Shown here piece by piece: positions 1-64,000 of a stretch of DNA of 64,000 bases. The notes beneath the pieces are model-generated. The model searched no databases. It was given only the letters and a program-made list of their open reading frames with translations, and had not been told where the DNA came from. Source of the stretch: an uncultured Clostridia bacterium (GTDB taxonomy: Bacteria; Bacillota; Clostridia; Christensenellales; Borkfalkiaceae); NCBI GenBank assembly GCA_944346885.1, contig CALVMR010000001.1, forward strand, positions 1 through 64,000. Reading direction: 5' to 3'. A program made the position numbers and the translations under genes. Positions within the stretch are counted from its first letter, which is position 1. Each line of letters starts with the position of its first letter.

Positions 1-2
1 TG

Positions 3-56
3 GACTTCCACTTCAAATGTGGAATAACAGAGACCATAACGATAAAAAGAGCATAA
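3..56 (+). CDS. C-terminal tail of an unidentified gene (partial)
   Basis: An open frame enters from the left edge and ends at TAA 54-56, only ten bases before a strong terminator. The 17 visible residues (ending ITETITIKRA) are too few to identify a family. A tail of a site-specific recombinase is possible but cannot be shown. The terminator directly behind the stop codon is the main reason to believe that this is a real gene end. Confidence 0.35.
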   Translation, partial: DFHFKCGITETITIKRA

Positions 57-65
57 GAGCAGAAA

Positions 66-104
66 GGCGATTGCAGACATGGGTTTGCAATCGCCAATTT
101 TTTT
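66..104 (+). terminator. Rho-independent terminator
   Basis: A perfect 10-bp stem (66-75 with 86-95) with a 10-nt loop is followed by AATTTTTTT. It closes the gene ending at 56. Confidence 0.85.
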
Positions 105-241
105 GCCCTGAAATTTGCCGATGAGACGAATGGTTGTTGCACACCTATCGGAATGGGGTAAAATGAGGCAATAGGTAGCCGTCTGCCATGTAGAGACGTT
201 GGTGATATTGGAGCGATAAGATCCACAAAAATTGAAATTTT

Positions 242-284
242 AAGGCTGAAAACGGTGGTTTTCAGCCTTCTTTTTTGTTTTTTC
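242..284 (+). terminator. Rho-independent terminator
   Basis: A perfect 12-bp stem (242-253 with 258-269) with a 4-nt loop (GGTG) is followed by CTTTTTTGTTTTTT. No gene is recognisable between this and the terminator at 66-104, so it may close a short RNA or be left over from an older gene arrangement. Confidence 0.85.
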
Positions 285-684
285 GGTTTTCTACCCGCAG
301 CGCAACAGACAACTTGCCAGGCTGTTTTGCAAAACAAAGCAGCCGCTTTTTGACCGCCCTAGTTTGCTTGGATATGTTATGAAAAATTCGGGCAGGTTGT
401 TTGGATATGCAAAAGCGGCGATCCGGTCGGATGACAAACGCCCGAAAACGTTTATAAGAATGGATAAAACGCTTTCAATTTTTCCGTTGATCGGGCACGG
501 GATTCCGATCCAACGGATATTTTTACGAAATTCATATGAAAAAGTGTGTTGAAAATCACATTTTCGGCACGAATACTGCATTTACTACATAGCTTAACAC
601 AGATCGGTTCCCCTGTTTGAAAGGTTACCGTAACGGCGGGCGGTTGCGGGCTGTGCGGCAAAACCGCCAAGCGAGAGGCGTTTT
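285..684. other. Intergenic stretch without a recognisable gene
   Basis: This region is more AT-rich than its surroundings. Short open frames exist on both strands, the longest being 96 codons on the minus strand (291-581). None has a good ribosome binding site, family resemblance or codon use like the neighbours. I see no gene here. Confidence 0.5.
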
Positions 685-1440
685 TTACCGTTTTGGCTGC
701 GGCGGGGGCGGTGCGTTTTTTTCGGGCAAAAAGCCCCAATAGCGGGCGGGCATGTAGCCGCGCATCTGCTTTTCATGCGGGCGCTGCGCGATGTTGACGG
801 CGGCGTAGTATTCCCGCCACAGTGCCTGCACCGCCGCCTCTTCTTCGGAGAGGAGGATCTCCGCGCTTTGTTCCGTGCGCACGGGGAGGCAGCTTTTTCC
901 GTTAAAGAGCAGCGCCTTTTGCCGCTTCACGTCGTGTATGACGAAAGGCTGGCAGGAAAACCGCCGCATAAAGTGCGGCGCAAGCAGCGTCAAAATATCG
1001 TTGTCGGGGGAAAAGGGGGCGTACCATACGCCGTTCGCGCCCTGCATAAACCGCAAAAAGCCCTTAAAGCGGTGCGCTTCCTGTGTCACTTTTTTTATCT
1101 CGCTCACGGCTTCGAGCACGGCAGGGTGGGAGAGCATGTCGCGCGCGGGGGCGCGTCGCCGCACGACCAAGCGCAAATAGCCGAGCGCGCTCATCTCCTT
1201 GGTATCGCAGCCGCGGCGCAGCAGCAGGGAAAGTTCTCCCAAAATGCGTGCGTCGTATTTTTGCAAAAAGCGCCTGACCCGTTTGCAGCGCTCCGCATCC
1301 GCCTGCACTTCGACGAGGTTTGCCTCCGCCGAAAGCTGTATGCGTTCTGCCGAGGTGACGATACAGTCTTTATCCGTGCAGGCGGAAAACACGGCGGTGT
1401 AAAAGCTCTCTTCGCTGCCGTCTGTGCGGTAAATGTTCAT
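685..1440 (-). CDS. TIGR03915 / DUF4130 family putative DNA repair protein
   Basis: A protein of about 251 residues. The start ATG at 1440 overlaps the stop of the radical SAM gene upstream as ATGA, so the two are translationally coupled. The N-terminus (MNIYRTDGSEESFYTAVF) and the internal GANGVWYAPFSPDNDI and PHFMRRF stretches match TIGR03915/DUF4130. That family is almost always encoded beside TIGR03916 and in other taxa is joined to a uracil-DNA-glycosylase-like domain. The family is assigned to DNA repair or modification by context, and the reaction is not established. The C-terminus is proline-rich (PPPPQPKR). The function is inferred and the family match is firm. Confidence 0.85.
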   Translation of the reverse strand: MNIYRTDGSEESFYTAVFSACTDKDCIVTSAERIQLSAEANLVEVQADAERCKRVRRFLQKYDARILGELSLLLRRGCDTKEMSALGYLRLVVRRRAPARDMLSHPAVLEAVSEIKKVTQEAHRFKGFLRFMQGANGVWYAPFSPDNDILTLLAPHFMRRFSCQPFVIHDVKRQKALLFNGKSCLPVRTEQSAEILLSEEEAAVQALWREYYAAVNIAQRPHEKQMRGYMPARYWGFLPEKNAPPPPQPKR

Positions 1441-2687
1441 AATTGCCCCGTTCTTGCGCTTTGGGCGAGTTCGGGCAGCGAAAACAGGGAGAGCTGCTCG
1501 CAGCGCTGCGGGCGCTCTTCCAAGGCAAGCAGCGTACGCACCGTATCGTATTTTTCCGCCCCGTAAAATTTTCCGTTGCAGGTGATAAAATGTTTGGCGC
1601 GCCGCAGCACGATGCGCATTTTGGCAAGGTCGGCAAAGCCGAGCGCCGTAAATTTGCGCGCTTTGAGGATGCGGTAGGCACCCATCGTGCCGATGCCCGG
1701 CACGCGCAGCAGCAGTTCGAGGGGCGCGGCGTTTATTTCCACGGGGAACATATGCATGTTCCGCAGCGCCCACGCGCACTTCGGGTCGTATTCTTCGGGC
1801 AGGTTTTCCCCTTCGGGGGCGATCTCCGCGGCGGTGAACCCGTAAAAGCGGAGCAGCCAGTCTGCTTGGTACAGCCTGTGCTCGCGCAAAAGTCCCGTGC
1901 AGGTATCGGGCAGGGAGGCGTGCCGCACAACGGGAACATATGCCGAATAATACACCCGTTTGAGGGAAAAGCGGCGGTACATTGCTTCGCTCAGCCGCAA
2001 GATCTGCGCATCCGTTTCGGAGGAGGCGCCCACGATCATCTGCGTGGTCTGCCCCGCGGGGAGCACGGTATGCCGCTTACTCGACGCGTCTTCCCGCTTT
2101 TCCTCGGCAAGCTGCCGCATGGGCAGCAGCACGCTCTCTTTGCTCTTTTGCGGCGCCAAAAGGCGCAGGCTTTTTTCGGAAGGAAATTCAATGTTGTAGC
2201 TCATGCGGTCGGCGTAGCGTGCCGCCCGCGAGATAAGCTGCCGATCCGCCCGCGGGATGCCTTTCAAGTGGATGTATCCGTTAAAGTTGTACACTTTCCG
2301 CAGCCGTATCACGACCTCCGTCATGCGTTCCATCGTATGATCCGGAGAACGCTCTACCGCGGAGGAGAGGAACAGCCCTTCGATATAGTTCCTTCTGTAA
2401 AACTGCATAACGAGCTCGCACAGCTCTTCGGGGGAGGCGGAGGCGCGCGGCACGTCTGCGTCGGCGCGATTGGGGCAGTACAGGCAGTTGTAGATGCAGC
2501 GGTTGCTCAAAAGGATCTTCAACAAGGAGATGCACCTGCCGTCCGGGGTAAAAGAGTGGCAGATGCCCGCCGCGTATCCGTTTCCGATGCCGCCCTCTCT
2601 GTTGGCGCGGGCAGAGCCGGAAGAGGAGCACGATACGTCGTATTTTGCGCTCTCGGTCAAGATCTTTAACCGTTCGGCGTCGATCAT
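1437..2687 (-). CDS. TIGR03916 family radical SAM protein, putative DNA modification/repair
   Basis: About 416 residues. The start at 2687 (MIDAERL) has AGGAGG a few bases upstream, and a longer in-frame start at 2732 lacks this. The 4Fe-4S cluster motif is CIYNCLYC around residue 85-92. A helix-hairpin-helix-like stretch near the C-terminus (VPGIGTMGAYRILKAR) points to DNA binding, as expected for TIGR03916. It forms a two-gene operon with the DUF4130 protein through the ATGA overlap. By family this is a radical SAM enzyme that probably acts on DNA together with its partner. The substrate is unknown. Spore photoproduct lyase is a distant alternative, but the HhH tail and the gene pairing favour TIGR03916. 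Confidence 0.88.
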   Translation of the reverse strand: MIDAERLKILTESAKYDVSCSSSGSARANREGGIGNGYAAGICHSFTPDGRCISLLKILLSNRCIYNCLYCPNRADADVPRASASPEELCELVMQFYRRNYIEGLFLSSAVERSPDHTMERMTEVVIRLRKVYNFNGYIHLKGIPRADRQLISRAARYADRMSYNIEFPSEKSLRLLAPQKSKESVLLPMRQLAEEKREDASSKRHTVLPAGQTTQMIVGASSETDAQILRLSEAMYRRFSLKRVYYSAYVPVVRHASLPDTCTGLLREHRLYQADWLLRFYGFTAAEIAPEGENLPEEYDPKCAWALRNMHMFPVEINAAPLELLLRVPGIGTMGAYRILKARKFTALGFADLAKMRIVLRRAKHFITCNGKFYGAEKYDTVRTLLALEERPQRCEQLSLFSLPELAQSARTGQL

Positions 2688-3117
2688 GGTTTCCTCCTCC
2701 GCCGCGGTGCGGCAAGCGTTCTTTTTCCGCAATTATAGCGCAGAAGCCGCAAAAAGTCAAACATTTGTTCGTATTTTTACGGAAAGAAAAGAGGAAATTT
2801 ATACCGCTTTCCGCTGTTTTTTGCAGCGGCGCTCCGCTTTGCCGCATATGCTTGCTGTTTTTTTTGTGGGGGAGTTCTGCGCGCGCCCGTTGTTTTTTTG
2901 CGGGGGAGCACTTTTTGCATGCGCTCGCTTTGCGGCGTGCATATATGCCGTTTTGTGTGCGTATGCGGAAAAATATATGAAAATTTCACTTGCTTTTCAT
3001 ATTGTTATGGTCGTATAATAATACTGCGCCTGTATAATGGTATGGAAATCGGCGCCATGCCGTTTTCCGCGCTTTGGCGGCAAAGCGCGGCGAGGGCGCG
3101 CCGCAAGGAGAATGCGA
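2688..3117. other. 430-bp divergent intergenic region
   Basis: This separates the minus-strand radical SAM operon from the plus-strand two-component operon. It holds the two-component promoter near its right end. The remainder is T-rich with short G/C hairpins and no convincing gene. Confidence 0.6.
2990..3019 (+). promoter_or_regulatory. Sigma-A-type promoter of the two-component operon
   Basis: TTGCTT (2990-2995), an 18-nt spacer and TATAAT (3014-3019). A second TATAAT lies at 3033-3038. The mRNA would have a leader of about 90 nt. Confidence 0.6.
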
Positions 3118-3783
3118 ATGAAAGTTCTGATCGTGGACGATGAAAAGATGATCCGTGACGTGCTGCGCGAGTACGTCGAGTTTGAAGGGAACGAGGCGTA
3201 CGAAGCGGAGGACGGGTTGCAGGCGGTGCGCATGTGCAAAGAGGGAGATTACGATATCATCCTGATGGACGTGATGATGCCGGGGCTGGACGGGTTTTCC
3301 GCCGTAAAGGAGATCCGCAAGACCAAGGATATCCCCGTCATCATGCTCTCGGCGCGCGGGGAAGAATACGACAAGCTGTTCGGGTTTGAAGTGGGCGCCG
3401 ACGACTATGTGACCAAGCCGTTTTCTCCCAAAGAGGTGATGGCGCGCATTGCCGCCGTCACAAAGCGGCACCGTGCGGGCGCGGCAAGGCGCGAAACGTA
3501 TAAGTTCGAGGGCTTGGAGATCGACATGAAGGGGCGCAACGTGTACGTGGACGGCGAAAAGCTGGAACTTACGCCCAAAGAATACGAATTGCTCTTTTAT
3601 CTCGTGCGCAACAACGGCATCGCGCTTTCGCGCGAAAAGCTCTTATCCGATGTGTGGGGCTTTGATTTTTACGGCGACGACCGTACCGTGGATACGCACA
3701 TCAAGATGCTTCGAAGCAGCTTGGGCGAGTATCGGAAATTTATCGTAACACTGCGCGGGATGGGGTATAAATTCGAAGCATGA
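3118..3783 (+). CDS. OmpR/PhoB-family response regulator
   Basis: 221 residues. A receiver domain (about 1-115) has the acidic pair D7-D8, the phosphoacceptor D51 in LMDVMMPG, the conserved Thr/Ser in MLSARG and the switch lysine in VTKPF. A winged-helix DNA-binding domain (about 128-221) carries LTPKEYELL and the RGMGYKFE end. The ATG at 3118 is chosen because AAGGAG (3105-3110) sits 7 nt upstream, whereas the ATG at 3112 is too close and earlier starts add a non-homologous Arg-rich stretch. The last bases overlap the kinase start (ATGA). It is activated by the downstream kinase. The regulon cannot be told from the sequence. Confidence 0.95.
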   Translation: MKVLIVDDEKMIRDVLREYVEFEGNEAYEAEDGLQAVRMCKEGDYDIILMDVMMPGLDGFSAVKEIRKTKDIPVIMLSARGEEYDKLFGFEVGADDYVTKPFSPKEVMARIAAVTKRHRAGAARRETYKFEGLEIDMKGRNVYVDGEKLELTPKEYELLFYLVRNNGIALSREKLLSDVWGFDFYGDDRTVDTHIKMLRSSLGEYRKFIVTLRGMGYKFEA

Positions 3784-5285
3784 GCAAGTGGAATGCAAAG
3801 CGTTTTCACAGCATCAATTTCATTTTGTGGGTGTACTTCCTTGTCTTTGCCGTCTTTATCCTGCTGCTTACCTGGGTGTTCCAAATGGCGCTCTTGCGCG
3901 CGTTTTACCGCAGCGAAGCGGAAAAGGATCTTACCTCCATCGGAAAACAGGTGAGCGAGCGCATGACGGGGCTCATGCTGCTGGAATCCGTTGCCGATTC
4001 TCTGGGCGAAGAAAAAGATCGGATCGTCGCGGAGATCAACGGCTACATCGAACAGATGCAAAACGAGCATCCGGAGATCAAGATCTTTGTTTTTGACGGT
4101 GCGGGCGGGCTGCTCTATCCCGTGTTCGAAGGGGAAGAGAGCGGCGGGTTTGCCGAAGGGGTGCCGGACAATACGACCTTTCTCGGCATGCTCGACATCG
4201 GCAAGGAGCAGGGGAAAGACGTTGTAAGCGTTCGGCTGGACGACGATTATTACGCCTATGCGGCGCGGGTAGACGGCGCCGCGCCCGGAAATGCCGCGGC
4301 AAGCGACGCGCGGTATGTGTACATCAGTTACTCCATGCTGCTTGCCAACAGCGCATTCGGCACCATGCAGTGGGAGCTGATCTTGGTTTCGGTCATCGTC
4401 ATTTTCGTGGCGCTATTTATTTCCGCGCTGCTCTCTTCGCGGTTGACCAAACCCATCCAGCGCATCACGCAGGCGGCGCAGCGCATGGCAAAGGGGGATT
4501 TTACCGTCAATTTCAAGGGCGAATATTCCTATGCGGAGATGGACGCCCTTGCCGAAACGCTGGACTACGCAAAGGAGGAGATCGGCAAGTCGGATGAGTT
4601 GCAGCGCGAGGTGCTGGCAAACGTCACGCACGATCTCAAAACGCCGCTTACGATGATCAAGGCGTATGCCTCCATGATCCAGGAGATCAGCGGCGCCGAC
4701 CCTGCCAAGCGTGAAAAGCACACGCAGGTCATCATCGACGAAACGGACAGGCTTACGGCGCTCATCAACGACGTGCTGAACCTCTCCAAGATCCGTTCGG
4801 GCATGGATACGCTCAAAGTGCGCGAGTTCGACCTCTCCGAGGTGGTGGAAACGGTGTTGGAGCGCTTCGGGTATTTGACCGAAACGCAGGGGTACGTCAT
4901 CGAGCGTGACGTGGCGCGCGGGCTGTGCACGAAGGCGGACATCGAAAAGATCGAACAAGTAGTGTACAACCTCGTCGGCAACGCCGTCAGCTATACGGGA
5001 GACGACAAAAAGATCGCCGTTGCGCTGCGGGAGGAGGAGGGGCGGATCCGCCTTGCCGTGACCGATACGGGCAAGGGCATCGCGCCCGAAGAGCGCGAAA
5101 CCATTTGGGACCGCTACACCCGCTCTACCGATACGCACAAACGCCCCGTCAAGGGCACGGGGTTGGGGCTCTCCATCGTAAAAACCATTCTCGTCAAGCA
5201 CAAATTCGATTTCGGCGTTGAGAGCGAGGTGGGGCACGGAAGCACGTTTTATGTGCTCTTTCCGCTTTCGGGAAGGGCGGGATAA
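3780..5285 (+). CDS. Sensor histidine kinase
   Basis: 501 residues, coupled to the response regulator by a 4-bp overlap. Domains in order: TM1 about 13-35; an extracellular sensor region about 40-198 with no recognised fold beyond a likely Cache/PAS-like segment; TM2 about 199-218; HAMP about 219-270; HisKA with the phosphorylated His at about 284 (NVTHDLKTPL); HATPase_c with the N box (NLVGNAVSYTG), DTGKGI and GTGLGLSIV. All catalytic boxes are intact. The signal is unknown. A strong terminator follows. Confidence 0.95.
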   Translation: MSKWNAKRFHSINFILWVYFLVFAVFILLLTWVFQMALLRAFYRSEAEKDLTSIGKQVSERMTGLMLLESVADSLGEEKDRIVAEINGYIEQMQNEHPEIKIFVFDGAGGLLYPVFEGEESGGFAEGVPDNTTFLGMLDIGKEQGKDVVSVRLDDDYYAYAARVDGAAPGNAAASDARYVYISYSMLLANSAFGTMQWELILVSVIVIFVALFISALLSSRLTKPIQRITQAAQRMAKGDFTVNFKGEYSYAEMDALAETLDYAKEEIGKSDELQREVLANVTHDLKTPLTMIKAYASMIQEISGADPAKREKHTQVIIDETDRLTALINDVLNLSKIRSGMDTLKVREFDLSEVVETVLERFGYLTETQGYVIERDVARGLCTKADIEKIEQVVYNLVGNAVSYTGDDKKIAVALREEEGRIRLAVTDTGKGIAPEERETIWDRYTRSTDTHKRPVKGTGLGLSIVKTILVKHKFDFGVESEVGHGSTFYVLFPLSGRAG

Positions 5286-5303
5286 ATTTTTTTACGGCAG
5301 GCG

Positions 5304-5339
5304 CCGCGGTGTTTTTGCAAAAGCACCGCGGTTTTTTTT
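5304..5339 (+). terminator. Rho-independent terminator after the two-component operon
   Basis: Stem CCGCGGTG / CACCGCGG (5304-5311 with 5324-5331) with a TTTTTGCAAAAG interior, followed by eight T residues. Confidence 0.85.
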
Positions 5340-5464
5340 GCGTTTTTCGGAAAAATGGTGTATGCTGCTTATGTGCGGCGGAAGATTTTTGCGGCAGGAT
5401 AAAAAAACAACAAAAAATTTCAACAAAACGGCGGAGAGAAACGTTTATTAAACGAGGGAACGGG

Positions 5465-5974
5465 ATGGATGCAAAAGAGCTGGATGCGCTCCTCGCACGC
5501 GTGGCGGAGGGGGATAACGGCGCGTTCGGAAAATTTTATGAAGCGACGGCGAAGGGCGTTTTTTCGTTTGCGTATTCGTATTTGGGCAACCGCGAGGACG
5601 CGGAGGACGTGATGCAGAACGCCTATCTCGCGGTCAAACGCAGGGCGTACACCTATAAAAAGGGAACGAACGCGCGCGCGTGGCTGTTGCAGATCGTCAA
5701 AAATTTGGCGATCGACGAACTGCGCAAACGCAGGCGGCGGGGAGAGCTGAACGAAAACATGCCCGCGCCGCCCGCGGCAGACGGCGCGGCGCTCTCGTAT
5801 CTGCTCGCCTGTTTGAGCGAGACCGAGCGCGAGATCGTTGTTTTGCATGTGTATTGGGGGTACAAACACCGCGAGATCGCAAAATTTTTGGGGATGCCCG
5901 CGGGCACGGTCAGTTGGAAGTACGCCGCCGCGCTCAAAAAGCTGGAAAAATTCGGAAAGGAGGAAGAGGCATGA
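5465..5974 (+). CDS. ECF-type RNA polymerase sigma factor
   Basis: 169 residues starting at MDAKELD. Region 2 is visible at about 25-90 (GNREDAEDVMQNAYL, then ARAWLLQIVKNLAIDELRKR) and region 4 at about 112-160 (LSETEREIVVLHVYWGYKHREIAKFLG). The two-domain layout without regions 1 and 3 marks an ECF sigma. The stop overlaps the next ORF (ATGA), which encodes a membrane protein with an RsgI-like outer domain. That protein is therefore the likely anti-sigma factor. The promoter recognised and the trigger are unknown. The ribosome binding site is weak (GAGGGAACGGG). Confidence 0.9.
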   Translation: MDAKELDALLARVAEGDNGAFGKFYEATAKGVFSFAYSYLGNREDAEDVMQNAYLAVKRRAYTYKKGTNARAWLLQIVKNLAIDELRKRRRRGELNENMPAPPAADGAALSYLLACLSETEREIVVLHVYWGYKHREIAKFLGMPAGTVSWKYAAALKKLEKFGKEEEA

Positions 5975-7332
5975 GCCGAAAAGATTTTTTTGAAAAATTG
6001 AACGACGAGCTGGATGCGATCACGCCGCCTCTTTCCGCGGCGCTGCAAGCCGAACCCATCGCTTCCGCGCCCTGCCCGGAAACGGCGCCCGAACCCGAAG
6101 CGGCATTCGTTTCCGTGTCTGCTGGCGGGCATACGGGCGGCTCTTTTAGAAAGACGCGCCTTCCCGCGCTGCTGTTGGCGGGGGTACTCTTTTTCGTGCT
6201 GCTGGCGGGAGTGCTGCTTTTGGCGCTTCCCCGCGGCGGCGTTTCCCTGCTTTCTTTGGATATCAATCCCTCCGTGCAGCTGGTGCTCGGCGCAAGCGGG
6301 CGGGTCGAGGCGGTCGTCAGCGGCAACGCGGACGGGGATACGGTGCTGCTCAGCGAGGAGGGGTTTGCCTCGTCGCTGGTCGGAATGCGCGCCGAAGAAG
6401 CCGCCGTTGCCCTGACCGACCGCGCCGCGCAGACGGGATATTTAGACGTGTTTAACGAAGGGAGCGCCAAGGAGTACAACGAAGTTACGCTTTTGCTCAC
6501 GGGCGGAAACGCTTCAAAGGAGCGCGCGGAGGAGATCGCCGCCGCCGTCACGGCGCACAGCCGCAGCGAGGGCGTCTACCTCTATGTTTCCGCGGGCGCG
6601 GTGCGCGAGGACGCCGCCTCCGAGGCTGCGTCGCTTACCGAAGATGCGGCGCTGTATTATGCGCGCATCCATGAGGCGGAAACGCTTGCCGCGTACGCCG
6701 AATCTTCCGCCTATGCCTATGCGGAAACGCTGCTGGCGGACGCGTTGAAAAAATACGACCTGTTCTGCGGGATCCAAACGCTGAACGAGCAGCTCGCGGA
6801 AGCCTGCGGCGAAACGTTGGGCGCGTTTCCCGATACGGCGAGCTATTGGTATTGGCGGGAGCGGGAGGATGCTTCGGAACAAATTTCGGCGCTGTGCGAA
6901 GAGGCGGCGCGCGCGCTGGCGGAGATGCGGCTGCGCTTCGGGCAGGAATGGGATTCGTACTTTTCCTTCCAAGTGGCGTATACCGCGTACATGTTCGCGG
7001 CGTCGGCGGTATCGGAAGAAGACGTTGCCGAGCTGCGCGGCTTGCTCGAAGAGGGGATCGGAAGGGAAAATTTCGGCGGGGCGGAAAACTTTTCCGTGCG
7101 CCTCAAATATTACAATTTTGTGGGGAGCGACCTGCTGCAAACGGTGTTTTCCGCGTTGTTCGGCGGCGGCACGGGCACGACGGAAGAATTGTTTTCCGTG
7201 CTCTCTTCGCTCATTGCGAGCGAGGCGCAGGCGCTGTATTTGCGCTATTCCGCGCTCTTTTCCCTGCCGCGCGCGGCGATCGGGGATGAGCAGTACGCCG
7301 CCTTTTTGGCGCGCATCGGAAAAGCGGGCTAA
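5971..7332 (+). CDS. Membrane RsgI-like protein, likely anti-sigma factor
   Basis: 453 residues, with ATG 5971 overlapping the sigma stop and AAAGGAGG just upstream. Residues 1-63 form a short cytoplasmic segment with no zinc anti-sigma (HxxxCxxC) motif. A single TM helix is at about 64-87. Immediately outside lies SLLSLDINPSVQLVL (about 93-107), the signature of the RsgI periplasmic domain, which in clostridial RsgI proteins self-cleaves between Asn and Pro (here N99-P100). The remaining 340 residues are Ala/Glu-rich and look helical, without a recognised carbohydrate-binding module. Known: RsgI normally controls SigI. Inferred: here the same outer domain controls an ECF sigma. Confidence 0.75.
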   Translation: MSRKDFFEKLNDELDAITPPLSAALQAEPIASAPCPETAPEPEAAFVSVSAGGHTGGSFRKTRLPALLLAGVLFFVLLAGVLLLALPRGGVSLLSLDINPSVQLVLGASGRVEAVVSGNADGDTVLLSEEGFASSLVGMRAEEAAVALTDRAAQTGYLDVFNEGSAKEYNEVTLLLTGGNASKERAEEIAAAVTAHSRSEGVYLYVSAGAVREDAASEAASLTEDAALYYARIHEAETLAAYAESSAYAYAETLLADALKKYDLFCGIQTLNEQLAEACGETLGAFPDTASYWYWREREDASEQISALCEEAARALAEMRLRFGQEWDSYFSFQVAYTAYMFAASAVSEEDVAELRGLLEEGIGRENFGGAENFSVRLKYYNFVGSDLLQTVFSALFGGGTGTTEELFSVLSSLIASEAQALYLRYSALFSLPRAAIGDEQYAAFLARIGKAG

Positions 7333-7337
7333 ATTAT

Positions 7338-7400
7338 GCCCACCGCTCGGCAGGGCGCGGCAAACAGAGCCCGCCGCTCGGCAGGGCGCGGCAAAGCAGG
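7338..7400 (+). repeat. Tandem duplication, period about 31 bp
   Basis: CCGCTCGGCAGGGCGCGGCAAA occurs twice, once just after the anti-sigma stop and again about 30 bp on. It lies in the 165-bp gap before the lipoprotein gene and encodes nothing obvious. Confidence 0.7.
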
Positions 7401-7497
7401 TTAAAAAAAGAAAAATTTTTCCAAGAAAAAGGGCAGTTGCTTCGTTTATAGAGTGAAAAACATCCCGAACGGGAGAAAATAAGGGAGGTAGCGGAAT

Positions 7498-8970
7498 ATG
7501 AAACGGAGAACGGGAAGGATCGCGGCAGGTTGCCTTGCGGCAGTGATGGCGGGCGCGCTGGGCGTTGCCGCGCTTGCGGGGTGCGCCCCGCAGGATGAGG
7601 CGGTTTCGTATGTGCAGGTGGACGTGAATCCGTCCGTCGCCCTTTCGTTGGATGCGGGCGGCAGCGTTCTTTCCGTGTATGCGGAAAACGAGGATGCGCA
7701 GGTGCTGTTGTACGGGGAAGACCTCGTGGGCATGGATGCGGAGCAGGCGCTTGAAAAAATCGCCGAGCTCTCCGTAGAACTGGGATATCTCGACCGGGCA
7801 AACTGCGGGGTCGATGTGCTCGTGGAGGGCAGGGCAGACGAGGCGGAGATCACCGCGTTCGCGCAGGCGGCTTTTACGGCGGCGGCAGAACCGGAGGGGA
7901 TCGCCGTGCAGTTTACTTCGGAAGGGACGTTCACGCTCAACCGCGAACGCCTTGCCGCCAATGCGGCGTACGGGCTCGATTTGGGCGCGGCGCAGTTCAG
8001 CCTCATCCTCTCGGCGCAGGCGGCGGATCGCTCTTTAACGATCGAAGCGGCTGCCGAAATGGATACCGAAGAGCTGATCGCCATCGTCAACGAGGCGGCA
8101 AAACAGATAGAGCCGTACGCAACGGCGGCGTACGGGGCGGCGGTGCGCATTGCGCAAAACGTGTACGAAACGGGGAAAAACAGCCTGCTGGTCACGCCCT
8201 ATCTGCTGCCCTATGCGAATTTTCTCCGTTATCCCGTCAACAACGGAATGATCTACAATTTGTACGTCAATGCATACGGCGCGCTGGATACGGCGCTGAT
8301 CGCCGCGGAAGAGGCGGAAGCGCTGGCGCAGAGCATGTCCGTTCCGCAGCCGCTGCGCGACGCCGTTGCGGACGCGCTGCAAATGAGCGCGGAGGAAGAG
8401 GCGGCGTTTGCGGAAGCCGCCGTCACCTTTGCGGAGATGAACGACTGGTTGGACGGTTACATTAAGAACAAAACGGCGGAAGAACGTGCGGCTCTGCGCG
8501 CGCAGATCGAAGCCGCAATGGAGGAAGTGCAGGCGTTTGCCGATACGGTGGAGGCGGGCGTTTCCGAAGAGTACAAGGAGGCGTTCGGGCAGTTCTGCGC
8601 GGATATCGAGAACATCATACCCGTCGGCGCCGAAACGGCGATCAAGGGGTATGTGGAAGAGTTTGAAGGGCTTGCAGAGGATCTGACGGCGGCGCTTTCC
8701 GCGGCAAAAGAACCGAAGGCGGCGCTGTATGCGGCGCGGAACACCTTTAAAGACCGCGCGGATCAAACGTTGGAAACCATCCGCGACGAACTGAGCGCGG
8801 CGGACCGCAAGGTCGTCGATGCCGCCGTCGATGCGCTGGATGAAGGGTTTACGGCTTTGGAAAACACCTTCCGCGGCGCGGTGGAGGAGGCGGAACAGGC
8901 GGCGCGAGAAGCCCTTGCCGCGCTGCGCGCCGCGCGCGAAGAAGCGCAGGGCGACGTGCAGGAAGGATAA
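7498..8970 (+). CDS. Lipoprotein with an RsgI-like Asn-Pro domain
   Basis: 490 residues. A signal peptide with lipobox LAGC predicts lipidation at Cys29. Fifteen residues later is VQVDVNPSVALSLDAGG, the same SxDxNPS-type sequence as in the membrane protein upstream (N44-P45 here). It also shares the pattern of a long Ala/Glu-rich helical region, so the two are likely paralogues. It has no TM helix and no cytoplasmic part, so it cannot hold a sigma factor directly. GGGAGG at about 7482-7487 supports the start. It may be a regulon member, a decoy or a cell-surface structural protein. The function is unknown. Confidence 0.75.
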   Translation: MKRRTGRIAAGCLAAVMAGALGVAALAGCAPQDEAVSYVQVDVNPSVALSLDAGGSVLSVYAENEDAQVLLYGEDLVGMDAEQALEKIAELSVELGYLDRANCGVDVLVEGRADEAEITAFAQAAFTAAAEPEGIAVQFTSEGTFTLNRERLAANAAYGLDLGAAQFSLILSAQAADRSLTIEAAAEMDTEELIAIVNEAAKQIEPYATAAYGAAVRIAQNVYETGKNSLLVTPYLLPYANFLRYPVNNGMIYNLYVNAYGALDTALIAAEEAEALAQSMSVPQPLRDAVADALQMSAEEEAAFAEAAVTFAEMNDWLDGYIKNKTAEERAALRAQIEAAMEEVQAFADTVEAGVSEEYKEAFGQFCADIENIIPVGAETAIKGYVEEFEGLAEDLTAALSAAKEPKAALYAARNTFKDRADQTLETIRDELSAADRKVVDAAVDALDEGFTALENTFRGAVEEAEQAAREALAALRAAREEAQGDVQEG

Positions 8971-9044
8971 CGAAGAGGCGAAAAGTTGCTTTTCACTCTT
9001 GCCGCGCGCCCGATCCCCATCCCTCTGCGCGCGGCATGTACGAA

Positions 9045-9078
9045 AGCCCCCGCGGGGTACGCCCCGCGGGGGCTTTAC
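9045..9078 (+). terminator. Rho-independent terminator
   Basis: A 13-bp GC-rich stem (9045-9057 with 9062-9074) and short loop, with a weak T tract. It ends the sigma/lipoprotein operon. Confidence 0.65.
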
Positions 9079-9175
9079 CACAGATTTGTATGAACCCCTT
9101 TGTTTTCTCTCATCTGTTGCACTTAATAGTATAATTCACCCCGCGGAAAAATTTTGAAAAAACGGGCAAAATCAT

Positions 9176-9203
9176 TTTACTTTTTTTGAAAAAGTTGTAT
9201 AAT
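9176..9203 (+). promoter_or_regulatory. Promoter of tRNA-Pro
   Basis: TTTACT (9176-9181), a 16-nt spacer and TATAAT (9198-9203), about 40 nt before the tRNA 5' end. Confidence 0.6.
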
Positions 9204-9245
9204 AAATTATGCTGTTTGCGGAAGTTTTTTTTGCAAAAAGTAAAC

Positions 9246-9322
9246 CGAGGTGTAGCGCAGTTTGGTAGCGCGCTTGGTTAGGGACCAAGAGGTCGTGGGT
9301 TCAAGTCCCGTCACCTCGACCA
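9246..9322 (+). tRNA. tRNA-Pro (anticodon AGG)
   Basis: The full cloverleaf can be drawn. The acceptor stem pairs 9246-9252 with 9312-9318. The anticodon stem CTTGG/CCAAG (9273-9277 with 9285-9289) encloses loop TTAGGGA, so the anticodon is AGG (9280-9282). The T arm holds TTCAAGT. The discriminator is A and CCA is encoded (9320-9322). AGG reads proline CCU, and with A34 converted to inosine it would also read CCC and CCA. Most bacteria use UGG or GGG for proline, so A34 is uncommon. Confidence 0.93.
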
Positions 9323-9359
9323 AAAGAGAGCGGAAACATTTTTGTTTCCGCTCTCTTTT
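9303..9359 (+). repeat. 57-bp direct repeat, copy 1 (tRNA 3' end plus terminator)
   Basis: This covers the last 20 bases of the tRNA gene and its terminator. It is repeated without a mismatch at 9508-9564. Confidence 0.95.
9322..9359 (+). terminator. tRNA-Pro terminator
   Basis: A perfect 16-bp stem (AAAAGAGAGCGGAAAC with its complement) around ATTTTT, ending in TTTT. The stem directly abuts the CCA end. Confidence 0.9.
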
Positions 9360-9378
9360 GCATAAACAGCTTTCTACT

Positions 9379-9420
9379 GAACCCACGACCTCTTTTCCGC
9401 CGAAGGCGGAAAGGTCGTGG
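9379..9420. repeat. Long hairpin containing an inverted copy of tRNA sequence
   Basis: Bases 9379-9394 are the exact reverse complement of tRNA bases 9287-9302 (anticodon-stem end to T loop). They form the left arm of a hairpin: 9383-9390 pairs with 9413-9420 and 9394-9401 with 9405-9412, with loop GAA and a 3-nt bulge. It lies between the two 57-bp repeats. Confidence 0.9.
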
Positions 9421-9507
9421 CTGACGCGATCGGCGTGTCGCTCATCCGCTTCGGCGTGCTTCCCTTGGCAGCGATCGCTATTCCGTCGCGGCTGCGCCGC
9501 TCCTTAT

Positions 9508-9564
9508 AAGTCCCGTCACCTCGACCAAAAGAGAGCGGAAACATTTTTGTTTCCGCTCTCTTTT
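9508..9564 (+). repeat. 57-bp direct repeat, copy 2
   Basis: Exact copy of 9303-9359, starting 205 bp downstream. It includes a full second copy of the tRNA terminator (9527-9564) but no 5' tRNA half, so it is not a second tRNA. Confidence 0.95.
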
Positions 9565-9658
9565 TCAAAATTTTTCCGCGGGAGGGCGGCAGCCGCCCTT
9601 TGGCGGGGCGGGGGAGAAAAAACGGCGCGCTTTGCCGCGTGAAATTTTTGGTTGAGCC

Positions 9659-9687
9659 TTGACAGTTGTGTAAAAAAATGGTATGAT
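9659..9687 (+). promoter_or_regulatory. Consensus promoter of the LacI-family gene
   Basis: TTGACA (9659-9664), a 17-nt spacer and TATGAT (9682-9687). One of the best sigma-A promoters in the window. Confidence 0.8.
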
Positions 9688-9702
9688 AAAAGAAAAAGAG
9701 AA

Positions 9703-9722
9703 CGTTTATCGAAGGGTAAACG
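9703..9722. promoter_or_regulatory. Putative LacI-family operator
   Basis: An imperfect palindrome, CGTTTATC-GAAG-GGTAAACG, starts about 15 nt after the -10 box, just past the expected transcription start. That placement suits autorepression by the gene it precedes. Confidence 0.45.
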
Positions 9723-9744
9723 CAACTTTTACAGGCGGTATAAA

Positions 9745-10752
9745 ATGGCGCAGGGGAAGAAAAAGATCACGTTGAAGGACATTGCGGCGCATACGGGGCT
9801 TTCCGTGAACACCGTTTCGCGCGTGCTCAACAAAAAGCCGTATTACACCAAAGAGGTGGAGGAAAAGGTGACGGAGGCGTGCCGCGTGCTCGGCTATATC
9901 GCAGACAGGAATGCCTCCGGGCTGCGCAGCGGAAGCACGCGCACCATTGCGATCGTGTTCGACGATTTGGTAAACCCCTTTTATGCGTACACCACGGATA
10001 TCATTTCGCGCATTTTTGAAGAAAACGGCTACAATACCATAATTTTTTCCAACAACGCGCGTTCGCCGTATGCGGATAGCGATCTGATCCGCAGCGTGCT
10101 TTCCCGCAAGCCGGACGGCATTCTCTCCTTTTTAGAGCCCGCGCAAGACACCGTTTCTTTCATCCGCGAGGAGGGCGTTCCCTTTGTTATATTCGGAAGA
10201 GACGGCGCCCCGTACGGCATGCGCGGCGTGGACGCGGACGAAGTGTACGGCGGCAGGCTGGCGGGGGAGCATCTCGTTTCGCGCGGGTACCGCAACCTCG
10301 CGTACATCGGCAGCTGGCACGACGTAAAAGTGTGTTTAGACCGCCAGCGCGGCTTTGCGGAGGCGGCGGGGGAGGCGCTCGATCCGTCGCACGTCTTTTA
10401 CATTCGGGAAGCGGAGCCGGAGGCGATCGTGCAAAAACTGATCGCCGACAAGGTGGATGCGCTGTTCTGCTTTAATGACATCATTGCGTTTGTGATGATG
10501 GACGCCATGGAGCGCTGCGGGCGCAAGGCGGGAGAGGATTACGGGCTGGTCGGGTACGATAATATCCAGCAGATGCTGCACATGCCCCGCAACCTTACCA
10601 CCATCGACGTGAATGTGTACGATTTTGCCTGCGCGGGCGCCCGTGCGATGCTCGATTCTCTTAGCGGGGAAGTGCCGTCGATGCCTTCCTTTAAAGAGGG
10701 GCATGTTTCCGTGTTGGTGGAGGGGCGCACCACGCCGCGGAGAGGGTGGTGA
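9745..10752 (+). CDS. LacI/GalR-family transcriptional regulator
   Basis: 335 residues starting MAQGKKKITLKD. The N-terminal HTH (about 8-30, IAAHTGLSVNTVSRVLN) is followed by the hinge (ASGLRSGSTRTIAIV) and a periplasmic-binding-like sensor domain (about 63-330). An earlier in-frame ATG at 9652 overlaps the promoter and is rejected. No sugar catabolism or transport gene lies beside it, so the effector and targets are unknown. The promoter-proximal palindrome suggests autoregulation. Confidence 0.92.
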   Translation: MAQGKKKITLKDIAAHTGLSVNTVSRVLNKKPYYTKEVEEKVTEACRVLGYIADRNASGLRSGSTRTIAIVFDDLVNPFYAYTTDIISRIFEENGYNTIIFSNNARSPYADSDLIRSVLSRKPDGILSFLEPAQDTVSFIREEGVPFVIFGRDGAPYGMRGVDADEVYGGRLAGEHLVSRGYRNLAYIGSWHDVKVCLDRQRGFAEAAGEALDPSHVFYIREAEPEAIVQKLIADKVDALFCFNDIIAFVMMDAMERCGRKAGEDYGLVGYDNIQQMLHMPRNLTTIDVNVYDFACAGARAMLDSLSGEVPSMPSFKEGHVSVLVEGRTTPRRGW

Positions 10753-10776
10753 CCGATCTTTTTTAGCGGAAAGTGC

Positions 10777-10812
10777 AGGCGGCGCCATCGGGCGCCGCCT
10801 GTTTTCGTTTTA
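10777..10812 (+). terminator. Rho-independent terminator after the LacI gene
   Basis: A perfect 10-bp stem (10777-10786 with 10791-10800), loop ATCG, then GTTTTCGTTTT. Confidence 0.85.
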
Positions 10813-10936
10813 TGGGCGCGCCGCGGCGCCAAAAGCCGTAAGCGCCTCTTTTTATGCCGTTTTGGCTGATCGGCGTGCGGGCTTTGCCGCGATAAAAATT
10901 TTCAAAAAACCATCAAAAAAAACTGCGCGCAAATCG

Positions 10937-10964
10937 TTGACATTTTTATTTGTATTGCTATAAT
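10937..10964 (+). promoter_or_regulatory. Promoter of the MarR-ABC operon
   Basis: TTGACA (10937-10942), a 16-nt spacer and TATAAT (10959-10964). It overlaps an upstream in-frame ATG (10950), which therefore cannot be the MarR start. Confidence 0.8.
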
Positions 10965-11003
10965 AATGTTCGTAAACCTAACAATTCGGTTCGGGGTGCG
11001 AAT

Positions 11004-11447
11004 GTGAACAAACGGCACATCGGGTATGCGGTGAAGTCGCTCGGCAGGATGATCGGGCAGGCGCTTGACAACATTCCCGCGATCAAAGAAAATAAGGATC
11101 TGCGCGGGCTGCACGTGTGGGTCCTCAATTTTCTGTTCCGCAATGCCGAAAAAGACGTGTTTCAGCGGGATATCGAAGCGGAGTTCCATATCCGCCGTTC
11201 GACCGCAACGGAGGTTTTGCAAGCCATGGAGGGGACGGGGCTTTTGCGCCGCGTGCCCGTGGAATACGACGCGCGCCTGAAAAAGATCGTGCTTACCGAC
11301 TACGCGGAGGATATCCGCAAGCAGCTCGGCGAACAGGTGGAGCGCACCGAGGCGCAGCTGACGGAGGGGTTCACCCAAGAGGAGATCGACGCCTTTTTCG
11401 CGTATGTGGACCGCTTTAAAGCGAACCTTGAAAAATACGGCGCGTAA
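11004..11447 (+). CDS. MarR-family transcriptional regulator
   Basis: About 147 residues, with GTG 11004 (VNKRHIG) as the likely start because GGGGTG lies just upstream and longer starts fall inside the promoter. The winged-helix core is visible (FQRDIEAEFHIRRSTATEVLQAMEGTGLLRRVPVEYDARLKKIVLT), with the wing around the DARLKK turn. It leads two ABC exporter genes, a common arrangement in Firmicutes in which the MarR protein represses the exporter until a toxic ligand appears. Confidence 0.9.
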   Translation: MNKRHIGYAVKSLGRMIGQALDNIPAIKENKDLRGLHVWVLNFLFRNAEKDVFQRDIEAEFHIRRSTATEVLQAMEGTGLLRRVPVEYDARLKKIVLTDYAEDIRKQLGEQVERTEAQLTEGFTQEEIDAFFAYVDRFKANLEKYGA

Positions 11448-11550
11448 ATTCGTTTTGTGCAAAGCCGTTCGGCGCAAACATGCCCTGCGCGGGCGGTGTA
11501 CAAAAAACTGGTTTCAAATTTATTCTATATAGTGTGAAGGAGATTTGTGA

Positions 11551-13365
11551 ATGCTTATCAAAACGTTGGCAAAAAGTGTGCGCGAGTACAAAAAGCCTTC
11601 CATCCTTTCGCCGATCTTTGTTTCGTGCGAGGTCATCCTCGAATGCCTGATGCCGCTGGTTATCGTAAAATTCCTATCCGAATTGCAATACGGCGGGCAT
11701 AAAGGTTCTGCATTAATGGAGGTTATACTTATCAATGGCGGGGTTTTACTCGGAATGGCAGTGCTCTCGCTTTTGTTCGGCATGCTTTCGGGCAGGTTTG
11801 CGGCAAAGGCGAGCGCGGGTTTTGCCAAAAACCTGCGCAAGGATATGTACTATGCGATCCAAGATTATTCTTTTGCGAACATAGACCGTTTTTCCACTTC
11901 GTCTTTGGTCACCCGCCAAACGACGGACGTGACGAACGTACAGATGGCGTACATGATGCTCATTCGTGTCGCCATCCGCTGCCCGCTCATGCTCATCTTT
12001 TCGCTCGTCATGGCGTTTACGGTGAACGTGACCATTTCGTTTGTTTTTTTGGCGCTGGTGCCGGTGTTGGCGGCGGTGCTGGTATTTGTCATCTTCAAAA
12101 CGCATCCCATCTTCGAGCGCGTGTTCCATAAATACGACAACATGAACCGCTCCGTCCGCGAGGATATCAAGGGCATCCGCGTCGTCAAATCCTTCGTGCG
12201 CGAAGACTTTGAAAAGAAGAAGTTTGAAGCCGCCTCCGAGGACGTGCGAAAAGACTTCACCCTTGCCGAGCGCATCATGGCGGTGAACGCGCCTGTGATG
12301 CAGTTTTGCATCTGGCTTTCGTTTTTGCTCATATTTTTATTGGCGGCTATTTTAACGAGCAATGCAGTTGCGGCAGGAGATGTTGCGGGACGTGTAGAAA
12401 GCGGCGATTTGACGGCGCTGATCATGTACGCATCGCAGATCCTCTCCGCGGTCATGCAGCTTTCGATGGTGCTGGTCATGATCATCATCGCCCGCACGTC
12501 GGCAGAGCGTATCGTTGCCGTCATCAACGAAAAGAGCAACATCGTTTCCCCCGAAAACGCGGTCACCGAAGTCAAGGACGGAGATATCCTCTTTGAAAAC
12601 GTGAGCTTCAAATACTCCAAGGATGCGGAAAAGTTCGCTTTGGCGGATGTGGATCTGCATATCAAGAGCGGGCAGACCATCGGCATTTTGGGCGGCACGG
12701 GTTCCTCGAAGTCTACGCTCGTCAACCTCATCCCGCGCCTGTACGATGCAACGGAGGGGGCGGTATACGTCGGCGGCGTCAACGTAAAAGACTACGACTT
12801 AGAAACGCTGCGCAACAATGTTGCCATGGTACTGCAAAAGAACGTGCTGTTTTCCGGCACCATCAAAGAGAATCTGCGCTGGGGCAAGGAGGACGCCTCG
12901 GACGACGAGATCAAGCGCGTCTGCCGTCTCGCCTGCGCGGATGACTTTATTCAGTCTTTCCCCGATAAGTACGATACCTATATCGAGCAGGGCGGTACCA
13001 ACGTTTCGGGCGGGCAGAAGCAGCGCCTGTGCATCGCACGCGCGCTTTTAAAGGATCCGAAGGTGCTCATCCTCGACGACTCGACGAGTGCCGTCGATAC
13101 CAAAACGGACGCCATGATCCGCCGTTCGTTCCGCGAGGAGATCCCGAACGTGACAAAGATCATCATCGCCCAGCGCGTTTCTTCCGTGCAGGACGCCGAC
13201 CAGATCATCGTGCTGGACGGCGGCAGGATCGATGCCGTCGGCACGCACGAAGAGCTTTTGGCTTCCAACGAGATCTATAAGGAAGTGTACTATTCGCAGA
13301 ACAAGATCGGCGCGGCGGCGGAAGCGGGCGCGCAGGCTGCGGAAGGAGGGGCTGCAAATGAGTAA
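11551..13365 (+). CDS. Heterodimeric ABC exporter, degenerate-site subunit
   Basis: 604 residues. A six-helix type-1 exporter membrane domain (about 15-320) is followed by a nucleotide-binding domain. Walker A is GGTGSSKST (about 381-389), the signature is VSGGQ (about 488) and Walker B reads LILDDSTSAVD, with Asp in place of the catalytic Glu. That substitution marks the degenerate half of BmrC/TM287-type heterodimers. GAAGGAG precedes ATG 11551. Its 3' end overlaps the partner gene by 8 bp. Probable drug or lipid exporter; the substrate is unknown. Confidence 0.92.
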   Translation: MLIKTLAKSVREYKKPSILSPIFVSCEVILECLMPLVIVKFLSELQYGGHKGSALMEVILINGGVLLGMAVLSLLFGMLSGRFAAKASAGFAKNLRKDMYYAIQDYSFANIDRFSTSSLVTRQTTDVTNVQMAYMMLIRVAIRCPLMLIFSLVMAFTVNVTISFVFLALVPVLAAVLVFVIFKTHPIFERVFHKYDNMNRSVREDIKGIRVVKSFVREDFEKKKFEAASEDVRKDFTLAERIMAVNAPVMQFCIWLSFLLIFLLAAILTSNAVAAGDVAGRVESGDLTALIMYASQILSAVMQLSMVLVMIIIARTSAERIVAVINEKSNIVSPENAVTEVKDGDILFENVSFKYSKDAEKFALADVDLHIKSGQTIGILGGTGSSKSTLVNLIPRLYDATEGAVYVGGVNVKDYDLETLRNNVAMVLQKNVLFSGTIKENLRWGKEDASDDEIKRVCRLACADDFIQSFPDKYDTYIEQGGTNVSGGQKQRLCIARALLKDPKVLILDDSTSAVDTKTDAMIRRSFREEIPNVTKIIIAQRVSSVQDADQIIVLDGGRIDAVGTHEELLASNEIYKEVYYSQNKIGAAAEAGAQAAEGGAANE

Positions 13366-15310
13366 GGCAAAAGCGGCGGTGCAAAAGCCGAAAATGCACT
13401 CCTTTAAGATCTTGGGCAGGTTGCTCAAATATCTGTTCCATTATTATAAGGGCAGGCTGATCGCCGTGTTCATCTGCATTGCGATGACGGCGGCGGCGGG
13501 GATCAGCTCTTCGGTTTTTATGAACCTGATTTTAGAGCAAGTGATCGAGCCTTTGATCGGTACGGATAGGGTGCCTCCGGTTTCTTGGGCGGAGGTCGCC
13601 GACAGCGTGTTTTACATCATCGGCGGCATGGGGCTTATGTATATCGTAGCGCTCTGTGCGTCGGTGTTCTACAACCAGACCATGGCGGTGGTGACGCAGG
13701 GCTTTTTGCGCAGCGTGCGTGACGATATGTTTGCCGAAATGCAGGCGCTTCCTATCCGCTACTTCGATACGCACACCCACGGCGATATCATGTCTGTATA
13801 CACCAACGATACCGACGCGCTGCGCCAGCTCATCTCCATGAGCATCCCGCAGGTGTTCTATTCCATCGTTGCGGCGGTCACGCTCTTGGTCATCATGCTG
13901 CTCAACAGCATTTGGCTGCTTTTGGTGGTGTTGCTTGGTGTCGTCATTATGGCGCTGGTCGCCAAGGCGGTCGGCGGCAGGAGCGCAAAGTACTTTATCC
14001 GCCAGCAGGAGATCATTGGTAAAACCGAAGGCTACATCGAGGAGATGATGGGCGGGCAAAAGGTCATCAAGGTCTTCTGCCACGAAGAGCAGGCAAAACG
14101 CGACTTCGATAAGATCAACGACGAGCTCTGCGACGCTTCCGACAAGGCGAACGCCTACGGTAACATTCTGATGCCCGCCGTCATGAACATCGGGCATCTC
14201 ATGTTTGTTGTTACGGCAATTGTTGCAGGATTGTTTATTTTATTTAATGTACGGAATTTCACGGTGACGGGTTGGGGTGAAGTTTTTTCAGTTGAAATGG
14301 TTGGGCTTGTAGCCGTATTCCTCAACATGTCGCGTCAGTTTTCGCTGAACATCGGGCAGGTTTCCATGCAGATCAACTCGGTCGTCATGGGGCTTGCGGG
14401 CGCGGCGCGTATCTTTGAACTCTTGGACGAAAAGCCCGAAGCGGACGACGGGTACGTCACCCTCGTCAACGCCAACATTGCCGAGGACGGCACCATCACC
14501 GAAAGCAAAGAACGCACCGGCAAATGGGCGTGGCGGCACCCGCACCAAGCGGACGGCTCCGTCACCTATACGGAACTGAAAGGGGATATCCGCCTCTTCG
14601 ACGTGGATTTCGGCTACGTTCCCAACAAGATCGTGCTGCACAACGTCAGCATTTACGCCAAACCGGGGCAGAAGATCGCCTTTGTGGGGGCTACGGGCGC
14701 GGGCAAAACGACCATTACAAACCTTTTGAACCGTTTTTACGATATTGCCGACGGCAAGATCCGTTACGACGGCATCAACATCAATAAGATCAAAAAGGCG
14801 GATCTGCGCCGCTCCATGGGCATCGTGTTGCAGGATACCAACCTGTTTACGGGCACCATCATGGAGAATATCCGCTACGGCAAATTGGACGCGACAGACG
14901 AGGAGTGCATCGAGGCGGCAAAACTTGCCAACGCGCACGACTTTATCACGCGCCTGCCCGAAGGTTACAACACCGTGCTGCGGCACGAGGCGGCGAATCT
15001 CTCGCAGGGTCAGCGCCAGCTCATCTCCATTGCGCGCGCCGCCGTTGCCGACCCGCCCGTCATGATCTTGGACGAGGCGACTTCTTCCATCGATACGCGC
15101 ACCGAAGCGCTCGTACAAAAGGGCATGGACGCGCTCATGAAGGGCAGAACGGTCTTCGTCATCGCGCACAGGCTCTCCACCATTCAAAATTCGGACGCCA
15201 TCATGGTGCTTGACCACGGGCGCATCATCGAGCGCGGTTCGCACGATCAGCTCATTGCCCAGCGCGGAACGTATTATCAGCTCTATACGGGCGCGTTTGA
15301 ATTGGAGTAA
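13358..15310 (+). CDS. Heterodimeric ABC exporter, catalytic subunit
   Basis: 650 residues from MSKAKAAVQ, chosen for GGAAGGAGG upstream; the longer in-frame start at 13232 lies inside the partner gene. It has a six-helix membrane domain, then an insertion of about 40 residues between membrane and nucleotide domains (TESKERTGKWAW region), typical of this subunit type. Walker A is GATGAGKTT (about 444-452), the signature LSQGQ is slightly degenerate and Walker B is MILDEATSSID with the catalytic Glu present. With the preceding Asp-type subunit this gives one working and one impaired ATP site. Confidence 0.92.
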   Translation: MSKAKAAVQKPKMHSFKILGRLLKYLFHYYKGRLIAVFICIAMTAAAGISSSVFMNLILEQVIEPLIGTDRVPPVSWAEVADSVFYIIGGMGLMYIVALCASVFYNQTMAVVTQGFLRSVRDDMFAEMQALPIRYFDTHTHGDIMSVYTNDTDALRQLISMSIPQVFYSIVAAVTLLVIMLLNSIWLLLVVLLGVVIMALVAKAVGGRSAKYFIRQQEIIGKTEGYIEEMMGGQKVIKVFCHEEQAKRDFDKINDELCDASDKANAYGNILMPAVMNIGHLMFVVTAIVAGLFILFNVRNFTVTGWGEVFSVEMVGLVAVFLNMSRQFSLNIGQVSMQINSVVMGLAGAARIFELLDEKPEADDGYVTLVNANIAEDGTITESKERTGKWAWRHPHQADGSVTYTELKGDIRLFDVDFGYVPNKIVLHNVSIYAKPGQKIAFVGATGAGKTTITNLLNRFYDIADGKIRYDGININKIKKADLRRSMGIVLQDTNLFTGTIMENIRYGKLDATDEECIEAAKLANAHDFITRLPEGYNTVLRHEAANLSQGQRQLISIARAAVADPPVMILDEATSSIDTRTEALVQKGMDALMKGRTVFVIAHRLSTIQNSDAIMVLDHGRIIERGSHDQLIAQRGTYYQLYTGAFELE

Positions 15311-15373
15311 GCGGTTAGGCGGAAGCGTTTGGGAAGCGTTTTGCGCAAGAAAAAAACTTAAAGAATACGTGTT

Positions 15374-15411
15374 CGCCCCTGCGCGCTTGTCTGCGCGCAG
15401 GGGCGTTTTTT
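15374..15411 (+). terminator. Rho-independent terminator after the ABC exporter
   Basis: A perfect 13-bp stem (15374-15386 with 15393-15405), 6-nt loop, then TTTTTT. Confidence 0.9.
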
Positions 15412-16397
15412 CGTCGGCTTGTTGTGCTTGTTGTGTTTGTGTGCGTGGGTGCTGCTTGCGAAGGCGTATTGCCGCGTAGGGGGCGTTTTTCGGGCGTTTG
15501 TGCGGTGTAACGCGCCGCTTGCTTGCGGGGGGCATTGCCCACGTATCCCGCACGGGGGGTTATGTGTGCTGTTTGTCTTGTTGTTCTTGTTTGGCTGCAT
15601 TGCCCCGCCGGCGGCTTTGCGTTGCCGCTCGCTTTCTGTCTATGCGGGGAAAGAAACGGGTTGCGCGGGCTATGACGCGGTGCCTTGCGCTGCATTCGGC
15701 GGGGAAAATCGGCGTACGGGGCGGCGGTACGGTGAGGCGTGTGTGCGGCAGGAGTGTTTTGCGCGGCGTTCGGCGGTAGTTGTGTGCAGCGATTGTACGG
15801 CGCGGCATGCGTAGCTATTGGTACAGGTTTGGCGGCTTGCGGCGGGTGGCTGTGTACAGCGATCGTACGGTGTGGTGTGCGTGCTTGTATGCATGGGTTT
15901 GGCGACGGGGCGGTGTGTATCTTTTTCGCTGTCTTTAATTTTTTTGCGGGACGGAAGTACGGCGGATATGGGATCGAGAGAGGAGAATCGGGAGCGGAGG
16001 ATCAAAGCGCAGAAGGGTGCGGTTGTGTGCTCGTCGGTAAAGCCCGTATAAAGGCAAAAAAAGCAAAATGAAAGCCGCCCGTGCGATCGGCGCGGGCGGC
16101 TTCCATTCTGACATAACAGAGGATCTTTCGGTGGTGCGAACACCGAAAGACGGGTGAACATTTTGTTGCATGCGGCGGTGCGTTTTTTGTCTGCAACAGG
16201 CGCTTTTAGGGGCGCGTGGCAGTGCTCTTTGCCCTCTTGCCGCTTGCACTTGTATTATAGCGCGCGGCAAAATGTTTGTAAATACCTTCGTTCAAGTTTT
16301 TTCTATCTGTTTTGCAATGGGGCGGTAGAGCGGTAGAATCGGCACTCTACCGTGTGTAGAATGGCGGTAGAATCTGCAATTTTTTTGCAAAAACGGT
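15412..16397. other. Large non-coding region, G/T-skewed, with repeats
   Basis: Nearly 1 kb without a supportable gene. The plus strand is markedly rich in G and T. Open frames on both strands (for example 15419-15814 plus, 15670-16161 minus) are low-complexity and lack ribosome binding sites. It contains a diverged 70-bp tandem repeat, a 10-bp-stem hairpin at 16124-16150 and several copies of GCGGTAGA near 16320-16370. Confidence 0.55.
15781..15904 (+). repeat. Diverged 70-bp tandem repeat
   Basis: TGTGTGCAGCGATTGTACGG at 15781 recurs as TGTGTACAGCGATCGTACGG at 15851. Similarity continues for about 54 bp to GGTTTGGCG. Confidence 0.75.
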
Positions 16398-16425
16398 TGC
16401 TTTGCAGGCAAAAATTTTGTATAAT
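16398..16425 (+). promoter_or_regulatory. Promoter of the XRE-membrane gene
   Basis: TTGCTT (16398-16403), a 16-nt spacer and TATAAT (16420-16425). It gives a long 5' leader of about 310 nt. Confidence 0.6.
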
Positions 16426-16592
16426 AGAAAAAAATACAGCCGATTTGCAAAAAGCGAAACAAAAGCGGTTTTGCCCGCGCCGTGGCGGAAGCGCCTTTTA
16501 TCCGTGCGGGGAAATGTTTTTTTATCGCGGCGTGCCGAACGCCGCAAAAGCGCGGAAAAAGGCGGGCGGCGATCTGCCGTGCCGTGCGGCAC

Positions 16593-16709
16593 GCTCTTCG
16601 GGGAAGAGCCGCGCCGTATAGGCAATATCCCTTTTCGGGAAAGGGCGCGCCGAAAGTGGGTATTTTCTTCGGAAATAATGTGCCGCGAAGGGCGGCATTC
16701 CCTTCGGGG
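16593..16709 (+). other. Hairpin-rich 5' leader of the XRE gene
   Basis: Four small hairpins centred on TTCGG-type loops follow one another: 16593-16609, 16629-16645, 16661-16677 and 16699-16710. They could be a regulatory leader or repeat debris. There is no match to a riboswitch I know. Confidence 0.4.
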
Positions 16710-16743
16710 AGAAGCCGCACCGCAGCAGCGGAAAGGAGGCAAT

Positions 16744-17334
16744 ATGAACGATCTGAAAAGCATTGTGGCGCTCAATTTGGTCAATTGCCGCAAATCTTCG
16801 GATATGACGCAGTTGCAAGTTGCCGAAAAGCTGAATTATTCGGATAAAGCCGTATCCAAATGGGAGCGCGGGGAAAGTTTGCCGGATATTTCCGTGCTTG
16901 TTGCGCTGGCAAAGCTGTATGACGTCACGCTGGATTATCTCGTTACCGAGCATCCGCCCGCGCGTTCGCGCTTTGGCGGGGCGGGCGGCAGGCTGCGCAA
17001 GATCGTGTTTCTCATTGCCGCTTGCCTGATAGTGTTTTTCTTAGCCACCGTATGTTTCAGTTTGCTCTTTATGTTCGGGGTAGAGGGGCGCATTTGGATG
17101 GCGTTTGTGTATGCCGTGCCCGTCTGCGGCGTCGTGGCGGTGGTGTTCAGCTGCATTTGGGGAAACAAATGGGACCGCACCATCTCCGTTTCCGTTTTGA
17201 TCTGGTCGCTGGCGCTGGCGTTGTTTTTGTCTTTGGATTATGTTCCAGAGATCTGGGTCGTGTTCGTGGTCGCGTTCCCGTTGCAGATCTTAACGGTACT
17301 TTGGTTCTTCTTTTTGGAAAAGCGAATGGGCTAA
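16744..17334 (+). CDS. XRE-family HTH protein with C-terminal membrane domain
   Basis: 196 residues from MNDLKSIV; AAAGGAGG precedes the ATG. The N-terminal Cro/CI-type HTH is at about 8-62 (MTQLQVAEKLNYSDKAVSKWE, LPDISVLVALAKLYDVTLDYL), then four hydrophobic helices at about 85-108, 113-135, 143-160 and 165-190. Membrane-anchored XRE proteins of this layout are frequent in Clostridia and are thought to sense envelope state or a membrane partner. No cognate partner lies beside it. It stands alone between its promoter and a terminator. Confidence 0.85.
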   Translation: MNDLKSIVALNLVNCRKSSDMTQLQVAEKLNYSDKAVSKWERGESLPDISVLVALAKLYDVTLDYLVTEHPPARSRFGGAGGRLRKIVFLIAACLIVFFLATVCFSLLFMFGVEGRIWMAFVYAVPVCGVVAVVFSCIWGNKWDRTISVSVLIWSLALALFLSLDYVPEIWVVFVVAFPLQILTVLWFFFLEKRMG

Positions 17335-17359
17335 GCGTTTTTCCTTTTTTGCCGATATT

Positions 17360-17392
17360 GCCGCGCGGAATATTTCCGCGCGGCGTTTTGTT
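17360..17392 (+). terminator. Rho-independent terminator after the XRE gene
   Basis: A perfect 11-bp stem GCCGCGCGGAA / TTCCGCGCGGC with loop TAT, then GTTTTGTTT. Confidence 0.85.
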
Positions 17393-17490
17393 TGGGGCGG
17401 AACGGGTGCGGCGGCGCAGAGGAAAAGGTGCGGCGGCGCAGAGGAAAAAGGTGCGGCGTTTTGTTTGGGACGGTATGGGCGCGGCGGTAC
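17380..17490 (+). repeat. Nested tandem repeats (22 bp and about 73 bp)
   Basis: GGTGCGGCGGCGCAGAGGAAAA is repeated at 17405 and 17427 with a partial third copy. The flanking GCGGCGTTTTGTTTGGG also occurs on both sides, giving a larger unit of about 73 bp that includes the terminator T tract. Confidence 0.8.
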
Positions 17491-17609
17491 CTGCTCTGCG
17501 GGCGGCGGGCTCCGCCGCTTTTGCCCGCCTCCGCTCGTCTTTTTCGTTTGATTTTTCCGTTTGCCCCGCGTGCGCTTGCCGAAATCGTCAAATAATTTTT
17601 ACGAAAGAT

Positions 17610-17638
17610 TTGCTAAACGCGCGCGCATGTGGTATAAT
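17610..17638 (+). promoter_or_regulatory. Promoter of alr
   Basis: TTGCTA (17610-17615), a 17-nt spacer and TATAAT (17633-17638). Confidence 0.7.
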
Positions 17639-17682
17639 ACTATCTACCGCACGCGCATGCGCGCTCGGCGCGGGCTTTTCAT

Positions 17683-17750
17683 GCCGCGCCTCGTTCGGGC
17701 ACGCCGCGCCTCATTCGGGCTTGCCGCGTCTCTTTCGGGCGCGCCGCGTC
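17683..17750 (+). repeat. 20-bp tandem repeat in the alr leader
   Basis: Three and a half imperfect copies of GCCGCGCCTCNTTCGGGCNN start at 17683, 17703, 17723 and 17743. They lie in the transcribed leader between promoter and ribosome binding site. Confidence 0.85.
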
Positions 17751-17791
17751 ATATACTGTGTAGCGTAACGTGTTTTAAGGGGGTTTTCGGC

Positions 17792-18799
17792 ATGCAGCGG
17801 GCGCGCGCGGTCATATCGCTGGCAAACATTCGCAAAAACGCACTCTTTTTTAAAGAGCGCGCGGGTACGGCGCTGTGCGCCGTCGTCAAGGCAGACGGGT
17901 ACGGGCACGGTGCGGCGCAGGTCGCTTCGGCGCTGTGCGGCACGGCAAACTTTTTTGCCGTATCCTTGGTGGGAGAAGGGGAGCAGCTTCGCCTTTCGGG
18001 CGTGCGGGAGGATATCCTCGTTTTCACGCCGCCGCTGTGCGAAGAAGAGGTGCTCCGCGGGCTGTACCACGGGCTGGTGTTCACGGTGGGAGACTGTGCC
18101 GACTACGCCCTGCTGCTGCGCGTGTGCAAAAAGTATGGTTTGCGGGCGCGCTTCCATTTTAAGGTCAACACGGGCATGAACCGTTACGGGGCGGACGCGC
18201 GGGAATTGGCGCGGCTGCTTAGCCGGCAGGACGCCTCGGTGCGGGCGGAGGGGATCTATTCGCATTTTTACCGCCCCGAAGCCGCCGCCGTGCGCAGGGC
18301 GCAGTTTTCGCGTTTTTTGCGGGCTTGCGCCGCGGCGGAAGCGCGGTGCGGCGCGCTCATGCGGCACATCGCCGCCACGGGCGGGGCGCTTGCCGATGAC
18401 GGCTGTGCGCTCGACGCCGTGCGCATCGGCATCGGGCTGTACGGGTATGTGCCGGAGGGGTTTTCGCTGCCGCGCGGCACGCTCGCGCCCGCCATGCGCG
18501 TAGACGCCGCCGTTTCGGCGGCGCGGCGATACCGTTTCGGCGGGGCGGGATACGGGGCAAACGTGCCGCACGCCCGCCGCCTGTATACGGTGCGCTGCGG
18601 CTACGCCGACGGGCTGCCCCGCGCAGCCTCTCCCTTTCCGCGCTGCATGGATGCCGCCGTTTGCGAAGGGGCGGCGCGCAAATACGGCAGGGTCCCCGTG
18701 TTAACGGATGCGGACGCCTTGGCAAAGGAGCGCGGTACCATCGCGTACGAGGTGCTGGTCAATGCGGGGCGGCGCGCCGAACGGGTGTACGAACGGTGA
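17792..18799 (+). CDS. alr: Alanine racemase, short form
   Basis: 335 residues, against 370-390 usually. PLP-dependent conversion of L- to D-alanine for peptidoglycan. The PLP lysine is in VVKADGYGHG (about 34), the radical-free TIM barrel motifs FKVNTGMNRYG and GIGLYG follow, and the second catalytic Tyr is in GAGYG. CGYADGLPR and RCMD of the C-terminal domain are present, but the segment after CMD is about 30 residues shorter than usual before the terminal YEVLVNAGRRAERVYER. AAGGGGG lies 9 nt before ATG 17792. It leads a run of tightly packed genes. Activity is likely but the trimmed C-domain is worth noting. Confidence 0.85.
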   Translation: MQRARAVISLANIRKNALFFKERAGTALCAVVKADGYGHGAAQVASALCGTANFFAVSLVGEGEQLRLSGVREDILVFTPPLCEEEVLRGLYHGLVFTVGDCADYALLLRVCKKYGLRARFHFKVNTGMNRYGADARELARLLSRQDASVRAEGIYSHFYRPEAAAVRRAQFSRFLRACAAAEARCGALMRHIAATGGALADDGCALDAVRIGIGLYGYVPEGFSLPRGTLAPAMRVDAAVSAARRYRFGGAGYGANVPHARRLYTVRCGYADGLPRAASPFPRCMDAAVCEGAARKYGRVPVLTDADALAKERGTIAYEVLVNAGRRAERVYER

Positions 18800-18804
18800 T
18801 CGGT

Positions 18805-19371
18805 ATGGAAGAAAAAACGCTGCTGCGCGGCAGGATGAAGGCCGCGCGCGGGGAGTTTTCTCAAAGCGGCGCGGCTGCCGCGGCGGATGCCGCGATCGCC
18901 GCAAATCTGTTTTCCTTGCCGCAGGTAGCGGCGGGGAAGAGCTTTTTTGTGTACCGCTCTTTCGGTTCGGAGGCGGATACGCGCCGCATTGCCGAGCGCC
19001 TCATGCAAGAGGGGAAGATCTTGTGCTATCCTCGCGTTTGCGGCGCGGCGATGGTGCCGGTGCAATATACGGGGCAGCCCTTTTTGCGCGGCGCTTTCGG
19101 CGTCGAAGAGCCGTGCGGCGAGCCCTATACGGGCGTCATCGACGTGTGCGTCGTGCCGCTTTTGGCGGCGGACAGGCACTTTTGCCGCCTCGGCTACGGG
19201 GGCGGCTTCTACGACCGTTACTTTGCGGGCGGCGGAAAAGGCGCCTTCAAAGCGGGGGTCTGCTACGATTTTCAGTTGATAAAAACCGTTCCCGTTAAGG
19301 AGCACGACGTGCGGCTGGATGCCGTCGTTACCGAACGGCGCGTGCTGCTGCGGGACAGGGCGGAGGATTAA
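18805..19371 (+). CDS. 5-formyltetrahydrofolate cyclo-ligase
   Basis: 188 residues. ATP-dependent conversion of 5-formyl-THF to 5,10-methenyl-THF in folate metabolism. Visible motifs are the N-terminal LLRGRMKAARG, the substrate/ATP region VYRSFGSEADT, VVPLLAADRHFCRLGYGGGFYDRYF (the family signature) and a basic end. The start is ATG 18805. A GTG at 18796 overlapping the alr stop is an alternative that adds three residues. Together with the next three genes it forms a compact operon. Confidence 0.9.
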   Translation: MEEKTLLRGRMKAARGEFSQSGAAAAADAAIAANLFSLPQVAAGKSFFVYRSFGSEADTRRIAERLMQEGKILCYPRVCGAAMVPVQYTGQPFLRGAFGVEEPCGEPYTGVIDVCVVPLLAADRHFCRLGYGGGFYDRYFAGGGKGAFKAGVCYDFQLIKTVPVKEHDVRLDAVVTERRVLLRDRAED

Positions 19372-20031
19372 ATGAAACAAAAACTTTCCCGCATCGGGTG
19401 GGAGATCGTCGAATACCTGCGCAGAATGGCGACGCCGTTCATCCTCAATTTGATGTTCGGCATCACGATGTTCGCCGTGCTGGCGATCGGCGTGGAGGCG
19501 TTGGAAATCATACTCATTGCCTTGTTGTACGTGGGCTGCTGCTTTGCGGGGTTCGTCTATTTCCGCGCGGCGGGCGAGGCGGCGTACAAGATGAAAGAGC
19601 AGGGAGATCTGCGCCGTGCCGGCAAAGCGGTCAGCGAAAGCGGCAAGGCGGGCGGCAAATACCGCCCCTGCAAGGAGTACAGGCCGTACAAGGGGACGGC
19701 GATCGGGCTGTGCACCTGCCTCATCCCCGTCATTCTCATTTTTGTGGGCGCGCTGGCGGATAACCGCCCCGCGCTGGTGGCGATGGTCTTTGTGTGCGGC
19801 TGGGCGTACGATCCCGTGTATCTGATCGACCGCCTCGTTACGGGTGCGGAAGAGTTTTCCACGGGCATTTTGTGGTACGGGCTCATCCTCGTTGCGCTGT
19901 ACCTCGCCGTCTGCATCGTCGCGTACGAATTGGGCGCGAACAAGGAGCGCCGCCGCCAAACGCAGCTGGAAGAGCGTTCGGCGCGCATCGAAGAGCAAAA
20001 ACGGGTGCGCGGCGACAAGAACGGACGATGA
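19372..20031 (+). CDS. Multi-pass membrane protein of unknown function
   Basis: 219 residues starting directly after the preceding stop. Hydrophobic helices at about 22-42, 44-66, 108-128, 132-152 and 164-186 predict four to five TM segments. A basic loop (about 70-106) is rich in Lys/Arg/Gly, and the C-terminal 30 residues are highly charged (KERRRQTQLEERSARIEEQKR), probably a short coiled coil. I recognise no family. The stop overlaps rsmD (ATGA), so expression is coupled, but that does not show a functional link. Confidence 0.7.
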   Translation: MKQKLSRIGWEIVEYLRRMATPFILNLMFGITMFAVLAIGVEALEIILIALLYVGCCFAGFVYFRAAGEAAYKMKEQGDLRRAGKAVSESGKAGGKYRPCKEYRPYKGTAIGLCTCLIPVILIFVGALADNRPALVAMVFVCGWAYDPVYLIDRLVTGAEEFSTGILWYGLILVALYLAVCIVAYELGANKERRRQTQLEERSARIEEQKRVRGDKNGR

Positions 20032-20558
20032 GGATCATCGGCGGAAAGTTTCGCGGCAGGGCGCTTGCCGCGTTCAAGGGGCGGGAGATCCGCCCCACGT
20101 CGGACAGGGCGCGCGAGGCGCTGTTCAACATCCTCGCCCCCGAAATTGCCGGCGCAAACGTGCTGGATCTGTTCTGCGGCAGCGGCGGGATCGGGCTGGA
20201 AGCGCTTTCGCGCGGGGCGGACCTCGTTGTGTTCAACGACGTATCCGAGGAGAGCCTTGCCGTGCTGCGCAAAAATCTGGCGCTGCTTCGCGCGGAAGCG
20301 CAGGTGCACCGGCAGGATTTCCGCGTGCTGCTCTCTTCGCTGCGCATCACCTTCGATATCATCTACATCGATCCGCCCTACAAAAGCGGCTATGGCGCGG
20401 AGGCGCTCCGCCTGATCGCCGAGCGCGGGCTGCTCAACGCGGGGGGCGTTGCCGTTTTGGAGAGCGACGCGCCCTTTGCCGGAGAGGCGGAAGGGCTTGT
20501 TAAGTACGACGAGCGGCGGTACGGCATCGCGTACCTGACATTTTTTGAAAACCGTTAA
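20028..20558 (+). CDS. rsmD: 16S rRNA (guanine(966)-N(2))-methyltransferase
   Basis: 176 residues. SAM-dependent methylation of G966 in 16S rRNA. The start MRIIGGKFRGR and RPTSDRAREALFNIL are diagnostic. The SAM loop is LDLFCGSGGIGLEALSRGA (about 45-63) and the catalytic DPPY motif is at about 121. It sits next to coaD, the usual Firmicutes arrangement. Confidence 0.94.
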   Translation: MRIIGGKFRGRALAAFKGREIRPTSDRAREALFNILAPEIAGANVLDLFCGSGGIGLEALSRGADLVVFNDVSEESLAVLRKNLALLRAEAQVHRQDFRVLLSSLRITFDIIYIDPPYKSGYGAEALRLIAERGLLNAGGVAVLESDAPFAGEAEGLVKYDERRYGIAYLTFFENR

Positions 20559-20641
20559 ACGGGGCTGTTTTTCCGCCGAAAAGGGCGGGGGTGCCTTTAA
20601 AGCAGGCGCGGCGGGCGTTTTGCCGCGCAGAGGAGCCGAGG

Positions 20642-21136
20642 ATGAAAAAATGCGTTTTTGCGGGCACGTTCGACCCGCCCACGCTGGGGCATAAGGACAT
20701 CGTGCTCAAATGCCTCGAACTGTTTGACGAGGTGATCGTGGCGATCCTCATCAATCCGAACAAACGCCCGCTCTTTTCGGAGGAGGCGCGTCTTTCCATG
20801 CTCAAAAAGGTGTTTGCGCGGTACGACAACGTGCGCGTGCTCGCCTACGACGGGCTGACCGTCGATCTGTTAAAGCGGGAAGGGGCAAAATTTTACGTAC
20901 GCGGCATCCGCAACGGAACCGATTACGATTACGAAGCGCAGCTCAACTACATCAACACGGATATGTACAAAGACATGATCACCGTATTTTTGCCGACGCG
21001 GCAGGAGTTTTTGCACATCAGTTCCTCGCTCGTAAAAGATGCGCTGCGCTTCAATAAAAACGTGGATATGTACATTCCCGAAGAGATCAGGGGGGATCTG
21101 AAAAAATACTTGCAAGAGGCGAAAAACAATGTTTAA
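20642..21136 (+). CDS. coaD: Phosphopantetheine adenylyltransferase
   Basis: 164 residues. Transfers AMP from ATP to 4'-phosphopantetheine, the fourth step of CoA synthesis. Nucleotidyltransferase motifs are TFDPPTLGH (8-16, the T/HxGH site), YVRGIRNGTDYDYE and ISSSLVKD. GAGGAGCCGAGG precedes ATG 20642. The last 8 bp overlap the DAHP synthase gene. CoaX at 33164 supplies an earlier step of the same pathway. Confidence 0.95.
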   Translation: MKKCVFAGTFDPPTLGHKDIVLKCLELFDEVIVAILINPNKRPLFSEEARLSMLKKVFARYDNVRVLAYDGLTVDLLKREGAKFYVRGIRNGTDYDYEAQLNYINTDMYKDMITVFLPTRQEFLHISSSLVKDALRFNKNVDMYIPEEIRGDLKKYLQEAKNNV

Positions 21137-22154
21137 AAGAGAAGAACTGATCCCCTCCGCCGAGGAGATATTGGAGCGCCTGCCCCTCCCTGCGCCGCTT
21201 AAAGCGGTCAAGGCGGAGCGAGACAGGCTTGCGGCGGAAGTCATCCGCGGAGAAACGGACAAGCTGCTGCTCATCGTGGGGCCGTGCTCTGCGCACGAGA
21301 GCAAGCCCGTGCTCGATTACGTGGAGCGGTTGGGCAAGCTCAACGAAAGGGTCAAAGAGAAGATCGTGCTCGTGCCGCGCATCTATACGAACAAGCCGCG
21401 CACCAAGGGCGTGGGGTATAAGGGAATGTTCACCCAGCCCGACCCGCGCTGCCGCGAAGATATTTTAAAGGGGATCTTGACCATTCGGCAGCTGCACATC
21501 GACGCGATCGGCGCCAGCGGACTCTCCGCCGCCGACGAGATGCTCTACCCCGAAAACTATGCCTACGTCGAAGACCTGCTCACGTACATCGCCATCGGGG
21601 CGCGGTCCAGCGAAAACCAGATGCACCGTTTGGTCGCCAGCGGCATCGAGCTGCCCGTCGGCATCAAAAATCCGATGAGCGGCTCCATTCCCGTGCTGCT
21701 CAATTCCATTTATGCGGCGCAGAGCGGCGGGCAGGTGTTCAAGTACCAGAACTGGCAGGTGCGCACCACGGGCAACGAGTTGGCGCACGCCGTGCTGCGC
21801 GGCGCGGTAGACGGGTACGGGAATGACATTCCCAATTTCCACTACGAAACGGTGATGAAGGTCATCGAAGGGTATTCCAAAACGGGGCTCAAACACCCCG
21901 CGATCGTCATCGACGCAAACCACAGCAATTCCGGAAAGCAGTTCAAACAGCAGATCCGCATCGTGGAGGAGGTGCTCGGCAACCGCCTGTACGACAAGGA
22001 TTTCAAACAATACGTAAAAGGCTTCATGATCGAGAGTTTCATCGAGGAGGGGAACCAAAAGGAGGACGTCGTGTACGGCAAGTCCATCACCGATCCCTGC
22101 CTCGGTTGGGCGGATACCGAGCGGCTGGTGCTCGATATCGCGGAGAAGGTGTAG
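21129..22154 (+). CDS. aroF: 3-deoxy-7-phosphoheptulonate synthase (DAHP synthase), AroFGH type
   Basis: 341 residues. Condenses PEP and erythrose 4-phosphate, the entry step of aromatic amino acid synthesis. Family motifs are GPCSAHE, PRIYTNKPRTKGVGYKG, DEMLYPENYAY, ARSSENQMHR, GIKNPMSGS, DANHSNSGK and the C-terminal ESFIEEGNQ. These are those of the E. coli type I-alpha enzymes rather than the AroA/chorismate mutase fusions of Bacillus. Followed after 2 bp by prephenate dehydratase, which fits a phenylalanine branch. Confidence 0.94.
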   Translation: MFKREELIPSAEEILERLPLPAPLKAVKAERDRLAAEVIRGETDKLLLIVGPCSAHESKPVLDYVERLGKLNERVKEKIVLVPRIYTNKPRTKGVGYKGMFTQPDPRCREDILKGILTIRQLHIDAIGASGLSAADEMLYPENYAYVEDLLTYIAIGARSSENQMHRLVASGIELPVGIKNPMSGSIPVLLNSIYAAQSGGQVFKYQNWQVRTTGNELAHAVLRGAVDGYGNDIPNFHYETVMKVIEGYSKTGLKHPAIVIDANHSNSGKQFKQQIRIVEEVLGNRLYDKDFKQYVKGFMIESFIEEGNQKEDVVYGKSITDPCLGWADTERLVLDIAEKV

Positions 22155-22156
22155 GT

Positions 22157-22972
22157 ATGGCGGTACAAGAGCGAGAGCGCGTTTCCTATCTCGGCCCGTG
22201 CGGCAGTTATTCTTCGCTGGCGGCAAAGGCGCTGTGCCCGCAGGCGGAAGGGGTGCCCTGCAAGAGCTTTTTTGCCGCGGTGCGGCAGCTGAAAGAGGGG
22301 GCGGTTTCCGCGGCGGTGCTGCCCGTCGAAAATACGCTGCAAGGGGCGGTCACGCAAAATTTGGACCTGCTGTACGCGGAAAGAGACCTGTTTGCCGTAC
22401 GCGAGTACGTGCTCCCCATCGAACACCGCTTGATCGCGCGGGAGGGGACGCCGCTTTGTGCGGTGCGCCGCGTGTTTTCACACAAACAGGCGATCCTGCA
22501 ATGCGGTAAATTTTTGGCGGAAACGCTGCCACAGGCGGAGATCGTGTATACCGATTCTACGGCGGAGAGCCTTTCGTACATCGAACGGGAGGGGGACGCC
22601 GGCATCGTCGGTTCGCATATCCGCGCGGAAGGGCTGGCGTTCCTTACGGGCAACATTGCCGACGAGGAGAAAAATTTTACGCATTTTTTGCTGGTCCGGC
22701 GCGGGGAGGAGGCGCTGCCTCCGCACAGCGGGCGCATTTATTTTGCGGCGACCTGCCCGCATGAGCCGGGCGCGCTCGTGCGGCTGTTGCAGATCTTATC
22801 CGCTTTCGATCTGAACATGACCAAAATCGAATCCCGCCCCATCAAAAACAGCCCCGGCGAGTATTGCTTTTTTATCGAATTTCAAGGCGATATTGCCGAG
22901 GCGGACGTGCGGGCGGTCGTGCACCGATTGGCGCAGTACGCCAAAAATTTTAAACTGCTCGGCTGCTATTGA
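22157..22972 (+). CDS. pheA: Prephenate dehydratase
   Basis: 271 residues. Converts prephenate to phenylpyruvate for phenylalanine. The PDT domain (about 8-185) has LGPCGSYSS at the start and IVGSHIRAEGL. The conserved T-R-F motif reads NFTHF, so the catalytic Thr is kept but the Arg is His. The ACT regulatory domain (about 195-271) has ESRPIKNSPGEYCFF, the phenylalanine-binding ESRP site. The start ATG 22157 has GGAGAAGG upstream. There is no chorismate mutase domain. Confidence 0.92.
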   Translation: MAVQERERVSYLGPCGSYSSLAAKALCPQAEGVPCKSFFAAVRQLKEGAVSAAVLPVENTLQGAVTQNLDLLYAERDLFAVREYVLPIEHRLIAREGTPLCAVRRVFSHKQAILQCGKFLAETLPQAEIVYTDSTAESLSYIEREGDAGIVGSHIRAEGLAFLTGNIADEEKNFTHFLLVRRGEEALPPHSGRIYFAATCPHEPGALVRLLQILSAFDLNMTKIESRPIKNSPGEYCFFIEFQGDIAEADVRAVVHRLAQYAKNFKLLGCY

Positions 22973-22997
22973 GCCGCCCTGCCTTTGTTGGCGGCGC

Positions 22998-23117
22998 GCG
23001 GGGCGCGCGGGAAGAGATGATTTCCCGCCCTTTTTGGCGGGCTGCGCGGGGCGGTTTACGGGAAGCGGCGGTTTCCCGCCCTTTCGGCGGAACGCGGGGG
23101 GGCGGTTTACGGGAAGA
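22998..23117. repeat. Imperfect tandem repeat with convergent hairpins
   Basis: Two units of about 50 bp share GGCGGTTTACGGGAAG and a CCCGCC-loop-GGCGGG hairpin. They lie between the convergent pheA and ylbJ genes and probably serve as terminators for both. Confidence 0.55.
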
Positions 23118-24219
23118 GGGCGCACAGGAGAAGGCATAGGAGAAAGGCTGCTATGCCTTGTATCATTTTAACGCAAAAAAAGCGTGCGGGGCGGATGCCC
23201 GCCTTTTTGAGAAAGGCGAGCTGCTGGGCAAGGATGCTGCCGCCGCCGAAGGTTACGAGGAAGGCGCAAACGGGCAGCGCGAGCGGCGCGCCGCTTGCAG
23301 CAGCGGCGGCGCAGCCGCCCGTCGCCTCCAATAAGCCCTGCACCAATCCCGCCGCCGCCCCTTCGGAGGCGGCGGGGGCGAGAATAAGCGAAAACAGCCG
23401 TTCGAGCGGCAAAAGCAGGCGCAGGTCGGCAAACGCCTGTGCCAGCACAAAGAAGAGGGCGACGGACCCGCCAACGCACAGCAGGGCGGTCACGCTGCCC
23501 GCCACCGCTTCGGCGAGGACGCCGTCCGTCTCCCGCTTCATGAGCGGCGCGGATGTAAGCGGCGGCTGCAATTTGGCGGCTTCGGGCGGTGCGCCGCGCC
23601 GTTTTTCTGTTCCGAAATAGAGCGCCAGGTATACGCCCCACACGGCGAGCAGGTGCGCCGCCAGCAAAACGGCGCCCGCCGCGGCGCTTTGGAAAAAAGC
23701 GCCGCCCACGCAGCCGAGCAAAAACATCGGCCCGCAGGTGGTGCAGAGCGCGCTCATGCGCCGCGCCTGCGTCTGCGTGATCGCGCCGCCTTCGTACAGG
23801 TCCGCAATGGTGCGGCTGCCTACGGGGTAGCCCGAAAGCACGCTCGTAAACAGGCAGTAAGCCGCGCAGCCGGGCAGCCCGATCTTTTCCGTCAGGGGGG
23901 AGAGCCGCCGCGCCAAACGCTGCGCCGCGCCGAGTTTGGTCAAAAGCCCCGTCAGCACCAAAAAGGGGAAGAGCGAGGGGAGCAGCGTCGTCGCCCAAAG
24001 CGAAACGCCCCGCATGCACGCCGCCGCATAGCGCGTGGGCGCCGCGGGGAGCAGCACGAGCAGAAGCAGGATCGCCGCGGAGAGGAGCGTTGCGCCCGCA
24101 TTGCGAAATTTTTTCTGTGCGCGGCGGCGCTGCTTGCCGCGGCAGGCTCTTGCGGCGCGGTGCCCGAAAGGGGCGCGCGGCAGTGCGGCGGAAGTCTTGC
24201 TTTGATGAAAGAGATACAT
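23107..24219 (-). CDS. ylbJ: Sporulation integral membrane protein YlbJ
   Basis: About 370 residues with eight or more TM helices. The nucleoside-recognition (Gate) pattern is visible: GVSLWATTLLPSLFPFLVLTGLL near the N-terminus, then CLFTSVLSGYPVGSRTIADLYEGG and CTTCGPMFLLGCVG. These match YlbJ, which is needed for spore cortex formation in Bacillus. The start MYLFHQSK (24219) is preferred. An extension to 24357 would run into the divergent patatin gene. It is the only clear sporulation gene in the window. Confidence 0.88.
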   Translation of the reverse strand: MYLFHQSKTSAALPRAPFGHRAARACRGKQRRRAQKKFRNAGATLLSAAILLLLVLLPAAPTRYAAACMRGVSLWATTLLPSLFPFLVLTGLLTKLGAAQRLARRLSPLTEKIGLPGCAAYCLFTSVLSGYPVGSRTIADLYEGGAITQTQARRMSALCTTCGPMFLLGCVGGAFFQSAAAGAVLLAAHLLAVWGVYLALYFGTEKRRGAPPEAAKLQPPLTSAPLMKRETDGVLAEAVAGSVTALLCVGGSVALFFVLAQAFADLRLLLPLERLFSLILAPAASEGAAAGLVQGLLEATGGCAAAAASGAPLALPVCAFLVTFGGGSILAQQLAFLKKAGIRPARFFCVKMIQGIAAFLLCLLLCALFP

Positions 24220-24250
24220 ATCGTTACAGTATGGAAAAGGGGGAACAAAT

Positions 24251-25048
24251 ATGCGCAAAAAACTCGGATTGGCGCTCGGCGCGGGCGGAGCGCGCGGCGT
24301 TGCGCATGTCGGATTTTTAAAGGCGATGGAGGAAGAGGGGCTCCGCCCCGATTGCATTGCCGGCTCTTCGATGGGGAGCGTGATCGGGGCGTGTTACGCT
24401 TCGGGGATGTCAGCGGATGCGATGCACGCGGTGCTTAAAGAGCTGCGCACGCGCGACGTGCTGGATATCGGGGCGCTGCCCGTTCGCCGGCTGGGGCTGT
24501 TGAAGTGGGAAAAGGCGTACAAATTTTTGGGTTCGTATATCACCGCGCAAACGTTTGAGGAACTGCGTATCCCGTTTTGCTGCGTTGCCGTCGATATCAA
24601 GAGCGGGCGGCTGCACACCTTTTCTTCGGGAGAGCTGCTTTCGGCGGTGCTTGCGTCGGGCACCATCCCCGCCGTGTTCCGCCCCGTCGAACGCGAGGGC
24701 GGGTTGTATGTAGACGGCGGGGTGCTGTGCCGCGTTCCCGTGCAGCAGGTCAAGGCGCTGGGGGCGGACGTCGTTGTGGCGATCGACGTGCTCGGCGGGC
24801 TGCGCGAAACCGAAAAGGTGCCGCACGTTTTTTCGCTCATCGCGCGCGTTTACGATATCATGGACGACGCCCGCACGCAGGCGGAGCGCCGCCGCTGCCG
24901 CCGCATGGCCGACCTTTGGCTGGAACCGCAGATGGGAGAGTTGAGCCAGTATAAGGTAAAATATTATGCCGAGGGCTATGAGGCGGGGTACCGCCTCGGA
25001 AAGGAAAATGCCGATACAATGCGAAAATTGCTCGAACAAGATGGCTGA
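24251..25048 (+). CDS. Patatin-like phospholipase family protein
   Basis: 265 residues. All three patatin signatures are present: the oxyanion hole GAGGARG (about 10-16), the nucleophile elbow GSSMG (about 38-42, Ser nucleophile) and the catalytic Asp in DGG (about 157-159). Similar to RssA/YchK-type serine hydrolases acting on acyl esters; the substrate is unknown. AAAGGGGG precedes the ATG. Divergent from ylbJ with only 31 bp between starts. Confidence 0.92.
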   Translation: MRKKLGLALGAGGARGVAHVGFLKAMEEEGLRPDCIAGSSMGSVIGACYASGMSADAMHAVLKELRTRDVLDIGALPVRRLGLLKWEKAYKFLGSYITAQTFEELRIPFCCVAVDIKSGRLHTFSSGELLSAVLASGTIPAVFRPVEREGGLYVDGGVLCRVPVQQVKALGADVVVAIDVLGGLRETEKVPHVFSLIARVYDIMDDARTQAERRRCRRMADLWLEPQMGELSQYKVKYYAEGYEAGYRLGKENADTMRKLLEQDG

Positions 25049-25217
25049 TCTCTTTGTTTGCAAAGTACTATGCGGCGCATAATACAGCAAAAACAGCCTT
25101 TTTGGGCAGGTTATTCGGCTTTTGGGCTTTCGGGGCGCTTGGTTTGGGTGCGCGCGGAACGCGGCAAAACAAGGTTTGCAGGCGCGCCGCGGCGAAAGGA
25201 TAAATAAGGGATAAAAA

Positions 25218-26570
25218 ATGGATCTGTTTGATCGCAACAACAACGAAAACGCCGCCAAACCGCTGGCGGAAAAGATGCGCCCGTCCAATTTGGATGAGTT
25301 TATCGGGCAGCGCCACATTGTGGCGGAGGGCAGCCTTCTGCGCCGCGCCATCAAGCTGGACAGGCTGGGCAGCTGCATTTTTTGGGGTCCGCCCGGCTGC
25401 GGAAAGACGACGCTTGCGCACATCATCGCAAGCACCACGCAGGGAAATTTTATCAAACTGAACGCCGTGCAGAGCGGCGTTGCGGACGTAAAAAAAGCGG
25501 TGGAGGAGGCGCGCACGGCGCTCAAACTGTACAACAGGCGCACCTATCTTCTGCTGGACGAATGCCACCGCTTCAACAAGGCGCAGCTGGATTCGCTGCT
25601 GCCCGCCGTCGAGCAGGGGACGCTGATCTTTATCGGTTCGACGACCGAAAACCCGTATGCGTCGATGACGCCCGCCATTGTATCCCGCTGCCGCGTGTTC
25701 GAGTTCAAGCGGTTGACCGAGCAGGAGATCGCGGGGGCGCTGCGCGCGGCGCTGTCATCGCGCAAGGGGCTGCGCGCGTACGACGCCGCCGTGGAGGAAG
25801 AGGCGATCGCGCATATTGCGCGCACGGCGGCGGGCGATCTGCGCGCGGCATACAACGCCCTCGAACTTGCGGTGCTTACCACGCCGCCCGCCGCCGACGG
25901 AAAGGTGCGCGTTACCCTTGCCGACGCCGAGCAGTCTATGCAGCGGAAGGCGCTTTCTTACAACGAAGACGCATATTACGATCTTCTCTCCGCTTTCTGC
26001 AAAAGCCTGCGCGGCAGCGATGCAGACGCCGCGCTGTTCTACGCGTTCCGCTTGATCGAGGGCGGGTGCGATCCGCTGCTCATCCTGCGCCGCCTCGTCG
26101 TGCATGCGAGCGAGGATGTCGGCATGGCGGATCCGCAGGCGCTGGTCGTTGCGGTGAGCGCGCTTACCGCTTTTGAAAAGCTGGGGGCGCCCGAAGGGCT
26201 GATTCCTTTGAGCAACGCGGTCATCTACGTCTGCGAAGCGGAAAAATCCAATTCGGTGCTCTTGGCGATGGACGCGGCACGGCGCGCCGCGCGCGAAACG
26301 CCCGAAGCCGCCCCGCCGCCGTATTTGCGGGATACGAGCTACGGTTCGGCAGAGGCGAAGGCGCAGGGCGCCCGTTACAAGTACCCGCACGACTATGGCG
26401 GCTGGGTCGAACAGCAGTATCTGCCGGACGCGCTCAAAAACGAAGTTTTTTACCGCCCGCAGGGGCGCGGGTTTGAAAGGAAGGTGGAGGAGGCGCGCCG
26501 CCGCAAAAAGGGGAGCGTGCCGCCTTCGGAAGGAGTGCTTCCGCCGGAGGGGAAGAAGCCGAACCCCTAA
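25218..26570 (+). CDS. rarA: Replication-associated recombination protein A (MgsA)
   Basis: 450 residues. AAA+ ATPase that acts at stalled replication forks. N-terminal PLAEKMRPSNLDEFIGQ, Walker A GPPGCGKTT (about 57-65), Walker B LLLDECHRF (about 110), sensor 1 IGSTTENPY and the arginine finger near AIVSRCRVFEF are all visible. The C-terminal tetramerisation region includes SEDVGMADPQ and the family-specific YKYPHDYGGWVEQQYLPD. The last 25 residues are a low-complexity basic tail. Stands alone. Confidence 0.94.
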   Translation: MDLFDRNNNENAAKPLAEKMRPSNLDEFIGQRHIVAEGSLLRRAIKLDRLGSCIFWGPPGCGKTTLAHIIASTTQGNFIKLNAVQSGVADVKKAVEEARTALKLYNRRTYLLLDECHRFNKAQLDSLLPAVEQGTLIFIGSTTENPYASMTPAIVSRCRVFEFKRLTEQEIAGALRAALSSRKGLRAYDAAVEEEAIAHIARTAAGDLRAAYNALELAVLTTPPAADGKVRVTLADAEQSMQRKALSYNEDAYYDLLSAFCKSLRGSDADAALFYAFRLIEGGCDPLLILRRLVVHASEDVGMADPQALVVAVSALTAFEKLGAPEGLIPLSNAVIYVCEAEKSNSVLLAMDAARRAARETPEAAPPPYLRDTSYGSAEAKAQGARYKYPHDYGGWVEQQYLPDALKNEVFYRPQGRGFERKVEEARRRKKGSVPPSEGVLPPEGKKPNP

Positions 26571-26586
26571 ACGCGTACATGCAAAA

Positions 26587-26620
26587 GCGCCGCCGCGCGG
26601 AAATTTCCGCGCGGCGGCGC
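26587..26620. terminator. Perfect 34-bp palindrome, likely terminator of rarA
   Basis: Bases 26587-26603 are the exact complement of 26604-26620 with no spacer, folding into a very GC-rich hairpin after the rarA stop. A T tract is weak (GCTCTTTGCC). Confidence 0.6.
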
Positions 26621-26683
26621 GCTCTTTGCCGCAGTGCCGCCGCAAGCCCTCGTTTCGCAGTTTTTTCGCCCGCGAAAGGGGAG

Positions 26684-26722
26684 CAAAAAAAGGCTGCCCT
26701 CCGCAGGGGGCAGCCTTTTGCC
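26684..26722. terminator. Bidirectional terminator between rarA and the aldo-keto reductase
   Basis: An 11-bp stem (26689-26699 with 26708-26718) has an A run on the left and TTTT on the right, so it works in both directions. In the minus direction it is followed by seven T. Confidence 0.85.
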
Positions 26723-26756
26723 GCATACGGTTTTAATGCCTTTTGCCGAATGCGGT

Positions 26757-27731
26757 TTATCCCACCCTTCGCACAAACGGATGATAGTTTAAAATGTGTT
26801 CGATCTCGTCCAAGGCGCTTTGCGGGATGCGCAGCCCGCTTGCCGAAACGTTGGTTTCCAGCTGTTCGGGTTTGGAAGCGCCCGTGATAACGGAGGAGAT
26901 CTGCGGCAGGCGCAGGATCCACGCAAGCGCGAGCACGGAGAGGGGCACGTTCATCCCGTCCGCGATCGTTTGCAGCGCCTCCACTTTGGTCAGGTTTTCG
27001 TCGGTGAGCAGGTTGTTTATCTGCTTGTCTGCCTGGTGCGTTGCGCGCGAACCGGCGGGCAGCGGCTGCCCCTTGCGGTACTTGCCCGTCAAAAGCCCCT
27101 GCGCGAGCGGGGAAAAGGAGACGATCCCCGCTCCGTGTTCGGCGGCAAGCGGCACGATCTCGTCTTCAATGTAGCGGTCCACCATATTGTACTGTGGCTG
27201 AATGACGCTCAGCGGGCGCAGGTGCAGGTCTTTGACGGCGGAAAAAGCCTTGCACAGCTGCACGGGCGACCATTCGCTTACGCCGAAGTAGAGGATCTTG
27301 CCCGCCGCAACCATATCCGAAAGGGTCTGCATGGTCTCTTCAACGGGCGTTGTGGGGTCGAAGCGGTGGCAAAAATAGAGGTCCAAATAGTCCAGCCGCA
27401 TGTTTTTGAGGGTGGTATCCAGCTGTTCGACGATATGCTTGCGCGAGAGCCCCCAGTCGTTTGCGCCCCGCCCCATCGGGAAAAACACTTTGGAGGAAAC
27501 GACGTAGGAAGAGCGCCTGTAATCGCGCAGCGCCGCGCCGAGAAAGCGCTCCGCTTCGCCGCCGCTGTATGCGTCGGCGCAGTCAAAAAAGTTTACGCCC
27601 GCATCGTACGCCGCGCGGATGCACTGGCGCGCCGTTTCTGCCGCGCCCGCGCCGTTGAGGTCCGTCATCCAGCTTCCGAGCGCGACCTCGCTCACTTTCA
27701 GCCCCCATTTTCCGAGATTTCTGTATTGCAT
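26757..27731 (-). CDS. Aldo/keto reductase, Kv-beta/YghZ-like
   Basis: 324 residues. NADPH-dependent carbonyl reductase fold. The catalytic tetrad is visible: Asp and Tyr in NFFDCADAYSGGEAE (about 47-60), Lys in SSKVFF (about 80) and His in YFCHRFD (about 120). The NADPH-binding end VITGASKPEQL is present. The sequence resembles the L-glyceraldehyde 3-phosphate reductase/Kv-beta group. The start at 27731 is after a clear promoter. The substrate cannot be told. Confidence 0.92.
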   Translation of the reverse strand: MQYRNLGKWGLKVSEVALGSWMTDLNGAGAAETARQCIRAAYDAGVNFFDCADAYSGGEAERFLGAALRDYRRSSYVVSSKVFFPMGRGANDWGLSRKHIVEQLDTTLKNMRLDYLDLYFCHRFDPTTPVEETMQTLSDMVAAGKILYFGVSEWSPVQLCKAFSAVKDLHLRPLSVIQPQYNMVDRYIEDEIVPLAAEHGAGIVSFSPLAQGLLTGKYRKGQPLPAGSRATHQADKQINNLLTDENLTKVEALQTIADGMNVPLSVLALAWILRLPQISSVITGASKPEQLETNVSASGLRIPQSALDEIEHILNYHPFVRRVG

Positions 27732-27780
27732 AGTACGCTCCTTGCGCCGTTTTTTGCGGCGTTTTTGTTTGTACGGTATA

Positions 27781-27809
27781 AGTATACACCCGAAGCGGCA
27801 AACTGTCAA
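27781..27809 (-). promoter_or_regulatory. Promoter of the aldo/keto reductase
   Basis: Minus strand: TTGACA (27804-27809), a 17-nt spacer and TATACT (27781-27786). Confidence 0.75.
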
Positions 27810-27842
27810 TCTTTGCGCCGAAACAGGGGCGCGCACATTTGG

Positions 27843-27871
27843 TTGCCTTTTTCGCGCGGGTGCGGTATAAT
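27843..27871 (+). promoter_or_regulatory. Promoter of the DUF5677-like gene
   Basis: TTGCCT (27843-27848), a 17-nt spacer and TATAAT (27866-27871). Divergent from the aldo/keto reductase promoter. Confidence 0.7.
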
Positions 27872-27897
27872 GATAAAAACGTTTTCGGAGGCGTGCC

Positions 27898-29007
27898 GTG
27901 CCGGATTTTATCGAACGGATGGAGCAGAATTTATTCGACGCGCAGCTGGCGCGGCTTGCGCGGCTGACGGGTACGCAGCCGCACGCGGATTTTTTGCGCG
28001 AAATGTTTGCGCTCGTGCGCAAGCAGTACGCGGAGGAGCTGCGCCGCCGCGGGATCCGTTTGCAGCCGCTGGACGGCGCCCGTTTGGACGAGGTGGTCAG
28101 CTATGTGTTTTATTACCACCGCTTTCACACCGCGCACCTGCCGCCCGAAACGGTAAAAAAGCTGGAAGAGGACGAGCGCTACCGCGCCGTATTGGTGCGC
28201 GACGTTGCCGTGTACATCGTCATCAACGAGCATTTGAACGTGGAAAAGCGGTCGGTCACGTCCTCGTATTCTCCGGAGATCGCCGCCTATAACATGGCAT
28301 GCAGCTATTCTCTGTTCGTGCTCGGCACCTTCTGCGGGGAGGACCGCCGCATGCTCGGCATCGGCAACCTCTTTAAAAAAGCGCTTGTCACCGCAAAGAG
28401 CGTTGCCGCGCTGCTTGCGGCGGGCAACAGCTGCGACGCCGTGATCTTGTGGCGGCATTTGCATGAGCTGGAATGCGTGCTCATCGTGCTGAACACGAAC
28501 AAGGACGAAATGTTTTTCGACTATGTGCGGCACATGGAGTTTTTTGACCTCGAACACAACCCCGATGCCGAAGCAGTGCAGGCGCGCCTTTCGGAGGAGT
28601 GCAAAAAATACGGCATCAAGGAGAGGAACGCCTACATCAACTACGGTTGGCTGGTCCGTTTGGAAGGGTTTTGCGAAGGGTACGGAAAGGAGTACCGTCT
28701 GAATTTTAAGGACGGGCTGCAAAAAGTTGCCGGGCAGACGGCGCGGCACGCCGCCTATGCGAGCGCAAGCAAGATCCTGCACCCCTCCGCATGGATCGTT
28801 GCCATCCGCGAGGATAAGTTTTATAAGTTTACGGTATTTGAACTGTTCCGCTCTCTCGTAAACCTTGTCACGCAGATCAAAACTTATGTGACGCGCTACC
28901 GCGGCAATTCGGTGCGGCAGGGGGAGTGCGACGCGTACCTGCGCACCATCGGCGGGTATTTGAACATGATCGCGCGCAACAACAAGGTGATCGCTTCCAA
29001 GCCTTAA
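27898..29007 (+). CDS. Uncharacterised helical protein, possibly DUF5677
   Basis: 369 residues with a GTG start (27898) and GGAGG 7 nt upstream. It appears all-helical, soluble and without signal peptide. The central LLAAGNSCDAVILWRHLHELECVLIVL stretch and a later HAAYASASKILHPSAW, with the RHLHE and H-PS motifs, resemble DUF5677-type proteins, whose function is unknown. The C-terminal 90 residues lack similarity that I recognise. Single gene with its own promoter and terminator. Confidence 0.6.
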   Translation: MPDFIERMEQNLFDAQLARLARLTGTQPHADFLREMFALVRKQYAEELRRRGIRLQPLDGARLDEVVSYVFYYHRFHTAHLPPETVKKLEEDERYRAVLVRDVAVYIVINEHLNVEKRSVTSSYSPEIAAYNMACSYSLFVLGTFCGEDRRMLGIGNLFKKALVTAKSVAALLAAGNSCDAVILWRHLHELECVLIVLNTNKDEMFFDYVRHMEFFDLEHNPDAEAVQARLSEECKKYGIKERNAYINYGWLVRLEGFCEGYGKEYRLNFKDGLQKVAGQTARHAAYASASKILHPSAWIVAIREDKFYKFTVFELFRSLVNLVTQIKTYVTRYRGNSVRQGECDAYLRTIGGYLNMIARNNKVIASKP

Positions 29008-29066
29008 AAGGCAGGCTTTGCAAAGTTTTTCGCGGATTCGAAAGGATTTTGGAACCCGCGCAAAAA

Positions 29067-29106
29067 GACCGCCGCAGGTATTGACCTGCGGCGGTCGCGT
29101 TTTTTA
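29067..29106 (+). terminator. Rho-independent terminator
   Basis: A perfect 13-bp stem (29067-29079 with 29084-29096), loop ATTG, then GCGTTTTTT. Confidence 0.9.
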
Positions 29107-29160
29107 AACTTGCGCGCGGTTTTTTTGAACTTGCGCGCGGTTTTTTAAACTTGCGCTTCG
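29101..29160. repeat. Tandem repeat of the TSCPD gene 3' end, period about 22-23 bp
   Basis: AACTTGCGCGCGGTTTTTT occurs twice, followed by AACTTGCGCTTCGG, which is the coding end (AQV-stop) of the TSCPD gene on the minus strand. The repeats look like duplications of that end. Confidence 0.7.
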
Positions 29161-29411
29161 GCGGCTTTCTTTTCCTTGTACACCGCAATGGCGCGGGCAA
29201 GCTGGTCGGGGCAGGAGGTGTTCCCCTTGCATTTGATGCCTTTGAGCGTTTTTTGTACCTCGTCGATGTTTTTTCCTTCCACCAAACGGGCAACGCCCTG
29301 TAAATTGCCGCTGCACCCGCCGATAAATTTTACGTTGTGCAGGCGGTTTTCTTCGTCCACGTCAAAGAGGATCTGGCGCGAACAGGTACCTTTTGTCGAA
29401 TATGTAAACAT
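29145..29411 (-). CDS. TIGR03905 family TSCPD domain protein
   Basis: 88 residues. Small domain named for its TSCPD motif (NTSCPDQLARAI, about 66-77), also found at the end of some ribonucleotide reductases. A conserved CSGNLQG and three further Cys (CSRQI, GGCSG, GIKCKG) suggest metal binding. GAGGGA precedes the ATG at 29411. Function unknown. Downstream of DUF4364 and possibly co-transcribed with it. Confidence 0.9.
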   Translation of the reverse strand: MFTYSTKGTCSRQILFDVDEENRLHNVKFIGGCSGNLQGVARLVEGKNIDEVQKTLKGIKCKGNTSCPDQLARAIAVYKEKKAAEAQV

Positions 29412-29458
29412 TGTTCCCTCACAAAGGAATGCCGCGGGCGGAGCGCCGCCGCGGGCAA

Positions 29459-29983
29459 TCAGTCAACCAAATTTTCGTAGATCACGGCGTACACGTCCGC
29501 CGCTTTCAGTTCCCATTTTTTATAGATGTTTTGCGCCGTTTTCCGGTCCGGAACCACAAATTTGAGTTCGAGCAGCGGCTGCGCGGGGGCGAGGATGCGC
29601 AAAAACACCGTATACGTACCGTCTTTATTCTGATAATAGTCGGATTTGCACTCCTGCCTGTTGCGGTAGCGCGCGCTGTTGTTTTTGACGAAGACCGAGA
29701 TCTCTTCGCGGGTGCTCTTGGGGATGTTGATGTAAAAGTTGGCGAGGCAGCCGCGCCCGTCCGGCGTGATGCTGTACAGCGTATCGTCGTTTACGTCTAC
29801 GGTGCAGATAAAGCCGTCTTCCAAAAGCTGCGAAATGATCATCATGCAGTCCATGTAGTTGATCCAGTCGTTGCTGGTCGAGCACATGTCAACGATCGTC
29901 CTTTCCGAAAGGGCGCTCTCCATTTTGTCGAACACGAACAACACTATTAGTTTGTTTACAAACGTTTCGCCCTGAATCTGCAT
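29459..29983 (-). CDS. DUF4364 family protein (winged-helix-like)
   Basis: 174 residues. N-terminal helix-rich part (NKLIVLFVFDKMESALSERTIVDMCS) followed by INYMDCMMIISQLLEDGFICTV, the DUF4364 pattern. The family is predicted to be a winged-helix DNA-binding regulator common in Clostridia; its target is not known. The start at 29983 is moderately supported by AGGATAT upstream. Placed between the TSCPD gene and the HPr-like gene. Confidence 0.85.
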   Translation of the reverse strand: MQIQGETFVNKLIVLFVFDKMESALSERTIVDMCSTSNDWINYMDCMMIISQLLEDGFICTVDVNDDTLYSITPDGRGCLANFYINIPKSTREEISVFVKNNSARYRNRQECKSDYYQNKDGTYTVFLRILAPAQPLLELKFVVPDRKTAQNIYKKWELKAADVYAVIYENLVD

Positions 29984-30020
29984 GAGGGGATATCCTGCGT
30001 CAAAAATAGAAGTGCTGACA

Positions 30021-30056
30021 AAAAATCCGCTTTTTGCAAAAAAGCGGATCTTGTTT
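30021..30056 (-). terminator. Terminator of the HPr-like gene
   Basis: Stem ATCCGCTTTTT / AAAAAGCGGAT around GC. Read on the minus strand it is followed by TTTTTTG. Confidence 0.8.
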
Positions 30057-30091
30057 TATCCGTTTGCGCGGAAGATCGCGCCGTATACGGC

Positions 30092-30316
30092 TTATTCGAA
30101 CGCTTTGAGCGCCTTTAAAAGGTCTGCACAGTTATCCGAATAGATCTCAACGGTAAGCGGCTTGGAGAGGTCGAGGCTGAAAATACCGAGGATGGATTTC
30201 GCGTCTACCACATATTTGTCGCTTTTGAGAAGGATCTCATAGGGGACGTCCTGCACGATCTTAACGAAGTCTTTTACCTTTTGTGCCATTTCCAGAGAAA
30301 TTTTTACGGATTTCAT
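30092..30316 (-). CDS. HPr-like protein lacking the active-site histidine
   Basis: 74 residues. The second half has the HPr regulatory-serine region (VVDAKSILGIFSLDLSKPL, matching the KS-M-G-SL pattern around Ser46). The first half, where HPr carries GLHARP with phospho-His15, reads EMAQKVKDFVKIVQ and has no His at all. It therefore cannot accept phosphate from PEP/enzyme I. If used, it would be a Crh-like regulator phosphorylated on Ser by HPr kinase. GGAGG precedes the start. Many Clostridia carry such a protein. Confidence 0.85.
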   Translation of the reverse strand: MKSVKISLEMAQKVKDFVKIVQDVPYEILLKSDKYVVDAKSILGIFSLDLSKPLTVEIYSDNCADLLKALKAFE

Positions 30317-30343
30317 AAAGGAACCTCCAAAAGCATTTTCTAT

Positions 30344-30372
30344 ATTATAACGAAAAATTTTCCGAAAAGCAA
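30344..30372 (-). promoter_or_regulatory. Promoter of the HPr-like gene
   Basis: Minus strand: TTGCTT (30367-30372), a 17-nt spacer and TATAAT (30344-30349). Confidence 0.75.
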
Positions 30373-30391
30373 GATATTTCCGAAAAATAAC

Positions 30392-30420
30392 TTAATAAAA
30401 TTTAATTTTTGTGCTATAAT
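30392..30420 (+). promoter_or_regulatory. Promoter of the gene at 30470
   Basis: TTAATA (30392-30397), a 17-nt spacer and TATAAT (30415-30420). Confidence 0.6.
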
Positions 30421-30469
30421 GATAGCCAGAGGGCGAGGCATGTAAAAAGTGCACAGAACAGGAGGCAAT

Positions 30470-31186
30470 ATGGCGGGTACAAAAGAACAGGCAGAGTTGT
30501 TTTTGCGGCGGTGCGACGAGGTGCAGCGGGCAGGATTCATCATCGCGGATACGAAAATTTCCGATCTGCTGAAAGCGATCGTATCCTCGGACGCGCTGTA
30601 TGCGTTTTTCAAAAGCGTGACGGCGGATTACGATTACGAGGCGGCAAAAATAAAGTACATGAACTATACGCCGCCGGGGTCGGCGCGGCGGGTGCTGCTT
30701 TTTCCCGAAGACCCCGCTGAGCGGCTGGCGTTCGTCTTTTTTCTCCTTGCCGAGATCGACGCAAAGAGTTTGGATCTGAGCTCCTTTTTGCAAGAATATT
30801 TTTATGCGGACGGCAGCCTGCACGGCAGCTTTTACGCTTTTTGCAACCAAGTGATCAAGCCGTTCCGCAACGCCGTAAAAACCATGTTCCGCGGCGGCGC
30901 GGCGGCGGAGGCGGAACGGCTTGACGCGGTGCGCGCCGCGGGCGCGCTTGCGCCCGTCATCGAGCAGGAGCGGCAGCGCGTTTACGGGTCCCGCCTGCCG
31001 GATGAGGTCAAGGTGGACGCCCTGCTCATGCTCAACGCGGCGGCGAACAGCGTCAGCGACCCGGAAACGCTTGCGGGCGTGCTCGTCGGGTATCTCTCCT
31101 TTGCGCGCGGGGCGGGCTTCGGCGTGGATGCCGTTGCAAAATTTTCCCAAGCGCTGGGCAGGATCAAGGAGTCGTTATGGAATTGA
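30470..31186 (+). CDS. Uncharacterised helical protein
   Basis: 238 residues from MAGTKEQAE, with AGGAGG 6 nt before ATG 30470. Predicted soluble and mostly helical, with no signal peptide or TM helix. Visible features are KISDLLKAIVSSDALYAFF, a YDYEAAKIKYMNY segment and DEVKVDALLMLNAAANSV. I do not recognise the family. It overlaps the Nudix gene by 10 bp, so the two are coupled. This might hint at a nucleotide-sugar or housekeeping role, but nothing in the sequence shows it. Confidence 0.75.
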   Translation: MAGTKEQAELFLRRCDEVQRAGFIIADTKISDLLKAIVSSDALYAFFKSVTADYDYEAAKIKYMNYTPPGSARRVLLFPEDPAERLAFVFFLLAEIDAKSLDLSSFLQEYFYADGSLHGSFYAFCNQVIKPFRNAVKTMFRGGAAAEAERLDAVRAAGALAPVIEQERQRVYGSRLPDEVKVDALLMLNAAANSVSDPETLAGVLVGYLSFARGAGFGVDAVAKFSQALGRIKESLWN

Positions 31187-31710
31187 ACGAAAAAACGGTG
31201 CAAAAGCACGTTCTCTATACGGGGAAGATCATCAATTTGCGCGTAGACGACGCGCAGCTGCCGGACGGCAGGCCGTGCAAGCGCGAAATGGTGGAGCACC
31301 CCGGCGGCGCCGCCGTGCTGTGCGTGGAAGAGGGGAAGGTGCTGCTCGTGCGGCAGTTCCGCTATGCGTACGGCGAAGTGCTGTGGGAGATCCCCGCGGG
31401 CAAATTGGATGCGGGGGAGGACCCCGCCCATGCCGCCGCCCGCGAGCTGGAAGAGGAAACGGGCAGGCGGGCGGAGCGCATGGAGCTTTTGTTTTTGCTC
31501 TATCCCACGCCCGGCTACACCAACGAAAAACTGTACGTATACCGCGCGCACGGCGTGCATGCGGGGCGGGTGCATTTGGACGAGGACGAGTTTGTTTCCG
31601 TCTCCCTCATTCCCGTAAAAGAGGCGGCGGAAATGATCGCGGACGGGCGCATCCGCGACGCAAAGACCGTTGCGGCGATCCAGCACTATCTGTTGGGCGG
31701 CTGCCGTTAA
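31177..31710 (+). CDS. Nudix hydrolase, ADP-ribose pyrophosphatase-like
   Basis: 177 residues. The Nudix box GKLDAGEDPAHAAARELEEETG (about 76-97) fits GX5EX7REUXEEXGU exactly, with the metal-binding Glu pair. N-terminal beta strands (GKIINLRVDDAQLPDG) and the YPTPGYTNEKLYVY segment downstream match ADP-ribose pyrophosphatases (NudF). Probably hydrolyses ADP-ribose to AMP and ribose 5-phosphate. Confidence 0.92.
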   Translation: MELNEKTVQKHVLYTGKIINLRVDDAQLPDGRPCKREMVEHPGGAAVLCVEEGKVLLVRQFRYAYGEVLWEIPAGKLDAGEDPAHAAARELEEETGRRAERMELLFLLYPTPGYTNEKLYVYRAHGVHAGRVHLDEDEFVSVSLIPVKEAAEMIADGRIRDAKTVAAIQHYLLGGCR

Positions 31711-31813
31711 ACGGTTTCCCGCCGCGGCGCGGCGGGAAAAGCGGCGGCGCATAAAAGCGGGGGGGGCGGCTTTTGCGGGCAAACGGAAGCTGCCGCCGCG
31801 GTACGGAAAAATG

Positions 31814-31842
31814 AGAAAAAGCACGGCGGCAGCCGTGCTTTT
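31814..31842. terminator. Bidirectional terminator
   Basis: AAAAAGCACGGC-GGCA-GCCGTGCTTTTT is a perfect 12-bp stem with A and T flanks, between the convergent Nudix gene and the Cys-rich gene. Confidence 0.85.
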
Positions 31843-31874
31843 TGCAGTAGGAGGGAAAGGGGCAGGCGCGGCGC

Positions 31875-32075
31875 TTACTTGCAGCCGCAGGGGCGGAACA
31901 GGTTACAGATGCCGCCCTTTTTGCAGGCACAGTACGCCACGGCGAGGATGAGGGGCAGGTAGCAGCTGTCGAGAATGTTGCTCAAAATACCGCTCTGCGA
32001 GCAGCAGACGATGAGCAGAAGGATGAGGATCCAAAGGCAGCCGTTATCGCCGCAGAGAGTTCCGAAAAGATTCAT
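31875..32075 (-). CDS. Small cysteine-rich membrane protein (HCB protein 13-like)
   Basis: 66 residues, ten of them Cys (8, 13, 24, 25, 38, 49, 51, 57, 63, 65). AGGAGG precedes ATG 32075. Two hydrophobic stretches (about 14-24, 39-48) suggest membrane insertion. Short, very Cys-rich clostridial proteins of this layout are annotated as chorion class high-cysteine HCB protein 13. Their function is unknown; suggestions include metal or redox roles or the spore coat. The single-gene unit ends at a strong terminator. Confidence 0.78.
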   Translation of the reverse strand: MNLFGTLCGDNGCLWILILLLIVCCSQSGILSNILDSCYLPLILAVAYCACKKGGICNLFRPCGCK

Positions 32076-32463
32076 TGATGATTTCCTCCTGTTTGGCGGC
32101 GGATGGATATGTAAGGGATGTTCGCCGCCGTGCTTGGGCGCCGATGCCGCCCGTTGCGGCCGGTATTTCGGGCGCCTATACTTCATTTTACGCGCGCGGG
32201 AACGGAAATGTTCCGCCTTTTTGCCTTGCCGCATCCGCCCTTCGCATTTTACGGAGCCGATTTGCTTGCCATCGCGCGCGGGATTTGTTATAATATAGGG
32301 CGCTGCGGGAGTCGGCTGCTTCCGCGCCGCGTGCGTTTTTGCGTGCGGTTTTAACGGGATGCGCGGGGAGGGCACCGCCTGTGCGGGCTTTACCCCATAA
32401 AAAACGCATACATATTTTTTGTCACGGATATTCCCTTGGCGGGAAATCCGAGGAGGTCTTCTT
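32076..32463. other. Divergent intergenic region with a structured leader
   Basis: Contains the promoter of the S component gene and about 165 nt of transcribed leader. Within the leader, ATGCG pairs with CGCAT around an inner GGGG/CCCC stem, ending CCCCATAAAAAACGCAT. The shape recalls small riboswitches but I cannot assign a class. Confidence 0.45.
32266..32294 (+). promoter_or_regulatory. Promoter of the S component-coaX operon
   Basis: TTGCCA (32266-32271), a 17-nt spacer and TATAAT (32289-32294). Confidence 0.75.
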
Positions 32464-33159
32464 ATGAAAAGCAAATCGAAAAGAATTGCTTTGTACGGCA
32501 TTTTTGCCGCACTGCTCGTGGTCATGTTTTATTTGGAAACATTGATCGGAAGTTTTTGGATAACGCCGCCGGCGATCATTTCGCTGTCGCTGTTGTTCAC
32601 GCTCTGCCTTTCAGAAGATTGGAAACTTGCTTTGGGCGGCGGAGTATTGTTCGGGCTTGTTTCGTGGGCGCTTGCTGCGATGTTCGGGAACCCAGTGTTT
32701 ATTTTCCCGTGGATATCGGTGCTTCCGCGTCTGTTTGTCGGGATCGGAGCCTACGGCGCTTTCCGTTTGATCAAACATTTCGTGCGGAATAAAACGAATA
32801 AATTTCTTGTATCGTATTTGCCGTATTCGGTCGGGGCGTTGTGCGGTATTTTGATCAATACGATCCTTGTGATTACATGTTTGACGCTTTTTGCTCCTGA
32901 CCTCGGAAGCCTTTCTGATTGGATAAGTGCGTGCGTAACGTTGAATTTTCCGATAGAATTGGTGGCGGCGGTTGTTCTTACGCCTGTCTTGTGCAATGCG
33001 ATAAAGCGTGGAGCGTCTTCCAAAAAGAAGGAGCAACAGCCCGTAACAAAGAATGATTGCGCGCAGCCTGCGGAAGGGGGCGCCGTAGCGGAAGAAGCGA
33101 AGGCGGTAAAGGGCGAGCTGCCCGCGCAAAAACCTCTTTCGCAGCAAAACGGAAACTGA
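32464..33159 (+). CDS. ECF transporter S component, probably for pantothenate
   Basis: 231 residues from MKSKSKRIAL. Six hydrophobic helices (about 7-27, 32-50, 56-76, 80-102, 115-142, 155-178) match the S component fold. A hydrophilic C-terminal tail of about 50 residues (about 180-231) is unusual for these proteins. The next gene, coaX, begins 4 bp later, so pantothenate is the best guess for the vitamin carried. The A, A' and T subunits are not in the window and would be shared. Base composition is more AT-rich than in neighbours. Confidence 0.8.
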   Translation: MKSKSKRIALYGIFAALLVVMFYLETLIGSFWITPPAIISLSLLFTLCLSEDWKLALGGGVLFGLVSWALAAMFGNPVFIFPWISVLPRLFVGIGAYGAFRLIKHFVRNKTNKFLVSYLPYSVGALCGILINTILVITCLTLFAPDLGSLSDWISACVTLNFPIELVAAVVLTPVLCNAIKRGASSKKKEQQPVTKNDCAQPAEGGAVAEEAKAVKGELPAQKPLSQQNGN

Positions 33160-33163
33160 CATC

Positions 33164-33937
33164 ATGGTACTTTGCATCGACATCGGCAATACGAATATCA
33201 AGTACGGGCTGTTCGAGGGCGGCGAACTGAAAGTAAGTTTCCGCGTTGCCACCGACCTCAACCGCACGAGCGACCAATACGGCACCGCCATCATCGACAT
33301 GCTTGCGGTGCAGCGCATCTATGCCGCCGATATCGACGGGGCGATCATCTCTTCGGTGGTGCCGTCGCTCAACTACACCGTTTCGCACATGTGTTCGGCG
33401 TACCTCGGCGTAGAGCCGCTGCTCGTCGGCGCGGGGCTGAAAACGGGGCACGACCTGCGTGTAGACAACGCGCGCGAAGTGGGGGCGGACCGCATCGTCA
33501 ACGACGTGGCGGCGATCCGCAAATACGGCGCGCCCGTCATCGTTATCGACTTCGGCACGGCAACCACCTTCAACGTCGTCAACGCGCAGGGCGAGTTTAT
33601 CGGCGGGGTGATCGCGCCGGGGATCCGCGGGTCGATGGATTCGCTCGTATCGGGAACGGCAAAGCTCCCGCGCGTGGAGATCGAAACGCCGAAGAGCGTG
33701 ATCGGGAAAAATACGATCACGAACATGCAGGCGGGGCTGGTGTTCGGCTTTGCGGGGCTGGTCGATTACATCGTAAAAAAGATCCGCCGCGAGATGAAGC
33801 TGCCCGCCATGCCCGTTGTGGCGACGGGCGGGTTCAGCGAGATCATCGCCAAAGAGATTTCCTGCATCGACCATGTAGACAAACTGCTCACGTTGCAGGG
33901 GCTGAAATATCTGTACGATCTGAACACGGGCGCCTGA
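33164..33937 (+). CDS. coaX: Type III pantothenate kinase
   Basis: 257 residues. Phosphorylates pantothenate, the first step of CoA synthesis. ASKHA-fold motifs are the N-terminal DIGNTNIKYG (P-loop-like), GADRIVNDVAA with the catalytic Asp, DFGTATTFNVV and GGVIAPGI. The start follows the S component stop by 4 bp. Together these give uptake and trapping of pantothenate. Confidence 0.95.
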   Translation: MVLCIDIGNTNIKYGLFEGGELKVSFRVATDLNRTSDQYGTAIIDMLAVQRIYAADIDGAIISSVVPSLNYTVSHMCSAYLGVEPLLVGAGLKTGHDLRVDNAREVGADRIVNDVAAIRKYGAPVIVIDFGTATTFNVVNAQGEFIGGVIAPGIRGSMDSLVSGTAKLPRVEIETPKSVIGKNTITNMQAGLVFGFAGLVDYIVKKIRREMKLPAMPVVATGGFSEIIAKEISCIDHVDKLLTLQGLKYLYDLNTGA

Positions 33938-33992
33938 ACGTTTTGCCGCGCGGGCGGCGACGGGGGCGGACTTTTGCGCAGGAGGCATAACA

Positions 33993-35276
33993 ATGAAAAG
34001 TGTGGGCGTAGCGATCCTCGGTTTGGGGGTCGTCGGAGGCGGAACGTATAAGATCTTGCGCGACCACAGGGATTTTTACCGCCGCACGCAGCATGTGGAT
34101 CTTTCCGTGGAGTGCGTGCTCGAACTCAACAAGCAGCGCGCGCTCGACCTCGGCATCGAGGAGAGCCGCATTGCGGATAACATCGCCGAGATCGTTTCCA
34201 ATCCCGCGGTGGATATCGTGGTGGAGGTCATCGGCGGCGTGGAGCCCGCGCGCAGTTTTGTGCTGGCGGCGCTGCACAGCGGCAAAACGGTGGTCACTTC
34301 CAACAAAGAACTGTTCTGCAAACACTGGTACGAGCTGGAAAAGGCGGCAAAGCGCACCAACGCGGGGCTGTACTTTGAGGCAAGCTGCGTCGGCGGCGTG
34401 CCCATCATCCGCACGCTGACAGACGGGTTGCAGGCGAACGTGCTTACCCGCCTTACGGGCATCATCAACGGAACGACCAACTACATTCTCACCCGCATGA
34501 CGCGCGAAGGGGCGGATTACGCCTCCGTTTTAAAGGATGCGCAAAAGCTCGGCTATGCCGAAAAGGACCCGACGGCGGATGTGGAAGGGTACGACGCGGC
34601 GTACAAACTCTCCATTTTATCCAGCCTTGCTTTCCATACCCGCGTGCCGCTCGAAAAGGTGTACCGCGAGGGCATTTCCAACGTTTCCGCCGTGGATATC
34701 GCGCACGGAAAAGACCTCGGCTATGTGCTCAAATTGCTCGCCATCGGCAAAAACAACGAAAACGGGGTGGAGGTGCGCGTGCACCCCGCCTTCCTGCGCA
34801 AAGACCATCCGCTCGCTTCGGTGGGGGATAGCTTCAATGCCGTATTCTTGCAGGGAGATAGCGTGGGAGACGTGATGCTGTACGGGCGCGGCGCAGGCGC
34901 GCTGCCCACGGGCAGCGCCATCGTGTCGGACGTCATTTACGCCGCCACGCATGCCGACCACAAGTACGCGACCTTTAAAAACACCATGCTCCCCGAAAAA
35001 GGGGTGCGGTTCGTTACCGACTTCAAGAGCCGCTATTACATCCGTTTCACCGCCAAGGACAGGGCGGGCGTGCTGGCAAAGGTGGCGGGCATCTTTGCAA
35101 AGAGCAACATCAGCATCGCCGACCTGCTGCAAAAGGGAGACGGCGACGAAAACGGCATCCCCGTCATTCTCGTCACGCACGAAACGCATGAGATGGCGGT
35201 GCGCCGCGCCGTCGAAAAGATCCGCGCGCTTTCAGACGTGCTCTCCGTGGACAGTTTGATCCGCGTGGAGGGGTAA
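33993..35276 (+). CDS. hom: Homoserine dehydrogenase with ACT domain
   Basis: 427 residues. Reduces aspartate semialdehyde to homoserine for threonine and methionine. The NAD(P) motif is GLGVVGGGTY (about 10-19), with NKELF (conserved Asn/Lys), GIINGTTNYILTRM, YAEKDPTADVEGYDAAYKL (substrate and catalytic Lys) and a C-terminal ACT domain (about 348-427, YYIRFTAKDRAGVLAKVAGIF) for feedback control. AGGAGG lies 5-6 nt before the ATG. Confidence 0.95.
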   Translation: MKSVGVAILGLGVVGGGTYKILRDHRDFYRRTQHVDLSVECVLELNKQRALDLGIEESRIADNIAEIVSNPAVDIVVEVIGGVEPARSFVLAALHSGKTVVTSNKELFCKHWYELEKAAKRTNAGLYFEASCVGGVPIIRTLTDGLQANVLTRLTGIINGTTNYILTRMTREGADYASVLKDAQKLGYAEKDPTADVEGYDAAYKLSILSSLAFHTRVPLEKVYREGISNVSAVDIAHGKDLGYVLKLLAIGKNNENGVEVRVHPAFLRKDHPLASVGDSFNAVFLQGDSVGDVMLYGRGAGALPTGSAIVSDVIYAATHADHKYATFKNTMLPEKGVRFVTDFKSRYYIRFTAKDRAGVLAKVAGIFAKSNISIADLLQKGDGDENGIPVILVTHETHEMAVRRAVEKIRALSDVLSVDSLIRVEG

Positions 35277-35299
35277 GCGGGCAAAACAAAGGGCAGGCA

Positions 35300-35330
35300 G
35301 CCGCCGCGGAATGTTCCGCGGCGGCTTTTT
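35300..35330 (+). terminator. Rho-independent terminator after hom
   Basis: A 12-bp stem (35300-35311 with 35314-35325) and five T. Confidence 0.85.
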
Positions 35331-35389
35331 GCTGCCCGCGGAGCGGGTATTTTGCGGGCGCTTTTGCGGGCGCGCCGCCCTGCAAACGG

Positions 35390-35418
35390 TTGCTTTTTTC
35401 GGCGGAACGCGCTATACT
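35390..35418 (+). promoter_or_regulatory. Promoter of the ferritin gene
   Basis: TTGCTT (35390-35395), a 17-nt spacer and TATACT (35413-35418). Confidence 0.7.
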
Positions 35419-35447
35419 GAATAAAACAACGGGAGGGTTGCGTCTGT

Positions 35448-35969
35448 ATGGAAACAAAAGTGGCAAACTTGCTCAACGAGCAGGTCAACAAAGAGTTTTA
35501 TTCGGCATATCTGTATCTGGATTTTGCAAATTGGTTTGAAGATGCGGGGCTTTCGGGCTTTGCGCACTGGTACGAAGTGCAGGCGCAGGAGGAGCGCGAC
35601 CACGCGCTCGCCATCCGCAGGTACCTGTGCGACAGCGGCGTGCGCGTCCGTTTGGACGCCGTTGCCCGCCCCGATAAGGTGTTCGATTCCTCGCTCTCCG
35701 TGCTGGAAGCGGGGCTGGCGCACGAGCGGTACGTGAGCGCGAGCATCAACGAGGTATATGCCGCCGCCGCGGCGGCAAAGGACTTCCGCACCATGCAGTT
35801 TTTGGATGCGTTCGTCAAAGAACAGGGCGAAGAGGAGAAAAACGCGGAAGATCTCATCAAAAAGATGAAGCTGTTCGGCGGGGATGCGCGCAGCCTGTAT
35901 TTGATGGATAAGGATCTTGCCGCACGCGTCTATGCGCCTTTTAACGCGGGCGGCGAAGCAAACGCCTGA
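35448..35969 (+). CDS. Non-haem ferritin
   Basis: 173 residues. Iron-storage 24-mer subunit. The ferroxidase ligands are in place: Glu in NKEFYSAYLYL (about 16), Glu and His in AQEERDH (about 48-52), Glu around 93 and the EQGEEE Glu/Gln cluster (about 125-131). N-terminal LLNEQVNKEFYSAYLY is typical of bacterial FtnA. Own promoter. No Fur-like box is obvious. Confidence 0.93.
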   Translation: METKVANLLNEQVNKEFYSAYLYLDFANWFEDAGLSGFAHWYEVQAQEERDHALAIRRYLCDSGVRVRLDAVARPDKVFDSSLSVLEAGLAHERYVSASINEVYAAAAAAKDFRTMQFLDAFVKEQGEEEKNAEDLIKKMKLFGGDARSLYLMDKDLAARVYAPFNAGGEANA

Positions 35970-36140
35970 AAAGGGAAATACCCGAAAAGGGAAACGCCCG
36001 AAAGAATGCGGCGCGCCGCTTGCTTGCCGCCGCCAAAGGAAGGTGCAAAACGGCGGTTTCCGTTTGCCAAAGTGCGGGCGGCGGCATTCCCGCGGCGGAA
36101 AGCGGACGAAAAGGGAAATCTCCGCGGAGGAAAGCGGTCA

Positions 36141-36174
36141 AAAAAAGGAGAGCCGAGGCAGGCTCTCCTTTTTT
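36141..36174. terminator. Bidirectional terminator between ferritin and argH
   Basis: AAAAAAGGAGAGCC-GAGGCA-GGCTCTCCTTTTTT: perfect stem with A and T flanks. Two further GC hairpins follow (36181-36209, 36224-36246) closer to the argH end. Confidence 0.9.
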
Positions 36175-36254
36175 GGTAACGAAACCCCGCGGATGGTCTG
36201 CGGGGTTTCGATATACAGAAAGACCCGCGCGGCTTTGCCGCGCGGGAAAACAAA

Positions 36255-37643
36255 TTACTGTTCGTCCTTGAACATCCGGTTCAGCCTTCTGGTGATGGAG
36301 CGGATGTTTTCGCGTACGGCGCTGCGGGCGCTTCCGCCGATCACTTTGCGCGCTTCGACCGACTTGTTCACGCGCACGCGCTGCAAGATCTCTTCGTCGA
36401 AGAGGGAGGAAAAGCTCTGGTACACGGGCAGTTCGAGCGTTTCCAGCTTTTTGCCGTTTTCGATGCAGTAGCGCACGATCTGCCCCGTAAGCGCATGTGC
36501 GTCGCGGAAGGGCAGCCCCTTTTCGACCAAATAATCGGCAACGTCGGTCGCGGTGGTAAAACCGCTGCCTGCCGCCGCGCGCATGCGCTTGGTGTCAAAG
36601 GAGATGTTCTGCAACAGGTCGTTGAAGATGCTCAGGCAGGCGCGCACGGTGTCTTCCGCGTTGAACAGCGCCTCTTTATCCTCTTGCAGGTCTTTGTCGT
36701 AGGAGAGCGGGATGCCTTTGAGCACGGTCAAGATCGCCGTCAGGCTGCCGTACACGCGCCCCGTTTTGCCGCGCACGAGTTCGGGGATATCCGGGTTCTT
36801 TTTCTGCGGCATGATGGAGGAGCCCGTCGCGTACGAATCGGCAATTTCCACAAAGCGGAATTCGTCCGAAGAGTAGAGGATCAGATCCTCCGAAAAACGG
36901 GAGAGGTGCATCATCACCGTCGAACAGCAGAAGATGTATTCGGCAACGAAATCACGGTCCGAAACGGCGTCGATGGAGTTTTGCGAAATTTCCGAAAAGG
37001 AGAGGAGGCTCGCCGTCATGCGGCGGTCGATGGGGAAATCCGTTCCCGCCAAAGCGCAGCTGCCCAGCGGCATCACGTCCGTGCGCTTATAGCAGTCGGT
37101 AAAGCGCTCGATGTCGCGCAAAAACATTTCGCTGTACGCGTTTATGTACTGCGCGACCGAAACGGGCTGCGCTTTTTGCAGGTGGGTGTAGCCCGGCATG
37201 ATGAATTGCACGTTGTTGTTGGCGATATCCAGCAGGGTATTGACGAGGGTGCGCAGCATGCCGCAGACCGCCACGATGCTGTCTTTGCAGTACAGGCGCA
37301 GGTCCGTTGCCACCTGGTCGTTGCGAGAGCGCGCCGTGTGCAGCTTTTTGCCGACGGCACCGATGCGCTTGACGAGTTCGTTTTCCACAAAGGTATGGAT
37401 ATCCTCCGCGCCTTCGATCTGCAAATTCCCTTTTTCGATATCGGCAAGCATGTTGATGAGCGCGTCGCAGATCTTATCGGCATCCGCTTTGGGGATGATC
37501 TGCGTTTCGCCCAGCATCTTCGCGTGCGCGATGCCGGCAAGAATGTCGTGCCAATACAGTTTGTAATCAAAGGACAGCGATTGGTTGAAGTCGTCCGCGT
37601 CTTGGGCGCTGGTGCCTTTAAAACGTCCTTCCCACAGTTTCAT
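36255..37643 (-). CDS. argH: Argininosuccinate lyase
   Basis: 462 residues. Splits argininosuccinate into arginine and fumarate. N-terminal MKLWEGRFKG, the signature GSSIMPQKKNPD (about 274-285, catalytic Ser loop), TARSRNDQV and the GYTHLQKAQP His site are all intact. It stands alone: argG, its usual neighbour, is not in the window. Confidence 0.95.
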   Translation of the reverse strand: MKLWEGRFKGTSAQDADDFNQSLSFDYKLYWHDILAGIAHAKMLGETQIIPKADADKICDALINMLADIEKGNLQIEGAEDIHTFVENELVKRIGAVGKKLHTARSRNDQVATDLRLYCKDSIVAVCGMLRTLVNTLLDIANNNVQFIMPGYTHLQKAQPVSVAQYINAYSEMFLRDIERFTDCYKRTDVMPLGSCALAGTDFPIDRRMTASLLSFSEISQNSIDAVSDRDFVAEYIFCCSTVMMHLSRFSEDLILYSSDEFRFVEIADSYATGSSIMPQKKNPDIPELVRGKTGRVYGSLTAILTVLKGIPLSYDKDLQEDKEALFNAEDTVRACLSIFNDLLQNISFDTKRMRAAAGSGFTTATDVADYLVEKGLPFRDAHALTGQIVRYCIENGKKLETLELPVYQSFSSLFDEEILQRVRVNKSVEARKVIGGSARSAVRENIRSITRRLNRMFKDEQ

Positions 37644-37834
37644 AATTGCACACTCCCGTTTAAAATTGACTTGATTTTGTTTGACTTATTCCGCCGAAAA
37701 TTTTACAATAATAGGAGGAACGCAGCCGTTTTGCGCGGGCGGCGCCGACCGTACGCGCATACTTATTTTTATTGTAATATATTTTTGCGGAAATTTCAAG
37801 CTATTTCCGAAAAAAATTGCAAAGCAGGGAAAAA

Positions 37835-38329
37835 TTGATCATTTTAGGGATCGACCCCGGTATCGCCACGCTCGGCTACGGGGTCTTGCAAAAAGACGCG
37901 CGCGGAGAAGTCCGCGCCGAAGATTACGGCGTCGTCACCACCCCGAAGGAGGAGCGCCTTCCGGTGCGGCTCGCCATGCTCGAAGAGGGGCTGAACAAAT
38001 TGCTCGACGCGTTTTCACCGGACGAAGTGGCGGTGGAGGAGCTGTTCTTCACCAAAAACGTGACGACGGGCATCGCCGTCGCGCATGCGCGCGGCGTGGC
38101 GCTTTTGACCTGCGTCAAGCGCTGCGGCAGGCTGTTCGAGTACACGCCCATGCAGATCAAGCAGGCGCTCACCGGGTACGGCAAGGCGGAAAAGCGGCAG
38201 ATCCAGCTGGTCACCGCCAATTTGCTGCGCCTGCGCGGCATTCCCCGCCCGGACGACGCGGCGGACGCGCTCGCCGTGGCGCTGTGCCATTCGTTTACCT
38301 CCCGCCTTTCGGGGCTGTACAGCATTTGA
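37835..38329 (+). CDS. ruvC: Holliday junction endodeoxyribonuclease RuvC
   Basis: About 164 residues. Resolves Holliday junctions. Acidic catalytic residues are in ILGIDPG (about 7), VEELFF (about 66-67) and PDDAADALAVA (about 138-142). There is no ATG. TTG 37835, with AGGGA upstream, gives the canonical N-terminus (M-IILGIDPG). TTG 37817 would add six residues. First gene of ruvCAB. Confidence 0.92.
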   Translation: MIILGIDPGIATLGYGVLQKDARGEVRAEDYGVVTTPKEERLPVRLAMLEEGLNKLLDAFSPDEVAVEELFFTKNVTTGIAVAHARGVALLTCVKRCGRLFEYTPMQIKQALTGYGKAEKRQIQLVTANLLRLRGIPRPDDAADALAVALCHSFTSRLSGLYSI

Positions 38330-38356
38330 TTTGCCGCGCGGCGGCAGGAGAAAGAG

Positions 38357-38944
38357 ATGATCGGGTATTTAAAAGGGAACGTGCTCTCCGCTTCGGACGG
38401 GGTCGTGCTTTTGGAAACGGGCGGCGTCGGCTACGAACTTGTGTGTTCGGGCGCGGCGTTCGCAAAACTCGTGACGGACAAAAAGGGAGAGGTATATACC
38501 AGCATGCAGGTGCGCGAGGACGGCGTAACGCTGTTCGGCTTCGTCTCCCCCGAAGAAAAGAATATGTTTTTGAAGCTTATTTCCGTCTCCGGCGTGGGAC
38601 CGAAGCTGGGGATAGCCGTGCTTTCGGGCATGAACTTGGGCGAGCTTGCCGCGGCGATCGCCTCGTCGGATATCCGCGGGCTGTGCTCGGTAAAGGGGCT
38701 CGGAAAAAAGACGGCGGAGCGCATCGTGCTGGAACTGCGCGAAAAGGTGACCGACCTGCCCGCGCCCGCCGCGGGGGCGCCCGCCCCCGTGCAAAGCGCG
38801 CAGGGCGAGGAAGAGGACGCCGTGATCGGGCTTATGTCGCTCGGCTATACGCGCACGGAGAGCGCGCGCGCCGTGCGCGCCGCCATCGAGCGGGGCGCGG
38901 CGGGCGTGGAACAGATCGTTTTATCCGCGTTGAAAAATATGTAA
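38357..38944 (+). CDS. ruvA: Holliday junction branch migration protein RuvA
   Basis: 195 residues. Binds the junction and loads RuvB. OB-fold MIGYLKGNVLS at the start, two HhH motifs (VSGVGPKLGIAVLS and VKGLGKKTAERIVLEL) and a C-terminal RuvB-contacting domain (about 150-195, GLMSLGYTRTESARAV). Between ruvC and ruvB. Confidence 0.95.
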   Translation: MIGYLKGNVLSASDGVVLLETGGVGYELVCSGAAFAKLVTDKKGEVYTSMQVREDGVTLFGFVSPEEKNMFLKLISVSGVGPKLGIAVLSGMNLGELAAAIASSDIRGLCSVKGLGKKTAERIVLELREKVTDLPAPAAGAPAPVQSAQGEEEDAVIGLMSLGYTRTESARAVRAAIERGAAGVEQIVLSALKNM

Positions 38945-38977
38945 CGGCGGGCGGCGCGCGCCGCCGGGAGATCGGGT

Positions 38978-40027
38978 ATGTTTGAAGAGGATCTTGCAGC
39001 CGAACGGCTGGTCATGAGCACAAAAGGGGAGCTGGACGCGGAGGAAAACGCGCTGCGCCCGAAGACCATGGCGGAGTACGTCGGGCAGAGCAAAGTCAAA
39101 GAAAATCTCGAAGTGTACATCTCCTCCGCAAAAATGCGGGGCGAGCCGCTCGACCACGTGCTTTTGTACGGGCCTCCCGGATTGGGCAAAACGACGCTCG
39201 CGCACATCATTGCAAGCGAATTGGGCGTGCAGCTCAAATTGACCAGCGGGCCCGCCATCGAGCGCAGCGGCGACCTTGCCGCCATCCTCACCAACCTCAA
39301 CGAGGGAGACGTGCTGTTCATCGACGAGATCCACCGCCTCAACCGTTCGGTGGAGGAGGTGCTGTATTCGGCGATGGAGGATTACGCGCTGGATATCATC
39401 GTGGGGAAAGGCCCTTCCGCGCGCAACATCCGTTTTACGCTCAAAAAATTCACGCTCGTCGGGGCAACGACCAAGGCGGGCATGCTCGCTTCGCCGCTGC
39501 GCGACCGCTTCGGCGTTTTGTGCCGCCTCGATATGTACACGCCCGCCGAGCTCGCGCAGATCGTTACGCGTTCGGCGCGCGTGCTCGGCATCGACCTTGC
39601 CGCCGACGCGGCGCAGGAGATCTCCCGCCGTTCCCGCGGCACGCCGCGCATCGCCAACCGCCTTTTAAAGCGCGTGCGCGATTTTGCCGCCGTGGGCGGG
39701 AATGCGCGCGTGACCGTTGAAGACGCGCGCTATGCCTTGCGGCGCATGGATATCGACGAGCTGGGGCTGGACGATACCGACCGCGGGCTGCTGCGCGCGC
39801 TCATCGAAAAATTCGGCGGCGGCCCCGCCGGGCTGGAAACGCTCGCCGCGACCATCAACGAGGACGCGAACACCATCGAAGACGTGTACGAACCGTACTT
39901 GCTGCAACTCGGCTTTCTTGCCCGTACGCCGCGCGGAAGGGTATGCTTGAAAGGCGGGTACGAACACATGGGCGTGAAGATGAGCGAAAAGCAGCGCGCG
40001 CAGATCTCGATCTTCGACGAGGAGTAA
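38978..40027 (+). CDS. ruvB: Holliday junction branch migration helicase RuvB
   Basis: 349 residues. AAA+ motor for branch migration. [12 protein letters not shown], Walker [10 protein letters not shown] (about 66-74), Walker [10 protein letters not shown] (about 115), sensor [18 protein letters not shown] with the arginine finger, and the winged-helix C-terminus ([23 protein letters not shown]) are all present. Confidence 0.96.
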
Positions 40028-40105
40028 ACCGCAAAACTTTTTTCCGAACCTTGCGCTTCTGTGCCGAAGGGGCGTGCCTTTCGGCGGGCGGCGGAGTAAA
40101 ACGAT

Positions 40106-41128
40106 ATGCTGTTACGATCCGATTATTATTACGAACTGCCCGAAGAGCTGATCGCACAGACGCCCGCGGAACCGCGGGATTCTTCTCGTCTGCTCGTGTA
40201 CGACCGCAAAACAGGGCACACGGAGCACCGCGTGTTCCGTGACGTCAAGGAGTATTTGCGCCCCGGAGACGTGCTTGTCATCAACAATACGAAGGTGCTT
40301 CCCGCGCGCCTGTTTGCCTATACGCGCGGCGGCGGCAGGGTGGAAGTGCTGCTTTTGAAGCGGCGCGATCTCGCCGAATGGGAGGTGCTCGTTCGTCCCG
40401 GAAAAAAGGCGCGCGTCGGGGCGCGGCTCGCCGTGTCGGAGGAGCTTTCGCTCTCGGTGGAGGGCGTTACCGCAACGGGCGAGCGCATCGTCCGCTTTTA
40501 TTACGACGGCGTGTTTGAAGACATTCTTTCCCGCGTGGGGAACATGCCGCTGCCGCCGTATATCCATGAAAAATTGAAGGACCAGAACCGTTACCAAACG
40601 GTGTACTGCAAAACGGAGGGCTCTGCCGCGGCGCCGACGGCGGGGCTGCACTTTACCGAGGAACTGCTTTCTTCGATCAAGGCGATGGGCGTCGAGGTCG
40701 CCGAAGTGCTGCTGCATGTGGGGCTGGGCACTTTCCGCCCCGTCAAAGAAGAGGATTTGACGCACCATGTGATGCACTCCGAATATTACAGCGTCGGCAA
40801 AGAGGCGGCGGAAACCGTCAACGCCGCCAAACGGGAGGGGCGGCGGGTCATCGCCGTGGGAACGACTTCCGTGCGCACCCTGGAAACGGTTGCCGACGAG
40901 CACGGCTTTCTCCGCCCTTGCAGCGGCGATACGTCCATTTTCATCTATCCGCCCTATACGTTCAAATGCGTGGATGCGCTCATCACCAACTTCCATCTCC
41001 CTGAAAGCACCCTCATCATGCTCGTTTCCGCCTTTATGGGGCGCGAACAGTGCCTCGCCCTGTATCGAGAGGCGGTGGAGAGGAGGTATCGTTTTTTTTC
41101 CTTCGGCGACGCGATGATGATTGTATAA
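40106..41128 (+). CDS. queA: tRNA preQ1(34) S-adenosylmethionine ribosyltransferase-isomerase
   Basis: 340 residues. Adds the ribosyl part of SAM to preQ1 in tRNA, forming epoxyqueuosine. Family motifs are [46 protein letters not shown] and [17 protein letters not shown]. Paired with tgt downstream, separated by a repeat-filled 380-bp gap. Confidence 0.95.
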
Positions 41129-42642
<1,514 letters not shown>

Positions 42643-42700
42643 ATAAACGGTAAAATTTTGCGCTTTCGACGTTTTCTTTCCGCAGGCGGCAAAAAAACAG

Positions 42701-42729
42701 TTGCCAAAATTGCGTAAAATCGGTATGAT
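42701..42729 (+). promoter_or_regulatory. Promoter of yajC with overlapping palindrome
   Basis: TTGCCA (42701-42706), a 17-nt spacer and TATGAT (42724-42729). The -10 lies inside an inverted repeat CGGTATG-N7-CATACCG (42721-42741). Confidence 0.7.
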
Positions 42730-42778
42730 ATTGGCATACCGTAAAAGGGAATAAAAAATTTTCGGAAGGTGTTCGAAT

Positions 42779-43246
42779 ATGGGATACGATCTTTTGGAGA
42801 CCGCTGCGGACGGGCAGGGGCAGAGCCCCTGGACTTGGGTCTTTTTGGGCGTTATCATTGCGGCGATCATCGCGCTGCTCGTTTGGTCTTTCATCTCGAA
42901 CAGGAAGAGAAGGAAGAACATGGAGGAGACCATCAACGCGATCAAGCCCGGCAATAAGGTAAAGACCATCGGCGGCATCATCGGCGAGGTGGTGGAAGTC
43001 AACGAGGAGGAGGGCACTTTTGTGCTCCGCACCGGAGACGAGTACGGCAATTGCAGCTTCATGAAGTTCGATAAGCAGGCGATCTACCAGACGGATGCAA
43101 AGCCCGAACCGGCAGCCGCGCAGGAAAGCACCGCCGAAGAGCAGGCGCCCGCCGAGGAAACCAAGGAAGAAGCGCCCGCCGAAGAAGCAAAAGAAGAAGC
43201 GAAGGAAGAAGTACCCGCCGAAGAAGAGAAGGGCGAGGAAAAGTAA
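42779..43246 (+). CDS. yajC: Preprotein translocase subunit YajC
   Basis: 155 residues. One TM helix (about 18-40) followed by the YajC core (NRKRRKNMEETINAIKPGNKVKTIGGIIGEVVEV). The last 50 residues are an acidic Glu/Ala/Lys-rich tail with PAEE-type repeats, absent from most YajC proteins. Associates with SecDF, encoded 3.5 kb downstream in the same block. Confidence 0.92.
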   Translation: MGYDLLETAADGQGQSPWTWVFLGVIIAAIIALLVWSFISNRKRRKNMEETINAIKPGNKVKTIGGIIGEVVEVNEEEGTFVLRTGDEYGNCSFMKFDKQAIYQTDAKPEPAAAQESTAEEQAPAEETKEEAPAEEAKEEAKEEVPAEEEKGEEK

Positions 43247-43340
43247 GCAAAGCAACGGAAAACGCGAATAAAGGAAAGCGCCTCTGCATAGGGATAGATG
43301 TACCGTATCCTCGGTATACGTTCCGCGGAGGTGTTTTTTT

Positions 43341-43718
43341 ATGCACGGGGTCCAAAAAGAGGCGGCGGCACAGGTCGGAAAGAGCATCTGTGTGGCGGCG
43401 ATCGTTACGTTGGCGGCGGTGCTCGTGTTTGCGCTCATCGTCAAGCTGTTTTCGGTGGGGCAGGGGGCGATCTTTGCGGTCAACCAAGTCATCAAAGCCG
43501 TATCCATCGCGGCGGGCTGCCTGCTGTGCATCCGTCCCTGCCGCGGGCTACTCAAAGGTGCCGTCAGCGGCGTCGGCGTCATCGTTTTAACGTACTTTTT
43601 GTTCGCCATCCTTGCGGGGGAGATCTCGTTCGGCTGGCAAAACGTGCTCGACCTGCTCTTCGGGGCGCTCGTCGGGGCGGTGAGCGGGCTGCTTGCGGGG
43701 TACATCCGCGGCAAATAG
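43341..43718 (+). CDS. TIGR04086 family membrane protein
   Basis: 125 residues with four hydrophobic helices (about 13-36, 46-62, 71-92, 97-122) rich in Gly and Ala. Small four-helix proteins of TIGR04086 are found next to SCIFF genes and yajC in Clostridia, as here. Function unknown. GGAGG precedes the ATG. Confidence 0.85.
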   Translation: MHGVQKEAAAQVGKSICVAAIVTLAAVLVFALIVKLFSVGQGAIFAVNQVIKAVSIAAGCLLCIRPCRGLLKGAVSGVGVIVLTYFLFAILAGEISFGWQNVLDLLFGALVGAVSGLLAGYIRGK

Positions 43719-43756
43719 GCGCGCCCTTTCTTTCTCTTCTCCTTTGAAAAAAACGC

Positions 43757-43785
43757 TTGCTTTTTCCCGTCCGTTATATTATAAT
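43757..43785 (+). promoter_or_regulatory. Promoter of the SCIFF gene
   Basis: TTGCTT (43757-43762), a 17-nt spacer and TATAAT (43780-43785), giving a short leader to the peptide gene. Confidence 0.75.
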
Positions 43786-43815
43786 GAAGAAAAAGCCGAC
43801 AAAGGAGATCCGCAT

Positions 43816-43977
43816 ATGAACAAGATCACAACGGTGGCGCGCCCGCAGGCGCGGAAGATCACAGGCTGCGGCGAGTGCAGGAGTACCTGCCAATCCGCTT
43901 GCAAAACCAGCTGCACGGTGGGCAACCAGTCCTGCGAGAGAACGGGCAGGGAAAACGACCCCGAAAAGAACAGATAA
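43816..43977 (+). CDS. scfA: SCIFF ranthipeptide precursor (six cysteines in forty-five residues)
   Basis: 53 residues, with AAAGGAG upstream of ATG 43816. The six Cys are at 18, 21, 25, 29, 33 and 40, in GCGECRSTCQSACKTSC, the SCIFF core. The radical SAM enzyme encoded next makes thioether bonds from these Cys to other residues. After Cys40 there are 13 more residues (ERTGRENDPEKNR), longer than the usual SCIFF end. No exporter or protease gene lies beside it, as is typical for SCIFF. The biological role is not settled; quorum-type signalling has been proposed for ranthipeptides in clostridia. Confidence 0.95.
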   Translation: MNKITTVARPQARKITGCGECRSTCQSACKTSCTVGNQSCERTGRENDPEKNR

Positions 43978-43981
43978 AAGA

Positions 43982-44040
43982 GCGTGAAGGAGCAGGGTGC
44001 CTGCTCCTTCTTTTCGGCGCGCCGCGCGCAAAAGCGCGCG
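43982..44040 (+). terminator. Possible terminator/attenuator after the SCIFF gene
   Basis: GGAGCAGG-GTG-CCTGCTCC is followed by TTCTTTTC, which could partly stop transcription between precursor and maturase and so keep the precursor in excess. Confidence 0.6.
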
Positions 44041-44152
44041 GCGCGTTCTTCCGCAAACGGAAACGATCTGCCTCCGCCGCACTTTTGCGGGCGGAAAGGT
44101 TTCCGCGCGTTTTACGGCAGGGCACTTGCCTGCGGGGCGCGGTTCGCCGCGG

Positions 44153-44248
44153 CGGCGCAAAATACGAAGCGGCGCAAAATACGTGTTCGGCGCAAAATAC
44201 GAAGCGGCGCAGAATACGAAGCGGCGCAGAATACGAAGCGGCGCAAAA
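44153..44248 (+). repeat. 17-bp tandem repeat between SCIFF gene and maturase
   Basis: Five copies of CGGCGCARAATACGAAG (one altered to an 18-bp form ending GTGTT) start at 44153, 44170, 44188, 44205 and 44222, with a partial sixth at 44239. There are no spacers, so this is not a CRISPR array. Confidence 0.92.
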
Positions 44249-44260
44249 GAGGAGAACGGC

Positions 44261-45577
44261 ATGGTACACGTTTTTCAAAACCACGGGCAATATTATATTT
44301 TCGATACGGGCAGCGCGTCGTTGCACGCCTGCGACGAAACGGCGGCGCGCCTGCTTGCCGAGCGGCTGGGGCAGGGCGCGGCGGATGTTTCCGCCGCCGA
44401 GCGCGCCGAATACGAAGCGGATTTTGCCGAGTTGGAGCGGGAGGGGCTGCTGTTCGCGCCCGAACCCTCCGTTTGCCCGGCGAAGTCAGACGAGGTAAAG
44501 GCGCTGTGCCTGCATATCTGCCACGACTGCAACCTGCGCTGCAAGTACTGTTTTGCCGACGAGGGCGCGTATCATGCGCCGCGGCAGTTCATGACCTTTG
44601 AAACGGCAAAGCGCGCGATTGATTTTCTCATCGAACATTCGGGCAGCCGCCGCGTGCTGGAAACGGATTTTTTCGGCGGCGAACCGCTGATGAATTTCGA
44701 CGTCGTAAAACAGACGGTCCTCTACGGCAAGGCGGAGGCGGCGAAGCGGGGCAAAAAATTTCTGTTTACCCTTACCACCAACGGGGTGCTGCTCAAAGGC
44801 GAGATCGCCGACTTTTTGAACGAAGAGTTTGAAAACGTCGTTCTGAGTTTGGACGGCCGCCCCGAAGTGCACGACGCCGTGCGCAAAACGGTGAACGGCA
44901 AGGGCAGTTTTTCCGCCTGTTACGAAAATATCAAAAATTTCGTGAAGATGCGCGGCGGCAAAAAATATTACGTGCGCGGCACCTTCACCGCCAAAAATCT
45001 CGGTTTTTCCAAAGACGTGCTCTTTTTGGCGGATAGCGGCTTTGCGAGCATTTCGATGGAGCCCGTCGTCACCGACATCCCCGAACTTGCCATCACCGAG
45101 GCGATGCTGCCGCGCATCTGCGAAGAGTACGACGTGCTCTGCGACGCGTATTTGCGCCGCCGGCGCGAAGGGCGCGGGTTCGGCTTTTTCCATTTCGACA
45201 TCGATTTGGAGGGCGGACCCTGCCTCTCCAAGCGGGTGAGCGCCTGCGGGGCGGGCAACGAGTACCTTTCGGTGCTGCCCAACGGTGATATTTATCCCTG
45301 CCACCAGTTTGCGGGGGATACGAATTTCCGCATGGGGAGCGTGTACGGCGGCACGGTCGATCCCGCGCTGCGCGGAAAGTTCAAAACGTCCTGCCTGTTC
45401 ACCCGCAGGGCGTGCGACGGCTGCTTTGCAAAGTTTATTTGCAGCGGCGGGTGCAGTGCGAACAACTATCACTTCAACGGCGATATCGACGTGCCCTATG
45501 CCGTCACCTGCGCGATGATGAAAAAGCGCATCGAATGCGCCATGCACATCCTCGCCGAAAAAAAGAAAGAGAAATGA
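44261..45577 (+). CDS. scfB: Radical SAM SCIFF maturase
   Basis: 438 residues from MVHVFQNHGQ, with GAGGAG upstream. The N-terminal part (about 1-75) is a peptide-binding RRE-like region. The radical SAM cluster motif is CNLRCKYC preceded by HD (Cys90, 94, 97). The SPASM region carries many Cys (CGAGNEYLSVLPNGDIYPCHQF, then RRACDGCFAKFICSGGC and the final CAMM) for two auxiliary clusters. It installs the thioether links in the SCIFF peptide encoded 284 bp upstream. An in-frame extension to 43997 reads through the tandem repeat and is rejected. Confidence 0.95.
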   Translation: MVHVFQNHGQYYIFDTGSASLHACDETAARLLAERLGQGAADVSAAERAEYEADFAELEREGLLFAPEPSVCPAKSDEVKALCLHICHDCNLRCKYCFADEGAYHAPRQFMTFETAKRAIDFLIEHSGSRRVLETDFFGGEPLMNFDVVKQTVLYGKAEAAKRGKKFLFTLTTNGVLLKGEIADFLNEEFENVVLSLDGRPEVHDAVRKTVNGKGSFSACYENIKNFVKMRGGKKYYVRGTFTAKNLGFSKDVLFLADSGFASISMEPVVTDIPELAITEAMLPRICEEYDVLCDAYLRRRREGRGFGFFHFDIDLEGGPCLSKRVSACGAGNEYLSVLPNGDIYPCHQFAGDTNFRMGSVYGGTVDPALRGKFKTSCLFTRRACDGCFAKFICSGGCSANNYHFNGDIDVPYAVTCAMMKKRIECAMHILAEKKKEK

Positions 45578-45638
45578 ACCGCCGCCCCTTGCGGGGCGGC
45601 TTTGCCGTGCGGCGGCGCGCGCAAAAAAGGAGAGAGCT

Positions 45639-46151
45639 TTGCAAAAGAAGATCGAGGCGGAGGAGGGCGTGTTCGTGCACGAACGGGCGTACCTTGCGGG
45701 GCGGGTGCGCCTCGGCAAGGGGGCGAGCGTTTGGTGCGGCGCGTGCGTGCGCGGAGACATCGCCCCCGTTGTTGTGGGCAGGAACACCAATATACAGGAC
45801 AACGCCACCGTGCACGTCGGCGCGGGGCATCCCGCCGTGCTCGGCGAAGGCGTTACGGTGGGGCACAACGCCGTGGTGCACGGCTGCACGGTGGGGAACA
45901 ACGTGCTCATCGGCATGCACGCCACGGTGCTGGACGGGGCGGTGATCGGCGAAAACTGCATCATCGGCGCGGGAACGCTCATCCCGCAGCGCAAGGTCAT
46001 TCCGCCCGGCAGCGTCGTGTTCGGAAACCCGTTCCGCATCCTTCGCACGGCAACGGAGGCAGACCTTGCCGCCATCCGCGAAAACGCGGAGGCGTACCGC
46101 AGGCTGGCGGAGGCATACGCCGATGAAAATATCGCGGAGAATTTGGGATAA
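45639..46151 (+). CDS. Gamma carbonic anhydrase family protein
   Basis: 170 residues with a TTG start (45639) 5 nt after AAGGAGAG. Left-handed beta-helix hexapeptide repeats throughout. The zinc ligands are present as His in NATVH, VGHNAVVHGC and GMHATV. Arg in RGD and NTNIQDN are also conserved. Gamma-CA homologues are common in Clostridia and only some show carbonic anhydrase activity. Confidence 0.9.
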   Translation: MQKKIEAEEGVFVHERAYLAGRVRLGKGASVWCGACVRGDIAPVVVGRNTNIQDNATVHVGAGHPAVLGEGVTVGHNAVVHGCTVGNNVLIGMHATVLDGAVIGENCIIGAGTLIPQRKVIPPGSVVFGNPFRILRTATEADLAAIRENAEAYRRLAEAYADENIAENLG

Positions 46152-46186
46152 TCGGGTAAAATCAAGAAAAAATCCGCTGTTTACAC

Positions 46187-46215
46187 TTGACTAAACCGCG
46201 ATTTTTTATTATAAT
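46187..46215 (+). promoter_or_regulatory. Promoter of secD
   Basis: TTGACT (46187-46192), a 17-nt spacer and TATAAT (46210-46215). Confidence 0.75.
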
Positions 46216-46324
46216 TATCGAGTATATTTCCGTATATTGCCGCGCAGTTTGCGCGGAATGCTGTTTGCAAGCGCCGTGCCCGTTTTGGCAGGGCAGCGCG
46301 CGGCAAATGAGAAAGGAGTAGGCA

Positions 46325-47752
46325 ATGGGCAAAGTAAAATCGGTGCTTCTGATCGTAGTCGTCACCGCTGTGCTCGCAGGGTTGCTGTTCATCGGCTTTG
46401 CGCCGAGCTTCCCCGTAGGGGCGAAAGATTATTTCAATTCGCTTCTTTCCAACATCGAGCTGGGCACAGATCTCGGCGGCGGGCACTACACCGTGTACTA
46501 TCCGGAGGGCGTGCTTTCGGCAAGCGATTATAAGCTGGAAGAGCCGGAGGAGCAGCAAAAGTACACGCAGTACGGGGGCATCTATCTTTCCAACGAGATC
46601 TATGACGGCGAAACGGTGGATGAAGAATTTGCCGCAGAGTTCGAGCGGGCGGCGGCTTCCATCCGTACCCGTTACGAATCGATGGGCTTTATCAACACGC
46701 AGTTCTCCGTTGAAAACGATTACACCATCCGCGTGGCGATCCCTTCGGTGAGCGCCAACGTATCGCTTTCGAATGTTTTGACGCAGCTTGCTTTTGCGGG
46801 CAGCCTGCATATCACGGATACCGCCATTGCGACTTCTACCGCCGAGCGCGGCGCCGAAGTATGGGGCAGAGACCTCGTTTCTTCCGCAGGCATTGCGGGG
46901 GCGGAGGGGAACTATGCCGTAGCCATCCGTTTCACGCGCGAAGGGCGCGAAAAATTTGCCGCCCTCACCGCGGATATGATCAGTTCGGAAAGCACCACGC
47001 TGTATGTGTACGTCGGGATAAATCAGATCCTTTCGGTCAGCATCAGCGAAGAGATGGACCAAAGCACCATCTATATCAGCGGCAGTTTCGATACCCGTGA
47101 AGAGGCGCAGGCGGTTGCATCCGTCATCAATTCCGTGTTGGACGAAGAGGATGTATTCGACCTGAGCGTGACCTATTCCTATATCTACGATCTTGCTCCC
47201 ACGATGGGAGAAAACACGGCGCTGTGGATCGCCGTTTCAATCGGCGTGCTGTTTTTGGCGCTGATCGTCGTATCGCTGGTAAAATACAAGGGCATGGGGC
47301 TGGCGTTCACCTATGGGTTCCTTACGTGGATGCTGGCGCTGCTGCTGTGCGTATCGCTGATCGGCGGCATCGTGGTCGATTTCGGCGGCGTGCTCGCCAT
47401 CGTGCTCTCTTCCGTGCTCATGGCGGGGTTCAGCTATTACGCCTACCGCAACATCCGCGGCGAGTTCGAAACGGGCAAAACGCTGACCGCCTCCATCAAA
47501 GCGGGCTTTAAAAAGAGCATCGCCCTTACCTTAGACGTGCACATCGTGCTGGCGCTGGCGGCGCTTGTGCTTTGGCTTGTTTCGGTAGGAACGGTCTCCT
47601 TTGCCGCGCTCATCTTCTTGCTCGGCACCGCGCTTTCGGGCGTGTGCACGCTGCTGGTAACGCGCTTCTATCTGTATATGTTCATGGCGCAGCCAAGCAA
47701 TAAGATCGCATTCTGCAATTTCAAGAGGGAGGAAACGGAAGAGGATGAATAA
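46325..47752 (+). CDS. secD: Protein translocase subunit SecD
   Basis: 475 residues. Uses the proton gradient to help pull proteins out of the Sec channel. TM1 at about 5-24, then IELGTDLGGGHYTVYY in place of the usual LGLDLRGG. A large extracellular domain (about 40-295) includes IAGAEGNYAVAIRFTREGREKF. Five C-terminal TM helices follow (about 298-465). The gene overlaps secF by 8 bp. The sequence is divergent but the architecture is complete. Confidence 0.88.
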   Translation: MGKVKSVLLIVVVTAVLAGLLFIGFAPSFPVGAKDYFNSLLSNIELGTDLGGGHYTVYYPEGVLSASDYKLEEPEEQQKYTQYGGIYLSNEIYDGETVDEEFAAEFERAAASIRTRYESMGFINTQFSVENDYTIRVAIPSVSANVSLSNVLTQLAFAGSLHITDTAIATSTAERGAEVWGRDLVSSAGIAGAEGNYAVAIRFTREGREKFAALTADMISSESTTLYVYVGINQILSVSISEEMDQSTIYISGSFDTREEAQAVASVINSVLDEEDVFDLSVTYSYIYDLAPTMGENTALWIAVSIGVLFLALIVVSLVKYKGMGLAFTYGFLTWMLALLLCVSLIGGIVVDFGGVLAIVLSSVLMAGFSYYAYRNIRGEFETGKTLTASIKAGFKKSIALTLDVHIVLALAALVLWLVSVGTVSFAALIFLLGTALSGVCTLLVTRFYLYMFMAQPSNKIAFCNFKREETEEDE

Positions 47753-48812
47753 GCTGTTTTCCGGCAAGCGTCTGCTCATCGTCTGCCTTGTGCTGAGCCT
47801 TGTGCTCCTGTGCGCGGGGGCGTTCGTTTTCGGGTTCCTCGGTTTCAACCAAGATTCTACGACGAAAGATCCCGTATCCGTGGAGGTAAGCGGCGCGATC
47901 CCTTCTTTAACGGAAGAAGCGCGCGGCTCGCTCCTCGATTTTTGCAAAGACTATATTACGGAAGAGGGGTATACCGTTTCTTCCGTGCGGTATGACAGCG
48001 ATACCTCGCTGCTGAACGGCACGCTTGCGTTCCGCCTTGCCGTTTCGGCGGAAAAAGCCGAAGAAGGCGCGCTGGAAGCGCTGGCTGACGGGTTGGAAGA
48101 TGCGGTATCCGCTCTGACGGAGGAGCAGGTCGCCGGCATCGAACTCGTCCGCGAGGAGATCTCCGTCGTTTCCACCGTGCGGGAAAGCATTCCCATGAAA
48201 AGTTACGTTTGGCGCACTGCGGTGGCGGGCGCCGTCGTGCTCGTGATCGCGTTTGCATACACCGCGATCCGCTTCCGCCCCGGCATGGGGCTTACCGTGC
48301 TCGCCGCGGGCGTGCACGACGTATTGCTTACCCTCGCGCTCGTCGCGCTCTTCCGTCTGCCCGTCGGGGTCACGCTCTTGGCGGTGGCGGCGTTTTCGCT
48401 GCTCACTTCGCTGCTGTTCAATCTTTCCGTCTGCGGCAGGATCCGCGCCGATCTGCGCAAAGAGGAGTGGAAAGAGCTCTCCGCGCAGGAGGCGGTCTCC
48501 CGCTCGCTGGGAGAGAGCGTGCGCACCGTCGGCAAAGGCGCGGCGGCGCTGGCAGTGTTTTGCATCGTCATCGGCGTGGTGGGCGCGGTGCTCGGCATCG
48601 ATCTTGCCTTTGCCATGGTCGGCGGGCTGATCGCCGTCGTCGTATCCGCGTATTCCGCGCTGCTGTTTGCCCCGTCGCTGTTCGTGCGCATCAAGGCGCG
48701 CACGGATGCGCGCAAGGCGGAACGCGCCCGTTACGACTATGTGCCCGAAAAGGAGCGCAAAAAGCGGGAAAAGGAAAAGGCACAGCAGGAGGCAGCCTCC
48801 GCCGAAGAATAA
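47745..48812 (+). CDS. secF: Protein translocase subunit SecF (divergent)
   Basis: 355 residues. TM1 at about 10-30, an extracellular domain (about 40-140), five further TM helices (about 150-310) and a charged Lys/Glu tail (about 315-355). The conserved SecF signature around VVFDRIRE is replaced by LTSLLFNLSVCGRIRADLRKEE, and the GIDFTGG motif is missing from the N-terminal part. SecF is called from size, topology and position directly after secD. Confidence 0.8.
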   Translation: MNKLFSGKRLLIVCLVLSLVLLCAGAFVFGFLGFNQDSTTKDPVSVEVSGAIPSLTEEARGSLLDFCKDYITEEGYTVSSVRYDSDTSLLNGTLAFRLAVSAEKAEEGALEALADGLEDAVSALTEEQVAGIELVREEISVVSTVRESIPMKSYVWRTAVAGAVVLVIAFAYTAIRFRPGMGLTVLAAGVHDVLLTLALVALFRLPVGVTLLAVAAFSLLTSLLFNLSVCGRIRADLRKEEWKELSAQEAVSRSLGESVRTVGKGAAALAVFCIVIGVVGAVLGIDLAFAMVGGLIAVVVSAYSALLFAPSLFVRIKARTDARKAERARYDYVPEKERKKREKEKAQQEAASAEE

Positions 48813-49028
48813 GGAGAGCGCTTCCGCCGTGTGCGGAAAAACAGAACGGACCGGGGCGGGGGCGCAAGGCTCTCGCCCTTTGCTTTTTTCGCCGTGGAGA
48901 AAGGCGGGCAAAAAGCCGCCGCAAGGCGAGCGATGGGGCAAAAGAGCCGAAGCCGCCGCAAGGCGTACAGCCGGCACAAGAGCCGAAATTGCCGCCAAGG
49001 AACGCGCGGCGGATAAAACGGAGCAGGA

Positions 49029-51332
49029 ATGAAAAAGATCGTATCCGAATTTGCATTTACCGAAGAAGAGAGCGCGCGCGTGCGGGCGCTGGCTTCGGCA
49101 TGCGGTCTGCATGCCTGCACGGCGGCGATCTTGTATTCCCGCGGGGCGGATACGCCCGAAAAGGTGAAAAAATTTCTTTCGCCGTCCGCAAAAAATTTCC
49201 TTTCGCCCTTTTTGCTGCGCGGCATGCGCGAATTGGTCGCCGAACTTACCGCCGTAAAAGAGGCGGGCGGCACCGTTGCCGTGTTCGGCGATTACGATGC
49301 GGACGGCATCGGCGCGGCGGCGATCCTCTCGGAGGCGCTGCGCCGCTTCGGGGTGCGCGCCGCCGTACACGTTCCGGAGCGCGCGGAGGGCTACGGCATG
49401 ACGGTCGCTGCGCTGGAAAAGCTGATCGACGAAGAGGCGCCCGCGCTCATCGTTACGGTGGATTGCGGCGTTTCCAACCGTGCCGAAGTGGAGTACATCA
49501 AATCGCGCGGAGTGCGCGTCGTCGTCACCGACCACCACGAACTGCCCGAAACGCTGCCCGATTGCATCGTCGTCAACCCGAAATTGCAAGACGATTATCC
49601 GTACGACAATCTCTGCGGCGCGGGCGTCGCCTTTAAGATCGCCTGCGCGCTGCTCGGCGAGGACGCGTACGATTTGACGGACATCGCCGCCGTTTCCACC
49701 GTGGCGGACAGCGTGCCGCTCATTGGCGAAAACCGAGACATCGTTGCGGAGGGGCTGCGGCGGATCAATCGTTCGCCCCGCCCCGCGCTGAAATATCTGC
49801 TCGCCACAAAAAAAGAGGAGACGGATGCGCAGACGCTCGCCTTCACCGTGGCGCCGCGCATCAATGCGGCGGGCAGGCTGGGGGACGCAAAGAGCGCCTT
49901 GCGCTTGCTCACGGAAACGAAAGAGAGCGAAATTTACGATCTGGCAGCCAAGCTGAACGCCTTTAACGCCGAGCGGCAGCAGCTGTGCGACGAGGTGTAC
50001 AAAAGCGCCCGCCGCAAACTTGCCGAGGGCGGCGCGTACGACGATGCGATCTTGCTGTTCGGCGAAGATTGGAACCAAGGTTTGATCGGCATCGTGGCGG
50101 CGCGCCTTGCGGAGGAATTTAACCGCCCCGTGATCCTGTTTGCGGAAAAGGACGGGGTATTGAAAGGTTCGGCGCGCACGGTGGAAAACGTGAACATCTA
50201 CGAGGCGCTGTGTGCCTGTTCGGAGTATTTGGAAGCGTTCGGCGGGCATGCGCAGGCGGCGGGCGTCACCGTGCGCAAGGATAAGTTTGAAGACCTGCGC
50301 CGCGCTCTGTGCCGCCACATTCGGGAGACATACGGGCAAGAAGCGTTTCTTCCGACCGTCGCCGTGTGCGCACGCGGCGTGCCCGATACGGCGCTCGCCA
50401 AAGAGCTGGAAGGGCTGGAACCGTGCGGCGTAGGGAACCGCAAACCGCTCTTTGCGCTGCGTGCGGAGCGCGTGGCGGCGGGCAGGCTCAAAGAGGGCTC
50501 TCCGCATGTGGTGTTCCGCGCGGAAGGGGCGGAGCTGGTCTGGTTCGGCGGCGGAAGATCTTTGGAACTTTTGGAGAGCGAGCTGCCCAAAGAGATCGTG
50601 TTCGAGTGCGGCGTTTCCCGCTTCCGCGGGCAGGAGAGCGTGCGGGGGATCGTGCGCGAGGTGCTCTTTTCTCATGACGGAGGGGAGAAGACCGCCCTGC
50701 ACCGCTTCCGTTCCGTTTTGCGCACGGTAGCGGCAAAGCCGTGCGCGGTGCATGCCGTTTTCGAGAGCGGGCAGGCGCTGCGCGCGCGCATCGCCGCCGC
50801 GCGGGAGCGCTGCAAATACGGGCTGCTGCTGTTGACGGGAGAGCGGGTGCCGCCCGCGTTTGCGGAAGCGGCGGCGGGCTTGGAGGAAGAGCTGTTCCGC
50901 CCTGCTTCGCCCAACGTGGGCAATGCGCTCGTTGCGGCGCCTGCCGCCGATGAAGATTTTTCCATGTACCGCGAGATCGTGTTTTTGGAACAGCCCGCCT
51001 GCCTGCACTTTGCCTCGCTGGAAGGGCGTACGGTGTACGTCAACGCGGATGCGCCCTGTTCCGTGTTCGAGGGGCTGGATATCTCCCGCGAGGGGATGGC
51101 AAACGTGTACCGCGTGATCCGCGGCGGCGTTGCGGGGGAGAACAGCGTTGCGGCGGCTGCGGCGCAGACGGCGGTTCCGCCGCGGCAGTTCGTGTTTGCC
51201 GCCGAGGTGTTTGCGGAGCTGGGGCTGCTGCGCGCGGAGGGCGGCATGCTGCGCGCCGCGGCGGGAAAAAAGACGGAACTTGCAAAGTCCGCCATTTATC
51301 GGGCGGCTCTGCGCGGAGGAGAAGCGCTATGA
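49029..51332 (+). CDS. recJ: Single-stranded-DNA-specific exonuclease RecJ
   Basis: 767 residues. 5'-3' exonuclease in recombination and mismatch repair. DHH motifs are VFGDYDADGIGAAA (about 82-95), TVDCGVSN (about 143) and VTDHHELPETLPDC (about 163-176). DHHA1 carries NLCGAGVAFKIA, GRLGDAKSALRLL and FGGHAQAAG. An OB domain follows and then about 200 residues of lineage-specific C-terminus. Its stop overlaps the rsh start by 4 bp; the apt gene that sits between them in many Clostridia is absent. Confidence 0.93.
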   Translation: MKKIVSEFAFTEEESARVRALASACGLHACTAAILYSRGADTPEKVKKFLSPSAKNFLSPFLLRGMRELVAELTAVKEAGGTVAVFGDYDADGIGAAAILSEALRRFGVRAAVHVPERAEGYGMTVAALEKLIDEEAPALIVTVDCGVSNRAEVEYIKSRGVRVVVTDHHELPETLPDCIVVNPKLQDDYPYDNLCGAGVAFKIACALLGEDAYDLTDIAAVSTVADSVPLIGENRDIVAEGLRRINRSPRPALKYLLATKKEETDAQTLAFTVAPRINAAGRLGDAKSALRLLTETKESEIYDLAAKLNAFNAERQQLCDEVYKSARRKLAEGGAYDDAILLFGEDWNQGLIGIVAARLAEEFNRPVILFAEKDGVLKGSARTVENVNIYEALCACSEYLEAFGGHAQAAGVTVRKDKFEDLRRALCRHIRETYGQEAFLPTVAVCARGVPDTALAKELEGLEPCGVGNRKPLFALRAERVAAGRLKEGSPHVVFRAEGAELVWFGGGRSLELLESELPKEIVFECGVSRFRGQESVRGIVREVLFSHDGGEKTALHRFRSVLRTVAAKPCAVHAVFESGQALRARIAAARERCKYGLLLLTGERVPPAFAEAAAGLEEELFRPASPNVGNALVAAPAADEDFSMYREIVFLEQPACLHFASLEGRTVYVNADAPCSVFEGLDISREGMANVYRVIRGGVAGENSVAAAAAQTAVPPRQFVFAAEVFAELGLLRAEGGMLRAAAGKKTELAKSAIYRAALRGGEAL

Positions 51333-53464
51333 ATACGGCGTTGCAAATGATCTACGACAATTACACGGGCGAAGAGCGCAACTTGCTCATCCGCGCCTAT
51401 CATTTTGCCGAACAGGCGCACAGCGGGCAAAAGCGCGCCTCCGGCGAGGCGTATTTTATCCATCCCTGCGCCGTTGCGCAGATCTTGATGGAGCTGGGGC
51501 TGGACTGCGCCACCATTGCCGCCGCGTTTTTGCACGACGTCATCGAAGATACGCCCGTCACCGAAGAGGATATCCGCGGCGGGTTCGGCGAAGAGGTTTT
51601 GCAGCTCGTATCCGGCGTGACCAAGCTGGATAAGATCTTTTTTAAATCGCACGAAGAGGAGGAGGCGGAAAATTTCCGCAAGATCTTCGTGGCGATGGCG
51701 AAGGATATCCGCGTCATCATCATCAAACTTGCCGACCGCCTGCACAACATGCGCTCTTTGAATTTTCTCTCCAAAGAGCGGCAGCAGCGCATGGCGCGCG
51801 AAACGCTGGATATCTATACGCCGCTTGCGGGGCGGCTCGGTATTTCGCAGATCAAATGCGAGCTGGAAGACCTGTGCCTAAAATACTTGGAGCCGGAGGC
51901 GTACGAATTTTTGGTGGAGAACATCCATCAAAAATTATACGAACGGCACAACTTTGTCGATTACGTCGTCAAAGAGATCAAAAGCATTTTAGACGAAAGC
52001 AAGATCGAAGGGGAGGTGTTCGGGCGCCCCAAGCATTTTTATTCCATCTACAAAAAAATGACGCAGCAAAACAAAACGCTCGATCAGATCTACGACCTCA
52101 CCGCCGTGCGCGTCATCGTGGGCACCGTAGACGAGTGTTATGAGGTGTTCGGCAAGATCCACAAGCGCTGGAAGCCCATCCCCGGCAGGATCAAAGATTA
52201 CATCGCCACCCCCAAGCCGAACATGTACCAATCGCTGCATACGACCGTCGTCACCGATTTCGGGCAGCCGTTCGAGATCCAGATCCGCACCTACGAGATG
52301 CACCGCACGGCGGAGTTCGGTATCGCCGCGCACTGGAAGTACAAAGAAAAGAAGGCGGACGATTCCGCCTTTACCGAGCGCCTCTCTTGGATCCGCGAAG
52401 TGTTAGATTGGGAGGGCGGCTTAAAAGATTCCAAAGATTTTATGGAATCTTTAAAGACCGAGCTGTATTCCAACGAGCTTTTGGTGTTTACCCCGAAGGG
52501 CAAGGTCATCTCCCTCGCCAAGGACGCCACGCCCATCGATTTTGCCTACGCCATCCACAGCGAGATCGGCAACCACTGCGTAGGGGCAAAGGTCAATTCC
52601 AAGATCGTGCCTCTCGGCGCCACGCTGCACACGGGAGACGTGGTGGAGGTGCTCACCAACCCCAATTCCAAGGGACCTTCTTGGGATTGGTTGAAGATCG
52701 TAAAATCGTCCAGCGCACGCGCCAAGATCAAGCAGTTTTTCAAACGCGAAATGAAGGACGAGAACATCAAACTCGGCAAAAGCATGCTCGAATCGGAGGC
52801 GAAGCGGCGCGGCTATGCGCTTTCGGATATCCTCACCGAGCAGAGTTTCGGAAAGGTCGCCGAGCGTTTCTCCTTCGCCAATCAAGACGAAATGTTCGCC
52901 TCCGTCGGGTACGGCGCCATCACCGTCTACCAGGTCCTGTTCAAGCTCATCGATTATTACAAAAAGGAAGTGCCCAAACCGCCCACGTACCGCGGCGAAG
53001 TAAAAACGGATGCGGGCGGCGTCATCGTCAAGGGGCAAAGCGGGCTGTTAACGCGGTTTGCGGGCTGCTGCAACCCCGTGCCGGGGGATGAGATCGTCGG
53101 CTTTGTTTCGCGCGGAAGGGGGGTCGTCATCCATCGGGCAGACTGCCCCAACGTAAAAAACCTCGAAAGCGAAGGGGAGGAGCGCATCCTGCCCGCCGAG
53201 TGGGCGCAAACGAGCGGCAACCGCTTCGTTGCGGCGATCGTGATCCGCGCCAAGGACCAAGGCGTGGCGCTCTCGGTGCTCACCTCCGTGGTCAGCGACA
53301 TGCGGTTGATGATCGTCGGGGTAAATTCGCGCTTCGATAAAAACAAGACCGCCGTCATCGAGGCAAGCGTACGCCTCAACGGGAAAGAGGATATCGACCA
53401 GCTCATCAAAAAGATCCGGCAGGACGACCGCATCGACGAGGTGTTCCGCACGACGGCGAAGTAA
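51329..53464 (+). CDS. rsh: Bifunctional (p)ppGpp synthetase/hydrolase, RelA/SpoT family
   Basis: 711 residues. HD hydrolase domain (about 30-180, with HPCAVAQILMELG and HDVIEDT), synthetase domain (about 230-345, RPKHFYSIYKKM, DLTAVRVIV, EIQIRTYEMHRTAEFGIAAHW), TGS (about 385-445, VFTPKGKVISLAKDATPIDFAYAIHS), a Cys-containing CC region (GCCNPVPGDEIVGF) and a C-terminal ACT (about 635-711). All four domains are intact. Coupled to recJ by overlap. Confidence 0.95.
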   Translation: MNTALQMIYDNYTGEERNLLIRAYHFAEQAHSGQKRASGEAYFIHPCAVAQILMELGLDCATIAAAFLHDVIEDTPVTEEDIRGGFGEEVLQLVSGVTKLDKIFFKSHEEEEAENFRKIFVAMAKDIRVIIIKLADRLHNMRSLNFLSKERQQRMARETLDIYTPLAGRLGISQIKCELEDLCLKYLEPEAYEFLVENIHQKLYERHNFVDYVVKEIKSILDESKIEGEVFGRPKHFYSIYKKMTQQNKTLDQIYDLTAVRVIVGTVDECYEVFGKIHKRWKPIPGRIKDYIATPKPNMYQSLHTTVVTDFGQPFEIQIRTYEMHRTAEFGIAAHWKYKEKKADDSAFTERLSWIREVLDWEGGLKDSKDFMESLKTELYSNELLVFTPKGKVISLAKDATPIDFAYAIHSEIGNHCVGAKVNSKIVPLGATLHTGDVVEVLTNPNSKGPSWDWLKIVKSSSARAKIKQFFKREMKDENIKLGKSMLESEAKRRGYALSDILTEQSFGKVAERFSFANQDEMFASVGYGAITVYQVLFKLIDYYKKEVPKPPTYRGEVKTDAGGVIVKGQSGLLTRFAGCCNPVPGDEIVGFVSRGRGVVIHRADCPNVKNLESEGEERILPAEWAQTSGNRFVAAIVIRAKDQGVALSVLTSVVSDMRLMIVGVNSRFDKNKTAVIEASVRLNGKEDIDQLIKKIRQDDRIDEVFRTTAK

Positions 53465-53482
53465 AAGCGTTTGTAGAAGGCG

Positions 53483-53560
53483 TTTGCGCCGCCGCGCAGC
53501 CTCGCGGCGGCGCCGAAGCGCAGCCTCGCGGCGGCGCCGAAGCGCAAATTTGAAGCGCCG
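53483..53560. repeat. 24-bp tandem repeat
   Basis: GCGCAGCCTCGCGGCGGCGCCGAA is repeated twice in full with a partial copy on each side, in the gap between rsh and the MBL gene. Confidence 0.8.
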
Positions 53561-53624
53561 CGCGCGTTTTTACAAAACGGCGCGGCGGCTCCCGTCTTGC
53601 GGGCGGCGGTTTTAAAGCGGAAAA

Positions 53625-54236
53625 ATGGATACATTCAGTGTTTTTTGCGTTCCCGCGGGCGTGCTGCGGGCAAACAGTTATCTCGTCACAAAAGACGGAA
53701 AAAACGCCGTGCTCATCGATTGCGGCGGAGAAGAACCGCTGCAAGAGGCGGCGCGGCGCGGGCTGCGCATTGCCGCCGTGCTGCTTACGCACGGGCATTT
53801 CGATCACATCGGCGGGTGCGCGGCGGCGCAGCGGGCGGGGATCCCCGTGTGCTGCGCACAGGCAGAGGTGCCGCTGCTCGCGGCGCAGCCTGCCTTTGCG
53901 GCGCAGCTCGGCATCCCGCTGCCCCCGTTCCGCGCGGATAAAACCTTTGCGGAGGGGGAGCTGCTCGAATACGCGGGGTGCCCGTTCCGCGTGCTGGCAA
54001 CGCCGGGGCACACGCCCGGCAGCGTCTGCTTTTCGGGCGGCGGCGCGCTGTTTACGGGCGATACGCTCTTTGCGGGAAGCGTCGGAAGAACGGACCTTCC
54101 CGGCGGCAGCGGCGCGCAGCTGCGGCAGAGCCTGCGGCGGCTGTTCGCGCTGCAAGGGGAGTATACCCTCTATACGGGGCACGGCGAAGAGAGCACGCTC
54201 GCTTATGAGCGGGCGCACAATCCTTTTGCGGAGTGA
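53625..54236 (+). CDS. MBL-fold metallo-hydrolase (glyoxalase II-like)
   Basis: 203 residues. Metal-binding THGHFDHIGG (about 54-63, HxHxDH), then His in ATPGHTPGS (about 128), Asp in LFTGDTLF (about 143) and a final His in YTGHGEES. This is the compact glyoxalase II/YcbL type. The usual clostridial neighbour dtd is missing between rsh and this gene. hemZ starts 3 bp after the stop. Confidence 0.92.
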   Translation: MDTFSVFCVPAGVLRANSYLVTKDGKNAVLIDCGGEEPLQEAARRGLRIAAVLLTHGHFDHIGGCAAAQRAGIPVCCAQAEVPLLAAQPAFAAQLGIPLPPFRADKTFAEGELLEYAGCPFRVLATPGHTPGSVCFSGGGALFTGDTLFAGSVGRTDLPGGSGAQLRQSLRRLFALQGEYTLYTGHGEESTLAYERAHNPFAE

Positions 54237-54239
54237 ACG

Positions 54240-55622
54240 ATGACCACGAATACCGCGTTTTTGTATCCGGAACTCATGGACGTGGTGCGCCTGTTCGGCG
54301 CGGACACGCAGATCGCGCATACGTTTACAAAGGAAGGCGACGTTTTCCGCAACGAAGTGACCGTTTGCGGCAAAACGTATTCCTTTGCGGAGGAACAGCC
54401 CTGCGCGGACGAGCTCGAACACAAGCGCTATGCCAAGCGTTTTGCCAAACTCGCCGTGTATCGGGCGCTGGAAGCGGCAACGGGCAGGAGCATGCCGTGG
54501 GGCGCGCTGACGGGGATCCGCCCGACCAAGCTCGCCTATGCCGAGCTTGCCGCGGGCAGGGCGTTTGCGCCGCTGTTTGAAAAATTCGGCGTCTGCGAGC
54601 AAAACATTTCGCTCGTGCGCGACGTGCTTGCCGCGCAAAAAGGGCTGTACGCGCGGGAGGAGGGCGCCGCCGACCTGTACATCGGCATCCCGTTTTGCCC
54701 ATCCAAGTGCAATTACTGTTCCTTTATAACGGCGGATATTTCCCGAACGGGCAAGTTCGTCGAGGCGTATTTGGCGGCGCTGGAAAGAGAGATCGCCGCC
54801 TGCCGCGGGCTCTTTCAAACGCTGCGCAGCGTCTACATCGGCGGGGGTACGCCCTTCGTGCTGCAAACGGAGCAGCTGCGGCAGGTGCTGCGCGCGGTGC
54901 AGCCGCTCCTTCCCGCGGGCGTCGAATACACCGTGGAGGCGGGGCGTCCGGACGTGTTCACGCCCGAAAAATTGGAGCTGCTGCGCGGCTTCGGCGTGAC
55001 GCGCATTTGCGTCAACCCGCAGAGCTTTTGCGACGAAACGCTTCGGCGCATCGGGCGCAGGCATACCGCGGCGGATATCTACCGCGCGTATGAGACGGCG
55101 CGCCCCTTCGGGTTCGATATAAATGTAGACCTCATTGCGGGGCTGACGGGGGAGAGCACGGAAGAATTTTGCAAAAGCGTGGAACAAGCCGTCGCGCTCC
55201 GCCCCGAAAACATCACCGTGCACACGCTCTGCCTCAAAAAGGGGGCGCAGCTTAAAGAGGAAGAGCATTTTCTTGCGGCGGAGGGCGTAAAAGAGATGCT
55301 CGCTTATGCGCGCAAGGCGCTGTACGCGGCGGGATATCAGCCCTATTATCTGTACCGCCAAAAGTATATGGCGGGCAATTTTGAAAACACGGGCTGGTGC
55401 AAGCCGGGCAAGGCGTGCGTGTACAACATCGACGTGATGGAAGAAACGTGTGACAACCTCGCCTGCGGCGCGAATGCCGTGACCAAAAAACTGTTCGCGC
55501 AGGGCGCGCGCATCGAGCGCCTCGGCGCTCCAAAGGATATCCCGACTTATATCGCAAAGGCGGGCGAAGTTGCCGAAAAAAAGCGCCTCCTCTTCACGGA
55601 AGGAGAGAGGATGCGGCAATAG
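54240..55622 (+). CDS. hemZ: Radical SAM coproporphyrinogen dehydrogenase-like protein HemZ
   Basis: 460 residues. An N-terminal domain of about 155 residues (with WGALTGIRPTKLAY, diagnostic for HemZ) precedes the radical SAM core with GIPFCPSKCNYCSF (about 156-169, Cys x3 Cys x2 Cys), YIGGGTP and NVDLIAGL. A HemW-like C-terminus contains YYLYRQKYMAGNFENTGW. Related to oxygen-independent coproporphyrinogen oxidase. Whether it acts in haem synthesis here is uncertain because no other haem gene is in the window. Confidence 0.9.
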   Translation: MTTNTAFLYPELMDVVRLFGADTQIAHTFTKEGDVFRNEVTVCGKTYSFAEEQPCADELEHKRYAKRFAKLAVYRALEAATGRSMPWGALTGIRPTKLAYAELAAGRAFAPLFEKFGVCEQNISLVRDVLAAQKGLYAREEGAADLYIGIPFCPSKCNYCSFITADISRTGKFVEAYLAALEREIAACRGLFQTLRSVYIGGGTPFVLQTEQLRQVLRAVQPLLPAGVEYTVEAGRPDVFTPEKLELLRGFGVTRICVNPQSFCDETLRRIGRRHTAADIYRAYETARPFGFDINVDLIAGLTGESTEEFCKSVEQAVALRPENITVHTLCLKKGAQLKEEEHFLAAEGVKEMLAYARKALYAAGYQPYYLYRQKYMAGNFENTGWCKPGKACVYNIDVMEETCDNLACGANAVTKKLFAQGARIERLGAPKDIPTYIAKAGEVAEKKRLLFTEGERMRQ

Positions 55623-55942
55623 TTGCGGCGGTCGTTACGGATTGGGGTGCGGGGCGTGTTTTTTACGGATACGATAAAAGTAAAGATATCGTTTTTCCGC
55701 GTATCCCGTACGGTGTGATCCGGTTCGTGCGGCATAAATACTATATACCAAAATAAAAAATTGTCAAGGCGAAAAAAGAAATCCTGCGGAAAGGAGCACC
55801 TTGAAAATTATTTTGCCATGCCCGCGTATTTTGTTTACTTTTTTGCGGGTTTATGGTAAACTGATAACCGTACGTTGACAAAGCCGTTCGAATCTCCGCG
55901 GCGCGCTTTGTTTACGCGAAAAAATTTCCAAGGAGTAAAAAA
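55623..55942. other. Intergenic region with the rpsO promoter and leader
   Basis: Holds an AT-rich stretch, the rpsO promoter and about 75 nt of leader. In the leader ACAAAG (about 55877) can pair with CTTTGT (about 55909), a hairpin that might serve S15 autoregulation. No gene seen. Confidence 0.5.
55834..55862 (+). promoter_or_regulatory. Promoter of rpsO
   Basis: TTTACT (55834-55839), a 17-nt spacer and TAAACT (55857-55862). A moderate match. Confidence 0.5.
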
Positions 55943-56206
55943 ATGGAAAAGGAAAAAAAGGCACAGATCATCGAAGAATTTAAGCGTCATGACGGCGATA
56001 CCGGCTCTTCCGAAGTGCAGATCGCTCTTTTGACCGAGCGCATCAACCACCTCAACGAGCACCTCAAAGAGCACCCGCACGACAACCATTCCCGCAGGGG
56101 GCTGCTGAAAATGGTAGGGCAGCGCAGAGGACTTTTGGACTACATCAAGGCGAACGACATCGAAAAATACCGCGACATCATTGCGCGCCTCGATTTGAGA
56201 AAATAA
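55943..56206 (+). CDS. rpsO: 30S ribosomal protein S15
   Basis: 87 residues, close to the family's 88-89. [29 protein letters not shown] and [23 protein letters not shown] are the S15 signatures for 16S rRNA binding. AAGGAG precedes the ATG. Followed by pnp, the usual bacterial pair. Confidence 0.97.
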
Positions 56207-56214
56207 GCATATTT

Positions 56215-56245
56215 AAGGGCGGAACAGGTGTTCACGCCCTTTTAT
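56215..56245 (+). terminator. Attenuator/terminator between rpsO and pnp
   Basis: AAGGGCG-GAAC-AGGT-GTTC-A-CGCCCTT then TTAT. The short T tract suggests partial read-through into pnp. Confidence 0.5.
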
Positions 56246-56293
56246 AGAGTTTGGGAGCATTCCCGCAAGAACAAGTAAGGAGCAGGTAACAAA

Positions 56294-58393
56294 ATGACAA
56301 AAACTTTCAGGCAGTTTGAAACGGAAGTCGGCGGCAGAAAGGTCATCGTCGAAACGGGCAAGTATGCCGAACAGGCAAACGGCTCGTGCGTTGTCCGCTG
56401 CGGCGACACCGTTGTGATGGTCAACGTCACCATGAGCGAAACGCCGCGCGAGGGGATGGACTTTTTCCCGTTGCAGGTAGACTTTGAAGAAAAAATGTAT
56501 GCGGTCGGCAAGATCCCCGGCGGTTTTAAAAAGCGCGAGGGCAGGGCGAGCGATAAGGGGATCTTAACGTCCCGCCTCATTGACCGCCCCATCCGTCCGC
56601 TCTTCCCCAAGGGGCTGTACAACGACGTTGTAGTCGTGGCGACCGCTCTTTCGGTGGATACGAACATCCCGCCCGAACCCTTTGCGATGATGGGCAGCTC
56701 CATCGCGCTGAGCATTTCGGATATCCCGTGGGCGGGTCCTACGGGTTCGGTGCAGGTCGGCATGGTAGACGGGCAGTACGTTATCAACCCCGACAACGAG
56801 CAGCGCGAAAAGAGCACCATCGCTTTGAGCCTTGCGGGCACCAAGGATGCGATCATGATGGTCGAAGCGGGCGCCAAAGAGGTTTCGGACGAGGCGATGG
56901 TCGGCGCCATCCTTTTCGGGCACGAAGAGATCAAAAAGCAGTGCGCGTTCATCGAACAGATCCAAAAAGAAGTGGGCAAGCCCAAGCGCCAGATGGAGCT
57001 GTATCACGTTCCGGAAGAGCTGGATGCCGCGGTGCGCGCCTATGCTTCGGATATGCTGGATAAGGCGCTGGAAGAGTTTGACCGCACCGCCCGCGAAGAA
57101 AAGCAGAACGAAGTGGAAAAGAACGTGCTCGAACATTTTGCCGAGGTCTACCCCGATAAAAAGAGGGAGGTCAAGGACAGCCTGTATTACATGACCAAGG
57201 AAAAGGTGCGTGCCAAGATCTTGGATAAGGGCATCCGCCCCGACGGGCGCAAACTTACCGAGATCCGCCCCATCTGGTGCGAAGTGGGCATCCTGCCCCG
57301 CGTGCACGGCTCCGCCGTGTTCACCCGCGGGCAGACGCAGGCGCTCACCACCTGCACGCTGGGCACTCTCTCCGAGGTGCAGAAGCTGGACGGGCTGGAC
57401 GATGAAACGGCAAACCGCTACATGCACCAGTACAATTTCCCCGGCTATTCGACGGGCGAGGCGAAGGCGCTGCGCAGCCCTTCCCGCCGCGAGATCGGGC
57501 ACGGCGCCCTTGCCGAGCGCGCGCTCGAACCCGTTGTGCCGAGCGAAGAAGAGTTCCCGTATGCCATCCGCATGGTTTCGGATATTTTGAGTTCCAACGG
57601 CTCTACGTCGCAGGCGTCCGTCTGCGGTTCCACCCTTGCGCTGATGGACGCGGGCGTGCCCATCAAGGCGCCCGTGGCGGGCTGCGCCATGGGGCTCATC
57701 AAGGATGCGGAGAGCGGCCGCGTTGCCATCCTCACCGATATCCAGGGGCTGGAAGATTTCCTCGGCGATATGGACTTCAAGGTCGCGGGAACGGAAAACG
57801 GCATTACCGCCATTCAGATGGATATCAAGATCAAGGGCATCGACGAGGCGATCCTGCGTAAAGCGATCGCGCAGGCAAACGACGGCAGGCACTTTATTTT
57901 GAACAAAATGCTCTCCGTTATCCCCGCGCCGCGCAAAGAGCTTTCCAAGTACGCGCCCAAGATCATCTCCTTTAACATCGATCCCGAAAAGATCCGCGAG
58001 GTCATCGGCAGCGGCGGCAAGGTCATCAACAAGATCATCGAAGAGACGGGCGTTAAGATCGACATCGACGACGACGGAAAGGTCTGCATCGCCACCTACG
58101 GCGAAAACCTCGAAAACGCCGAGCGCGCCAAGGCGATCATTCTCTCCATCGCGCGCGATCCCGAAGTGGGGGATATGTTCATCGGTTCGGTCGTGCGCAT
58201 CCTCTCCAAGGTCGGCGCGTTTGTGGAATTGGCACCCGGCAAGGACGGCATGATCCACATTTCCCGCCTTTCCGACAAGCGCATCAATTCCGTGGAGGAC
58301 GTGCTCTCCATCGGCGATACCGTTAAAGTGGAGATCATCAAGATCGGGGAAAAGGGCATCGACTTGAAGCTCCTCGAAAAGATGGAAGGCTAA
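56294..58393 (+). CDS. pnp: Polyribonucleotide nucleotidyltransferase (PNPase)
   Basis: 699 residues. 3'-5' phosphorolytic RNA decay. Two RNase PH domains (about 10-215 and 310-535) flank a helical linker. [26 protein letters not shown] and the second-core [10 protein letters not shown] with DMDFKVAG are visible. A KH domain (about 555-615, [15 protein letters not shown]) and an S1 domain (about 620-690, [16 protein letters not shown]) follow. Complete. Confidence 0.97.
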
Positions 58394-58411
58394 AAACAAA
58401 TTTTACGAAAC

Positions 58412-58452
58412 ACGCGCCCCGCGGCGTTGCCGCGGGGCGCGGTCTGTATTTT
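58412..58452. terminator. Terminator after pnp
   Basis: CGCGCCCCGCGGC-GTT-GCCGCGGGGCGCG then GTCTGTATTTTTT. A second GC hairpin (58466-58497) lies before the end of the convergent gene. Confidence 0.75.
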
Positions 58453-58514
58453 TTATAAAAAACGGGCAGCCCGCGGCATTGCCGCGGGCTGCCCGCCGTG
58501 CGGAAAAGCAGCCG

Positions 58515-59150
58515 CTATTGTTTTTGAAAAACGCGCCTCGGCTGCCCGCAAACGGGGCAGACCCAGCTTTCGGGCAGCTGTTCGAAGAGGACGTCTCCCT
58601 CGTACACGTGCCCGCAAACCGAGCACACCCACTTGCCTTCGGCGGCGGGCGCTTCGGCTTGGTAGGTGGGGGCGTTTTTCGCCGTTTTGCCTTTGAGCAC
58701 GCTGTGGTAGTACGCATACGTCATGGGCGCGCCGTTTTGCAGTGTATCCGCGCCGATCGCCTCGCCGAGGAATACCGTGTGCGTCGCCGTTTCCATCCTG
58801 TCGATCACGCGGCAGCAGATGTATGCGCAGGCGTCGTCGATCACGGGGAGTTTATCCCGCACCGAATAGGGTACGCCTTCGAACTTTTTAACGTCCTTTC
58901 CCGAACGGAACCCGAAAGCGCCGATCAGGGCGGGGTCACTGCCCTGGTGCAGCACGGAAAGCGCAAAATGGCCGCACGAGGCAATGCATTTGTTGGTATA
59001 GTTGTTCTTGTTGATGCTCACAAGCACCGTTGCGGGGGAGGAGGTGACTTGGATGGCGCTGTTGGCAACGCAGCCCGTGGGGCTGCCCGCATCCCAAGTT
59101 GAAACAATGTATACCCCGTACGAAAGGGCATAAAATGCTTTTGCGTTCAT
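58515..59150 (-). CDS. Flavin reductase-rubredoxin fusion (high-molecular-weight rubredoxin type)
   Basis: 211 residues. Residues about 1-150 are a flavin reductase-like FMN domain ([32 protein letters not shown]). Residues about 170-208 are a rubredoxin with the two iron-binding pairs [10 protein letters not shown] and CPVCGQP. Such fusions (Hrb in acetogens) pass electrons from NAD(P)H to oxygen- or NO-reducing flavodiiron proteins. CGGAG precedes ATG 59150. Lies 130 bp downstream of rubrerythrin on the same strand. Confidence 0.92.
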
Positions 59151-59279
59151 AAAAGCTCCGAAAAAAATTGTATCGTTTCGGCTTTTTTGCTGCCATCGGC
59201 AGGGGCAAGCGCCGCGGTTTCGGGCAGCCCCTTTGCCGCGCCGCAAGAGCGAGCCTGCGCGGCGCCCGTGCGGGGCTTT

Positions 59280-59825
59280 TTAATAATTTTCCGCCTTGAG
59301 CTGGAAATATGCCTTCGGATGCGCGCAAACGGGGCACAGTTCGGGTGCCTTTTTGCCGATCACGATATGCCCGCAGTTCGAGCATTGCCAAACCATCTCT
59401 TCGTCGCGCGAAAAAACGATGCCCTCTTTTACGTTTTTGAGCAGGGCAAGGTAGCGCTTTTCGTGCTCGCGTTCGATATCGCCCACCTTTTCAAACAAAA
59501 AGGCGATGTGTTCAAACCCTTCTTCGCGCGCCTCTTTGGCGAAGGTCGCGTACATATCCGTCCATTCGTAATTTTCGCCGGCGGCAGCGTCGGCAAGGTT
59601 GCACTCCGTCGTCGGCACTTCGCCGCCGTGCAGCAGTTTGAACCAGATCTTGGCGTGCTCCTTTTCGTTGTTTGCCGTCTCTTCGAACAGGGCGGCGATC
59701 TGTACGTATCCCTCTTTTTTTGCCTTGCTCGCGTAGTAGGTGTATTTGTTGCGCGCTTGGCTTTCGCCCGCAAACGCCGCCTGCAAATTCGCCTCCGTTT
59801 TGCTGCCTTTGAGTTCTTTTGCCAT
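59280..59825 (-). CDS. rbr: Rubrerythrin
   Basis: 181 residues. Reduces hydrogen peroxide in anaerobes. Diiron ligands are in [13 protein letters not shown] (Glu about 21), [14 protein letters not shown] (Glu and His about 54-57), Glu near 97 and [10 protein letters not shown] (about 128-131). The C-terminal rubredoxin site has CSNCGH and CPVCAHP. AAAGGAG precedes the start. Its own promoter is upstream. Confidence 0.95.
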
Positions 59826-59952
59826 CGTTGCTTCTCCTTTTTGCTGCGCGCGGGAAGTCCGTACGGTTATTTTGCGCCGCGGCAAACGCTTTTCCGCTTT
59901 TTGCGGCGGGCGTTCGGTGCGGGCAATACGGGCACACAGCTTTCTACGATAT

Positions 59953-59981
59953 ACTATATCATACAAACATGCCCCTGTCAA
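59953..59981 (-). promoter_or_regulatory. Promoter of rubrerythrin
   Basis: Minus strand: TTGACA (59976-59981), a 17-nt spacer and TATAGT (59953-59958). The AT palindrome around the -10 could bind a PerR-like repressor. Confidence 0.75.
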
Positions 59982-60008
59982 TAGGGCGGTAAAAAATTCC
60001 TTTATCGA

Positions 60009-60038
60009 TTGACAAAACGGGCGCTCTTGCTTTATAAT
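60009..60038 (+). promoter_or_regulatory. Promoter of the ATC-hydrolase-like gene
   Basis: TTGACA (60009-60014), an 18-nt spacer and TATAAT (60033-60038). Divergent from the rubrerythrin promoter. Confidence 0.75.
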
Positions 60039-60092
60039 AAAAGGGAAGAGAAGCGCGCGCGGTACCCCGCGGAGCGCGTAAGGGCGGAGAAT

Positions 60093-60719
60093 ATGGGCTA
60101 CGAGCAAACGGAACTGTATTTTTTGGAGCGGGATCTTTGCATGCGCTTCGGAGAAGAGGAGGGCGCCCGTCTCTATGCCCGCGCGGCGAAGCTGTATACC
60201 GAGCTCGCCGTCACGACCGACTATCATCAAAGCACTACGCTGGAAACGCAGATGAAGCGGCTGGTGCTGCCCGTTGTGGCGCTGTACAAAACGCTGTGCG
60301 TTCACGGATACCGCAAGGCGTCCGCGCTGGGGCTGCTGCGTACGATGACCGAACGCGCGGCGCAAAATACGGCGGAGATCCTCGCCGCGCAGATGCGCAA
60401 AGTGGCGCCGTTCCGCGCTTTCAAACGCAACATCCGCAATTTTATGGAGTACAAATTCCCCGCCGCGGGCGGATGGAAGTGCAGCGGGCTGCAAACGCGC
60501 GGGCGGCGGATCGAGTTCCGTATCGACGAATGCCTGTACCGTGCGATCTCCGCGCGGTTCGGCTGCCCGGAGCTGTGCGGCGTGTTTTGCGATTACGAGC
60601 GCATCGCCTTTGCGGGGCTGCTGCCGCAGGTAAAGTTTTCCTGCGGAGGCAGGCTTGCCGAAGGGCATGCGTTTTGTTCGTTCTGTTTTGAAAAGGGCAC
60701 GCGCCCTAAAAAAAGCTGA
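60093..60719 (+). CDS. L-2-amino-thiazoline-4-carboxylic acid hydrolase family protein
   Basis: 208 residues from [10 protein letters not shown], with GCGGAGA upstream. The C-terminal half shows the family's pattern: [29 protein letters not shown], then [19 protein letters not shown], with Asp and Cys spaced as in ATC hydrolases. An N-terminal helical segment follows the usual layout. The family name comes from a Pseudomonas L-cysteine pathway enzyme; most clostridial members are untested. The in-frame ORF upstream of 60093 overlaps the promoter and is rejected. Confidence 0.75.
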
Positions 60720-60768
60720 AAAGAGAGCGCCCCTCGCGGGCGTTTTTCGTTAAAAAATTGAAAAGAGA

Positions 60769-60788
60769 GCGCCCCGCGGGGCGCTTTT
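60769..60788 (+). terminator. Terminator of the ATC-hydrolase-like gene
   Basis: The palindrome GCGCCCCGCGGGGCGC is followed by TTTT. A similar hairpin (60727-60745) with TTTTT precedes it; both share AAAAGAGAGCGCCCC, so one is a duplicate. Confidence 0.75.
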
Positions 60789-60795
60789 CGTTTGT

Positions 60796-60828
60796 AAAAA
60801 AAGCGCCTTCCGCGAACGCGGAAGGCGC
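60796..60828 (-). terminator. Terminator of fba
   Basis: A 12-bp stem GCGCCTTCCGCG / CGCGGAAGGCGC. On the minus strand it is followed by seven T. Confidence 0.85.
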
Positions 60829-60849
60829 AAAATTTTGTTTTTTAAAGGG

Positions 60850-61785
60850 TCATGCCTTGTTTTCGCTGCCGAGCACATCGACGATCTTGTGTTTGACGAT
60901 CTCTTTGACGGCGGCACGCGCGTCGCCGAGGTATTGGCGGGGGTCAAAGTGATCGGGGTGTTCGAACATGTGCTTGCGGATCGCCGCCGTGCAGGCAACG
61001 CGCAGGTCGGAGTCTATGTTGATCTTGCACACCGCCATGGAAGCGGCTTTGCGCAGCATCTCTTCGGGAATGCCGATCGCATCCGGCATTTTGCCGCCGA
61101 ATTGGTTGATGACGGCAACGCGGTCCTGCGGAACGGAGGAGGCGCCGTGCAGCACGATGGGGAAGCCGGGCAGGCGCTTGCCGACCTCTTCGAGGATGTC
61201 AAAGCGCAGCTGCGGCTTTTGACCGGGCTTGAACTTATACGCGCCGTGGCTGGTGCCGATGGCGATGGCAAGGGAATCGCAGCCCGTTTTGGTCGTAAAT
61301 TCGTACACTTCGTCGGGCTGGGTAAAGCTGGCATCCTCCGCCTTTACGTTCACGGCGTCCTCGATGCCTGCAAGCTGCCCAAGTTCCGCTTCCACGACCA
61401 CGCCGCGGTCGTGCGCGTACGCAACAACCTTTTTGGTGATCTCGATGTTTTCCTTAAAAGAGTGGTGCGAAGCGTCGATCATAACGGAGGTGAACCCGTC
61501 GTCCACGGCAGATTTGCAGGCTTCGAAGTCCGCGCCGTGGTCGAGGTGCAGCACGATGGGCAGCCCCGTCGTCTCCACCGCCGCTTCCACAAGGTGTTTC
61601 AGGTACACGGGGTTGGCGTATTTGCGCGCGCCCGCGGATACTTGCAGGATCAGCGGCGAATTGCACTCTTTGCCCGCTTCCACGATCCCTTGGATGGTCT
61701 CCATGTTGTTCACGTTGAACGCGCCGATCGCGTAGCCGCCCGCATACGCTTTTTTAAACATTTCGGTCGATGTAACCAAAGGCAT
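60850..61785 (-). CDS. fba: Class II fructose-bisphosphate aldolase
   Basis: 311 residues from MPLVTSTEMF. Zinc aldolase of glycolysis. AFNVNNMET, HLDHGADFEACKSAV (zinc His about 83, catalytic Asp), MIDASHHSFKENI, the second zinc His in GTSHGAYKF and the third in VLHGASSVPQ are all intact, with NIDSDLR binding phosphate. GGAGG precedes ATG 61785. The open frame continues upstream opposite the aminopeptidase gene, but that part is a shadow. Confidence 0.95.
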   Translation of the reverse strand: MPLVTSTEMFKKAYAGGYAIGAFNVNNMETIQGIVEAGKECNSPLILQVSAGARKYANPVYLKHLVEAAVETTGLPIVLHLDHGADFEACKSAVDDGFTSVMIDASHHSFKENIEITKKVVAYAHDRGVVVEAELGQLAGIEDAVNVKAEDASFTQPDEVYEFTTKTGCDSLAIAIGTSHGAYKFKPGQKPQLRFDILEEVGKRLPGFPIVLHGASSVPQDRVAVINQFGGKMPDAIGIPEEMLRKAASMAVCKINIDSDLRVACTAAIRKHMFEHPDHFDPRQYLGDARAAVKEIVKHKIVDVLGSENKA

Positions 61786-61821
61786 AGTTTTTTCCTCCGA
61801 AAAAGATTTTTTCCAAAGACT

Positions 61822-61850
61822 ATTGTACACCAATCCGCGCCAAAATGCAA
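61822..61850 (-). promoter_or_regulatory. Promoter of fba
   Basis: Minus strand: TTGCAT (61845-61850), a 17-nt spacer and TACAAT (61822-61827). Confidence 0.7.
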
Positions 61851-61879
61851 TCCAATTTAAAAAAATGTTTGCAATCGCT

Positions 61880-61907
61880 TTGTATTTTTTTGATTCGGCG
61901 GTATAAT
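61880..61907 (+). promoter_or_regulatory. Promoter of the M29 aminopeptidase
   Basis: TTGTAT (61880-61885), a 16-nt spacer and TATAAT (61902-61907). Confidence 0.6.
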
Positions 61908-61953
61908 ATTCGTAAAAGAAAGGCGCGCCGCGGCGCGGTAGGGAGGTTCCGGT

Positions 61954-63069
61954 ATGCGTGATCCCAGGCTGGATAAATTGGCGGAGGTGTTGGTCAACTA
62001 TTCCGTGCGTGTGCAAAAAGGGGAAAAGGTGCTCATCGAAGCGCGCGGCGTCGGCGCGGAGCTTGTAAAGGCGCTCATCGAGCGCGTGTATGCGGCGGGC
62101 GGGTATCCCTTTGCCGAGCTGGTCGATCTCTCCGTGGAGCGCGCCCTGCTTGCGGGCACGAGCAGCGAGCACTGTTCTTTGCGGGCAAAGTACGATAAAT
62201 TCCGCATGGAGGATATGGATTGTTACATCGGCGTGCGCGGCGGGAGCAACACCTTTGAACTTTCCGACGTGCCTGCGGCGCGCATGCAGGAATACGACCG
62301 CCTCTATTCCTTCCCCGTGCACCACGAAACGCGGGTGCGCAAAACCAAGTGGGTGGTGCTCCGCTACCCGAACCCCGCCATGGCGCAAAATGCGGGCATG
62401 TCTACCGAGGCGTTTGAAAAATTTTACTTCGACGTGTGCACCCTCGATTATTCCAAGATGGACAGGGCGATGGATGCGTTGCAGGCGCGCATGCAGTGCG
62501 CCGATAAAGTGCGCCTGACGGGCAGGGGGACCGACCTGACCTTTTCCATTAAGGGGATCCCCGCCGTCAAATGCGCAGGGCACATGAACATCCCGGACGG
62601 CGAAGTATACACGGCGCCCGTAAAAAACAGCGTCAACGGCGTGATCGCTTACAACGCGCCCACGCTGGAAAACGGCATCCGCCACGAAAACGTGCGCCTC
62701 GTTTTTAAAGACGGAAAGATCGTCGAAGCCGTATCGTCGAATACCGCCGCGCTCAACGCCGTGCTCGATACCGACGAGGGCGCCCGTTACGTCGGCGAAT
62801 TTGCCATCGGCGTCAACCCGTACGTCACCAAACCCATGCTGGATATATTGTTCGACGAAAAGATCAGCGGCTCCATCCATTTTACGCCCGGATGCAGCTA
62901 TGACGACGCTTTTAACGGCAACAAATCGAGCGTGCACTGGGATATGGTGCTCATCCAAACGCCGGAATGGGGCGGCGGCGAAATTTATTTTGACGGAGAG
63001 CTCATCCGCAAGGACGGCTTGTTCGTGCCCGAAGATCTGGCGTGCCTCAACCCCGAAGCGCTCAAATAG
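61954..63069 (+). CDS. M29-family aminopeptidase
   Basis: 371 residues. Cytoplasmic metallo-aminopeptidase (AmpS/PepS type). LDKLAEVLVNYSVRVQKGEKVLI starts the family. The metal-binding Glu and His in the second half are in FPVHHET, NIPDGEVYTAP (Glu) and the GEFAIGVNP (Glu) / SIHFTPGCSYDDAFNG / SSVHWDMVL (His, Asp) stretches. GGGAGG lies before the ATG. Substrate range unknown. Confidence 0.92.
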   Translation: MRDPRLDKLAEVLVNYSVRVQKGEKVLIEARGVGAELVKALIERVYAAGGYPFAELVDLSVERALLAGTSSEHCSLRAKYDKFRMEDMDCYIGVRGGSNTFELSDVPAARMQEYDRLYSFPVHHETRVRKTKWVVLRYPNPAMAQNAGMSTEAFEKFYFDVCTLDYSKMDRAMDALQARMQCADKVRLTGRGTDLTFSIKGIPAVKCAGHMNIPDGEVYTAPVKNSVNGVIAYNAPTLENGIRHENVRLVFKDGKIVEAVSSNTAALNAVLDTDEGARYVGEFAIGVNPYVTKPMLDILFDEKISGSIHFTPGCSYDDAFNGNKSSVHWDMVLIQTPEWGGGEIYFDGELIRKDGLFVPEDLACLNPEALK

Positions 63070-63166
63070 CGGCGCGGTTAGGCTGCGGCGGCGGGGCGGC
63101 GCGTAGGGCAGTTTTCGGAAAAAACAGGGCGTTTTGCCGAATTTTTCAACGAGTTTGTGCAAACCA

Positions 63167-63195
63167 TTGACGAAACAGCTCCGATTTGCTATAAT
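63167..63195 (+). promoter_or_regulatory. Promoter of gap
   Basis: TTGACG (63167-63172), a 17-nt spacer and TATAAT (63190-63195). Confidence 0.8.
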
Positions 63196-63276
63196 GTGAA
63201 TGATACGCGGGGGCTGCCGTGCAGGCATTTCTCTGCGTGCAAAATACGGAAAAATTTAACGGAGGGTTTTTTAAAC

Positions 63277-64000
63277 ATGGCTAACGTAAGAGTTGCTATC
63301 AACGGCTTCGGCCGCATCGGTCGTCTCGCTTTCAGGCAGATGTTCGGCGCCAAGGGGTACGAAGTGGTCGCCATCAACGACCTCACCAGCCCCGCAATGC
63401 TCGCGCATCTTCTGAAATACGATTCCGCGCAGGGCAGGTATGCTTTGGCGGACAAGGTTTCCTGCACCGAAAATTCCATCATCGTGGACGGCAAGGAGAT
63501 CCGTATCTATGCCGAAAAGGACGCGAAAGATCTCCCTTGGGGCGAGATCGGGGTAGACGTTGTGCTCGAATGCACGGGCTTCTACTGCTCCAAGGCGAAG
63601 AGCCAGGCGCACATCGACGCCGGCGCGAAGAAGGTCGTTATCTCCGCTCCCGCGGGCAACGATCTGCCGACCATCGTTTACAGCGTAAACGAAAAGACGC
63701 TCAAACCCACCGATACCATCATTTCGGCGGCGTCCTGCACGACGAACTGCCTCGCGCCCATGGCGGATACGCTGAATAAGTACGCGAAGATCAAAAAGGG
63801 CTACATGACCACTATCCACGCCTACACGGGCGACCAGATGACGCTGGACGGGCCGCACCGCAAGGGCGATCTGCGCCGCGCGAGGGCGGCTGCCGTGAAC
63901 ATCACGCCCAACAGCACGGGCGCCGCAAAGGCGATCGGGCTGGTCATCCCCGAACTCAACGGCGTGCTGGACGGCTGCGCGCAGCGCGTTCCCGTTCCCA
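63277..64000 (+). CDS. gap: Glyceraldehyde-3-phosphate dehydrogenase, type I (partial, runs off the right edge)
   Basis: 241 residues are visible before the window ends. The NAD-binding start [16 protein letters not shown], the catalytic Cys in [12 protein letters not shown] (about 149-160), His in [10 protein letters not shown] (about 177) and [22 protein letters not shown] are all present. ACGGAGG lies 11-12 nt before ATG 63277. Glycolytic, as is the nearby fba. Confidence 0.97.

Follow-up and report, generated by a model that had tools for sequence, protein, structure and literature searches.

A putative twin promoter links an ECF sigma factor operon to a lipid-anchored paralogue of its SEAL-domain candidate anti-sigma factor in an uncultured Clostridia bacterium

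Introduction

One question that is raised by the locus described here is why a lipoprotein, which has no part inside the cell, should carry the same predicted self-cleaving domain as the membrane protein encoded next to it. The locus (positions 5465-8970) lies in a window of 64,000 nucleotides, the whole stretch analyzed, from contig CALVMR010000001.1 of an uncultured Clostridia bacterium (GCA_944346885.1), and comprises three genes on the forward strand, which encode an ECF sigma factor, a membrane protein with one transmembrane pass and a lipoprotein (Table 1). Self-cleavage of the SEAL (RsgI_M) domain has been studied so far in RsgI anti-sigma factors, in which it is unclear what separates the two halves.

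An initial annotation read the three genes as a possible undescribed signalling arrangement. The overlap that it gave between the sigma gene and the membrane protein gene is real and amounts to 4 bases, and on the upstream side a terminator-like hairpin 3' of a histidine kinase gene sets the sigma operon apart from that gene.

Table 1. Features of the sigma factor locus, in window coordinates
Feature	Position	Strand	Basis or remark
Intrinsic-terminator-like hairpin	5303..5339	+	13-pair stem, then T run
Putative sigma-dependent autoregulatory promoter, CAACAAAA-N13-CGTTTATT	5421..5449	+	15 bases 5' of sigma ATG
ECF sigma factor, 169 aa, sigma regions 2 and 4	5465..5974	+	Pfam, TIGR02937
Candidate membrane anti-sigma factor, 453 aa	5971..7332	+	Transmembrane helix, SEAL/RsgI_M, N-terminal helix
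Asn99-Pro100 codons, predicted self-cleavage site of candidate anti-sigma factor	6265..6270	+	PDB RsgI chains start at aligned Pro
Second copy of putative sigma promoter, CAAGAAAA-N13-CGTTTATA	7422..7449	+	5' of lipoprotein gene
Lipoprotein, 490 aa	7498..8970	+	Signal peptide, lipobox, SEAL/RsgI_M
Cys29 codon, predicted lipid attachment site	7582..7584	+	Invariant in 32 aligned lipoproteins
Asn44-Pro45 codons, predicted self-cleavage site	7627..7632	+	Invariant in 32 aligned lipoproteins and in 45/45 linked triples

The three proteins

The sigma factor is an ECF protein rather than a SigI protein, as had been proposed. It matches Pfam Sigma70_r2 (E=1.2e-16), Sigma70_r4_2 (E=2.5e-10) and TIGR02937 (1.2e-23, above cut-off), the top NCBIfam models are ECF models with no SigI model among the best 25 matches listed, and its size and its content of regions 2 and 4 only place it among the ECF (group 4) sigma factors (about 170-200 aa).

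The membrane protein has a single predicted transmembrane helix (residues 65-85). Its cytoplasmic part (residues 1-63) holds one Cys and no HxxxCxxC, and no Pfam zinc-finger anti-sigma model matches it to E=10, so the zinc anti-sigma motif is indeed absent; RsgI_N (PF12791) was found neither in this protein, nor in the lipoprotein, nor elsewhere in the genome. What this part does contain is a helix (residues 3-17) that carries a conserved pattern, ELD..(T)P.LS......PI, and the protein probably binds the sigma factor. After the transmembrane helix follows the sequence SLDINPSV, with Asn99-Pro100 inside it, as part of a SEAL/RsgI_M domain (residues 90-213; PF23750 E=3.7e-10, above the Pfam cut-off), and the remaining residues 216-453 are helical.

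The lipoprotein has a signal peptide and a lipobox (LAGC) with Cys29 as the predicted lipidated residue, and VDVNPSV, containing Asn44-Pro45, lies 15 residues past this Cys. Its SEAL/RsgI_M domain spans residues 36-142 (PF23750 E=1.3e-18), and the C-terminal part is long and helical. PF23750 is thus found in both proteins, as expected for the lipid-anchored paralogue without transmembrane or cytoplasmic part that had been described, and the SEAL domain is the only region that they have in common. No carbohydrate-binding module was matched in either protein by Pfam to E=10, and the helical C-terminal parts have no clear fold match, giving middling helical-bundle matches in Foldseek and VIA.

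The SEAL fold and the Asn-Pro site

Each of the two proteins carries, as its outer domain, the central (SEAL) domain of RsgI with its cleavage motif. In PDB profile searches the lipoprotein matches 8hep_B (1.8e-18) and also 8her, 8heq, 8hdj and 8u9o, and the membrane protein matches 8her_B (2.2e-8). For both proteins the alignment begins at the first residue of the PDB chain, which is the Pro of the cut site; the solved relatives are cut at exactly the Asn-Pro bond that is aligned here. Comparison of the predicted outer folds with RsgI had been put forward as a check, and both folds agree: the AlphaFold models of the two SEAL proteins have pLDDT values of 88.9 and 85.4, VIA places B. subtilis RsgI 8t9n first for both (Z 11.3 over 102 residues at 2.6 Å and Z 10.7 over 106 residues at 2.2 Å), and the top five or six rows of both VIA listings are all RsgI.

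Among the domains whose alignment covers the site, 109/109 of the membrane type and 88/88 of the lipoprotein type keep the Asn-Pro pair (typing was by script and put a few in the wrong class), which argues that the motif is not there by chance. Both proteins are predicted to cleave themselves at this bond. One exception is genus g146, in which the pair is lost from the membrane anti-sigma factor only and is kept in the lipoprotein, and self-cleavage of the anti-sigma factor is therefore not universal. This exception fits another hypothesis, namely that the SEAL domains are structural relics in which Asn-Pro is kept for the fold, that no self-cleavage takes place and that an ordinary site-1 protease activates the anti-sigma factor. 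Similarly, RsgI8 of C. thermocellum has no motif and is not self-cleaved and is still degraded by ClpXP, and the cut site of B. subtilis RsgI is not strictly needed (PMC12203970). However, in both protein sets no feature is more conserved than this pair, while the flanking residues vary, and together with the cut seen in the solved relatives this makes the relic hypothesis improbable in our judgement.

Conservation of the three-gene set

The initial annotation had named conservation of the three genes as a further check, and they are conserved together: across the order we found 45 linked triples, of which 37 are arranged as sigma-membrane-lipoprotein and 8 as lipoprotein-sigma-membrane, and the lipoprotein of every triple retains Asn-Pro. 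Within the genus the SEAL/RsgI_M domain occurs in 7/40 genomes, always as an adjacent pair, and the other 33 are without it. In the domain tree, which has weak supports, is built on a short domain and has a few tips mislabelled by script, only 11 label changes between the membrane and lipoprotein types are needed, compared with 48 when labels are shuffled. We therefore reject the possibility that the lipoprotein is a chance neighbour or a recent tandem duplicate, as the set is conserved, the two types are mostly separate in the tree and the SEAL domain alone is shared.

The coupling of an ECF sigma factor to an RsgI_M membrane protein had been seen as a special feature, and this part of the claim did not hold. 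Such pairs often occur in the order with no lipoprotein at all, and anti-sigma factors of similar shape are found elsewhere in the class, so the pairing was rejected as a novelty and it is the lipoprotein loop that is unusual. What stands of the undescribed arrangement is the lipoprotein as a conserved partner, and no description of the three-gene circuit was found in the literature searched. A search for the long lipoprotein outside the order gave no convincing candidate: 27/291 class genomes match at E<=1e-12, one of them being the window's own and the rest matching over the SEAL part only, and the 11 loci inspected among them resemble transmembrane anti-sigma factors.

Orphan lipoproteins also exist (L158-L162 and L165). 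Three of these (L161, L162 and L165) have no consensus promoter motif upstream, and some lipoproteins therefore work without this sigma factor. In one genome (L037), a lipoprotein gene follows a classical SigI-RsgI pair.

Putative twin promoters and the possible role of the lipoprotein

The new point of this analysis is a putative twin promoter, one copy of which precedes the sigma gene and the other the lipoprotein gene. In the clade the consensus CAAYAAAA-N13/14-YGTTTAAT stands 5' of both genes: the motif is at the same place in 25/31 ECF upstream regions (shuffle expectation 0.025), the exact consensus precedes 28/35 lipoprotein-labelled genes (shuffle expectation 0.075), and it precedes none of the 31 membrane genes. 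The site before the sigma genes fits the paired -35/-10 elements expected of an autoregulatory ECF promoter. The copy before our lipoprotein gene departs from the consensus once, with G for Y, as does that of the congener L034. The motif is also found 5' of lipoprotein genes that have no ECF gene nearby (G510, L212 and L220); in G510 the lipoprotein site is at C8:34335 and the ECF operon at C26:28237. A sister clade has a different motif, TGCRATAAA..TTAT, and again it precedes both genes (9 sites in 5 loci, none in shuffles). These patterns suggest that both putative promoters are used by this sigma factor, and the lipoprotein is most likely its target.

How many other targets may there be? 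An exact search of the genome for CAAYAAA-N14..17-GTTTA gave the sigma promoter site as the sole match, and a relaxed search gave five sites, of which two are the sigma and lipoprotein promoters. A wider regulon was rejected, as exact motifs outside the operon and lipoprotein sites numbered about 80 in 201 family genomes compared with about 60 for the reversed control (hand count, with exact consensus patterns that diverged targets would escape), and most of the extra exact sites inspected in relatives precede no gene. With so few other convincing sites, the lipoprotein looks like the main dedicated target of the sigma factor. The initial annotation had suggested that it could compete with or feed the membrane sensor; either may be so, and the twin promoter favours a feedback or output role for it.

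One possible option is that the lipoprotein is an effector and not a regulator, i.e., a surface or wall-spanning helical protein that is produced once the sigma factor is active, in which SEAL is a shedding point or weak link and which leaves the anti-sigma factor unaffected. Its position as the main recognisable target outside the operon, its long helical C-terminal part, the orphans without an ECF pair nearby and the Asn-Pro kept even where the anti-sigma factor has lost it would all fit. Yet, the lipoprotein and its own regulator have a domain in common and are mostly linked, suggesting a functional relation, and the same is indicated by L037, where the lipoprotein is independently associated with a SigI-RsgI pair. 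We regard the effector role as a serious possibility that falls short of being probable.

Another option is a positive co-sensor, with an ectodomain that would bind the stimulus and destabilise, or swap strands with, the SEAL domain of the anti-sigma factor, so that it is needed for activation in a positive feedback. The same β-strand and loop module is present in both proteins, the cut site of the lipoprotein is invariant, and in g146, where the anti-sigma factor has no Asn-Pro, the trigger could come from another protein that is cleaved. Against this, the common pairs without a lipoprotein are presumably functional, and a target that appears only once the system is active would make a poor trigger, unless there is enough basal expression; we consider a co-sensor quite unlikely.

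On balance we lean, with modest confidence, to an ECF/SEAL anti-sigma switch with the lipid-anchored SEAL paralogue as its dedicated output, which feeds back outside the cell. At rest, the short cytoplasmic helix of the anti-sigma factor would hold the sigma factor, and its SEAL domain would be self-cut at Asn99-Pro100 outside the membrane with the pieces still associated. By analogy with RsgI, from which the order of steps is taken (PMC12203970), the anti-sigma factor would then be proteolysed: a stimulus would strip off the outer piece, a site-2 protease, for which the genome encodes candidates, would cut the transmembrane helix, and the sigma factor would be freed to transcribe its own operon and, from the second promoter copy, the lipoprotein gene. 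The lipoprotein would be self-cut likewise, leaving a stub from lipid-Cys29 to Asn44 and an ectodomain held through a β-strand alone. As it has the sensor module in common and no inward signalling, it would most likely share or absorb the stimulus of the sensor, or else replace lost surface molecules of the same kind, and either would close a homeostatic negative-feedback loop. That the feedback is negative is, taken alone, a little less than an even matter. Against the reading as a whole speak the orphan lipoproteins, three of them with no consensus motif upstream, the 33/40 genomes of the genus that have no SEAL/RsgI_M domain, the missing Asn-Pro of the g146 anti-sigma factor and the restriction of the similarity between the two exported proteins to SEAL.

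A more specific version of this circuit is rather unlikely as a whole. In it, sensor and output would act as two fuses in a closed circuit, both with a SEAL domain that is self-cut and held together non-covalently. The regulon would be little more than the sigma factor, the anti-sigma factor and a version of the sensing domain on a lipid anchor, and the cell would measure and restore the number or load of its breakable surface tethers, with β-strand exchange between SEAL domains as the coupling.

These natural circuits, in which a sensor and a second SEAL protein without inward signalling appear to share a promoter, and which include one genus without the anti-sigma cut site, may offer a compact test of SEAL as a force or ligand fuse, of strand exchange and of how a sigma factor is used that seems to have very few targets. 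The promoter signature and the gene set can also be used to find such systems in uncultured gut Clostridia.

Comparison with known systems

The closest known system is SigI-RsgI of B. subtilis and Clostridium thermocellum, which also has a one-pass anti-sigma factor with an extracytoplasmic SEAL/RsgI_M domain of the same fold with Asn-Pro, adjacent sigma and anti-sigma genes and a promoter upstream of the sigma gene. It differs in that the sigma factor here is an ECF protein with region 4, a short helix takes the place of RsgI_N in the cytoplasm, the carbohydrate-binding or glycosidase module of many clostridial RsgI members was not found by Pfam to E=10, and a lipid-anchored SEAL paralogue with its own promoter copy is added. 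The E. coli σE-RseA-RseB system likewise combines an ECF sigma factor, a transmembrane anti-sigma factor, site-2 proteolysis and a third, extracytoplasmic partner that restrains activation. However, RseB is soluble in the periplasm and is not known to be a paralogue of the RseA ectodomain, and the site-1 cut of RseA is made by DegS rather than by self-cleavage.

Two further proteins resemble the lipoprotein itself. RsgI9 of C. thermocellum is also a SEAL protein without a cognate SigI gene (PMC12203970), but it keeps the transmembrane and cytoplasmic domains that the lipoprotein is without. In Streptomyces coelicolor, the ECF operon sigE-cseABC encodes the extracytoplasmic lipoprotein CseA, whose loss raises sigE promoter activity (PMC6767563). 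Unlike our lipoprotein, CseA is not reported to share a SEAL domain, it acts with a two-component system and not with an anti-sigma factor, and sigE is not autoregulated (PMC6767563). By analogy, CseA may still serve as a precedent for an extracytoplasmic lipoprotein that dampens an ECF system.

Gene set and outer domains

The initial annotation had described an ECF sigma factor gene followed by two proteins with an RsgI-type Asn-Pro motif, and this observation is correct, as all the gene coordinates, RsgI_M (SEAL domain) matches and Asn-Pro and Cys positions that were checked agree. The sigma and membrane-protein genes share a four-base overlap, and a gap of 165 bases leads to the lipoprotein gene. 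The motif is Asn99-Pro100 in the membrane protein and Asn44-Pro45 in the lipoprotein, where Cys29 belongs to the lipobox. The window's genome has no RsgI_N, which forms the cytoplasmic part of true RsgI proteins. In the congener L036, the sigma gene is likewise preceded by open reading frames that resemble the window's two-component genes in size and order.

Features of the sigma operon and its surroundings in the window
Feature	Position	Remark
Response regulator and histidine kinase (two-component) genes	3037-5285	directly upstream of sigma operon
Intrinsic-terminator-like hairpin	5303-5339	divides sigma operon from two-component genes
Putative promoter block before sigma gene	5421-5449	conserved in clade
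ECF sigma factor gene	5465-5974	Sigma70_r2 1.2e-16, Sigma70_r4_2 2.5e-10 (Pfam)
One-pass membrane protein gene, 453 residues	5971-7332	RsgI_M 3.7e-10 (Pfam)
Putative promoter block before lipoprotein gene	7422-7449	CAAG variant
Lipoprotein gene, 490 residues	7498-8970	RsgI_M 1.3e-18 (Pfam)

The predicted folds of both outer domains match RsgI, to which they had been likened from their motifs. Profiles based on 32 lipoprotein and 31 membrane-protein sequences match known structures of the periplasmic domain of RsgI1, RsgI2, RsgI6 and RsgI9, and the alignments open with the first residue of each deposited B chain, the Pro after the cut Asn. The AlphaFold models are good (pLDDT 88.9 for the lipoprotein and 85.4 for the membrane protein), and a beta-turn-beta flanks the motif in each (37-42/46-51 and 92-97/101-106, respectively). 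RsgI structures rank top in Foldseek for both proteins; VIA comparison with B. subtilis RsgI (8t9n) gave Z 11.3 (2.6 Å, 102 residues) for the lipoprotein and Z 10.7 (2.2 Å, 106 residues) for the membrane protein, and the rows that follow are RsgI again. The likeness between the two proteins is limited to the SEAL domain (hhalign probability 99.7, 121 columns).

Conservation

RsgI_M occurs in 7 of 40 genomes of the genus, each with exactly two copies side by side, and an ECF gene adjoins the pair in the window and at five related loci (L031-L033, L035 and L036), while a contig end cuts the locus in L034. Matches were found in 74 of 201 sampled genomes of the family. Using profiles built in this analysis, the search for joint conservation returned 45 linked triples, of which 37 run sigma-membrane-lipoprotein and 8 lipoprotein-sigma-membrane; public gut-metagenome records, such as Candidatus Scatosoma pullistercoris and an uncultured Christensenellaceae bacterium (L210, L219), also hold the set. 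Cys, Asn and Pro do not vary among the 32 aligned lipoproteins. Pairs of ECF and membrane SEAL genes without a lipoprotein are common. At L047:7167-10151 a 994-residue RsgI_M membrane protein with a large outer part follows a 160-residue ECF sigma.

Putative twin promoters

Reading the upstream sequences revealed a block before the sigma genes, CAAYAAAA-13/14 bases-YGTTTAAT. Within the clade that has the sigma-membrane-lipoprotein order, 25 of 31 sigma genes carry it upstream (0.025 in dinucleotide shuffles), as do 28 of 35 lipoprotein-labelled genes (shuffles 0.075); it stands before no membrane gene among the 31. Several of the misses are shared variants: L109 has GTTGAA upstream of both genes, and the window and L034 have CAAG in front of the lipoprotein gene. 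The exact pattern has one site in the window's genome and the relaxed pattern five, two of them the tabulated blocks. A copied DNA stretch was ruled out because the blocks are fixed but the spacer between them varies. The block is kept before lipoproteins without a nearby ECF gene (related genome G510; loci L212 and L220). At L146 and L147 the lipoprotein lies ~0.7 and ~3 kb from the sigma-membrane pair, with the same block on both units.

A sister clade has another block, TGCRATAAA..TTAT, before sigma and lipoprotein genes (nine sites at five loci, shuffles 0), and in the lipoprotein-first order a third, CCAAC..TTGTnTATA, heads the operon before the lipoprotein at 6 of 9 loci. Such parallel change of both promoters across clades would be expected if one sigma factor reads both.

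Proposed mechanism

RsgI self-cuts in its SEAL domain, a stimulus separates the pieces, and site-2 protease and cytoplasmic degradation then free the sigma (PMC12203970). By analogy, the SEAL domain of the anti-sigma candidate would be self-cut and its pieces parted by a stimulus, after which a site-2 protease and cytoplasmic degradation would release the sigma; M50 protease candidates are present in the window's genome. The conserved N-terminal helix of the membrane protein (ELD..P.LS..PI) is likely the sigma-binding part. Released sigma would then raise production of itself, the anti-sigma and the lipoprotein.

The lipoprotein is unable to signal inward, and therefore its part is outside the cell. 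We tentatively prefer load sharing or a decoy, giving negative feedback, and a lipoprotein that dampens has a precedent in Streptomyces CseA: when it is lost, the sigE promoter becomes more active (PMC6767563). That it is a plain effector is a possible reading, and a co-sensor seems improbable.

Departures and relation to known systems

In genus g146 (L112, L115 and L117; L235 by eye) the membrane anti-sigma has lost both Asn-Pro and the SEAL start, though in the first three operons the lipoprotein keeps Asn-Pro. At L037:5491-8264 an RsgI_M lipoprotein directly follows classical SigI and RsgI genes, and since its domain clusters with its own RsgI in the domain tree, the lipoprotein appears to have been recruited on more than one occasion. 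RsgI_M lipoproteins also occur as orphans, away from any ECF gene, at L158-L162 and L165, and the twin-promoter consensus is missing before those at L161, L162 and L165.

No description of a SEAL lipoprotein or of this twin-promoter arrangement was found in the literature searched; the main SEAL papers lay beyond it and may hold an earlier mention. Membership in the RsgI/SigI system was rejected on the tests for RsgI_N and SigI, and the likeness to RsgI/SigI systems in mode of working is limited to the outer half.
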